Shown here: positions 1-37,176 of the stretch, piece by piece | How positions within the stretch are numbered: position 1 is the first letter of the stretch | Layout of the letters: every line of letters begins with the position of its first letter | DNA from: Candidatus Ornithospirochaeta stercoripullorum | GTDB lineage: Bacteria > Spirochaetota > Spirochaetia > Sphaerochaetales > Sphaerochaetaceae | Direction of reading: 5' to 3' | Assembly: GCA_017694595.1 (NCBI GenBank) | Contig: JADIMT010000052.1 | Coordinates: 1-37,176 of the forward strand | DNA length: 37,176 bases | Notes under the pieces: generated by a model | What the model saw: only the letters and a program-made list of their open reading frames with translations | Database searches by the model: none | Told to the model about the DNA's origin: nothing | Position numbers and translations under genes: made by a program

Positions 1-645
1 TCGGCAGAAGCTATCCTGACTCAGGCAATTACTGGACAAGGAGACACCGCGAATGGCTTGATTCATTGAAATTCGAGGATCGTAAGCTCAATCACGCATA
101 CCAGTCGTATCTGCAGCAGGTAAAGGACCTGGAATCCAAGCTTGCCCTCATGGATGAGGAGATAGAGAACATCGCCGATGAGGAGAGATACAAGGACAAG
201 GTGGACAGGCTCGTATGCTTCAAGGGCATAGATACACAGACTGCTCTCACGCTTGTCGTCGAGATCGGGGGCTTCGAAAGATTCGCAACGGCAGAGCAGT
301 TCGCAAGCTATATTGGGCTTGTCCCTGGAGAGGATTCAAGCGGGCAGAAGAAGCGCATCGGATCGATAACGAAGGAAGGAAACTCAAGGGTACGGCTTGT
401 CCTTACAGAGGCAGCGAAATCCATAAAAAGAAGCAGCCCCTTCGGAAAGTCAAAGCGCATCATAGCCCGGCAGAAGGGACAATCCCCGGATATTGTCGCA
501 TATGCAGACCGCGGCTCGAAACGCATCAGACAGAAGATGGCAAGAATGGGATCAGCATGGCAAGAACAAGAACGTATCTACAACAGCAGGAGCAAGGGAG
601 CTTGCGTGCTTCGTATGGGGAATGATGACAGGCAATATTGCCTGA
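1..645 (+). pseudogene. IS110-family transposase, C-terminal part, frameshifted
   Basis: The reading frame is open from the left edge (frame starting at base 3), so the N-terminal RuvC-like half lies outside the window. The visible part has the WTRRHREWL motif typical of IS110 proteins just before a coiled-coil linker. The C-terminal IS116/IS902 domain follows (FKGIDTQTALTLVVEIG, SYIGLVPGEDSSG). After KMARM the frame is lost. Removing one G from the GGG run at 548-550 restores the expected tail (DQHGKNKN ... ACFVWGMMTGNIA) ending at the TGA at 643-645. Uncorrected, the frame runs on to 674 with nonsense sequence. I therefore call a broken transposase, although a single-base assembly error or programmed slippage could produce the same picture. 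Nearby IS3 and IS21 sequences make decay the likelier explanation. Confidence 0.85.
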
Positions 646-817
646 GGCAGATAGAGGCAAGGGAAAGGACATAAGTGCATGATTCAGCTATCTTCGAATC
701 TTCTATGGGACTGAAATAGATTCCCGATTTTAGACTGAAAGAGCTTTCGGCGAACCATTGACCTGCAGGTAATCAATCCGCGTATATCAGAATGGCCAAG
801 TGCCGATAGAAACTGAG

Positions 818-940
818 CTCTTTCCCTTACCTATACAGGCCTTGCCACCCTATAATCCGGCAGAAGGAGAAAATCGCATAAAAGAGTTCTTTACAACGGT
901 CACATCATATCAGAAGATAAGGGCTCCTGTACGTCTTTGA
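818..940 (+). pseudogene. Possible DDE transposase scrap
   Basis: One frame reads through LPPYNPAEGENRIKEFF and stops at 938-940. The LPPYNPAE signature followed by an R/K-rich helix resembles the last catalytic region of IS630/Tc1-like or related DDE transposases (LPPYSPxLNPIE). No start or upstream catalytic Asp is visible, and the fragment ends exactly where the IS3 terminal sequence begins. Bases 646-817 show nothing I recognise. The assignment rests on one short motif and is weak. Confidence 0.3.
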
Positions 941-1280
941 TACACTCCCTTCAAGTAGGACACTAAAACTACTTGAAGGGCGTATTTCTATATTGCAAGG
1001 AAGAGCAAGATTCCTTCACAGGGTAAGTGAACTGCAGTCATAGTAGCCAAGGAAAAGAAAAGATTAGCAGTTGTTCGTGAAGAACTCCTTTTCAATCTCA
1101 TTTTTGAGTTGTAGCAGCCATCGATATAGGAGAAGAGAGCAAGCCTGAGTTCCTCCTTTGTTCTGTAATGCTTCCTGTCTGTCTCTTCCATCTTCAGATA
1201 TTTGAAGAAGCTCTCGCAAACGGAATTGTCGTAAGGGTAGCCTTTGGCGGAGAACGACTGAAGTACGGAGATGCCAGTTC
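938..1280 (-). mobile_element. IS3-family element, right-end fragment with deleted orfB
   Basis: The minus strand encodes the end of an IS3 OrfB integrase: GISVLQSFSAKGYPYDNSV, then CESFFKYLKMEETDRKHYRTKEEL and the SYIDGCYNSK helix. The expected RPHSxxGxxSP stretch is missing. The next recognisable residues are NEIEKEFFTNNC in another frame, ending at the TAA complementary to 1064-1066. A small internal deletion therefore removed the linker and shifted the frame. Beyond the stop the sequence runs to TGATACACTCCC at 938, which fits the TG...CA termini of IS3 ends. The upstream part is lost near 1280, where group II intron sequence begins on the other strand. The fragment is not functional. Confidence 0.75.
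947..980. repeat. 12-bp perfect inverted repeat at the IS3 end
   Basis: CCCTTCAAGTAG at 947-958 and CTACTTGAAGGG at 969-980 are perfect reverse complements around a 10-base spacer. The left arm lies inside the presumed terminal repeat of the IS3 fragment. The pair could be a subterminal transposase site, a transcription-blocking hairpin at the IS end, or the abutted ends of two elements. Confidence 0.7.
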
Positions 1281-1721
1281 AGCTGGGATGGGCTGAAACT
1301 GAAGCTCAGGCAGCAGATAACGGGATGGATATGATATTTCCGATATGCCAATGCCAAGAGGAATCTGCAGACACTGGAGGAATGGCTGAGGCACAGGATA
1401 AGATGTCTCATATTCAGATGGTACTGGAGCGTACGTTCACGGGATGCATTCTTCGTGAAGAACTGCAAAGTGCCGCATGAGGACACCCTTAGAGTGGCCA
1501 GCTCAAGACAAGGATTCTGTGCATTCTCAGGATACTATATGGACAACAAGTGGGTGAACAATAACCTGCTCCGGGGAGTAGGCTATACGTTCCTGTATGA
1601 TGTGTATGAAAGAAGGCATCGCGATTCTGTAACCGCCGTATCGGATGGTGCATACGGTGGTGTGAGAGGACGGGATGTTGAGAGACTTGTTTCTCATCTA
1701 CCTCTTACTCGGGTGGTGTGA
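1277..1721 (+). pseudogene. Group II intron reverse transcriptase/maturase, C-terminal remnant
   Basis: The plus frame reads LRQQITGWI, a TGA stop at 1332-1334, then YFRYANAKRNLQTLEEWLRHRIRCLIF. This is the maturase (X) domain pattern of group II intron proteins (GWxNYF...L..LDEWxRRRLR). The adjoining SRQGFCAFSG motif and a helical tail to YERRH follow. The reverse transcriptase domain is missing and an IS3 fragment sits in its place, so only about the last 130 residues remain. The TGA replaces a conserved position between W-I and Y-F and could come from one substitution of TCA. The annotated frame then continues into structured intron RNA, so its last 30 or so codons are probably not protein. 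Confidence 0.75.
1631..1711 (+). ncRNA. Group II intron domain V and VI (3' end of intron)
   Basis: ACCGCCGTAT at 1632-1641 pairs with ATACGGTGGT at 1652-1661 (one G-U) around a 10-base tip. The linker GTGAGAGGACGGG follows, then a second stem, with GTTGAGA opposite TCTCATC near 1677-1697, ending in TACTCG at 1711. This order, with a CGC-type triad in the first stem, matches domains V and VI of bacterial group II introns, especially class C. It directly follows the maturase remnant. The 5' part of the intron is absent, so it cannot splice. Confidence 0.65.
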
Positions 1722-1840
1722 ATAGCGCATGGAACGATGAGATTATTTTGTTGTTGGTAGTTTTGAATCACAGCAACCTCTGCCTGCGTCATTCCAGATT
1801 CATATAGTCTCCGATACATCTTGCATTCAGGTAAAAGCCC

Positions 1841-1849
1841 ATTCGAAAC
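1841..1849 (+). repeat. Left target-site duplication of the IS21 element
   Basis: ATTCGAAAC occurs immediately left of the element and again at 4497-4505 immediately right of it. Nine bases is slightly longer than the 4-8 bp usual for IS21 members. One of the nine could be coincidence. Confidence 0.75.
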
Positions 1850-1919
1850 TGCTATGTTCGGAAAAATGGAGCGGCCAATTCGCCCGAACGGAGTGAGCTG
1901 GCCGCTTAAAACGGAGTGG

Positions 1920-2693
1920 CTACTGAATAATGTCGTTAGGTCTTAAAGAAGGCCCATCCATGGGAATTCTGTAGGACTTCCTTGACAGCCTGTCCAGACA
2001 GGCATTAGCCAGAGTCTGATCAGGAAACAGTTCCGACCATGCTGAGACAGGGAACTGTGAAGTGATAATTGTAGCCTTGTGCTCATACCTGCAGTCGATG
2101 ATGTCCAGAAGCGTCTTGCATGCATCCATACCAAGTCTCATCAAGTCGAAATCATCAAGAACAAGAAGATCGCATTTCGTCATTGTGCGGAAAAGCGTCG
2201 AGGTTTCTTCTGTACCGATGATGCGATTACACTCCCGCTGAAAATCGTTGCATCTTGTGTAGTAGGCAGAGTAGCCTTTCCTGATGGCCGAGACGGCAAG
2301 GGCACACGCAAGATAAGACTTCCCGCATCCTGTCTTGCCGGTAATGATCAGGGAGTACTCCCCGTTCAGCCATTCAGCCTGGGCAAGCTTTTCGATCAGC
2401 GCTGTGTTGAGCAGTCGCTCGGGATCATAGATTTTCTGATCGATTGACGCTCCCGGAAACCTGAGATGGGCCGCTGCGATTGATCTTGAGATCTTCTTTG
2501 ACTGTCTGACATCAACTTCATTTCTGAGGCAATTAAGGAGTCTGTCCTCGAAAGGCTCAAGTGGTGAGTTTGGATCCTCTGTCTGAGCGATGAATGTTTC
2601 CTTGAATGATGGCAGCCTGAGACGTGTAAGCAGGGCTTTGATCTCATCGCGCTTCTCCTGCATGGAGTTTACGATGCTATTTTCACTGTTCAT
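1920..2693 (-). CDS. istB: IS21 helper ATPase IstB
   Basis: IstB is the AAA+ (DnaA/DnaC-like) ATPase that assembles on DNA and activates the IstA transposase. The 257-residue protein has the family length. It has an N-terminal IstB_N helical region (ALLTRLRLPSFKETF), Walker A GKTGCGKS in mid protein and Walker B LLVLDDF, followed by the YRIPMDGPS tail seen in IstB. The start ATG overlaps the istA stop as ATGA, which suggests translational coupling. No truncation or frameshift is visible. Confidence 0.95.
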   Translation of the reverse strand: MNSENSIVNSMQEKRDEIKALLTRLRLPSFKETFIAQTEDPNSPLEPFEDRLLNCLRNEVDVRQSKKISRSIAAAHLRFPGASIDQKIYDPERLLNTALIEKLAQAEWLNGEYSLIITGKTGCGKSYLACALAVSAIRKGYSAYYTRCNDFQRECNRIIGTEETSTLFRTMTKCDLLVLDDFDLMRLGMDACKTLLDIIDCRYEHKATIITSQFPVSAWSELFPDQTLANACLDRLSRKSYRIPMDGPSLRPNDIIQ

Positions 2694-4258
2694 CTGTACT
2701 CCTCCTTGCTCCTGATGTTCTGATGGACAATGCCTGCTCCATCACCAGTTGCCTGTGCAATGGTGGAAGATGCCAGCCTGAGCAGCCTTTTAAACGACGT
2801 GTAGTTTGTGCAGTTCAATTCCAGACACTGTCTGGCGACATCTTCTACAATTGTTCTCGGGACATCCGAGCACATGTGAAGAATGCCTTTACATGAGTTG
2901 TACATAGTTGCTTCGTGCTTTTGAGATCTGAGGATGGCATCGATAAGGCGCTGCATCGTCTCTCCATACTTGTTCAACGCCCAGGTACGATAATAATTCC
3001 CGTCGTGCAATGGAGCGTTGAGCTCCTTGTAATAGCGGTGCTCAGAAGGCATGTGATCATCTTGTGTAATGTAGATGGGGAAGCGGGAGTAAGAACGCTC
3101 GTGGGTACAGATCAGGATGTTATTCGCATCGGCAATCGTGACGGTTCTGAAGTCTGCTTTGAGTATTGCAGGCTTACCGAGCATTCTGCACGGTACTGAA
3201 TAGTAATGGTCATCGAAGGCCAGATGATAATTGTCAGGAACCTTTGTAAAGAAGCGATATTCTACGCGCATGAAGCGTCCCATAGTGAGCGGCTTCATAT
3301 TCGGCCTGTCAAACTTTTCATAGAGTTCTCTGGCTGAATGTTTCGCACCTCTCATAACAGTTTCGTTCAGAGTCTCTGTGAATTCCTTTATTCTTGCGTT
3401 AACCTGTGCCAGAGAAGAAAAGCATCCGCAATTCCTGAGCTTCTCCAGGACATAGGTTTCACAGGTCTGGACTGCCTTCTCAACCGTTGCCTTTCCCCTT
3501 GGTTTGCGAGACGGAGGAGGAAGCACAACTGTGTCGTAGAAAGATTCCAGGTCGCTGAACGCAACGTTCAGGAGGAGCTCGTCTTTCGTATGTTTTGTTA
3601 CTGCTGTTTTAAGATTGTCTGGTACAAAGTAGCGTGATACAGCGCCGTAGAACGCGACCGCATCTGCTACGCCTTCGATGAACGAAGGAAGTTTCTCATC
3701 AGCGAATGCCTCAGCAAAACACAGGCTGCTGAAGCCGACTGTCGAGACAAAAAGACTGACCGGCTTGAGCTCTCCCGTCTCCTGATCAAGCAGGATTGCC
3801 GGTTTGTCTCCTGCCCAGTCGAAGTACGTCTTCTCTCCTGGAATCCTTTCAACTGGCATCCTTGCATTTCTGTGGCCATAATGGTCATCTACATAACGGT
3901 TGTAGTGTTCAACAAACTGTGTGTACTGATACCCGTCAGGGCTAGTCTTCTTGTACTCACTCCACGCCAAGGTCAATGTTGTCTTGTTTTTCGGATCAAT
4001 GATCTTCCGATAGATTGTCTCGAAGTCTGGCAATGGAACGTCCTTTCGTCTTGCCTTCTCAGACGGGTAGAACAACTGCTCTACTTCATCTGGACTCTTC
4101 TTGGATAATTCCTCATAGGTCAGGCCGAGTTTTCTCATCGTCGACAAAGTACGGTTAACCGTGCTTGATCCGATGCCGAACCTGCTCTGGATGTCTTCAT
4201 AGGTGAAGCCATCCCCCTTCATCTTGAGGACACCGATGATGGTTGTGTATTTCTGCAT
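2690..4258 (-). CDS. istA: IS21 transposase IstA
   Basis: IstA is a DDE-type transposase that cuts and joins the element ends. From the chosen start it is 522 residues. An N-terminal helix-turn-helix (FTYEDIQSRFGIGSSTVNRTL) is followed by an rve integrase core with Asp in TYFDWAGD, Asp in FVPDNLKTAV and Glu in GKATVEKAVQ. A beta-barrel-like C-terminal region follows (FFTKVPDNYHLAFDDHYYSVP). I chose the ATG at 4256-4258 because GGAGG lies 5 bases upstream. The frame is open further, to 4321, but those codons overlap the Shine-Dalgarno sequence and look unlike protein. It overlaps istB by 4 bases. Confidence 0.93.
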   Translation of the reverse strand: MQKYTTIIGVLKMKGDGFTYEDIQSRFGIGSSTVNRTLSTMRKLGLTYEELSKKSPDEVEQLFYPSEKARRKDVPLPDFETIYRKIIDPKNKTTLTLAWSEYKKTSPDGYQYTQFVEHYNRYVDDHYGHRNARMPVERIPGEKTYFDWAGDKPAILLDQETGELKPVSLFVSTVGFSSLCFAEAFADEKLPSFIEGVADAVAFYGAVSRYFVPDNLKTAVTKHTKDELLLNVAFSDLESFYDTVVLPPPSRKPRGKATVEKAVQTCETYVLEKLRNCGCFSSLAQVNARIKEFTETLNETVMRGAKHSARELYEKFDRPNMKPLTMGRFMRVEYRFFTKVPDNYHLAFDDHYYSVPCRMLGKPAILKADFRTVTIADANNILICTHERSYSRFPIYITQDDHMPSEHRYYKELNAPLHDGNYYRTWALNKYGETMQRLIDAILRSQKHEATMYNSCKGILHMCSDVPRTIVEDVARQCLELNCTNYTSFKRLLRLASSTIAQATGDGAGIVHQNIRSKEEYR

Positions 4259-4365
4259 ACACGCCTCCATAACTGAAATGCTCCTGGATGCCAGGTACCC
4301 ATGAACTGAAGCTGAAGGCATGATACATGATGAATTGAACGATTGTGATTGGTAAAAGAAAGGGC

Positions 4366-4478
4366 ACTCCGTGCTACCGAAAACATACTCCGGCTAATGC
4401 GAATGCTCCAGATTAAGCGAAAAGGATACTCCGTGGCTTCCGAAAGCGACACTCCGCCGCTAGCGAAAAGTTCACTCC
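4366..4478. repeat. Right-end transposase-binding repeat array of IS21
   Basis: Read from the right tip inward, GGAG(T) recurs six times at intervals of about 23, 23, 23, 18 and 21 bases. Each is followed by a TTTTCG- or TTTCGG-like stretch. The left tip has three related units. Such arrays are the sites bound by IstA (compare TnsB sites of Tn7). Confidence 0.8.
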
Positions 4479-4496
4479 ATTAAGCCGTACATTGCA

Positions 4497-4505
4497 ATTC
4501 GAAAC
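4497..4505 (+). repeat. Right target-site duplication of the IS21 element
   Basis: Copy of ATTCGAAAC, the partner of 1841-1849. Its last five bases, GAAAC, also begin the palindrome upstream of the AAA ATPase gene, so the insertion point lies at the outer edge of that palindrome. Confidence 0.75.
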
Positions 4506-4545
4506 GGACTAATTCTATTTTTATTGTCATTTAGTCCGTTTCAGA
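4501..4545. promoter_or_regulatory. Palindrome upstream of the DUF4143 ATPase
   Basis: GAAACGGACTAA at 4501-4512 is the perfect reverse complement of TTAGTCCGTTTC at 4531-4542, separated by 18 AT-rich bases. The right arm continues as CAGA. A near-copy, TTAGTCCCTTTCAGA, occurs after the gene at 5839-5853. The palindrome lies 15 bases before the start codon. It could be an autoregulatory operator, a hairpin in the 5' leader, or the end of a small mobile cassette. Confidence 0.65.
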
Positions 4546-4559
4546 GCATAATTTAATGT

Positions 4560-5810
4560 ATGCAGAGAGAAGGAAGCCTATATTCACGAGAAAAGTATCT
4601 TAGTGTATTGAGACCATTCTATTCCGACAGGGAACTGATAAAAGTCGTGACTGGTGTACGCCGCTGTGGCAAGTCCTCTCTGCTCGAGCTTGTCAGAAAA
4701 GAAATTCAATCACATGGAGTGGCTGAAGCAAATATTTTGAACATCAATCTCGATCAACGTCCCTATATTGGGGTAAGAAGTCCTGAAGCATTGGAAAGAG
4801 TCATAGACAAAGGTTTTGGAAAAGCAGAAGGGCTCAAGTACCTTTTCATTGATGAGATCCAGAATGTGAATGGCTTTGAAATCCTTATCAATGCCTATAG
4901 GGAAAGTGGAGAGTATTCGATTTTCATCACAGGTAGCAATTCCTATCTTCTCTCCGGTGAGCTGGTGACAAAGCTTACCGGCAGGTATCTGGAGATAGAG
5001 ATGACTACCTTGACCTTTGATGAATATATAGGAATGAAGAGGTTTCTCAATCTGCATGTTGATGAAGATCTTTCGCGTGAGCTCAGGTCCTATATTGTCG
5101 AGGGCGGATTTCCCTATGCACTGAATTTTGAACGCCTCGAAGATAAACGTTTCTATGTGCACAGTGTTATCAACGAGATATTCGACAAAGACGTGAAGTC
5201 CAACCCGAAGATAAGAAAGAAGCATCTGTTCGATCTTATCATGCAGTTTGTCATAAACAATTTCGGTTGCACGATCTCGATAGACAATATAGTCAATCAT
5301 CTGAAGGATGTGCTACATGAGAATGTAAGAAAGGAAACCGTTTACCGATATCTGGAGCAGCTTGAGAATCTCAAGATTGTATCGAAGTGCACTCGCTTTG
5401 ATCTTAAGAGCAAGAGATCATTAAAAGGGGGTGAAAAATACTACTTGTCTGACTTGAGCTTCTACTTTCTGCGCAACACAGACAACCGCATATCATACGG
5501 CCCTGTACTGGAGAACATTGTCTATCAGTATGCTAAAAGCCTTGGCTACAAAGTAAGCATAGGCAGGATAGGTAATTTTGAAGTCGACTTCATCCTGCGA
5601 AACCCATCTCTGTCCTATTCTTATGTCCAGGTTGCCATGTATATCTTAACGGACTCTCCCCAGACTGAGGAGCGTGAATACCGCTCTCTGGAAAGGATAA
5701 GGGACAACTATCCGAAGTATCTGTTGACTCTGGATGCCCTGCAGCAGGAGCGTGGAGGAATTATCCATGCAAATCTGGCAGAATTCATTGCTAATGAAAA
5801 TCGTTTCTAA
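4560..5810 (+). CDS. AAA ATPase with C-terminal DUF4143 domain
   Basis: This is a cytoplasmic ATPase of the AAA_14/DUF4143 family, 416 residues, the usual size. Walker A is GVRRCGKSS (residues 32-40), Walker B YLFIDE (94-99), and a sensor-like FITGSNS is near 122-128. A winged-helix-like middle precedes the DUF4143 region. That region has a PD-(D/E)XK-like pattern: E341, D343 in FEVDF, then YVQVA near 358. The usual catalytic Lys position after Q-V is Ala, so nuclease activity is doubtful. The biological role of this family is not established; anti-phage or selfish-element roles have been suggested on weak grounds. No convincing Shine-Dalgarno sequence precedes the ATG. It stands alone between an IS21 element and debris, with related repeats on both sides. 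Confidence 0.9.
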   Translation: MQREGSLYSREKYLSVLRPFYSDRELIKVVTGVRRCGKSSLLELVRKEIQSHGVAEANILNINLDQRPYIGVRSPEALERVIDKGFGKAEGLKYLFIDEIQNVNGFEILINAYRESGEYSIFITGSNSYLLSGELVTKLTGRYLEIEMTTLTFDEYIGMKRFLNLHVDEDLSRELRSYIVEGGFPYALNFERLEDKRFYVHSVINEIFDKDVKSNPKIRKKHLFDLIMQFVINNFGCTISIDNIVNHLKDVLHENVRKETVYRYLEQLENLKIVSKCTRFDLKSKRSLKGGEKYYLSDLSFYFLRNTDNRISYGPVLENIVYQYAKSLGYKVSIGRIGNFEVDFILRNPSLSYSYVQVAMYILTDSPQTEEREYRSLERIRDNYPKYLLTLDALQQERGGIIHANLAEFIANENRF

Positions 5811-5838
5811 ACCGGCCTTTTTTGTCATCTTTTGCGAC

Positions 5839-5853
5839 TTAGTCCCTTTCAGA
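5839..5853 (+). repeat. Downstream copy of the ATPase-flanking repeat
   Basis: TTAGTCCCTTTCAGA differs by one base from TTAGTCCGTTTCAGA at 4531-4545. A TTGTCAT precedes both copies, directly upstream and 9 bases further away downstream. The two direct copies bracket the ATPase gene. Confidence 0.6.
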
Positions 5854-6579
5854 TGAGGTTAAGAGGTTTGAACTGTGCTGGAAAAGATGGTCGACATCAT
5901 AATCTGTACCCCTGTTGCCTCTATTGGGAGAACTATCTTTGTTCCTGCTGGAATGGCAGAGAGGAAGTCCAGTACAGCCGCAACTGCTAAAGCCCAGTGT
6001 GAAGCGCAATGCCAGGGTGCCAACAACCATCGAACGGGAATAGGGCTATTGGGCCATTCGCTGTTTGTAGTAGGTAGATGGAAGGAAAGGATTACAAGCA
6101 TGTATAATCATGGGCATGCAGATAAACCCCTTTGAGATAGCATTGGACATATATGCGCCATGAAAGATAACAGATACACAGCTCATACCATCGGAGAAGA
6201 ATCCAGACAGTCTTGAGATGATGTATACGTTGATTTTGAAGAATGCACGAGATTTCCTTGCCCTGTCCGGTACATGATATAAGGGAGAGGGCTGGAGACA
6301 TCTGGACTTCTTCCAGTACGGGTTCCAAGGACAAAATGCGAAGGTCATGGGCCTGGAAGAATCAGGATTCACACTCATTATGAAAGTGCTGAAGCATATT
6401 ACTGTAGCTGGCGGTAGCAAGGGAGTAAGTCAATTTTCATTCCGTTGGGCTGTTTCAATATTTTCGGCAAAAGAAATAGATATGTTTCTGTTTGTTGTGA
6501 TTATCCAATTTCTGGTATTTGCTCATCATTATTGTTCATGGATCTGCTTCTTTAGAGTTTATGTCTGAAAAAATTAAGG
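5854..6579. other. Unassigned region, probably transposon debris
   Basis: No complete gene is supported here. Several frames on both strands are open for 60-124 codons but lack start signals and family motifs. One plus-strand stretch (about 5905-6100) and one around 6121-6420 look weakly protein-like but are cut by stops. I see no tRNA, terminator or clear repeat. Given the surroundings it is most likely decayed insertion-sequence DNA, which I could not identify. Confidence 0.4.
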
Positions 6580-6607
6580 TTGACAAATCGTGTTTGTGGT
6601 TTAGATT
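6580..6607 (+). promoter_or_regulatory. Sigma-70-type promoter of the mannoside operon
   Basis: TTGACA at 6580-6585 is a perfect -35 box. TAGATT at 6602-6607, 16 bases later, is a fair -10 box. No other promoter-like sequence is seen before the next six genes. Confidence 0.55.
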
Positions 6608-6608
6608 G

Positions 6609-6627
6609 ATAATATCACTAATATTAT
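6609..6627. promoter_or_regulatory. Perfect inverted repeat, candidate operator
   Basis: ATAATATCACTAATATTAT is a 7-5-7 perfect inverted repeat between the presumed -10 box and the ribosome-binding site of the first gene. The position suits a repressor blocking the start of transcription. The GntR protein encoded at the other end of the locus is the natural candidate, but its own promoter carries a different palindrome. Confidence 0.55.
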
Positions 6628-6649
6628 TAGAGGTGGTGATGGAGGTCTT

Positions 6650-7615
6650 ATGAACAAGAAGGAACGTGTTATCGCAGCGATAAATAAGAAGCCAGTGGAT
6701 TATGTGCCATGTGGTTTTTCTCTTCATTTTCCGGAGAATGAGAATAGCGGGAAGCCTGGAGTAGAGGCTCATCTCAGATTCTTCAGAGAAGCTGATACAG
6801 ATATCGATAAGATAATGAATGAGAATCTTGTGCCATCTCCTGCTAAGGGTTCGGTATTCCCTTCTGCTTATGCATCTGTTGCAAAGATGGATCTTGTCGG
6901 GACCATTATCAAGGATCAGGTTGAATTCTCAAAGGAGATCATCTCAGCTCTTGATGGTTCTTCATTCGTGATGGGTACTCTTCATGGTATCTGCGCATCA
7001 GCATTGCACCCGATTGAGAAGAGCGGTTATGCATATGAGGATGCAAGGAAAATCCAGAGGGATTCCCTTATTGCTGATGAAGAGATATCCCTTAAGGCCT
7101 TCCAGCATATTGCAGATGCTATGTGCGAGCTTGCAAAAGGATATAAGGAAGCAGGATGCGATGCTGTATATTTCGCTTCTCTCGGTGGAGAGCATGACTG
7201 CTTCACTCCTGAGGAATTCGATCGCTGGATAAAGCCATATGATCTCCAAATCATGAAGGCTATAAAAGATGCAGGACTCTATTGCGTCCTTCACATCTGC
7301 AAGAGCGGTATCGATATGGAGAGGTATCGGGATTATGGAAAGTATGCCGATGTAGTCAACTGGGGCGTTTATGAGATTCCATATTCACTTGAGGAAGGAA
7401 GGAGACTCTTTCCTGATGCCGCGATAATGGGTGGCCTTAAGAACAGAAGCGGTGTTCTTGTCGATGGCTCGGATGATGAGATTTCTGCAGAGGTGAAGAA
7501 TGTCATCGATGGTTTCGGAAAGACTGGTTTCATCCTTGGTGCAGACTGCACTCTCGCAACAGAACAGGATATGCATAAGCTTGCTGTAGCTATAAAGACG
7601 GCCAGAAGCTGCTGA
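6650..7615 (+). CDS. Uroporphyrinogen decarboxylase-family protein with Zn-methyltransferase motif
   Basis: A 321-residue TIM-barrel protein of the URO-D superfamily (MKK-ERVIAAINKKPVDYVP start). It carries His215-x-Cys217 in VLHICKSG and Cys300 in LGADCTLA. This His-X-Cys...Cys zinc site is found in MtaA/MtbA/CmuA-type methylcobamide:thiol methyltransferases and not in true haem-pathway HemE. It is therefore probably a cytoplasmic methyl transferase, with a thiol as likely acceptor. No corrinoid-binding partner gene is in the window, so substrate and donor are unknown. The ATG follows GGAGG at a good distance. It is the first gene of the operon, and the CyuA-like gene follows within 5 bases. 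Confidence 0.85.
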   Translation: MNKKERVIAAINKKPVDYVPCGFSLHFPENENSGKPGVEAHLRFFREADTDIDKIMNENLVPSPAKGSVFPSAYASVAKMDLVGTIIKDQVEFSKEIISALDGSSFVMGTLHGICASALHPIEKSGYAYEDARKIQRDSLIADEEISLKAFQHIADAMCELAKGYKEAGCDAVYFASLGGEHDCFTPEEFDRWIKPYDLQIMKAIKDAGLYCVLHICKSGIDMERYRDYGKYADVVNWGVYEIPYSLEEGRRLFPDAAIMGGLKNRSGVLVDGSDDEISAEVKNVIDGFGKTGFILGADCTLATEQDMHKLAVAIKTARSC

Positions 7616-7619
7616 GAGA

Positions 7620-8885
7620 ATGCGTATGAAGACAGATTATCTCCAGATACTCAAAGAGGAGCTTCTTCCTGCTCTCGGATGTACTGAGCCTATTGCACTT
7701 GCATACGGTGCTGCTGAATGCCGGCATCTTCTTGGGGAGGAACCTGTAAGGATAACGGCAAGATGTAGCGGTAATATCATAAAGAATGTGAAAGGCGTAG
7801 TTGTTCCGAACTGCGAAGGCATGAAAGGTATCGATACAGCTGTTATCGCAGGTGCCCTTTATGGTGATTCATCAAAGGGCCTTGAGGTTCTTTCTTCTGT
7901 TACTGCAGATGATGCTGCAGCTCTTCCCGATGACGCGAAGAGAATAAAGGTTGATGTTTCGCTTCTTGATACTGAGGCCAAGCTTCATTTCATCATCTCC
8001 ATGGAAAGCGATGCGCATAGTGCTTCTGTTGAGATAATCCATCAGCATCTCAATATAGTGAGAGCTGAAAAGGATGGCTGCGTTGTACTTTCAAAGTCCT
8101 TTGAAGAGAAGGAGATGAATACCGAGCTTGCTGACCGCAGCGGCATGAATATAGCGGGTATAGTCAGCTTTGCTGAGAATGCACCCATTGAGGAGCTTGC
8201 GGAGATAATCGAGCCTCAGATCAAATACAATAAGGCAATAAGCAGGGAAGGGCTTGAGCAGCCTTATGGGGCTGAGGTTGGCAGGATTCTCTTGAAATCC
8301 AGCTCTGGATTGTATGACAGGATGGCAGCGGCAGCAGCTGCTGGATCGGATGCGAGGATGAGCGGTTGCAGCATGCCTGTCATAATAAACAGTGGCAGTG
8401 GTAATCAGGGGATGACTGTGTCGCTTCCTGTCATCATATATGCAGAAGAGAAGGGTTTCTCACATGAGAAGCTTATAAGGGCTCTAGTGTTGAGCAATCT
8501 TTCGGCTATCCATCAGAAAACGAGAATCGGACGATTATCTGCATATTGCGGTGCTGTTTCTGCCGCAGCAGGAGCTGCTGCCGCGATTTCGTGGCTTGAT
8601 GACGGCGGTATAAAGGAAATCGATGATACAATAGTGAATACGCTGGCGACAGTATCAGGAATGATATGCGATGGAGCGAAGCCATCCTGTGCCGGAAAGA
8701 TAGCTGCGGCTGTGAATGCGGCACTTCTGGCCCATGATATGGCAATGACTGGTCATTCCTACAGGTCTGGCGATGGTATTGTGAAGGATGATGTGGAGAA
8801 GACCGTCTCCGGTGTAGGGCAAATAGCCAGCGATGGCATGTCCGAGACTGATAGCGTGATTCTCTCTGTTATGCTTGGATGCTGA
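7620..8885 (+). CDS. CyuA/UPF0597-family [4Fe-4S] L-cysteine desulfidase / serine dehydratase-like
   Basis: A 421-residue member of the UPF0597 (YhaM/CyuA) family, related to the alpha domain of iron-sulfur L-serine dehydratase. Diagnostic blocks are ALGCTEPIALAYG at residues 18-30, GCSMPVIINSGSGNQG, and ICDGAKPSCAGK. Their cysteines are the likely ligands of an oxygen-sensitive 4Fe-4S cluster. Known members break L-cysteine into pyruvate, ammonia and sulfide, or serve as dehydratases of unknown substrate. Start at 7620 or at the ATG six bases later; both are near a GAGAG after the upstream stop. Tight spacing to the UroD-like gene implies a shared transcript and possibly a shared pathway of thiol or amino-acid metabolism. 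Confidence 0.88.
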   Translation: MRMKTDYLQILKEELLPALGCTEPIALAYGAAECRHLLGEEPVRITARCSGNIIKNVKGVVVPNCEGMKGIDTAVIAGALYGDSSKGLEVLSSVTADDAAALPDDAKRIKVDVSLLDTEAKLHFIISMESDAHSASVEIIHQHLNIVRAEKDGCVVLSKSFEEKEMNTELADRSGMNIAGIVSFAENAPIEELAEIIEPQIKYNKAISREGLEQPYGAEVGRILLKSSSGLYDRMAAAAAAGSDARMSGCSMPVIINSGSGNQGMTVSLPVIIYAEEKGFSHEKLIRALVLSNLSAIHQKTRIGRLSAYCGAVSAAAGAAAAISWLDDGGIKEIDDTIVNTLATVSGMICDGAKPSCAGKIAAAVNAALLAHDMAMTGHSYRSGDGIVKDDVEKTVSGVGQIASDGMSETDSVILSVMLGC

Positions 8886-8886
8886 A

Positions 8887-8916
8887 ATCCTATCCTGAGA
8901 GCGGTAGGGATAGGGA
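8887..8916 (+). promoter_or_regulatory. Intercistronic hairpin after the CyuA-like gene
   Basis: CCTATCC and GGATAGG form a 7-bp stem around 11-12 bases just after the stop codon. It is followed by an A-rich stretch rather than a T run, so it looks like an RNA-stability or processing hairpin and not a terminator. Confidence 0.4.
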
Positions 8917-8931
8917 TAAAAGAAAAATAAA

Positions 8932-8965
8932 AGGAGGTCGAGTTCCGCTGCTCGAACGAATTATG
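8932..8965 (+). promoter_or_regulatory. Shine-Dalgarno separated from ATG by a small hairpin
   Basis: The strong AGGAGG at 8932-8937 lies 25 bases before the ATG at 8963, too far for normal initiation. The gap contains TCGAG (8938-8942) and CTCGA (8951-8955), a 5-bp stem with an 8-base loop. If folded, the stem leaves 7 unpaired bases before the ATG. This layout supports the chosen start of the binding-protein gene. Confidence 0.45.
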
Positions 8966-10312
8966 AAGAAGGCGTTGGTGATTCTCGCGGTTATGCTTAT
9001 GGCGATTTCCGCTGTTTTTGCAGGTGGCTCAAAGGAAACAGCTGCAGCAGCTGATGGAACTTATCCAGACGGAACAATGCTTATCTGGATGACAGGACAG
9101 CCTCAGTACCGTCAGATGTATTATGACGGATTCATGGAAAGAAGCAAGGATGTTGCTCCTGGCGTAAAGCTCCAGGTCGAGACAATATCCACAATGGCTG
9201 ATGGACAGCAGAAGATCGGTATGTACAAGATGGCTGGAGACGATGAGTCTCTTCCTGATGTCATCTTCCTTGATGCTGTAGGTATCATTGAGCTTGCAGA
9301 TGCAGGATTCCTCCTCGATCAGACGGATTACTGGACACCGCAGGCTGACCAGTACGTCGAAGGAGCAGCAAATGATGCGACAGTCGACGGAAAGGTATAT
9401 GGCCTCCCGGATGCAGTAAGACCTCAGCTTCTTTTCTACAATGCAGAGATCTTCGAGAAATATGATGTCGACCCAGCGATGATGAGCACATTCGATGGTT
9501 ATCTTGAAGCAGGAAGGCTTCTCAAGGAAAGATCTAATGGCGAGGTTTATCTTTCATGGATCGATACAACGAACTATACATGGAGATACTGGCTCCGCCG
9601 CGGTCTCATGCCACAGGCGAATGCAAGAATCTGGGACGAAGAGGGTAATGTAGTCATCGGAAGCGATGAGGGTGCAAAGCTTGCTCTGAAGTATCTCGAT
9701 CAGCTTAACTCAGAAGGTCTTCTCTATAAGACACCTATGATGCAGCAGCCTCTTTATGAAGCAACTGATGCCGGAAAGATCGCTACATTCTATATCGGCG
9801 CATTCTGGGATGAGTTCCTCAGGAAGAACCTCACTGCAACAGCTGGTGACTGGAGAGTCATGAATGCTCCTGTATTCGAGGAAGTCGGAACAGGCGGTGC
9901 TCCTGTATCAACATACTTCTGCCTTGTTGACAAGGGCGATAACGTGTATGAAGGACTTATTCGTGACCTCTGGTATGATTTCCAGAACAACACCGAGGCT
10001 ATCAATGCATGGGTAACAGAGATGGAAGCTATCAAGGGCGCATACAGCAACCCGCTTTCACTCGAAGTTCTCGCAGATCCTTTCTGGCAGGAGCCAAGCG
10101 ATTTCTACGGTGGTCAGTCATTCAGGAAAGCTGAGAGCGATGGTCTCGCAAATCCTTCTAAGAACCTTACCGTAACTCCTCAGGATGCAGAGGCTGATAT
10201 CATCATCAGCGCGGAAATCGAGAAGTATGTTGCCGGTGAGCAGACAATGGATCAGGCAATCGCGAATATGGATAAGGAGCTTAAGCTCAAGATTGGTCAG
10301 GCTGATGTCTGA
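8963..10312 (+). CDS. ABC transporter sugar-binding protein (family 1)
   Basis: A 449-residue extracellular solute-binding protein of the MalE/UgpB class. It delivers an oligosaccharide, here probably a beta-mannoside disaccharide or short oligomer, to the two permeases that follow. The N-terminus is a signal peptide (MKKALVILAVMLMAISAVFA) with AxA cleavage before GGSKE. There is no lipobox Cys, a form common in Sphaerochaeta-like spirochaetes. The mature part has the typical LIWMTGQPQYRQMYYDGF start and the PDVIFLDAVGIIELADAGFL hinge block. An upstream in-frame extension to 8879 is open but overlaps the previous gene and lacks a signal peptide, so I rejected it. No ATP-binding subunit is encoded here. 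Confidence 0.92.
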   Translation: MKKALVILAVMLMAISAVFAGGSKETAAAADGTYPDGTMLIWMTGQPQYRQMYYDGFMERSKDVAPGVKLQVETISTMADGQQKIGMYKMAGDDESLPDVIFLDAVGIIELADAGFLLDQTDYWTPQADQYVEGAANDATVDGKVYGLPDAVRPQLLFYNAEIFEKYDVDPAMMSTFDGYLEAGRLLKERSNGEVYLSWIDTTNYTWRYWLRRGLMPQANARIWDEEGNVVIGSDEGAKLALKYLDQLNSEGLLYKTPMMQQPLYEATDAGKIATFYIGAFWDEFLRKNLTATAGDWRVMNAPVFEEVGTGGAPVSTYFCLVDKGDNVYEGLIRDLWYDFQNNTEAINAWVTEMEAIKGAYSNPLSLEVLADPFWQEPSDFYGGQSFRKAESDGLANPSKNLTVTPQDAEADIIISAEIEKYVAGEQTMDQAIANMDKELKLKIGQADV

Positions 10313-10319
10313 TTGAAAT

Positions 10320-10342
10320 ATGTGGGGCTTCGCGCCCCACAT
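10320..10342 (+). promoter_or_regulatory. Intercistronic hairpin between binding protein and permease
   Basis: ATGTGGGGC and GCCCCACAT form a perfect 9-bp stem with a TTCGC loop, 7 bases after the stop codon. No T run follows (CCCTAAGGGGG instead). Such hairpins typically protect the binding-protein mRNA and lower permease expression. Confidence 0.75.
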
Positions 10343-10359
10343 CCCTAAGGGGGTACTTT

Positions 10360-11235
10360 ATGAAAGTATTGAAGACGCTGAAGAAATATAGGATTCCATA
10401 TCTTTTCATAAGTCCATTCTTCATTCTTTTCTTCTGCTTCCAGCTGATTCCAGTCGTATGGACATTCTATATAAGCTTCACAGAGTGGAATGGGCTGAAA
10501 GCACCTGAATGGGTTGGATTTGATAATTTCTCGCTCATGTTCAGGGATTACATGTTCAAAGAATCATTCATGAACACTGTTTTCTACTGGCTGGTATCAG
10601 TTGTTGGTGTAATTGCGATAGCTCTTATGATAGCAGTAGCGCTTAAGAGCCATCACCTGAAATGCAGGAAGGCTTTTCAGACAATAGCATTCCTCCCTTA
10701 TGTCTGTGCATCCGTTGCTATGGGCCTTATATTCATGATGCTCTTCGATGAGAATGCCGGTCTCATAAATGAGGTCATTGTATCATTCGGAGGATCGAGA
10801 ATCGCATGGCTTTCAAGCTCGCAGTATTCGAAGATTCCTGTCGTAATACTCTTCATATGGCGTTCAATACCTTGGTTCACGATTATCATCTATTCCGGTC
10901 TTCTCAATATCTCTTCAGAGTATTATGAGGCTGCGACAGTCGATGGTGCCAATGTGTTTCAGCAGTTTACGAAGATTACGATACCTCTTCTGAAGAACAT
11001 ACTCTTCTTCTGCGCTCTCACTATAACTATCGATACATGGAAGATGTTCAACGAATCAATGACACTTGCCGGTCCTGGAACAAGCAATACATCGCTCTTC
11101 CAGCTTATCTATGAAAACGGATTCCAGACAATGAAGCTCGGTTATGCTTCATCGCTCAGCGTTGTGCTTATCATCATCCTTCTCATCATATCGATGATAC
11201 AGTATAAGCTCCGCAAATCCGACGAAGGAGTATAA
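10360..11235 (+). CDS. ABC sugar transporter permease (MalF/UgpA-like)
   Basis: A 291-residue inner-membrane permease with about six hydrophobic segments, the first near residues 12-35. The cytoplasmic EAA loop reads YYEAATVDGANVFQQFTKITIPLLKN, the docking site for the ATPase. The GPGTSNTSLF region and C-terminal membrane segment are typical of family CUT1. Start follows GGGGG by 5-10 bases. The stop is one base before the next permease start, indicating a fixed pair. Confidence 0.93.
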   Translation: MKVLKTLKKYRIPYLFISPFFILFFCFQLIPVVWTFYISFTEWNGLKAPEWVGFDNFSLMFRDYMFKESFMNTVFYWLVSVVGVIAIALMIAVALKSHHLKCRKAFQTIAFLPYVCASVAMGLIFMMLFDENAGLINEVIVSFGGSRIAWLSSSQYSKIPVVILFIWRSIPWFTIIIYSGLLNISSEYYEAATVDGANVFQQFTKITIPLLKNILFFCALTITIDTWKMFNESMTLAGPGTSNTSLFQLIYENGFQTMKLGYASSLSVVLIIILLIISMIQYKLRKSDEGV

Positions 11236-11236
11236 G

Positions 11237-12067
11237 ATGAAAGGTAATACACGAGCATCACTTATAGTGAATATCTTCATGATTATCGTTGTCATGGTAT
11301 GTCTTTTCCCTGTTCTCTGGATGTGTGCAATTGCAGTGAAGCCTGTAGGTGAGCCAGTATCGGGTTTCAATGCACTCACGATCGGAAGACCTACCTTCGC
11401 TAACTTCTCAAGGCTTTTCGAGCTCATACCTGTTATGCACAATCTTTTCAACAGTGCATTCACCACGATACTCGGAACGATTACGACGCTTTTTTTCTGT
11501 GCGCTGGCAGGATTTGCATTTGCAAAGTACAGATTCCCTGGACGTGCGAAGCTCTTTGCCTTCGTTATTGCGACTATGGCAATTAGTGCTGAAGCCGGTG
11601 CGATTCCGCTCTTCATAATCATGAGGAAGATCGGTCTTATAAACAGTCTGTGGTCTCTTGTTATCCCACGTATCGCAACTGCAGTAGGTATCTTCTATCT
11701 CACGCAGTATATGCTCGATGTGCCTGATGAGCTTGTGGAAGCTGCAAGGATTGATGGTTATCATGACTTCAATATATTCCTGAAGATAATCTGCCCTGTC
11801 ATCAAACCAGCACTTGCCTCGTGGGCATCGCTTACTCTCATAGCAAGATGGAATGATTACTTCTTTCCGCTGCTTTTCCTCAACAAGACGGATAAGTACA
11901 CGCTCATGGTGTCTGTTTCGCTTCTTCCTATAAGCGATGGACTCGCAACTCCATGGCAGGTAATCCTCGCAGGATGTACACTTGTCATCATTCCTGCAAT
12001 CATTCTCTATCTTCTCATGCAGCTGATGCAGAAATCAGGCAGCTTTGCTGGTGCTGTCAAAGGTTGA
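11237..12067 (+). CDS. ABC sugar transporter permease (MalG/UgpE-like)
   Basis: A 276-residue second CUT1 permease. It has six hydrophobic segments and the EAA loop LVEAARIDGYHDFNIFLKIICPVIKP. It pairs with the preceding permease. The gene for the energising ATPase is absent, so the transporter probably borrows a shared MsmK/UgpC-type ATPase encoded elsewhere, which is common for CUT1 systems. Its end overlaps the open frame of the epimerase, which suggests coupling. Confidence 0.93.
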   Translation: MKGNTRASLIVNIFMIIVVMVCLFPVLWMCAIAVKPVGEPVSGFNALTIGRPTFANFSRLFELIPVMHNLFNSAFTTILGTITTLFFCALAGFAFAKYRFPGRAKLFAFVIATMAISAEAGAIPLFIIMRKIGLINSLWSLVIPRIATAVGIFYLTQYMLDVPDELVEAARIDGYHDFNIFLKIICPVIKPALASWASLTLIARWNDYFFPLLFLNKTDKYTLMVSVSLLPISDGLATPWQVILAGCTLVIIPAIILYLLMQLMQKSGSFAGAVKG

Positions 12068-12071
12068 TGAA

Positions 12072-13244
12072 GTGGAACTCAGAAAAGAAGCGGAGGAAAT
12101 GCTCCGCTGTGTTATCCTTCCATTCTGGCATTCAATGAGGGACGACCGGAATGGGGGATTCTTCGGTTATATTGGTTCAGATCTTGTCAGAGACGAGTCT
12201 TCTGATAAAGGTGTCATACTCATGAGCCGTATCCTGTGGTTCTTCTCTGAAACGGCTATGCTGCTTCAATCTGAAAAGGAAAGGAATGCGGCTGAACACG
12301 CATACCGTTTTCTTTCCGAAAGAGCAATAGACAGGGAACATGGTGGTGTATACTGGTCGCTTTCATATGATGGAAAACCTTCGGATACTTCAAAGCATGC
12401 ATACTGCCAGGCATTTGCTGTTTATGCACTCTCATCTTATTACAGACTGACTGGAGATGAGAAAGCGCTTGGTGAGGCTTTCTCCATCTATTCCCTGCTG
12501 GAATCCAGCTGCCGTGATGGGATAGGCTATCTTGAGAATTTCCATTGCGACTGGACTCCTGATCCTGATAATTCCCGCCTCAGTGGGCATGGTGTCAATG
12601 CATACAGGACAATGAATACGCTTCTCCATATATTTGAAGCCTATTCTGGGTTGTATCAGGCTACAGGCAGCCAAGAAGTAGCTTCATCGATGAGAAGGAT
12701 ACTCGGAATTTACCTTGACAGGGTATATTCTCCTGAGAAGCGAAGGGAAGAAGTTTTTTTTGATAGAAATTATGTCTCCCTTCTCGATATCACTAGCTAT
12801 GGACACGATATAGAGTCGAGCTGGCTGATTGAATGGGGTGCATCGCTATTAGAGGATGCAGAGCTTTCGTCAAGAGTATCTGCCGCATCATCTGCAATGG
12901 CTTGGAATGTATATGAAGAAGCTTATGATGCAAGAGGCTTTATTGCCAATGAGAAATATGGTGATAACATCGATCGCAGCCGTATCTGGTGGGTAGAGGC
13001 TGAGGCTGTTGAAGGGTTTCTCAATGAGTACAGGAAGTCAGGAAATGAGAAGTGCAAAGAGGCCGCAGTTTCCATATGGCGATATATCAAAGAGCATTTT
13101 GTTGATAGAAGAAATGGAAGCGAATGGTTCTGGGCTGTAGGAGATGGAGATGAACCTGTCTATTCCTATCCGATAGCCGATCCATGGAAGTGTCCTTATC
13201 ACAATGGAAGGTTATGCATGAATCTCATGAGAGGAGAGTTATAG
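12072..13244 (+). CDS. Cellobiose 2-epimerase (AGE family)
   Basis: An (alpha/alpha)6-barrel epimerase, about 390 residues, that converts the reducing-end sugar of beta-1,4 disaccharides at C2. In mannan pathways it turns mannobiose into mannosyl-glucose. Diagnostic blocks are [17 protein letters not shown], the [11 protein letters not shown] active-site segment, [17 protein letters not shown] and the tail EWFWAV...[13 protein letters not shown] with its His. The start is uncertain. No ATG fits; a GTG at 12072, or a TTG/GTG at 12045-12053 overlapping the permease, is possible. I chose 12072 because it begins just before conserved sequence. Its position next to GH130 strongly supports the role. 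Confidence 0.92.
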
Positions 13245-13245
13245 G

Positions 13246-14418
13246 ATGGATTTCAAGGAAAGGCTCTGGTATGAGCTTGAGAAGCAGGAAAGATTCCTTT
13301 CGAGGAAGAATCATGTTGATCAGAGTTTTTATAATGGTATATATGAGCGTTATGAGAATCCTGTTCTGACAAGGGATTCCGTGCCGCTTTCATGGCGTTA
13401 TGATTTCTCAGAGAAGCGCAATCCATTCTTTATGGAGCGCCTTGGGGTGAATGCAGTCTTCAATTCAGGCGCGCTTTATATGGATGGGACTTTCTATCTT
13501 ATCGCGAGAGTAGAAGGCAATGATAGGAAAAGTTTCTTCGCCGTTGCTGAAAGCGATTCTCCTGTAGATGGATTCAGGTTCACTCATCCTGTGCTTCTTC
13601 CTGATACAGACCCGGAAGAGACCAATGTCTATGATATGCGTGTTACGAAGCATGAGGATGGCTGGATCTATGGTGTATTCTGTTCCGAGAGGAAGGATAA
13701 GTCATCCGATGATCTTTCTGCAGCTATTGCAGAAGCCGGAATCGTAAGGACGAAGGACCTTGTATCCTGGGAGCGACTCGACAACCTTAGAACACTCCGA
13801 AGTCCACAACAGCGCAATGTCTGCCTCCTTCCGGAGTTCGTAGATGGAAAATATGCATTCTTCACCCGTCCTATGGATGATTTCATCGATACAGGGAGCG
13901 GGGGAGGAATTGGATTTGCACTCTCGGAGAGTATTGAGCATGCAGTTGTTGATGAGGAGATCATAACAAGTAGACGACGCTATCACACGATAACTGAAGC
14001 TAAGAACGGCGCAGGCGCAGTTCCCATAAAGACCGATAAAGGATGGCTTCATATCGCGCATGGAGTGAGGAATACTGCAGCAGGACTGAGGTATGTTCTT
14101 TATGTATTCGTTACAGCACTCGACGAGCCCTGGCGTGTAATTGCTGAGCCTGGCGGTTTATTCATGTGTCCTCGCGGTGAAGAGAGAGTTGGCGATGTAA
14201 GCAATGTAGTCTTCACAAATGGTGCAATAGATCTTCCTGATGGCAGACTGTTCATCTATTATGCATCTTCGGATACGAGACTTCACGTTGCCGAGACTAC
14301 GATAGAGAGAATGCTCGATTATGCATTCTCAACGCCTTCCGATTCCCTGCGGAGCCATGAAGCCGTCATGCAGCGCCTTTCTCTTATAGAGGGCAATGAT
14401 GAGTACATCAAGAGATGA
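13246..14418 (+). CDS. GH130 4-O-beta-D-mannosyl-D-glucose phosphorylase
   Basis: A 390-residue five-bladed propeller enzyme of family GH130. It cleaves mannosyl-beta-1,4-glucose with phosphate to alpha-mannose 1-phosphate and glucose. The catalytic Asp is D130 in [14 protein letters not shown], aligning with the acid Asp131 of the Bacteroides enzyme. [28 protein letters not shown] and the phosphate-binding Arg/His region ([15 protein letters not shown]) are as in subfamily 1. It starts one base after the epimerase stop and completes the import-epimerise-phosphorolyse pathway. It converges with, and overlaps by 11 bases, the GntR gene. Confidence 0.93.
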
Positions 14419-15091
14419 TGAAGCTGCTGGATAGAACTGTATCATTTTGAAGGAAGTAGGTGTCGAGTTCCGCAAGGTCCATTTCAAGTGAATGCCTCGC
14501 TTCCTGATAATCCTTATTCAGGATGGCATCAATGAGTATCTTATGCCATTCGCTCCTGTCTTTATCGCTTCCGGTTTTCCATGAATCCTCATAGTACGAT
14601 GTGATGCCTCTGAAGCATGTCTTCATGAGGTTGTCCAGAGTTCTTGTGAAGAACCTGTTCTCAGAGAATGTGCATAGCGTTATATGGAAGCGGGCATTCA
14701 GTTCCCAGTGGATATATGGATCCTTCTTTGTGAATTCCTCTCTTTGGCTTTCCTCGTATAAAGCCTGCAGCGTATGAAGCTGTTCGTCTTTGATTCTGCT
14801 GAAAGCCATTTCGAGAGAGCTCAGTTCAATCATCTTCCTGAGAGTCAGGGCATCTCTTATATCCTTCATGCTTACAGGTTTCACTCTGTATCCGATGCGG
14901 GGAAGGCTTTCGATAATATCATCGGCACAAAGCTGGACGAGAGCATCCCGGACCGGGGATTTGCTTATTCCGTATTCCTCTATCAGCTGCTTTTCCGTGA
15001 TAAGGGATGTAGCATTGTATTTTCCCCTGACAATGTCAGCAAAGACAGAGCGATAGACGAAATTCTTCTTGAGTGCAGCTTCTGCTTGCAT
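14408..15091 (-). CDS. GntR-family regulator (FadR/FCD subfamily)
   Basis: A 227-residue DNA-binding repressor or activator. The N-terminal winged helix reads [53 protein letters not shown] as consecutive blocks. An all-helical FCD ligand domain follows, with Asp/His metal-site residues ([35 protein letters not shown]). I chose the ATG at 15089-15091, preceded by GGAAGGAG. The open frame continues to 15253 without a ribosome site. It converges on the mannoside operon and probably controls it, with a sugar or pathway intermediate as ligand. Confidence 0.9.
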
Positions 15092-15122
15092 ATGGATGCT
15101 CCTTCCTTTTTCCCTGCATTCT

Positions 15123-15144
15123 ATTATACCTCGATTTTGAATCG
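15123..15144 (-). promoter_or_regulatory. Promoter of the GntR gene with embedded palindrome
   Basis: On the minus strand a perfect TATAAT (15123-15128) precedes the gene by about 30 bases. Just upstream, within the spacer, is the palindrome CGATTTTGAATCG (15132-15144; 5-3-5), well placed for autoregulation. The -35 box is poor. Confidence 0.5.
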
Positions 15145-15261
15145 TAAGCGCGGTTAAAAATTCCGTAAAATAAAGCCTATCATGTATTGCAGAGCAGAAG
15201 CAAGCTAACGTTTTTTTTCGACGCATAGCCTGGCTTAATATGAAAGAGTCCATGGAGATGA

Positions 15262-15420
15262 CATAGAATATTTGAGCATCATAAAAGGAGATACGGATAC
15301 AGACGGATAACAGCTACGTTCCATCAGGAAGGAATCGCGGTAAACCACAAGAAGGTGGGAAAGTACCTGATGAGGTAACTCAGACTGTATCATTGCATAT
15401 AAGCGCTCTCTATCCATCAT
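15262..15420 (+). pseudogene. IS3-family orfB scrap
   Basis: The plus strand reads HRIFEHHKRRYGYRRITATFHQ and then EGIAVNHKKVGKYLMR before a TAA at 15376-15378, with LRLYHC in frame after it. The YGYRRI...VNHKKVxxLM pattern is the HTH_21/rve N-terminal region of IS3 OrfB. The remainder is missing. Bases 15421-15580 hold nothing else I recognise. Confidence 0.7.
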
Positions 15421-15580
15421 GCAATGGAGATGGAGACTGCTCTCCTGATACATTCGAACGTACCAGCATTCCGCATTCGTGACCTGCCTAGGGGAAACAG
15501 AATCATTCGTCCAGACAGTTATTCATTTATCGCCTTGAATTATGATGGTTTTCTTTCCTATCATTTTACAGGAGTTCATT

Positions 15581-18505
15581 ATGAGGAAGCTATTTGGCAT
15601 ATTGTTGTGTGTGTTCTTGATGGTCGGTGCCTATGCATCCGATTCATTCGAACTTGTTGATACATATGAGTCTGAGATAACCGATTCTGTTTACTATTCA
15701 TATATACACGGAAGTACAGACCTTAAGGTGGTCTATGAGAACAATTCCGCCGGTGACAACTATGCAGAGCTTATATTCCGAACGCCGATGCAGGATGAAG
15801 GTGATTTGAATCATGTCTTTGAGCATTCCTTGCTTTCAGGTTCCGATAAGTATCCGAGTTCCTATCTGTTTTTTGACTTCACTAATAGATCATACTTGTC
15901 ATCGGTTAATGCAGATACACAGCTGGCATCGACTGCTTATTATGCAGCCTCTCCAAGCAGCGAGCAGCTTGAGATATTCATCGATGCGTTGTTCTCTCTT
16001 GTGGAAAATCCTGACCTCATTAATGAAGAGAATATCTACAGACGTGAGGCAATACGCTACGATCTGCAGTCTGTCGATGATTCAGTTATCCCTGGCGGTA
16101 CAGTGTTCAATGAAGATGTCGGATATATCACAGATGAGCAGCGGGGTGCAATAGAAGGTATGTTCAAGGCATTGTATCCAGGGATGTATGCCTCGAATAT
16201 GATTGGAAGACTTCCTATGCATCTTGAGGACAATACATATGACAGGATAAAAGAGATCTTCGCTGATTACTATAACTGGGATAATGCACTTCTCTTTGTC
16301 TATGGTGATATCGATATAGATAAGGTTCTTGATACTATAGACAGCAGATACCTTTCATCTTCCAGTAAGCCTTCGACTGATCTCTCTGAGTTCTATGCCC
16401 AGGAACCTGAGCCTGGATACCGTGAGCTTGATTATCCTATACCGGCTTCAGCCGATAAGATTGTTACGGATACCTCTTCATATATCATATATGCATTCGA
16501 TCTTGGAGATCTTGGATTCGATGAGCTTATAAAGCTTGGTCCTATAATCCAGATAATAGGAAAGGATGGTGGAATACTTCAGGAGGAACTCGAAAAGAGA
16601 TCCATCGATGGTGTTGATGTCGTTGCTATGGACCTTTCTTCTCTCCGTCCGGTCCTTGAGTTCCTGCTCGTATATACTTCTCCTGATGAGAGAGAGGGAT
16701 TCTGTGAAGCCGTGGAGGCTACTCTTGAACGCATAGCCTCTGGAGAGATTGGCGGAGAAGAGATCGCAGGCATGGTTGAAATCATCAGGAATGGTATCCT
16801 ACGCAGTACAGAGGCGGGGTCTCTTTCTGCCTCTGATGCCGGACTATATAGGGAGCTCTTTGCTCTCACCGGGAAAACGAATGCTGGGGAAATCTATGAG
16901 AAGAGCCTGAGAAATCTGGAGGAGAATGGCGAAGCTATTGCATCATCGATAGCTTTGAAGCTGCTGGATGCTGATAGACCCAGAGCCGCTGTGACAGCAA
17001 CGCCTGAGCCTGGCCTTTATGAGGATATTGTTGCTGATATCAATGAGTATCTCCGTAATATGGATGACAACATGTCTTATGAAGATCGTACAGCACTTGT
17101 GGAGGAGACGAAGGCTTATTATGACTGGTCTGGAATCTCATACCATAATGATGATATCGCGATAAGCAGTGGTTCTATTGATGATATACAACTGGCGTCT
17201 TGGATGTCTGAACGGGAAACAGACGGCGCTGTCATAAGGACAACGGTCCTTCCTGAGACAAACGGGCTTGTAAGCTTCTCAATTTGGTTCCCCGCAGGTG
17301 ACATTACAGGCAATGACATGGATATCTATGCTCTGTACAAGATGCTTGTATCTAATCTGGACACATCATCCACTTCCTATGTAGATCTGCAGCAGAAGAT
17401 TGACAGCATGCTTATCTCTGTGTCTATCAGTTCAGATGTAGATGATTCAATACCGTATATGGTGCTTTCTGGTATTTCAACTGAAGATAATCTTGAAGAA
17501 GCCGTTGCTGTGCTAGAGGAATTCGTATCGAATTCAGTATATACAGCAGAAGGCATAGAGAGGGTTATTTCACAGAATATTGAGGGCTATAATCTCAGGA
17601 GACTTTCTGAGAATCATAGATCCATGCTAAGTCTTGCAGATGGAATCTGGTCTGAAAGCTCTCTTTATAACATCGATCTCTATTACACAGGATTCTATGA
17701 GTATCTTCAGAGCATTCTTGATTCAATCGATGATCCTGGTTTTGCTTCATCCATCATATCCGATCTGAATCGCATTCAGGATACGCTTCTGGATAAAGGT
17801 GATGTCCGTATTGATATAATCGGAACTGAGAATGGAACAGCTGCTGCAGCAGATATCCTTTCTGGACTGATTGGATCCCTTCCTGAAGGAACTAATGAAA
17901 ATCATTATGAATTCATCGATCTTCCTGAAAGTATCGCTGTTATCAGCAATGCATCGACGGCTCTTGTCTATAAAGGAATATCCTTATCGGAAAATGATGG
18001 AATCAAGGGATCGTATCTTCCTTGGTTTGCTGCATACTCCGATTATGTGATGCTTCCGCTCCGTACCCAGGGAGGAACTTATTCGTCTGGGATACATATC
18101 AATACAGGCAATGATAGCTTGGCTATGTACACGGTGATGGATTCAGCTCCTGCCGCAAGTTATTATGCAATGGTTTCAGGTTGGGATATCATGCGTGATG
18201 CTTTGCTGAGTGAGAGCGATCTGAATTCCTATGCTCTCGCAACACTTGCGTCTATGGATATAGCATCTGCCGGGGCAATCGGCAGGGAAGAACGGATCCT
18301 TAATCTTGCAGATATCTATGGAAATGAGAGGGGAGAGGACATTCTCAATGGTCCAAAGAGTGCCTCTCTTGATGAGAAGGATAAAGCTATAGGAGCGCTT
18401 GATGAGGCCTTCAGAAGCAATAGCTTCTTGTTCTATGAAGGTCCTGAACGGCTGCTGGCTCCTATAAAAGATGAATTCATGCTTGTTTTAGATTTCCGTC
18501 AGTGA
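15581..18505 (+). CDS. Secreted M16C (presequence-protease-like) zinc peptidase
   Basis: A 974-residue protein with a signal peptide (MRKLFGILLCVFLMVGAYAS). It carries the inverted zinc motif H78-V-F-E81-H82 followed by E156 in RREAIRY, the HxxEH-x74-E arrangement of family M16. The GSDKYPSS stretch and GGTVFNED block place it in the M16C (PreP/Cym1-like) group. The second, catalytically silent half spans roughly residues 500-974. It probably degrades peptides outside the cytoplasmic membrane; that it is periplasmic is inferred from the signal. I chose the ATG at 15581, preceded by CAGGAG, over an open extension to 15542. It is monocistronic. Confidence 0.9.
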   Translation: MRKLFGILLCVFLMVGAYASDSFELVDTYESEITDSVYYSYIHGSTDLKVVYENNSAGDNYAELIFRTPMQDEGDLNHVFEHSLLSGSDKYPSSYLFFDFTNRSYLSSVNADTQLASTAYYAASPSSEQLEIFIDALFSLVENPDLINEENIYRREAIRYDLQSVDDSVIPGGTVFNEDVGYITDEQRGAIEGMFKALYPGMYASNMIGRLPMHLEDNTYDRIKEIFADYYNWDNALLFVYGDIDIDKVLDTIDSRYLSSSSKPSTDLSEFYAQEPEPGYRELDYPIPASADKIVTDTSSYIIYAFDLGDLGFDELIKLGPIIQIIGKDGGILQEELEKRSIDGVDVVAMDLSSLRPVLEFLLVYTSPDEREGFCEAVEATLERIASGEIGGEEIAGMVEIIRNGILRSTEAGSLSASDAGLYRELFALTGKTNAGEIYEKSLRNLEENGEAIASSIALKLLDADRPRAAVTATPEPGLYEDIVADINEYLRNMDDNMSYEDRTALVEETKAYYDWSGISYHNDDIAISSGSIDDIQLASWMSERETDGAVIRTTVLPETNGLVSFSIWFPAGDITGNDMDIYALYKMLVSNLDTSSTSYVDLQQKIDSMLISVSISSDVDDSIPYMVLSGISTEDNLEEAVAVLEEFVSNSVYTAEGIERVISQNIEGYNLRRLSENHRSMLSLADGIWSESSLYNIDLYYTGFYEYLQSILDSIDDPGFASSIISDLNRIQDTLLDKGDVRIDIIGTENGTAAAADILSGLIGSLPEGTNENHYEFIDLPESIAVISNASTALVYKGISLSENDGIKGSYLPWFAAYSDYVMLPLRTQGGTYSSGIHINTGNDSLAMYTVMDSAPAASYYAMVSGWDIMRDALLSESDLNSYALATLASMDIASAGAIGREERILNLADIYGNERGEDILNGPKSASLDEKDKAIGALDEAFRSNSFLFYEGPERLLAPIKDEFMLVLDFRQ

Positions 18506-18553
18506 CTTCCATACATTCTGGCGAATGTGGGAGTACAGTCTTCCTTTGAATAT

Positions 18554-18588
18554 AAAAAGTTTCCTTGCCATCCTTTGTGAATGGCAAG
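18554..18588 (-). terminator. Intrinsic terminator of the MFS gene
   Basis: CTTGCCAT (18564-18571) and ATGGCAAG (18581-18588) form an 8-bp stem. Read on the minus strand, it is followed after five bases by a run of five T. It lies 12 bases beyond the MFS stop codon. Confidence 0.7.
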
Positions 18589-18599
18589 AAAGAAGAAAA

Positions 18600-19871
18600 C
18601 TATCCATCAAGTCTTCTCATAGCTTCAAGCTTGGAGAAGATTACGCATACAAGTACTCCCATTATACCGATTACAGCGAAGAGAAAAGCAGTTCCTGAAC
18701 CTTTTCCTGTACCGAACAGCTGATTGAGAAAAGTTCCTGATTTGTCCGCCATGAACGGTTCGAATACGGTGTCGGCAAGAAAACCTCCTGCAAGGTATCC
18801 TAGTGGAATGGTGAAGAACTGAAGCATGTTTCTTGCTGAATATACTCTGCCCTGGATAACAGATGGAATCAGGCTTCTCATCAGTGCATCCAGATTTGTG
18901 TTCATTACCGGTATGAAAAGCCATCCAAGAAAGGCTCCAGCGCACCATATGCCAGGATTTCTGAAGAATGCAAGCATGAAGTTTTCAGTGCTCATTGAAA
19001 TGAATAACGATATGATAATCATCCTCACTCTGCTTTTTGGTGTTGGCATAATGGCAGCAATTACGCTTCCTGCAATCATTGCAGCTCCTGCTGTGGACTG
19101 TACTGCTGCAAGCACACTTTCACTCTCAAAGCTGAGAATCATGGCAGGAAGTGCCGCATTGTAGATCGAGGCTATGAAGTTGATCGCTGCGAGAAAGAGT
19201 ATCACCTGGAGTATTCCGATGTTTGCTTTAAGGAAGCCCAATGCTTCTTTCAAATCCAGAATGATATGGCTTTCTTTCCGTTCCTTCTTTTCCATCTCTG
19301 GAATCTTGACGAGCAATAGAAGCGAGATGAATGCCACAGTGAATGTGGAGAGGTCAACGATGATTACCAGAGTCAGCCCTCCGGTAGAATACAGTGTAGT
19401 CGCAATTACAGGGGAGGCTATGTTAATCACGCTAGATGCAAGGGCATTCAGGCTTCCTGCCTTCTGGTATTTATCCTCAGGAGTGACAAGAGTAGTTGCA
19501 ACCTCGCTTGCTGGTTGCTGAAATGTCTGTGCCGTCCCTGTGATGCAGTTCACTAGATAGAGATGCCATAGTTCCAGATTCCCTGAGAGCCATACGAAGA
19601 GTATTGAGAGGGTGCATAATGCTGCTGTAGTATCAGAGACGAGCATCAGATTCTTTTTATTCATCCTGTCTGTCAATGTCCCTACAGGAAGCGAGAGAAG
19701 GATATACGGTACATATGACGATACTGTCAGAAGTGCAGTGCTCAGTGCAGATCCGGTCTCTCCATATGCCCAGAGAATGAGTGCGAATGGCGTTAACGAA
19801 GACCCGAGACGTGAGAGTGTCTGGGTTGCCCATAATAATATGAAATTGCTGAATTTCCTTTCGTCTTTCAT
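18600..19871 (-). CDS. MFS transporter (MefA/EntS-like exporter)
   Basis: A 423-residue major facilitator with twelve hydrophobic segments. The motif-A-like loop VGTLTDRMNKKNLMLVSD lies between TM2 and TM3. The TFQQPASEVATTLV and GRVYSARNMLQF blocks belong to the MFS_3 group, which contains macrolide efflux and enterobactin exporters. Substrate is unknown. The gene stands alone, with a hairpin in its leader. Confidence 0.85.
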   Translation of the reverse strand: MKDERKFSNFILLWATQTLSRLGSSLTPFALILWAYGETGSALSTALLTVSSYVPYILLSLPVGTLTDRMNKKNLMLVSDTTAALCTLSILFVWLSGNLELWHLYLVNCITGTAQTFQQPASEVATTLVTPEDKYQKAGSLNALASSVINIASPVIATTLYSTGGLTLVIIVDLSTFTVAFISLLLLVKIPEMEKKERKESHIILDLKEALGFLKANIGILQVILFLAAINFIASIYNAALPAMILSFESESVLAAVQSTAGAAMIAGSVIAAIMPTPKSRVRMIIISLFISMSTENFMLAFFRNPGIWCAGAFLGWLFIPVMNTNLDALMRSLIPSVIQGRVYSARNMLQFFTIPLGYLAGGFLADTVFEPFMADKSGTFLNQLFGTGKGSGTAFLFAVIGIMGVLVCVIFSKLEAMRRLDG

Positions 19872-19872
19872 T

Positions 19873-19905
19873 GCTTTGCTCCTTATTGGTTTTGTGAAGC
19901 AAAGC
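19873..19905 (-). promoter_or_regulatory. Leader hairpin overlapping the MFS ribosome-binding site
   Basis: GCTTTGCT (19873-19880) and AGCAAAGC (19898-19905) are perfect 8-bp complements immediately upstream of the start codon. In the mRNA the Shine-Dalgarno AAGGAG straddles the loop and the 3' arm. This could limit translation until the hairpin opens. From 19906 to 20116 I see no gene. Confidence 0.5.
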
Positions 19906-20116
19906 CTGGCGGACTTGTTTATTCTTGCTCCGTGCGGCCGTCCGCTTCAGGCTTCGCAGGGAGCTGTTGCAATACAGAGCATAAAAGCTTTCTCCTATTC
20001 AGGTACTCTCAAGCATATTTCAAAGTATGCTTCCTGGTCTATAGATCATCTCATAGAATGCTATTTCAAGTGTAAAACGGCGAACTCCTTCCTATGTCAT
20101 ACCGAGATGCCTGTAT

Positions 20117-20268
20117 TTACTGGTTGAAGGTTATCCCAGGCAGTCTGATGGCTTCTGCAGGGTCTTCTGTATTGAGAATCAGAGGTTTACCACTGTAAAG
20201 TGCTTTCATTTCTGTAACGTTTAAAGAAAAGTCCAGAGCTGCATTCTCCCTTATTCTTTCCTTTAGCT
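20117..20268 (-). pseudogene. Aldo/keto reductase C-terminal remnant
   Basis: The minus strand encodes about 50 residues, KERIRENAALDFSLNVTEM then GKPLILNTEDPAEAIRLPGITF and a stop. This is the characteristic C-terminal tail of aldo/keto reductases of the 2,5-diketogluconate reductase type (KERIxEN.dvfDFeLt..em...TGksLildt.DP). The barrel is missing. It directly follows the flavin reductase remnant, so a deletion probably joined two neighbouring genes. Confidence 0.6.
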
Positions 20269-20279
20269 ATGGCGATCGC

Positions 20280-20644
20280 TTCTTCATCTATCTGTATCCG
20301 GAATTCTGTATTCAATCGAGAGTTTTACCTCTGTGATTAACGGAGCGCCATAGTCTCCCATATTCCAGCTGAGAACTTTGATTTATCTTCTTTGCTTCCG
20401 CTGAGAGATCCTGCCTTTCAGCTTTCGCAAGAAGCTGCTTGTCTATGATATTCAGGGATATCATATTCCCGAGGCTGAGGCCTTTGTTAGTATAATGCGG
20501 GATTGCAGGACTTATCAGCATCCTGTCGTGCCCTGTGATTCCTGAATGGGCAATAAGCATCCAGTTAGGCTTATTCTCGACGAACGCACCTACGGCAACA
20601 ATTGGCATAGGGTAGAGTGCTACCATCTTTCCTATATTCTTCAT
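20280..20644 (-). pseudogene. Flavin reductase-like protein, degraded
   Basis: The start MKNIGKMVALYPMPIVAVGAF...HSGITGHDRMLISPAIPHYTNKGL is that of a flavin reductase-domain protein (NADPH-dependent FMN reductase group). After KAE the correct continuation AGSLSGSKEDKSKF is in a second frame. GDYGAPLITEVKLSIEYRI is in a third. There are thus at least two frameshifts, then loss of the C-terminal half. Uncorrected, the reading frame ends at 20312. I chose the ATG at 20642-20644 because GGAGAAAAAGG precedes it. Confidence 0.75.
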
Positions 20645-20686
20645 CCTTTTTCTCCACTTCATAGAGAGTAAGTAGAGGAAACAAGA

Positions 20687-20705
20687 ATGTCTAATACTTA
20701 TTTTT
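20687..20705 (-). promoter_or_regulatory. 19-bp element upstream of the flavin reductase remnant
   Basis: Read on the minus strand it is AAAAATAAGTATTAGACAT, identical to 21639-21657 on the plus strand. A related TATTAGGCAT lies about 20 bases further upstream. It is probably a binding site of the neighbouring LysR regulator or a shared promoter core. Confidence 0.6.
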
Positions 20706-20720
20706 TATTTTAAAAAATGC

Positions 20721-21587
20721 CTAATATGTATTCTTTAAAAAGTCTATAAAGCTCTTCGTGACAGTTGAGAATAGCTGATTCTTCTTCCAGCACACTGCGC
20801 TCCCTGTCATAAGCGGAGGAATCATGGGAATGAATCTGAGGCCTTCATGATCTGCGAAAAGGTTGAAGCATATTCCGATTCCGAGTCCTTCATGGACCAT
20901 AACCGCAACATTCCGTCCAAGATTGTAGTATGCGGCAATTTCAAGCTCCTGAAATGATTTTCCGAGCCATCCTTCGAGTGTATAACGCACTTCAGAGCGT
21001 ATAGGGAGTATCAGATTCCGGCAGTTTACATCTTCCGGATAGACAAACTCCTTCTGGGCAAGCGGGTCATCTTCTCTTACAAGTGCTCCCCATCTTTCCT
21101 TGCAAGTCAGATGCAGAGTTTCGAATCTCGAGGTATCTACAGGTTCCGTAACGAGTCCGAGTTCGAAGACTCCTTTCTCTATATTCTCTTTTATTCCGTC
21201 TGCATTCGTTGTATATACCCTGTAGCTGACACCGCTGTGAAGTCTCCTGAATTCTGCCATCTTCTCAGCAAAGCTGTTCATGCTGTGCGTTTCCGTGCAG
21301 CCAATCGTTATCTCTCCCACGATATCCTTATTTTTGTTGCTGATAGATTCTGCGGTATTCTCAGCAAGAGTGAGTATCTCTTCAGCCCTGCGCTTGAGAA
21401 ATAATCCATCCTCTGTGAGCTTGATACAGTATTTGCTTCGCTTGAAAAGCTTTGTGCCGAGTTCATCTTCAAGCTGCATGATCTGGCGTGAAAGCGTTGG
21501 CTGTGTCACATGCAGTATGTTTGCGGCTCTGGTTATGTTCTCCTCTTCTGCTATTGTCAGGAAATATCTTAGTACTCTTAGCTCCAT
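20721..21587 (-). CDS. LysR-family transcriptional regulator
   Basis: A 288-residue LysR regulator. The N-terminal helix-turn-helix is MELRVLRYFLTIAEEENITRAANILHVTQPTLSRQI in consecutive blocks, followed by LEDELGTKLFKRS. A periplasmic-binding-like effector domain begins near residue 90 (GEITIGCTETHSM). It is divergent from the CMD-cupin gene and upstream of the flavin reductase remnant. In many Firmicutes and spirochaetes such a regulator controls a set of small oxidoreductases, so those are its probable targets. The gene looks intact although its target genes are broken. Confidence 0.92.
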   Translation of the reverse strand: MELRVLRYFLTIAEEENITRAANILHVTQPTLSRQIMQLEDELGTKLFKRSKYCIKLTEDGLFLKRRAEEILTLAENTAESISNKNKDIVGEITIGCTETHSMNSFAEKMAEFRRLHSGVSYRVYTTNADGIKENIEKGVFELGLVTEPVDTSRFETLHLTCKERWGALVREDDPLAQKEFVYPEDVNCRNLILPIRSEVRYTLEGWLGKSFQELEIAAYYNLGRNVAVMVHEGLGIGICFNLFADHEGLRFIPMIPPLMTGSAVCWKKNQLFSTVTKSFIDFLKNTY

Positions 21588-21638
21588 GAATAGGATTTTA
21601 ACATGAATATAAATTACTAAAAAACATTTTTAATTATT

Positions 21639-21657
21639 AAAAATAAGTATTAGACAT
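21639..21657 (+). promoter_or_regulatory. 19-bp element upstream of the CMD-cupin gene
   Basis: AAAAATAAGTATTAGACAT, identical to the element at 20687-20705 in opposite orientation. It ends 20 bases before the ATG at 21678. The divergent LysR start is 51 bases to its left. Confidence 0.6.
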
Positions 21658-21677
21658 AGGAATCTGAGGACATTAAA

Positions 21678-22445
21678 ATGTGCTTAGATATTGAATCAAT
21701 GGAGCAGGATATGGTGAAGCAGACAGCAGGACGTGATGCTCTTACAGGTTTTGCAGATGAATTTGCACATCTTAATGACGATATTCTTTTCGGAGAAGTA
21801 TGGTCCAGAGAGGATAAGCTCTCTCTTAAGATGAGATCTATTCTCACGATAACGGTTCTTGTATCTAAGGGACTTGTCGATTCTTCATTCCAGTATCATA
21901 TGCAGACAGCGAAGAAGAATGGTGTGACAAAAGCCGAGATGGGAGAGATTCTCACTCATATCGCATTTTATGCGGGATGGCCCAATGCATGGGCGGCTTT
22001 CCGTATTGCGCTTGAAGTCTATAAGGACGACGAAGGAAGGGATGGTGGAATATTTGGTATCGGAGAGCCAAATACGGCATTTGCACAGTATTTTATCGGC
22101 AATTCATATCTTAAACCGCTTACAGATCCCTCAAAGACTGTATTCATGGCTAATGTTACATTCGAACCGGGATGCCGCAATAACTGGCATATACACCATG
22201 CAGATAAAGGTGGTGGACAGATACTTCTCTGTACTTCAGGTCGTGGTTGGTATCAGGAGTGGGAAAAGGAAGCTGTCGAGCTCAAGCCCGGTGATGTCGT
22301 GACGATACCAAGAGAGGTGAAGCACTGGCATGGAGCGGCTAAGGACAGCTGATTCTCTCATATAGCAGTAGAGGTTCCCGGTGAGAATACGAAGAACGAA
22401 TGGTGTGAACCTGTTTCTGATGATGTTTATGGAGCTCTTCGTTGA
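21678..22445 (+). pseudogene. Carboxymuconolactone decarboxylase-cupin protein, interrupted by in-frame TGA
   Basis: The N-terminal half is a carboxymuconolactone decarboxylase/AhpD-like domain (VWSREDKLSLKMRSILTI, AEMGEILTHIAFYAGWPNAWAAF). The C-terminal half is a cupin (CRNNWHIHHADKGGGQILLC...KPGDVVTIPREVKHWHGA). The frame stops at TGA 22350-22352. The same frame then continues for 30 codons with the expected tail, FSHIAVEVPGEN ... WCEPVSDDVYGALR, to a TGA at 22443-22445. The interrupted codon is normally Trp in KDSWFSH, so TGG to TGA explains it. The truncated 224-residue product keeps the metal-binding His residues and may still fold. Confidence 0.85.
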
Positions 22446-22700
22446 GGAGGAGACTTCTCATTGAATTCTTATTAGTGGCTATTGCGTTATCTGGTGTAGC
22501 ATGCGATTCGCCAGATAGCGGCAACGGAGGAAATAATTCGAGGGCAAGGACAGTGAATATAACTGTGAACGGAAGAATGCTCACTGCAGTAATGGAGGAT
22601 AATTCTTCTGCCAGTACACTGCTTGAGCAGCTTGTGAATGGTCCTGTCACAGTTGAGATGGAGGATTATGCATCAATGGAGAAGGTCGGAAGCCTTGGAT
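22442..22700 (+). pseudogene. Cyclophilin-like lipoprotein, truncated
   Basis: A TTG start with GGAGGAG just after it gives a hydrophobic leader (LLIEFLLVAIALSGVAC) with a weak lipobox. The N-terminal half of a cyclophilin-like fold domain follows (VNITVNGRMLTAVMEDNSSASTLLEQL, GPVTVEMEDYASMEKVGSLGF). After GSLGF the family continuation is lost. The plus frame runs on to 22897 with sequence that looks like the antisense of another gene. Such proteins commonly neighbour flavodoxin/AKR genes under LysR control. It is probably dead. Confidence 0.6.
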
Positions 22701-22925
22701 TCTCTGTTCTCAAGATTCTCAGCAGTCTGGAGATATGTAAGCCTGGCATTTTCCTTCTCAAGGGATTTCAGCCTGCTGTCCATTATGAGATTGGTGCCAA
22801 GGTCCATGGAAAGTCCGAGCGAGAGAGTTCCTTCGGGTGTTCCTGTACTCTTGTCAATGATGCTCATTTCGTCAAGTACAAGGCTTCCATCGAGTGAGAT
22901 TTCCGGTATGTATGAGCTTGGGAGT
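22701..22925 (-). pseudogene. Fragment of an unidentified gene, possibly TolC-like
   Basis: The minus strand has an open stretch with good codon character: SSYIPEISLDGSLVLDEMS, then GLSMDLGTNLIMDSRLKSLEKENARL and TYLQTAENLEN. The alternating hydrophobic strand followed by a long amphipathic helix resembles the N-terminal part of TolC-type outer-membrane efflux proteins. There is no start, and the fragment is joined directly to the cyclophilin-like fragment. Confidence 0.35.
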
Positions 22926-23068
22926 TATGTTATTTCTTAGAGTACTCAAGCCAAAGCCAAAAACTACATGATGTAAATTTGTTTTGGAAGCTTTGCTTAG
23001 TCAATTTAGTAGTCTAGTAATCTTAGAGATGTTGCAAGCCTCTTGTGTTAAGTTGAATTGTTAGCTAT

Positions 23069-23704
23069 ATGAATCGCGTGAATTATATTGATACAGCTAT
23101 TGATTTTCTAAACGGTACGGAAGCTGGAAAGGCTGCAGAAGCTATTCGGGATTTTTATGCCTCTATCCAGCCAGAGCTTGATTGCTTCATGGAAGATGTT
23201 GGTGTTGCTTGCCCCTCTGCATGTGGTGAGTGCTGTGCTCATTTTATCCCAGATGTGACGTCTTCTGAAGCTTTGCTGATTGCTATCACTATTCTTTTCG
23301 GAGAACATAAATCTCAGCTGCAATATAGATTGAAAGCAGTTAACCCGACACGTATTTCGTGTCCGTTTTATGATGCTGGAAATAATCATCATTGCATGAT
23401 CTACAAAGAAAGGCCTTTGGTTTGCCGTTTATTCAATTCATGTTTGTCGTCAGGCAAGAATGGTGAAGCAGAGTTCAGAAATTGCCGCTTTAATAAAGAT
23501 GCCCAGCCTGTATCCATCGATAAAATAGCAACATTCAGATCATACAAGCCTATGTCTGATTATGGTGTGATGCTGGAGAATCTTGAAGGAAACAGCGTTG
23601 AGACAGAATTATTGCCGCAGGCTATCGAGGAGGCCATCAATAAAATAGGCAATATTCTTTCCTGCCGTTTTGCAGATTCTTCTTCTGTCAATCTTGCTGA
23701 ATAG
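23069..23704 (+). CDS. YkgJ-family cysteine-cluster protein
   Basis: A 211-residue cytoplasmic protein with the CxxxCGxCC cluster (CPSACGECCAHF) in the first third, then CPFYD, CMIYKERPLVCRLF and further Cys. This is the YkgJ/CxxCxxCC putative zinc- or iron-chelating domain. The function of the family is unsettled. Its 3' end overlaps the convergent YbaK-like gene by 17 bases. No terminator lies between them. A clear ribosome-binding site is lacking. Confidence 0.8.
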   Translation: MNRVNYIDTAIDFLNGTEAGKAAEAIRDFYASIQPELDCFMEDVGVACPSACGECCAHFIPDVTSSEALLIAITILFGEHKSQLQYRLKAVNPTRISCPFYDAGNNHHCMIYKERPLVCRLFNSCLSSGKNGEAEFRNCRFNKDAQPVSIDKIATFRSYKPMSDYGVMLENLEGNSVETELLPQAIEEAINKIGNILSCRFADSSSVNLAE

Positions 23705-24167
23705 GAAGTTTTGTTACATCGATCCAGCTTGTGTATTCAGAGGTTGTTTCCAGTTCCTTTATTGTCAGCTTGATAGCACTATTGGGAGTGCCTGCCGCTG
23801 GGTATACGTAATCGAAGCGCTTCAAAGATTCATCAAGATAGACGCGGACACCAGCATTGACACCGAATGGGCACACGCCTCCAACAGGATGTCCTGTAAG
23901 AGATTCTACTTCTTCTGGCCCAATCATTTTGGCTTTTTCCTGAAAAGTATCCTTGAACTTTCTGTTGTCTATTTTCCTGTCTCCTGCTGCAACGATAACG
24001 ATGGGGCCTGAAGAAAGGATGAAGGACATTGTTTTTGCAATTCTTCCTTCTTCCGTGTTCAGATCAGCAGCTGCTTCCCTGACTGTTGCACTTGATTGCT
24101 CAAACAGGATGATATCCTGATCTTTCCCATATTTTGCCAGATGTTCTCTTGCTTTTTCCAATGACAT
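23688..24167 (-). CDS. YbaK/EbsC-family aminoacyl-tRNA deacylase
   Basis: A 159-residue single-domain editing protein. Such proteins remove misacylated Ala or Cys from tRNA(Pro) in trans. Visible features are the EEGRIAKTMSFIL block with the conserved Lys, IVIVAAGDRKID, and the substrate-loop motif GHPVGGVCPFG. Length and motifs fit a stand-alone YbaK/ProX-type deacylase; I cannot tell which tRNA it edits. Converges with the YkgJ-like gene. Confidence 0.88.
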   Translation of the reverse strand: MSLEKAREHLAKYGKDQDIILFEQSSATVREAAADLNTEEGRIAKTMSFILSSGPIVIVAAGDRKIDNRKFKDTFQEKAKMIGPEEVESLTGHPVGGVCPFGVNAGVRVYLDESLKRFDYVYPAAGTPNSAIKLTIKELETTSEYTSWIDVTKLPIQQD

Positions 24168-24340
24168 GGCTGGATTCTACCTCTATGACCCAAAATATTC
24201 CAGATTACGACTTGGCTGTGTCAAAATGACTCAAATGATGTGTCTTGAAATTATGTAAGGTCAATTATGTCCGAATCAATGAGTTGAAGCTTTCCCTGTG
24301 TTTTAGATTAATTTGTTTTAATATAATGAGTTATAAAAGT

Positions 24341-24356
24341 TGGCACGCTGTATGCA
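24341..24356 (+). promoter_or_regulatory. Sigma-54-type (-24/-12) promoter for hsp20
   Basis: TGGCACGCTGTATGCA differs by one base from the consensus TGGCACG-N4-TTGCW, and the invariant GG and GC are exactly 10 bases apart. Transcription would begin near 24367, leaving a 45-base leader with AGGAGG before the first hsp20 gene. A TATAAT-like box about 20 bases upstream could serve sigma-70 as well. Confidence 0.6.
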
Positions 24357-24412
24357 TATTCATTGGTGTTCCGGAAGGGACATAAAAATAGAAATTAATA
24401 GGAGGCCTTAAG

Positions 24413-24853
24413 ATGGCAAACGATGTAACTAGATACAATGACAGAAGTGGAAGAAGGGATCTTTCCCTGTTTGATGATTTCTTTGATTCTATGCTTGGAG
24501 CATGGGACAACTATTCACAGAGAATTCCAGCTGTAGATGTAGAGGAAAGTGCAGACAAGTACATCATCAAGGCTGAGATGCCAGGCTGGAGTGAGAAGGA
24601 TGTAAAGATTACTGTTGATAAACATGTTCTTCATATCTCTGGAGAGGTGAATGAGAATGAGAAAGAGGAAGATGGCAAGAAGTACCTGATCCGTGAAAGA
24701 AGACATACTGCATTTGAAAGATCTTTCAGCTTGCCTGATGGACTTGATGAGAATGCAATTAGTGCAGACTTCCAGAATGGAATTCTTACTATAACACTTC
24801 CGAAGACACCGGAAGAGCAGCCAAAGAGAATTGAAGTCAAGATTGGAAAGTAA
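24413..24853 (+). CDS. hsp20: Small heat-shock protein (Hsp20/alpha-crystallin)
   Basis: A 146-residue ATP-independent holdase chaperone. The alpha-crystallin domain runs from about residue 38 (IPAVDVEESADKYIIKAEMPG) to GILTITLPK near 131. It includes the HTAFERSFSLP strand and the conserved A-x-x-x-N-G-I-L motif (ADFQNGIL). A short C-terminal tail follows. AGGAGG precedes the ATG. It is first of a pair of related genes. Confidence 0.95.
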   Translation: MANDVTRYNDRSGRRDLSLFDDFFDSMLGAWDNYSQRIPAVDVEESADKYIIKAEMPGWSEKDVKITVDKHVLHISGEVNENEKEEDGKKYLIRERRHTAFERSFSLPDGLDENAISADFQNGILTITLPKTPEEQPKRIEVKIGK

Positions 24854-24861
24854 TCACGACA

Positions 24862-24883
24862 GGGGACGGTAAATACTGTCCCC
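24862..24883 (+). promoter_or_regulatory. Hairpin between the two hsp20 genes
   Basis: GGGGAC (24862-24867) and GTCCCC (24878-24883) form a 6-bp stem with a 10-base loop 9 bases after the first stop. There is no T run, so it may be a partial terminator or mRNA-stability element that sets the ratio of the two chaperones. Confidence 0.5.
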
Positions 24884-24903
24884 GGAACCCAAGGAGAGAA
24901 GAG

Positions 24904-25335
24904 ATGAGATACGTTATTACAAGAACTGCAACGCCAAGACTGGCTGATTTCGATACATTCTTCACTGATTTCTTCGGTGATACAGCAACAAGGAAGATTC
25001 CACCTGTGGATATCTATGAGACAGATAGCAGTTATGTTATTGAGGCTGAGATAGCTGGATACAGTGAGAATGATGTCCATGTTCAGATAAAGGATCATGT
25101 ACTTACGATTTCTTCGGAGGAGACATGGAAAGAGAGAAGAGCAAGGGAGCGCGCTGAGAAGAATATGGTAATCTCGGAAATCAATCTTCCTGAGTTCTCA
25201 CGTTCGTTTAAAATGCCTGAAGATGCTGATTCCGATCGCGCTGAAGCTGAAAGCCATAACGGTATACTGGTTGTCACGATTCCACGCATACGCAAGGCAG
25301 CACCAGGCAAGATTGAAATCAAGATTGGCAAGTAA
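24904..25335 (+). CDS. hsp20: Small heat-shock protein (Hsp20/alpha-crystallin), second copy
   Basis: A 143-residue paralogue of the preceding gene. It shares the domain layout: IPPVDIYETDSSYVIEAEIAG, NLPEFSRSFKMPEDAD, AESHNGILVVTIPR and the same C-terminal IEIKIGK. The N-terminal region differs, so the two may form mixed oligomers. AAGGAGAGAAGAG precedes the ATG. It ends at a clear terminator. Confidence 0.94.
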   Translation: MRYVITRTATPRLADFDTFFTDFFGDTATRKIPPVDIYETDSSYVIEAEIAGYSENDVHVQIKDHVLTISSEETWKERRARERAEKNMVISEINLPEFSRSFKMPEDADSDRAEAESHNGILVVTIPRIRKAAPGKIEIKIGK

Positions 25336-25345
25336 AAAATCGCGG

Positions 25346-25373
25346 GGGAGCTGCTTATGGCTCCCTCTTTTTT
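25346..25373 (+). terminator. Intrinsic terminator after the hsp20 pair
   Basis: GGGAGC and GCTCCC pair around an 8-base loop, followed by TCTTTTTT. Confidence 0.85.
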
Positions 25374-25527
25374 GTTTCAGATTCCATGTTATTACTAATT
25401 CTGTAAGAGCTGCTTATTCTAATAGAGAGCTCATTGCTAATTGATTATAGACAATCTCAAGAAGTTCTGATGCATAGCCTCAAAAGTTGATGTTCATCCT
25501 CAAAGTTCTCTTTGCTGGGCTTTTGCC

Positions 25528-25557
25528 TTGAGCGCTTTGCCCGCTTTCCGCTATACT
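25528..25557 (+). promoter_or_regulatory. Probable promoter of nfnAB
   Basis: TTGAGC at 25528-25533 and TATACT at 25552-25557 with an 18-base spacer lie 18 bases before the nfnA start. The rest of the gap 25374-25527 shows nothing notable. Confidence 0.4.
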
Positions 25558-25574
25558 CTCGACGAGAGGTAGCT

Positions 25575-26426
25575 ATGTATAGGATTATCAGGAAAGAGCA
25601 GCTTTCTCCGGAAGTCTTCCGCATGGAGATAGAGGCTCCTATGATTGCCCGCGAAAGAAAAGCTGGTCAGTTTGTGATTGTCCAGAAAGGTGGCGATTTC
25701 AATGAGCGTATTCCGCTCACAATTGCTGATGCAGATGCGGAAAAGGGTACGATATCTATTGTTTTCCAGCGTGTTGGAGCTTCAACTTTCCTCTTAGCTG
25801 AGCTCAATGAAGGTGATGCTATTGAGAATGTGCTTGGTCCACTGGGAACTCCGACGCATATCGAGAATTATGGACGTGTAGTCTGTGTCGGCGGTGGAAT
25901 TGGTGTTGCACCGCTTTTTCCTATTGCTCAGGCCATGAAAGTCGCTGGCAATGATGTAAGTGTGATTATCGGTGCGCGAAACAAGGATTTGATCATCGAA
26001 GAAGATAAGATGAGAGAGATAGATCCTGATCTGACAATTGTCACTGATGATGGCTCATATGGAGAGAAAGGCGTTGTCACTGTCCCTCTTGAGAGGATGC
26101 TCAAAGAAGGGAATGTTGATCATGTTGTCGCTATCGGGCCTGCCATCATGATGAAATTCTGTACAAAGACTGCAGCTGATTATGACATTCCTATCACTGT
26201 TTCTCTCAATTCAATCATGATTGATGGTACCGGTATGTGCGGTGGATGCCGTGTAGATATCGGGGGAGAGATGAAATTCGTCTGTGTTGATGGTCCAGAA
26301 TTCGATGGACACGCTGTAAACTGGGATAATCTGATGATGAGGCAGCGTACATACAAAGCGCAGGAGAAAGAGGATAATGACAGTTGCCGTGGTGGCATCT
26401 GCTCTAAGTTGGGGTTTGTGAAATGA
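25575..26426 (+). CDS. nfnA: NADH-dependent ferredoxin:NADP oxidoreductase, subunit NfnA
   Basis: A 283-residue FAD/[2Fe-2S] subunit of the electron-bifurcating NfnAB transhydrogenase, which couples NADPH, NADH and ferredoxin. It has the ferredoxin-reductase FAD fold (ERIPLTIADAD), an NAD site (VVCVGGGIGVAPLFPIA), and the cluster motif IDGTGMCGGCR...FVCVDG. The Asp before G-T-G-M-C, in place of the Cys of PyrK, is the distinctive fourth ligand of NfnA. Start at the ATG 25575 with GAGAGG upstream; the frame is open to 25512 but without a ribosome site. Its stop overlaps the nfnB start (ATGA). Confidence 0.9.
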   Translation: MYRIIRKEQLSPEVFRMEIEAPMIARERKAGQFVIVQKGGDFNERIPLTIADADAEKGTISIVFQRVGASTFLLAELNEGDAIENVLGPLGTPTHIENYGRVVCVGGGIGVAPLFPIAQAMKVAGNDVSVIIGARNKDLIIEEDKMREIDPDLTIVTDDGSYGEKGVVTVPLERMLKEGNVDHVVAIGPAIMMKFCTKTAADYDIPITVSLNSIMIDGTGMCGGCRVDIGGEMKFVCVDGPEFDGHAVNWDNLMMRQRTYKAQEKEDNDSCRGGICSKLGFVK

Positions 26427-27904
26427 AAACACCTGAGATGATTGAAAAAGAAGCTGAAGATATTCTGAAAACGCTTCCGGAGACGCCTACAGCAAAAGAA
26501 AGGGCAGCTATTCCCCATATTGATATGCCTGTGCAGGATCCTCACGAGAGAATCCATAACATGAATGAAGTTGCACTTGGCTATACTGAGAATGAAGCTA
26601 TTGTTGAAGCTTCACGCTGTCTTCAGTGTCGCAATAAGCCTTGTGTGGCAGGGTGTCCTGTTGGTATCGATATCCCTGCATTCATCCATAAAATCACTGA
26701 AAAGGATTATAGTGGTGCGCTTTCTGTAATACAGGAGTCAAGTTTGCTGCCATCCATTTGTGGCCGTGTCTGTCCGCAGGAGAATCAGTGCCAGAAGTTC
26801 TGTACTGTTGGCAAGATGCTGAAGGATGTGGATAAAGCTGTTGGCATTGGACGTCTGGAGAGATTTGTTGCGGACCATGAAGCTGATCATGTGACTATTC
26901 CTGCGATTGCACCCGCAACAGGAAAGCGTGTTGCTGTTGTCGGTTCAGGTCCAGCCAGCATCGCTTGTGCAGCTGACGTACGTAGAGCAGGGCATGCTGT
27001 GACTGTTTTCGAGGCTCTCCATAAGATGGGCGGTGTCCTCAGCTATGGCATTCCTGAATTCAGGCTTCCGAAACGGCTTGTAGATAAGGAAATCGATAAG
27101 CTTGCGGCTATGGGAATTGATTTTGAACGCAATGTGCTTGTAGGCCGTACAAGGACTATCCAGGAGTTGATGGATGAGGATGGCTATGACGCAGTCTTTG
27201 TCGGTACGGGTGCGGGACTTCCGAAGTTCATGGGTATCCCAGGCGAGGACCTTGTCTCAGTATTCTCTGCCAATGAGTATCTTACGCGTTCCAATTTGAT
27301 GAAAGCATATGATGCAGATCATTCATTCACTCCTTATTTCCATTCTCGCCGTGTAGCTGTCTTCGGTGGTGGCAACGTTGCAATGGATGCTGCCCGTACA
27401 GCGTTGAGGCTTGGTGCGGAAACTGTTGATATCATCTACAGAAGGTCACGTGAGGAGATGCCTGCAAGAAAAGAGGAGATCGAGCATGCAGTTGAAGAAG
27501 GGTGTAACCTCCGTCTTTTGCAGCAGCCTGTAGAGATCCTCGGTGATGAGAATGGCCTTGTAAAAGGTGTTGTGATCAGAAAATGTGAGCTTGGAGAGCC
27601 GGATGCTTCTGGCCGTCGTTCTCCTGTTGAGATTCCAGATTCCGATTTCACTGTTGATTATGATACAGTCATAGTATCTATTGGCAATGCTTCCAATCCT
27701 CTGATCAAGAAAACAACGCCTGGCATCGAGACGAACAGGAGAGGCAATTTCATTGTAAACGAAGAGACTTGCGAGACTTCTATCAAAGGAGTCTATGCCG
27801 GTGGTGATATCGTGCTTGGCGCTGCTACTGTAATTCTGGCTATGGGCCAGGGACGGAAAGCTGCAGCTGCTATCAATGAGTATCTCAAGGAGAAGCATGA
27901 CTGA
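26423..27904 (+). CDS. nfnB: NADH-dependent ferredoxin:NADP oxidoreductase, subunit NfnB
   Basis: A 493-residue flavoprotein of the glutamate-synthase small-subunit family, the bifurcating subunit of NfnAB. Near the N-terminus are two [4Fe-4S] motifs, CLQCRNKPCVAGCP and CGRVCPQENQCQKFC. The FAD fold VAVVGSGPASIACAADVRRAG and NADPH fold VAVFGGGNVAMDAARTALRLGA follow. The C-terminal flavin-capping GVYAGGDIVLGAATVILAMGQG closes the protein. Coupled to nfnA by a 4-base overlap, and its last codons overlap the start of a PTS IIA gene. Confidence 0.93.
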   Translation: MKTPEMIEKEAEDILKTLPETPTAKERAAIPHIDMPVQDPHERIHNMNEVALGYTENEAIVEASRCLQCRNKPCVAGCPVGIDIPAFIHKITEKDYSGALSVIQESSLLPSICGRVCPQENQCQKFCTVGKMLKDVDKAVGIGRLERFVADHEADHVTIPAIAPATGKRVAVVGSGPASIACAADVRRAGHAVTVFEALHKMGGVLSYGIPEFRLPKRLVDKEIDKLAAMGIDFERNVLVGRTRTIQELMDEDGYDAVFVGTGAGLPKFMGIPGEDLVSVFSANEYLTRSNLMKAYDADHSFTPYFHSRRVAVFGGGNVAMDAARTALRLGAETVDIIYRRSREEMPARKEEIEHAVEEGCNLRLLQQPVEILGDENGLVKGVVIRKCELGEPDASGRRSPVEIPDSDFTVDYDTVIVSIGNASNPLIKKTTPGIETNRRGNFIVNEETCETSIKGVYAGGDIVLGAATVILAMGQGRKAAAAINEYLKEKHD

Positions 27905-28364
27905 TAGCCTGAAAAGAGTTCTTTGCGTTGTTGAGTCTACAGATAAATTTGATGCAATAGACGAAACCATCGCAAAGTGCTCGATATTCTCGGAACTCCC
28001 AGATAAAGAGCGGTTCATCAAGGCTGTCCATAGAAGAGAGAGACAGCAGTCTACTGGAATAGGCCATGGTGTTGCGATAGCGCATGGCCGCTTGCCTCAT
28101 TTGGATCAACCTGTAATTGCTCTTGGTTATTCCAAAGAGGGAATCATCTTCGATGACAAATATCCCGATCCTGTCTCTCTGATTTTTGTCATTGCTTCTT
28201 CTCAGAACAGGGATGCAGAGTACCTGAAAGCTGTCTCTTCGCTGCTTACATGGGTCCACGATCCGGATTTCCGTCGTTCATTGCTTTCTGCCGATAAATC
28301 TGATGAGCGTGTTTCTGCCTTTCTCTCTATGCTTGAGATGCAGGATTTCCATCCGCAATACTGA
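27897..28364 (+). CDS. PTS EIIA-like protein (fructose/nitrogen type)
   Basis: A 155-residue cytoplasmic PTS EIIA type-2 domain. The active-site motif TGIGHGVAIAHGR carries the phosphorylatable His63; the usual sequence is TGIGNGVAIPHGK. No EIIB or EIIC is linked, so a regulatory PtsN-like role is more likely than sugar uptake. The ATG lies inside the end of nfnB (8-base overlap), indicating co-translation. The 3' end overlaps the convergent cyclo-ligase gene by 38 bases. The frame is open upstream to 27876, but that part lies deeper in nfnB. Confidence 0.85.
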   Translation: MTDSLKRVLCVVESTDKFDAIDETIAKCSIFSELPDKERFIKAVHRRERQQSTGIGHGVAIAHGRLPHLDQPVIALGYSKEGIIFDDKYPDPVSLIFVIASSQNRDAEYLKAVSSLLTWVHDPDFRRSLLSADKSDERVSAFLSMLEMQDFHPQY

Positions 28365-28851
28365 TTATCCTATCAAGTTCCTCATCCCATCCTTCTGGTT
28401 TGAATTCCGGGCATTCCGATATAGAGAACGCTATGCCCCAGGTTATCAGACGGGAACGGTTTTCATGGATGTATTTATCATAGTAGCCACCACCACGCCC
28501 CAAGCGATAAAGTCCGTTGAAACCTAGCATTGGAACTAACATCAGTGCGCTTCCATATTCAGATTTTATATGTTTCGGTTCTAGAAAACCCATTGATGAT
28601 AGCTTCATATCTTCAGCTCTTGCAAATTCCATCTTGTTATTCTCGATATAGGGTAGCAGTACTCTTTTGTCCGAAAGCAGTGGTGTGATATCCACTTCAG
28701 ATGGCAATGGGGAGAATGCTAGTATTGTCTCCGCATTCTGCCATTGGGAAGAGGAACGTATTAGGCTGACAATCATCTCCGATTCTTCTTTCTTTCCGTT
28801 GAATACTTTTATTTTTCTTTTTAGTTCTTCTCTCAGCTCATTCCTGCTCAT
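28327..28851 (-). CDS. 5-formyltetrahydrofolate cyclo-ligase
   Basis: A 174-residue ATP-dependent enzyme converting 5-formyl-THF to 5,10-methenyl-THF. The N-terminal basic helix is MSRNELREELKRKI. The ATP/Mg site is LVPMLGFNGLYRLGRGGGYYDKYI. Pro-Leu-Pro in AFSPLPSEVDI contributes to the folate site. Divergent from nrdA, with a Fur-like box between them. Its end overlaps the PTS IIA gene. Confidence 0.92.
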   Translation of the reverse strand: MSRNELREELKRKIKVFNGKKEESEMIVSLIRSSSQWQNAETILAFSPLPSEVDITPLLSDKRVLLPYIENNKMEFARAEDMKLSSMGFLEPKHIKSEYGSALMLVPMLGFNGLYRLGRGGGYYDKYIHENRSRLITWGIAFSISECPEFKPEGWDEELDRIISIADGNPASQA

Positions 28852-28889
28852 CGAGAAAAGTATAGCAGAAAAAGCCTATAGACGCTCTT

Positions 28890-28908
28890 AATGAGAATGA
28901 TTATCATT
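28890..28908. promoter_or_regulatory. Fur-like box upstream of nrdAB
   Basis: AATGAGAATGATTATCATT contains the hexamers AATGAG, AATGAT and, after one base, ATCATT. The last two form a perfect 6-1-6 palindrome as in canonical Fur boxes. It lies 29 bases before the nrdA start. PerR or another Fur-family metalloregulator would fit as well. Confidence 0.75.
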
Positions 28909-28937
28909 ACAGCACTCCAATTTTCAGAGAGGAAATA

Positions 28938-31442
28938 ATGGAAATAACCAAAAGAGATGGCAGAAGTGAAGCATTTGACATCTCAAAAATTGAGAATGCA
29001 ATCAGAAAGGCACTGGCAAGTACATCGTCCTCTTTTCCTGAGACATTGCCTCAGACACTGGCGCAGAGCGTGGCTGCAACGCTTGGTCCTGATAGGAAAT
29101 GGGGTGTTGAGGATATACAGGATATTGTCGAGAAGACATTGATGGCCTCTGGTGAATTCGATGCTGCCAGAAACTATATTCTCTTCCGAAACCGAAGGGC
29201 AGAGCTGAGAAATGAAAGAGGCCGCATACTTGCTCATTACTCCGATCCTGCGATTGAGTCTGTGCTGGAAGAGATTCAGAATGATTATCCGGAGAGCATG
29301 TACTCTCTCTCGATTCTTGCTGATAAATATATCTCATTTTCCCGTTCAGGCATGGGCGAGGATGAAGAGGCACAGGCACTTGTCAGGGCAGCTGTTGAGC
29401 TCACATCCGCTGAAGCGCCTAAATGGCAGTTCATAGCAGCTCGCTTCCTGTTGTTTTCATTCCAGTCTAAGCTTTCTCTTGCACTGCGAAATAGAGGCAT
29501 AAGATCATTTTCGGAAAAAGTGAAGTATCTGACAGATGAGGGGCTTTATGGTCCATATATCCTCAAAGCTTATAACAGCGCTGAACTGGATGAGGCAGCC
29601 TCTTTCATTGTCAATGAGAGGAATAAACTCTTCACTTATTCAGGTCTTGATCTGCTTCTCCGGCGTTATGTGATACATTCGCACTCTCATGAAGCACTCG
29701 AGACTCCACAGGAGATGTTTCTGGGAATCGCTCTTCATCTGGCTATTCCAGAGAAGAAGGATCGCATGAAGTGGGTAAGAGCATTCTATGACATGCTTTC
29801 ACGCATGGAAGTGACAATGGCGACTCCGACGCTTGCCAATGCACGTAAACCAATCAATCAGCTCTCTTCATGCTTTATCGATACAGTTCCTGATTCTCTT
29901 GCTGGAATCTACCGATCTCTCGATAACTTCGCTAAAGTCTCAAAATTTGGTGGAGGCATGGGCTTGTATTTCGGCAAAGTCAGGGCAAATGGTTCTGCTA
30001 TCAGAGGCTTTGAAGGTGCAGCTGGTGGTGTGATCCGCTGGATTCGGCTTGTCAACGACACAGCTGTGGCAGTTGATCAGCTTGGTGTGAGAGCAGGAGC
30101 TGTGGCTGTCTATCTCGATGTCTGGCACCGCGATTTGCCTGAATTCCTGAATCTCCGGACCAATAACGGCGATGACAGGATGAAAGCACATGATGTTTTT
30201 CCAGCAGTTTCTTATCCTGATTATTTCTGGCAGCTTTGTTCTGAGAGCCTCGATTCAGTCTGGTATATGATGTGTCCTCATGAGATTTGGACTGTGAAGG
30301 GTTACCACCTCGAGGATTATTACGGAGAGGAATGGACCAAGCGTTACCTTGAATGTGTGAATGACAGCCGCATCCATAAACGTTCGATGGTTATCAGGGA
30401 CTTGGTTCGTCTGATCATCAAGAGCGCCGTTGAGACTGGTACACCTTTTGTATTCAACCGTGACGAAGTCAACAGGATGAATCCAAATAAGCATAAAGGC
30501 ATGATTTATTCTTCCAACCTCTGTACTGAGATAGCTCAGAATATGTCAGAAATAGAGGAAGTCTCCATACGAAAAGATGGCGATGTTGTTGTGACAACAA
30601 CCAAGCCCGGAGATTTTGTAGTATGCAATCTTGCATCTCTCTCCCTTGGCAACTTTGATGTCAATGACAGCTCAAAGCTCAGGGAAGTCATAAGAACTGT
30701 TGTAAGAGCATTGGATAACGTCATAACGCTGAACTTCTATCCAGTTCCATATGCAGAGATTACAAACAGCCATTACCGCTCGATAGGGCTTGGTGTTTCT
30801 GGTTATCATCATATGCTGGCAAAGAACGGTATAAAGTGGGAGAGCGAAGAGCATCTTGCAGCTGTCGATAAGCTTTTCGAAAGTATCAATTACTATGCTA
30901 TTGAAGCTTCTTCTGATTTATCTGCGGAAAAAGGTTCTTACGCTTATTTCCATGGCAGCGAATGGGAAAGCGGAAAGTACTTTGAGCGAAGGGGATATGA
31001 TAGTGGCAATTGGCTTTCCCTGAAACAGAAAGTGCACGAAAAAGGCATGCGCAATGCGTACCTTTTAGCTATTGCCCCTACGTCTTCCACATCCATCATC
31101 AGTGGAACGAGCGCTGGTGTCGATCCAGTCATGAAGCGTTTCTTCTATGAAGAGAAGAAGGGCAGTATGCTACCTCGTACAGCCCCAGAGCTTTCCGGAA
31201 AGACTTGGTGGTTCTATAAAGGTGCACATGAGATTGATCAGAGCTGGTCTGTCAGGGCTGCTGGTGTTCGTCAGCGCCATATCGATCAGGCTCAGAGCGT
31301 TAATCTCTATATAACAAATGACTATACGATGCGGGAGGTTCTGGATCTTCTGCTGCTTGCATGGAAGAACCATGTGAAGACACTTTACTACACGCGTTCC
31401 AAGAGCTTAGAGGTCGAGGAGTGCGAAAGTTGCTCAAGCTGA
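28938..31442 (+). CDS. nrdA: Class I ribonucleotide reductase, alpha subunit
   Basis: An 834-residue catalytic subunit reducing ribonucleoside diphosphates. An ATP-cone domain occupies residues 1 to about 90 (MEITKRDGRSEAFDISKIENAI). The barrel carries C312 in SSCFIDTVPDSL and C563 in FVVCNLASLSL as the redox pair. C529 and E531 in SSNLCTEI form the thiyl-radical site. The effector-site loop is KFGGGMGLYFGKVRANGS. The tail ends with C829-x-x-C832 for re-reduction. AGAGAGGA precedes the ATG. Stop and nrdB start are separated by only a few bases. Confidence 0.95.
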   Translation: MEITKRDGRSEAFDISKIENAIRKALASTSSSFPETLPQTLAQSVAATLGPDRKWGVEDIQDIVEKTLMASGEFDAARNYILFRNRRAELRNERGRILAHYSDPAIESVLEEIQNDYPESMYSLSILADKYISFSRSGMGEDEEAQALVRAAVELTSAEAPKWQFIAARFLLFSFQSKLSLALRNRGIRSFSEKVKYLTDEGLYGPYILKAYNSAELDEAASFIVNERNKLFTYSGLDLLLRRYVIHSHSHEALETPQEMFLGIALHLAIPEKKDRMKWVRAFYDMLSRMEVTMATPTLANARKPINQLSSCFIDTVPDSLAGIYRSLDNFAKVSKFGGGMGLYFGKVRANGSAIRGFEGAAGGVIRWIRLVNDTAVAVDQLGVRAGAVAVYLDVWHRDLPEFLNLRTNNGDDRMKAHDVFPAVSYPDYFWQLCSESLDSVWYMMCPHEIWTVKGYHLEDYYGEEWTKRYLECVNDSRIHKRSMVIRDLVRLIIKSAVETGTPFVFNRDEVNRMNPNKHKGMIYSSNLCTEIAQNMSEIEEVSIRKDGDVVVTTTKPGDFVVCNLASLSLGNFDVNDSSKLREVIRTVVRALDNVITLNFYPVPYAEITNSHYRSIGLGVSGYHHMLAKNGIKWESEEHLAAVDKLFESINYYAIEASSDLSAEKGSYAYFHGSEWESGKYFERRGYDSGNWLSLKQKVHEKGMRNAYLLAIAPTSSTSIISGTSAGVDPVMKRFFYEEKKGSMLPRTAPELSGKTWWFYKGAHEIDQSWSVRAAGVRQRHIDQAQSVNLYITNDYTMREVLDLLLLAWKNHVKTLYYTRSKSLEVEECESCSS

Positions 31443-31449
31443 GGTGATT

Positions 31450-32493
31450 ATGATGGAAATGCAAAGAAAACCGCTTTTCAATCCCAATGGGGATATCGAG
31501 GTGGAGAAGAGAAGGATGGTTGGTGGCAATACTACCAATCTGAATGATTTCAACAATATGAAGTATAGCTGGGTATCTGAGTGGTACAGGCAGGCAATGA
31601 ACAATTTCTGGGTACCTGAGGAGATCAATTTATCCCAGGACTTGAAAGATTATCATCATCTTCTGCCTTCCGAGAGGAAAGCATATGACAAGATTCTTTC
31701 TTTCCTTGTCTTCCTTGATAGCCTGCAGACAGCTAACTTGCCAAATGTCGCAGATTACATAACTGCTAATGAAGTCTGTCTCTGTCTCCATATTCAGACA
31801 TTCCAGGAGTGTCTTCATAGCCAGGCATATTCATACATGCTTGATACTATCTGTTCGCCTGACGAGCGTAATAGCATACTTTTCCAATGGAGGGATGACG
31901 AGCATTTGCTGAAGAGAAACACCTTTATCGGGGATTGCTATAATGATTTTGTAGAGCACAGGGATCTTGAGCATCTGATGAAAGTGCTTGTAGCGAATTA
32001 CATCCTCGAAGGCATCTATTTCTATTCTGGCTTTATGTTTTTCTACAATCTTTCCAGAAATGGCAAGATGCCTGGTTCAGCGCAGGAGATTAGGTATATC
32101 AACAGAGATGAGAACACGCATCTCTGGCTCTTTCGGAACATCATACAGGAGATGAAGAGAGAGGAACCAGAGCTCTTTTCCCCTGAGCTTGTAGCAGAGT
32201 ATAGGGAGATGATGAGAGAAGGTGTTAGACAGGAAGCGGAATGGGGAGAGTACGTAATCGGTGATGATATTCCAGGCCTCAACAGGAAGATGGTCTCCGA
32301 TTATATCCACTACCTTGGCAATCTCAGATGGAAGAGTCTTGGTTTTGAAGAGCTCTATCCAGGCTTTTCTGAGGAACCAGAGGATATGGCATGGGTCTCG
32401 CAGTACTCGAATGCGAATATGGTGAAAACAGATTTCTTCGAAGCACGCAGCACTGCCTATGCGAAGTCTACAGCACTGGTAGATGATCTTTGA
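31450..32493 (+). CDS. nrdB: Class I ribonucleotide reductase, beta subunit
   Basis: A 347-residue ferritin-like radical subunit. Metal ligands visible are Asp in FLDSLQTANLPN, E-x-x-H in QECLHSQAY, Glu in YILEGIYFYSGF and E-x-x-H in RDENTHLWLF. The Tyr four residues after the first His is the expected radical Tyr, so this is a Tyr-radical type and not the Tyr-less chlamydial type. No nrdI is adjacent, which leaves iron versus manganese open. Start taken at the ATG 31450; GTG 31444 and ATG 31453 are alternatives around the GAGGTG ribosome site. Confidence 0.94.
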   Translation: MMEMQRKPLFNPNGDIEVEKRRMVGGNTTNLNDFNNMKYSWVSEWYRQAMNNFWVPEEINLSQDLKDYHHLLPSERKAYDKILSFLVFLDSLQTANLPNVADYITANEVCLCLHIQTFQECLHSQAYSYMLDTICSPDERNSILFQWRDDEHLLKRNTFIGDCYNDFVEHRDLEHLMKVLVANYILEGIYFYSGFMFFYNLSRNGKMPGSAQEIRYINRDENTHLWLFRNIIQEMKREEPELFSPELVAEYREMMREGVRQEAEWGEYVIGDDIPGLNRKMVSDYIHYLGNLRWKSLGFEELYPGFSEEPEDMAWVSQYSNANMVKTDFFEARSTAYAKSTALVDDL

Positions 32494-32497
32494 TAGC

Positions 32498-32521
32498 AAA
32501 AGCCGGGTTGCCCCGGCTTTT
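32498..32521. terminator. Bidirectional terminator between nrdB and the symporter
   Basis: AAAAGCCGGG and CCCGGCTTTT form a perfect 10-bp stem around TTGC. The A and T tracts serve both strands. It lies 4 bases after nrdB and 2 bases beyond the symporter stop. Confidence 0.92.
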
Positions 32522-32523
32522 AT

Positions 32524-34080
32524 TCATGCTTTTTTTGCTTCTTCGAATTCTCTCAGTATTTTCTCATCAGGCGTTCCAGAGATTAGCGAGACGACGATTA
32601 TGAAGATGGAGGAGACGATGAAAGCTGGCAGCAGTTCATAGATACCCCAGATTCCGCCCATTGGCTTGATGAGGAAGTTCCATATGAAGACCATGGCGCC
32701 TCCTGAGAGCATACCAGCAATAGCTCCGCTTCTTGTTGTCCGCTTCCAGAATAGAGAGAAGAGCATCAATGGGCCGAATGTAGCACCGAAGCCTGCCCAT
32801 GCAAAGCTTACTATAGTGAAGATTACGCTATCTTCATCCATGGCAATCACAGCCCCAAGGAATGCGATAATCAAGAGAGCAGCACGTCCTATATGCATGA
32901 CTTCTTTATCAGAGGCTTTTTTTCTGAAGACTCTCTGCCAGAGATTTTTCGAGAATGCAGAGGCTGCAATAAGAAGGTATGAGTCAGAGGATGAGATTGT
33001 CGCTGCAAGAATACCAGCGCTTACAAGTCCCGCGAAGAGAGGATGCAGTAATATCGAAGCCAGATATGAGAAGATATTCTCAGCTTCTGAGTTTGTCAGG
33101 AACTGCGCAGGTGCCAGAGCTCTTCCGATGAATCCGATTGTGATTGCAGAGAAGAGGGAGATGACTACCCATACAGTAGCAATTCGGCGGCTCTTTGTTA
33201 GCTCATCCTTGTGTCTGATAGCCATGAAGCGTAGCAGAACCTGTGGCATTCCGAAGTAACCGAGTCCCCATGCTAGCATGGAAAGGGCAGAGATGATGCT
33301 ATATGGAGCAGCCTCACCGAAAAGAGGCATGCCATTCTGTACAACCTGCTCTCCTGCTTCGTTCAGTACAGGGGAAGCAAGATTGAAGAATTCAAGATAG
33401 CCTGGAATAGCTTTCAGATTAGCAAAAACTTCACCGATTCCGCCTGCTGCGATTGTACCGAGTGTCAGTATTATAACTAGCGCAAGCACCATCACGACAG
33501 CTTGCATGAAGTCGCTGGCACTTTCTGCAAGGAATCCTCCGAGGAATGTATAAACTACAACAAATACTGCACCTACAATCATCATTATGTGGTAATCAAC
33601 ACCAAAAAGGGATGAGAAGAGTTTACCACATGTCACGAAGCAGCTTGAGGCATATACACAGAAGAAAATGAGGATGAAGAGCGATGAGATGACCATCAGT
33701 ACTTTCTTCTTCTCATGGAAGCGGTTGCTGAAGAAATCGGGAAGTGTGATTGCGTTTCCAGCGATTTCAGAGTAGTGCCTCAATCTTCTGGCGACTATCA
33801 GCCAGTTTACATATGTTCCTATAGCAAGACCTGCTGCAGTCCAGAAAGCATCAGCCAAGCCTGTCCAATATGCAAGTCCTGGAAGTCCCATAAGCAACCA
33901 TCCGCTCATATCAGAAGCTTCAGCGCTGAATGCTGCAACCCACGGTCCAAGGGATCTTCCACCGAGATAGTAATTTTCCGAGTTTTCATTTGCTCTCTTC
34001 GCAAAATACACGCCAATGCCAATAACAACGGCAATGTAGAGTATCATGGTGATGAGAGTCTGAATCTGGCTTGATTCCAT
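32524..34080 (-). CDS. putP: Sodium:solute symporter (PutP-like)
   Basis: A 518-residue inner-membrane protein of the SSS family with about 13 hydrophobic segments. PutP-type features are YYLGGRSLGPWVAAFSAEASDMSGWLLMGLPG (consecutive blocks), the Na+-site Ser region and GLVSAGILAATISSSDSYLLIAASAF, and TFGPLMLFSLFWKRTT near the end. Sodium/proline symport is the closest assignment; other substrates are possible. ATG 34078-34080 has GGAGG at the right distance. The TTG at 34092 is an unlikely start. Confidence 0.88.
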   Translation of the reverse strand: MESSQIQTLITMILYIAVVIGIGVYFAKRANENSENYYLGGRSLGPWVAAFSAEASDMSGWLLMGLPGLAYWTGLADAFWTAAGLAIGTYVNWLIVARRLRHYSEIAGNAITLPDFFSNRFHEKKKVLMVISSLFILIFFCVYASSCFVTCGKLFSSLFGVDYHIMMIVGAVFVVVYTFLGGFLAESASDFMQAVVMVLALVIILTLGTIAAGGIGEVFANLKAIPGYLEFFNLASPVLNEAGEQVVQNGMPLFGEAAPYSIISALSMLAWGLGYFGMPQVLLRFMAIRHKDELTKSRRIATVWVVISLFSAITIGFIGRALAPAQFLTNSEAENIFSYLASILLHPLFAGLVSAGILAATISSSDSYLLIAASAFSKNLWQRVFRKKASDKEVMHIGRAALLIIAFLGAVIAMDEDSVIFTIVSFAWAGFGATFGPLMLFSLFWKRTTRSGAIAGMLSGGAMVFIWNFLIKPMGGIWGIYELLPAFIVSSIFIIVVSLISGTPDEKILREFEEAKKA

Positions 34081-34131
34081 CAAATCCTCCAAATCAGTTT
34101 TGATTACGATAATAGCTGAAACTGAAAAGAG

Positions 34132-34147
34132 ATGATAGCCTTATCAT
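34132..34147. promoter_or_regulatory. Inverted repeat in the symporter promoter region
   Basis: ATGATA-GCCT-TATCAT is a perfect 6-4-6 inverted repeat. It lies just upstream of a TATTAT -10-like box read toward the symporter, so it is a possible operator for that gene. Confidence 0.4.
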
Positions 34148-34191
34148 TACCGTAACAAACAAATTGCCATTTGTGTTTTTGCATGGAGTAT

Positions 34192-34239
34192 TTAACAAAT
34201 CAGGGGAAAAACTGACAAAGAATTAACATTGTTCTAACT
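34192..34239 (+). promoter_or_regulatory. Tandem Pho-box-like repeats upstream of alkaline phosphatase
   Basis: The hexamers CTGACA (34212), TTAACA (34223) and CTAACT (34234) recur at exactly 11-base intervals. A further TTAACA is at 34192. This is the spacing and near-consensus of PhoP/PhoB direct-repeat sites. It lies about 75-120 bases before the phosphatase start. Confidence 0.65.
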
Positions 34240-34311
34240 GGAAGACGCAAGATGCCTGTGATTTCTTTTTGCTAAGTTGCAAGAGGTAATTTTCCGTAAT
34301 GGAGGACTGAA

Positions 34312-35775
34312 ATGAAAAAATTAACAGTAGTTCTTGCGTCTCTACTCCTCGTTCTTTCTGCTGTTTCTGCAGCTGGCAGTTCAGATACAGAAAGCACAAT
34401 CAGATCATATACAGAGGACGCATCTCCAAAGTATGTGTTTATGTTCATCGGAGACGGAATGAGCTCTCCTCAGACCAACTCTGCACAGGTTTACAATGGC
34501 AGAAATGAGTCAGGTCTTGTGGAACTTGATAAACTTACATTCACACAGTTCCCGATTGTTGGTCTTCAGTATACACAGGATTCAACATCGTTCTGCCCAG
34601 ATTCAGCTTCTACAGCTACATCCCTTTCCTCTGGCTACAAGACACACAGCGGAGTCATTGGCATGGGTGTTGATAGAGTCACTCCGGGTACAACAATTGC
34701 AGAGATGCTCCATGACAAGGGCTGGAAGATTGGTATTGTCTCTACAGTAACTATCAACCATGCAACTCCTGCTGCATTCTATGCTCATATTGCTTCCAGA
34801 AATGACTATTATGATATCGGATTGCAGATGGCGGAATCTGGATTCGAGTATTTTGCAGGTGGTTCTGTGAACAAAGCTGATGACGGAGAGAAGTCCATCT
34901 ATGAAGTACTTGCAGACAATGGGTATATGGTAACAAACGATAAGGATACAATCCTCAGCCTCAACAGCAACAGCGGCAAGGTTTATGCTTACAGCCCAGT
35001 GCTTCAGGATGATGGTGCTATGCCTTATGCAATCGATGCTCCAGCAGACTCACTCCGCTTGAAGGATTTCGTCAAGAAAGGAATCGATGTTCTCTATAAT
35101 GAAACAGGTTTCTTCATGATGGTTGAAGGTGGAAAGATTGACTGGGCAGGCCACGCAAACGATGCAGTTGCCAACATGAGCGATACAATTGCACTTGATG
35201 AGGCTGTTGAGGTTGCTCTCGAGTTTGCAAAGGATCACCCAGATGAGACACTCATCCTCGTAACAGGCGACCATGAGACTGGTGGTATGACTATCGGCTA
35301 TGCAGCTACTGGCTATAACACAGCTTTCGATATCCTTCGCGCACAGAAGTGTTCTTACATCCAGTTCGACTCTTATGTAGAAGAAGCAAAAGCTGATGGT
35401 TCCTTTACATTCGATGACATGATGGCAATGGTTGAGGAATACTTCGGCCTTGTTGCTCCTGGTCAGAGTGCAGAGAATGAAGCACTTGTAATGAATGATT
35501 ACGAGTATGCAAAACTCCAGAAAGCTTATGAAGATGATCAGACAGGCAATACAGATGGCTATGAGGAATCACTGCTCTATGGCGGATATAGCCCAATCAG
35601 CGTAACACTTACACATATCATCAACAACAAGGCTGGTATTGGCTGGACAAGCTATGCACATACAGGACTTCCAGTACCTGTCTATGCATACGGTGAAGGG
35701 GCAGAGCTCTTCTCTGGTGCTTATGACAACACTGAAGTGGCTCTTCGTCTTATGGATCTTACCAACGCTAGGTAA
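34312..35775 (+). CDS. phoA: Secreted alkaline phosphatase
   Basis: A 487-residue metal-dependent phosphomonoesterase. A signal peptide (MKKLTVVLASLLLVLSAVSA) is followed by AGSSD without a lipobox. The first metal site is VFMFIGDGMSS, and the nucleophile Ser98 is in PDSASTATSLSSG, aligned with Ser102 of the E. coli enzyme. KIDWAGHANDA and LVTGDHETGG carry the other Asp/His ligands, and a late His is in SYAHTGLPVPVYAYG. It is probably induced by phosphate starvation through the upstream repeats. GGAGG precedes the ATG, and a strong terminator follows. Confidence 0.93.
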   Translation: MKKLTVVLASLLLVLSAVSAAGSSDTESTIRSYTEDASPKYVFMFIGDGMSSPQTNSAQVYNGRNESGLVELDKLTFTQFPIVGLQYTQDSTSFCPDSASTATSLSSGYKTHSGVIGMGVDRVTPGTTIAEMLHDKGWKIGIVSTVTINHATPAAFYAHIASRNDYYDIGLQMAESGFEYFAGGSVNKADDGEKSIYEVLADNGYMVTNDKDTILSLNSNSGKVYAYSPVLQDDGAMPYAIDAPADSLRLKDFVKKGIDVLYNETGFFMMVEGGKIDWAGHANDAVANMSDTIALDEAVEVALEFAKDHPDETLILVTGDHETGGMTIGYAATGYNTAFDILRAQKCSYIQFDSYVEEAKADGSFTFDDMMAMVEEYFGLVAPGQSAENEALVMNDYEYAKLQKAYEDDQTGNTDGYEESLLYGGYSPISVTLTHIINNKAGIGWTSYAHTGLPVPVYAYGEGAELFSGAYDNTEVALRLMDLTNAR

Positions 35776-35793
35776 GGAGAATATATATAGAGA

Positions 35794-35819
35794 GGGGAGA
35801 CTTCGGTCTCCCCGTTTTT
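35794..35819 (+). terminator. Intrinsic terminator after alkaline phosphatase
   Basis: GGGGAGAC and GTCTCCCC form an 8-bp stem with a stable TTCG tetraloop, then GTTTTT. The next gene starts only 7 bases beyond. Confidence 0.92.
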
Positions 35820-35825
35820 GCTTCA

Positions 35826-36959
35826 ATGACAGTTTCAGATAAAAAGAAAAACATAGCATTCATCATTGCATTTGCGCTCGCATCTCTTGTTCTCATCTTG
35901 ATTCCTACGGGTTTTGAAAGAAGCATCTATGTAAATGCTTCTGGCGCAAAAGCTGAAGTACTTTCCACAGATGACAGCACTATTATTCAGACGGGACTTT
36001 TCCGCACAGGTGACCAGAGATGTTTTGTGCGCATCTTGAATGGAGAACATAAAGGACTTGAGATGGAGGGCATAAACCTTCTCTCTGGCAGTCTCAAGGA
36101 TGATAAAGTCTTCGTTCCTGGGGATATTGCATGGGTTCTTATTGAACGTGATAGTGAAGACAATCCCATCTTCATAAACATGATTGATTATTACAGACAG
36201 GGAAAAGAAGTCCTTCTTGTTGCGGTTTTTGTTCTTGTTCTTGTCGCATTCAGTGGTTTGCGTGGCATAAGAATGGTGCTTTCCTTTGTCTTTGCCTTCC
36301 TTGCTATCTGGAAGCTTTTGATACCGACAGTCCTGAAAGGTACTAATCCTCTTTTGATGTGCACCTCTACGTTGATGCTTCTGACAGTAGTGACACTGCC
36401 GATGGTATCAGGGGCTAATAAGAGAAGCCTTGCCGCAATAATAGGTTCAATTGCTGCAATGATGATTACAGTACTTATATCATTATTCATGACATGGTAT
36501 CTGCGTATTCATGGTTCTGTACTGGAGATGAGCGAGTCTCTGCTTTATAGCGGGTTCATGGATCTTGATCTCACTTCCCTGTTCTCTGGCGTTGTCTGTT
36601 TGTCAGCAGGAGGCGCGATCATGGATCTTTCTATAGATGTTTCTGCAGCTATGTGGGAAGTGAAGGAACATGCTCCTGATACATCAAGAAAAGAGCTTTT
36701 CCGTTCTGCTATGGAAGTAGGTAAAGCTGGTGTAGGTACACAGATTACAACACTTTTGCTGGCTTATATGGGCAGTTATCTTACTCTGATGATGGTGTAT
36801 ATGGCTCAAGCTACACCCGTGCAGAATATCTTTGCCTCTAAATCTATTGCAGCTGAAATCCTTCAGACATTGGCTGGTTCTTTTGGTATAGTGCTTGTTA
36901 CACCACTTACCGCTCTTACTGGCATGCTGTTGTTCAAAAGCAAAGCAGTCGAACAATAG
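35826..36959 (+). CDS. YibE/F-family membrane protein
   Basis: A 377-residue integral membrane protein. One N-terminal hydrophobic anchor (residues 10-28) precedes an extracytoplasmic beta-rich domain of about 100 residues (DQRCFVRILNGEHKGLEM, GDIAWVLIERD). Some seven membrane segments follow from about residue 125. The GAIMDLSIDVSAAMWEV and GKAGVGTQITTLLLAYMGSYL blocks are typical of YibE/F proteins. Their function is not established. No Shine-Dalgarno is visible before the ATG, which sits next to the upstream terminator, so the promoter and true leader are unclear. Confidence 0.85.
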   Translation: MTVSDKKKNIAFIIAFALASLVLILIPTGFERSIYVNASGAKAEVLSTDDSTIIQTGLFRTGDQRCFVRILNGEHKGLEMEGINLLSGSLKDDKVFVPGDIAWVLIERDSEDNPIFINMIDYYRQGKEVLLVAVFVLVLVAFSGLRGIRMVLSFVFAFLAIWKLLIPTVLKGTNPLLMCTSTLMLLTVVTLPMVSGANKRSLAAIIGSIAAMMITVLISLFMTWYLRIHGSVLEMSESLLYSGFMDLDLTSLFSGVVCLSAGGAIMDLSIDVSAAMWEVKEHAPDTSRKELFRSAMEVGKAGVGTQITTLLLAYMGSYLTLMMVYMAQATPVQNIFASKSIAAEILQTLAGSFGIVLVTPLTALTGMLLFKSKAVEQ

Positions 36960-37064
36960 CTTTGCAAATGCTCTCTATTTCACGTAGGGAGTACTCCTGC
37001 TTTTATGGGGTGCTAACATAAGGATTAACAGAGTAGCAAAACTAAAAAAGGTTTGTCAGATTTT

Positions 37065-37112
37065 GTGATAAAAAGCTATTGACTTTATCATATATACCGT
37101 GTATTTTATCAC
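37065..37112 (+). promoter_or_regulatory. Promoter of tRNA-Phe flanked by an inverted repeat
   Basis: TTGACT (37079-37084) and TATTTT (37102-37107) are separated by 17 bases and lie 25 bases before the tRNA. GTGATAAAA at 37065-37073 and TTTTATCAC at 37104-37112 are perfect 9-bp complements enclosing the -35 box and overlapping the -10 box. Confidence 0.55.
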
Positions 37113-37132
37113 ACGTTGTTACATAAACGACT

Positions 37133-37176
37133 GCCGCTTTAGCTCAGTTGGTAGAGCAAAGGACTGAAAATCCTTG
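37133..37176 (+). tRNA. tRNA-Phe (GAA), cut by the window edge
   Basis: The acceptor strand GCCGCTT, D-arm GCTC-AGTTGGTA-GAGC and anticodon stem AAGGA/TCCTT around CTGAAAA are all present. The anticodon is GAA. The variable loop, T-arm and 3' acceptor strand lie outside the window. Confidence 0.95.

What the first reader, a model, noticed from the sequence alone, without database searches (positions are those of the whole stretch)
4501..5853. DUF4143 ATPase gene bracketed by copies of a TTAGTCC(G/C)TTTCAGA repeat
A 12-bp perfect palindrome sits just upstream of the gene and a 14/15 match to its right arm lies just downstream. The gene stands alone in a mobile-element region. The repeats could mark a selfish gene cassette, or the upstream palindrome could be an autoregulatory operator with the downstream copy as a relic.
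Basis: partly seen in the sequence, partly recalled or inferred. Interest (0 to 1): 0.6.

Follow-up and report, generated by a model that had tools for sequence, protein, structure and literature searches.

The report
Mobile ATPase gene bracketed by palindromes
A lone bacterial ATPase gene, of a family counted as one of the commonest predicted phage defences, sits between two copies of a DNA palindrome; the palindromes mark the ends of a unit found at different places in different species, and one sister species has a single palindrome where the gene would be, so the gene seems to be a small mobile element.

Summary
The upstream palindrome (4501-4542) is a 42-bp dyad that contains the -35 box; its right half-site lies between -35 and -10. 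The downstream "copy" is the right half of a second, decayed 42-bp palindrome (5809-5850) whose left arm overlaps the stop codon. Ten Spirochaete relatives (68-97% protein identity) carry both palindromes at identical internal spacing. Most of 80 relatives across phyla have an upstream dyad with clade-specific arms; 18 of 80 also have a matching downstream one. Near-identical cassettes (98.5-99%) in four Lachnospiraceae species lie in mostly different flanks; L064 and L070 stop matching at the palindrome's outer edge and at the stop codon. Relatives show filled, solo and empty states: G033 has palindrome-gene-palindrome where G019 (92.5% identical over 10 kb) has one palindrome; G012 is filled where three relatives have neither. 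The protein (AAA+, winged helix, PD-(D/E)XK-like) belongs to PDC-S01, a predicted, unvalidated defence family. Best reading: a single-gene mobile cassette whose terminal palindrome is also its promoter/operator. Mobility is inferred from comparative genomics; the moving enzyme is unknown (the nuclease Lys is absent, no transposase is encoded). I found no paper describing this.

The parts
4501..4542 (.). Upstream palindrome P: GAAACGGACTAA-N18-TTAGTCCGTTTC, 42 bp outer to outer; proposed left end of the cassette and operator
   Evidence: same 42-bp spacing in all Spirochaete copies and solo copies
4524..4529 (+). -35-like box TTGTCA, inside the loop of P
   Evidence: the -10 is usually 5-7 nt before the start codon in the Spirochaete loci
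4547..4552 (+). -10-like box CATAAT, 17-nt spacer holding the right half-site of P; 7 nt before the ATG, so the mRNA is probably leaderless
4560..5810 (+). ATPase gene, 416 aa: AAA_14 (Walker A GVRRCGKS, Walker B LFIDE, conserved R142), winged helix, C-terminal DUF4143 (PD-(D/E)XK-like fold); PADLOC PDC-S01
5808..5810 (+). Stop codon TAA, overlapping the left arm of the downstream palindrome
5809..5850 (.).
1850..4496 (.). IS21-family insertion (istA-like 2690-4321 -, istB-like 1920-2693 -) landed at the outer edge of P; 9-bp target duplication ATTCGAAAC at 1841-1849 and 4497-4505; not part of the cassette
   Evidence: in L007 the sequence is contiguous across this point

Best explanation
A single-gene mobile cassette of about 1.35 kb, palindrome-gene-palindrome. 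The palindrome (two 9-12-bp half-sites 33 bp apart in the Spirochaete clade) is both the end of the unit and, upstream, the promoter/operator of the gene, because its right half-site sits between -35 and -10; downstream, its left arm overlaps the stop codon. The protein is an AAA+ ATPase with a winged helix and a PD-(D/E)XK-like domain. I propose that it binds the half-sites of its own palindrome, represses its promoter when bound, and marks the cassette ends for gain. Loss by recombination between the two direct copies leaves one solo palindrome. Shown here: the paired palindromes, fixed spacing, promoter overlap, precise unit boundaries, cassettes 98.5-99% identical in different species and mostly different flanks, and filled, solo and empty sites in relatives. 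Inferred: protein-palindrome binding, autoregulation, and any role of the protein in moving the unit. Unknown: the enzyme that inserts it.
For: Ten Spirochaete loci with both palindromes; every copy, solos included, has the same 42-bp span while the loop varies. Across 78 loci, 46 upstream regions score >=12 dyad matches against 3 of 71 control regions. Loop identity between the two copies averages 0.70 within a locus and 0.49 between loci. Promoter overlap in most Spirochaete loci. Homology ends at palindrome edge and stop codon in unrelated flanks: L064 vs L070 and L074 (98.5-99%), L016/L019, L025/L030; L070/L074 share both palindromes, -166 to +45. Filled vs solo: G033 vs G019, 92.5% over 10 kb. 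Filled vs empty: G012 vs G016, G008, G023. Solo vs none: G006 vs five relatives. Patchy: 11 of 40 sampled genus genomes have a >=55% orthologue.
Against: Movement is inferred from species-level comparisons, not from strains or experiments. No target-site duplication of the cassette was found. Only 18 of 80 relatives have a downstream palindrome close to the gene, so many homologues may now be immobile or end differently. Some pairs (L043/L075, L037/L040) share sequence beyond the palindrome. No transposase or recombinase is in the unit, and the Lys of PD-(D/E)XK is replaced by Ala in nearly all members. Inside the Spirochaete clade the two arms do not covary beyond shuffles. Solo copies can all be explained by deletion and do not by themselves prove insertion. 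Paralogues at about 33% identity lack strong palindromes.
Confidence: 0.6

Rival explanations
1. Operator only. The palindrome is an autoregulatory operator of an ordinary accessory (defence) gene; the downstream copy is a second operator or a chance duplication. The gene travels passively by homologous recombination or inside islands; solo palindromes are left by deletion between the two copies.
For: Right half-site lies between -35 and -10; an upstream palindrome is far commoner than a downstream one; some cassettes sit at guaA 3' ends or next to tRNA/tmRNA-like 3' ends, classic island sites; deletion between repeats would yield solo copies, as described for PATEs (PMC3119063).
Against: It does not predict homology ending at palindrome edge and stop codon between 98.5-99% identical copies in unrelated flanks, nor a second full palindrome overlapping the stop codon in both Spirochaetes and Firmicutes.
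Confidence: 0.22
2. Mobilised in trans by an IS200/IS605-type Y1 transposase that recognises palindromes near both ends; the ATPase gene is a passenger, as in PATEs.
For: Palindromes at both ends in direct orientation and no visible target duplication resemble IS605/PATE ends; Y1_Tnp matches occur in the sampled Spirochaete genomes.
Against: No Y1 match in G054 (isolate AB2028, which holds a 99% cassette), G057 or G049; the dyad has an 18-24-nt gap rather than a compact hairpin; palindromes are tied to this one gene family across phyla and are not dispersed.
Confidence: 0.1
3. The palindromes act as RNA hairpins (terminators or processing sites).
For: The downstream copy follows the stop codon and could form a stem.
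Against: The upstream copy lies in and before the promoter and would not be transcribed from it; long AT-rich loops; arm covariation no better than shuffles.
Confidence: 0.03

Closest known systems
PDC-S01 phage-defence candidate (PADLOC; COG1373-type AAA_14-DUF4143 ATPases)
   Same: The protein is a clear family member. PMC12988326 describes PDC-S01 as an ATPase fused to a PD-(D/E)XK-superfamily domain, fourth most common defence in prokaryotes, with experimental validation pending for most PDCs.
   Different: The passages read here do not mention bracketing palindromes or a one-gene mobile unit; defence activity is untested.
PATEs and IS605-type transposons of Haloquadratum (PMC3119063)
   Same: Palindromes near both ends, no target duplication, and core deletion between the two copies leaving a terminal-only copy.
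   Different: PATEs are too short to code for a transposase and resemble IS605-type ends; this unit codes for an AAA+/winged-helix/PD-(D/E)XK-like protein and no transposase.
REP palindromes with RAYT (TnpAREP)
   Same: A gene associated with palindromes whose sequence follows that of the gene family.
   Different: REPs usually exceed 100 copies per genome (abstract of PMC2817692); here almost all copies are next to the gene. RAYT is a tyrosine (Y1) transposase, this protein is not.
Archaeal AAA+ ATPases SSO1545 (2FNA) and PABY2304 (2QEN); STAND/NLR ATPases
   Same: Residues 3-307 align at Z 17.5 (AAA+ plus winged helix); CED-4 and plant NLRs follow at Z 15-17.
   Different: The match does not cover the C-terminal domain; nothing is implied about shared function.
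RptR-repressed defence islands (PMC12255303)
   Same: A defence locus repressed by a protein binding palindromes in its own promoter.
   Different: RptR is a separate small repressor; here the proposed repressor is the ATPase itself, untested.

Membership tests
PDC-S01 | Match to a PDC-S01 profile over the whole protein | tested here: met
   PDLC04787, E 1.9e-121, residues 6-413
PDC-S01 | Anti-phage activity | not testable with these tools
   Needs phage challenge; validation pending for most PDCs according to PMC12988326
PD-(D/E)XK nuclease | Fold of the C-terminal domain | tested here: inconclusive
   Foldseek top rows are mostly PD-(D/E)XK proteins (NucS/EndoMS, EcoRV, VRR_NUC, McrC, Card1, Holliday junction resolvase), best E 3e-3
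PD-(D/E)XK nuclease | Catalytic E...D...(D/E)xK set | tested here: not met
   E318, D343 and Q357 are conserved, but the Lys position is Ala in 78 of 81 and Ser in 3
IS200/IS605 or PATE | Palindromes near both ends | tested here: met
IS200/IS605 (autonomous) | Y1 (HUH) transposase coded by the element | tested here: not met
   The element codes only for the ATPase
PATE mobilised in trans | Y1 transposase elsewhere in the carrier genome | tested here: inconclusive
   Y1_Tnp in 15 of 18 genomes searched, none in G054, G057 and G049; completeness of those three not given
REP/RAYT | Many dispersed palindromes per genome | tested here: not met
   2 exact matches in the own genome; 5 in G048, all within 3.4 kb of each other
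DDE-type insertion sequence | DDE transposase gene inside the unit | tested here: not met
   Single ORF with AAA_14 + DUF4143 only
DDE-type insertion sequence | Target-site duplication | tested here: inconclusive
   None seen at the L064, L070 and L074 boundaries; left edge uncertain by a few bases
Integron gene cassette | Movement by an integron integrase at attC | not tested
   No integrase search was run; here the palindrome lies on the 5' side of the gene and carries the promoter

The most novel reading that the evidence does not exclude
A new class of autonomous mobile element: the AAA+/winged-helix/PD-(D/E)XK-like ATPase itself recognises the bracketing palindromes and drives insertion or excision of its own one-gene cassette without a transposase, so that part of what is counted as a very common phage-defence family is a selfish element.
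Probability: 0.27. Interest if true: 0.88.

Novelty: new variant of a known kind. Interest (0 to 1): 0.68.

Why it matters
PDC-S01 is reported as the fourth most common predicted defence system in prokaryotes (PMC12988326) and the most frequent single locus in the rumen (PMC13356809), with no tested function that I could find. If one large branch travels as a palindrome-ended cassette, its abundance and its presence in defence islands could reflect mobility rather than defence. The 42-bp palindrome also gives an immediate biochemical handle: a defined DNA ligand for a protein family that had none in the papers found here.

Tried and rejected
Dispersed solo copies as a REP-like family: rejected, counts are near zero away from the gene. 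RNA hairpin: no covariation beyond shuffles. Chance: rejected. Palindromes in all DUF4143 genes: not seen for own-genome and genus paralogues at about 33% identity with a strict threshold. Empty sites for L074 and L070 within their genus: no clean empty site, only partial flank matches. Palindrome-free site for the G033/G019 locus: neighbours differ in the other genomes checked. Plasmid and phage relatives: best 40% identity, not followed. Foldseek and VIA-align lists for the whole model are filled by the AAA+/winged-helix part, so I predicted the C-terminal domain alone. Literature: DUF4143, COG1373, PF13635/AAA_14 and a phrase search for palindrome-flanked ATPase elements gave nothing relevant; subscription papers and preprints are not held.

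Full report
What is there. The 12-bp palindrome is at 4501-4512/4531-4542 and the ATPase ORF at 4560-5810. Its left arm overlaps the stop codon and has decayed here (AAACCGGCC...GTCCCTTTC); in L006 and L007, 95-97% identical proteins from other Spirochaete MAGs, it is nearly intact. The two 15-mers are the only exact matches in the 2.04-Mb assembly. An IS21-family element (1850-4496) landed on the outer edge of the upstream palindrome; its 9-bp target duplication ATTCGAAAC includes the first five bases of the left arm. In L007 the flanking sequence is contiguous.

The pair is conserved. In L006-L015 (68-97% protein identity) both palindromes are present. All copies, including four solo copies, span exactly 42 bp with 9-bp arms, while the 24-nt middle varies. 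Within a locus the middles are 0.70 identical on average, between loci 0.49. In more distant relatives (54-63% identity; Lachnospiraceae, Erysipelotrichaceae, Coriobacteria and others) the arms change to clade-specific words such as TTAAGGGGG, TTAACGNNGTA or AAACCGAACT. Forty-six of 78 upstream regions score at least 12 on a dyad measure, against 3 of 71 control regions further upstream. A matching downstream palindrome lies close to the gene in 18 of 80; in L029, L070, L072, L073 and L074 it overlaps the stop codon just as in the Spirochaetes. In L031 a second copy lies 2.6 kb downstream, beyond a DUF3644 gene that PADLOC calls PDC-S19. L067 has four palindromes in a row before the gene, and its genome holds only one more perfect copy, nearby.

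Promoter. In most Spirochaete loci a -35-like box lies in the loop of the upstream palindrome, the right half-site fills the 17-18-nt spacer, and the -10 ends 5-7 nt before the start codon, so the transcript is probably leaderless (L013-L015 fit less well, partly because the start positions used there come from the tblastn match). This is how an operator would be placed. Within the clade the two arms do not covary beyond shuffled controls, which speaks for two independently read half-sites rather than a needed stem.

Boundaries. In blastn, homology between Spirochaete loci runs from the outer edge of one palindrome to that of the other, for example L008 2942-4291 against L011 2943-4291. The cleanest case is a cassette 98.5-99% identical in four Lachnospiraceae genomes (L064, L070, L072, L074). 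L064 and L070 part exactly at the left edge of the palindrome (CATAAC|AGGGGG vs GGTT|AGGGGG) and at the stop codon (CTTTTAG|ATCATT vs CTTTTAG|GGGGCAG, where the second palindrome of L070 begins). L070 and L074 share both palindromes plus 33 bp and then differ on both sides; L070 and L072 are partly syntenic. L016/L019 and L025/L030 end at the same points. L043/L075 and L037/L040 are exceptions that share more.

Filled, solo and empty sites. G019 and G033 are 92.5% identical over 10 kb; G033 has palindrome-gene-palindrome where G019 has one palindrome, and the two alignments overlap by about 57 bp there. In G012 the unit lies between two convergent genes that are adjacent, without gene or palindrome, in G016, G008 and G023. 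G006 has a solo palindrome between two convergent genes where five relatives have none. The right flank of L009 has a 90% relative in G047 without palindrome. Eleven of 40 sampled genus genomes carry a >=55% orthologue. These are species-level comparisons: they show gain or loss, not the act of movement.

The protein. PADLOC places it in PDC-S01 (E 1.9e-121). The AlphaFold2 model (pLDDT 88.7, pTM 0.89) has an AAA+ plus winged-helix part like SSO1545 and PABY2304 (Z 17.5 over 269 residues). The C-terminal domain, predicted alone (pLDDT 81.5), finds mostly PD-(D/E)XK nucleases at weak E-values, best 3e-3. Walker A and B and R142 are conserved in 81 sequences; E318 and Q357 are kept and D343 nearly so, but the Lys of the nuclease motif is Ala in 78 and Ser in 3. 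A normal metal-dependent cut is therefore doubtful.

How it most likely works. The palindrome is a paired half-site read by the ATPase's winged helix; binding it shuts the promoter. The same palindrome ends the mobile unit. Gain of the unit yields palindrome-gene-palindrome, or palindrome-gene when the right copy is absent; recombination between the two copies removes the gene and leaves a solo palindrome, as described for PATEs of Haloquadratum (PMC3119063). The paired sites, promoter overlap, boundaries and site states are shown; binding, repression and the moving enzyme are inferred or unknown. A Y1 transposase acting in trans is possible in Spirochaetes but was not found in G054, G057 or G049.

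Known or new. The protein family is known as a defence candidate (PMC12988326, PMC13356809), without tested function. I found no description of its palindromes or of a one-gene mobile unit in the papers searched. In organisation it resembles PATE/IS605 and REP-RAYT systems, but it fails their enzyme criterion, so I file it as a new variant of a known kind and keep 'self-mobilising ATPase element' as the bolder, unproven case.

Noticed in passing
L031:1410-2429: A DUF3644 gene (PADLOC PDC-S19) lies between the ATPase and a second copy of its palindrome; the copy also repeats what looks like the guaA 3' end. Possibly a cassette with cargo at the guaA integration hotspot.
   Followed up: partly
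L067 / L262 (G048:C47): Four palindromes about 160 bp apart precede the gene, a fifth lies near a second AAA_14-DUF4143 gene; no others of this form in the 2.9-Mb genome.
   Followed up: partly
L269 and L273 (G071, G075) vs L070: The left flank of L070 (88-90% identical) holds a different cassette in G071 (65% protein identity, other palindrome) and a gene fragment in G075; the 33 bp left of the palindrome in L070/L072/L074 look like the left half of that other palindrome, as if one cassette had entered another's palindrome.
   Followed up: partly
L037, L043/L057, L051/L066: Cassettes directly after tmRNA-like or tRNA-like 3' ends or at the guaA 3' end; judged by eye, not run through a tRNA finder.
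   Followed up: no
G020:C9 / L103: The cassette of G020 is interrupted after codon ~13 by about 1.4 kb of foreign DNA, related to a fragment found just right of the cassette in L007.
   Followed up: no
own genome, L086-L093: Eight further DUF4143 genes, only one or two of them close to this subfamily, without comparable palindromes.
   Followed up: partly
window 947-980: A second perfect 12-bp inverted repeat (CCCTTCAAGTAG, 10-nt loop).
   Followed up: no
window 66-674: ORF matching the C-terminal part of an IS110-family transposase, below the curated cut-off; probably a remnant.
   Followed up: no
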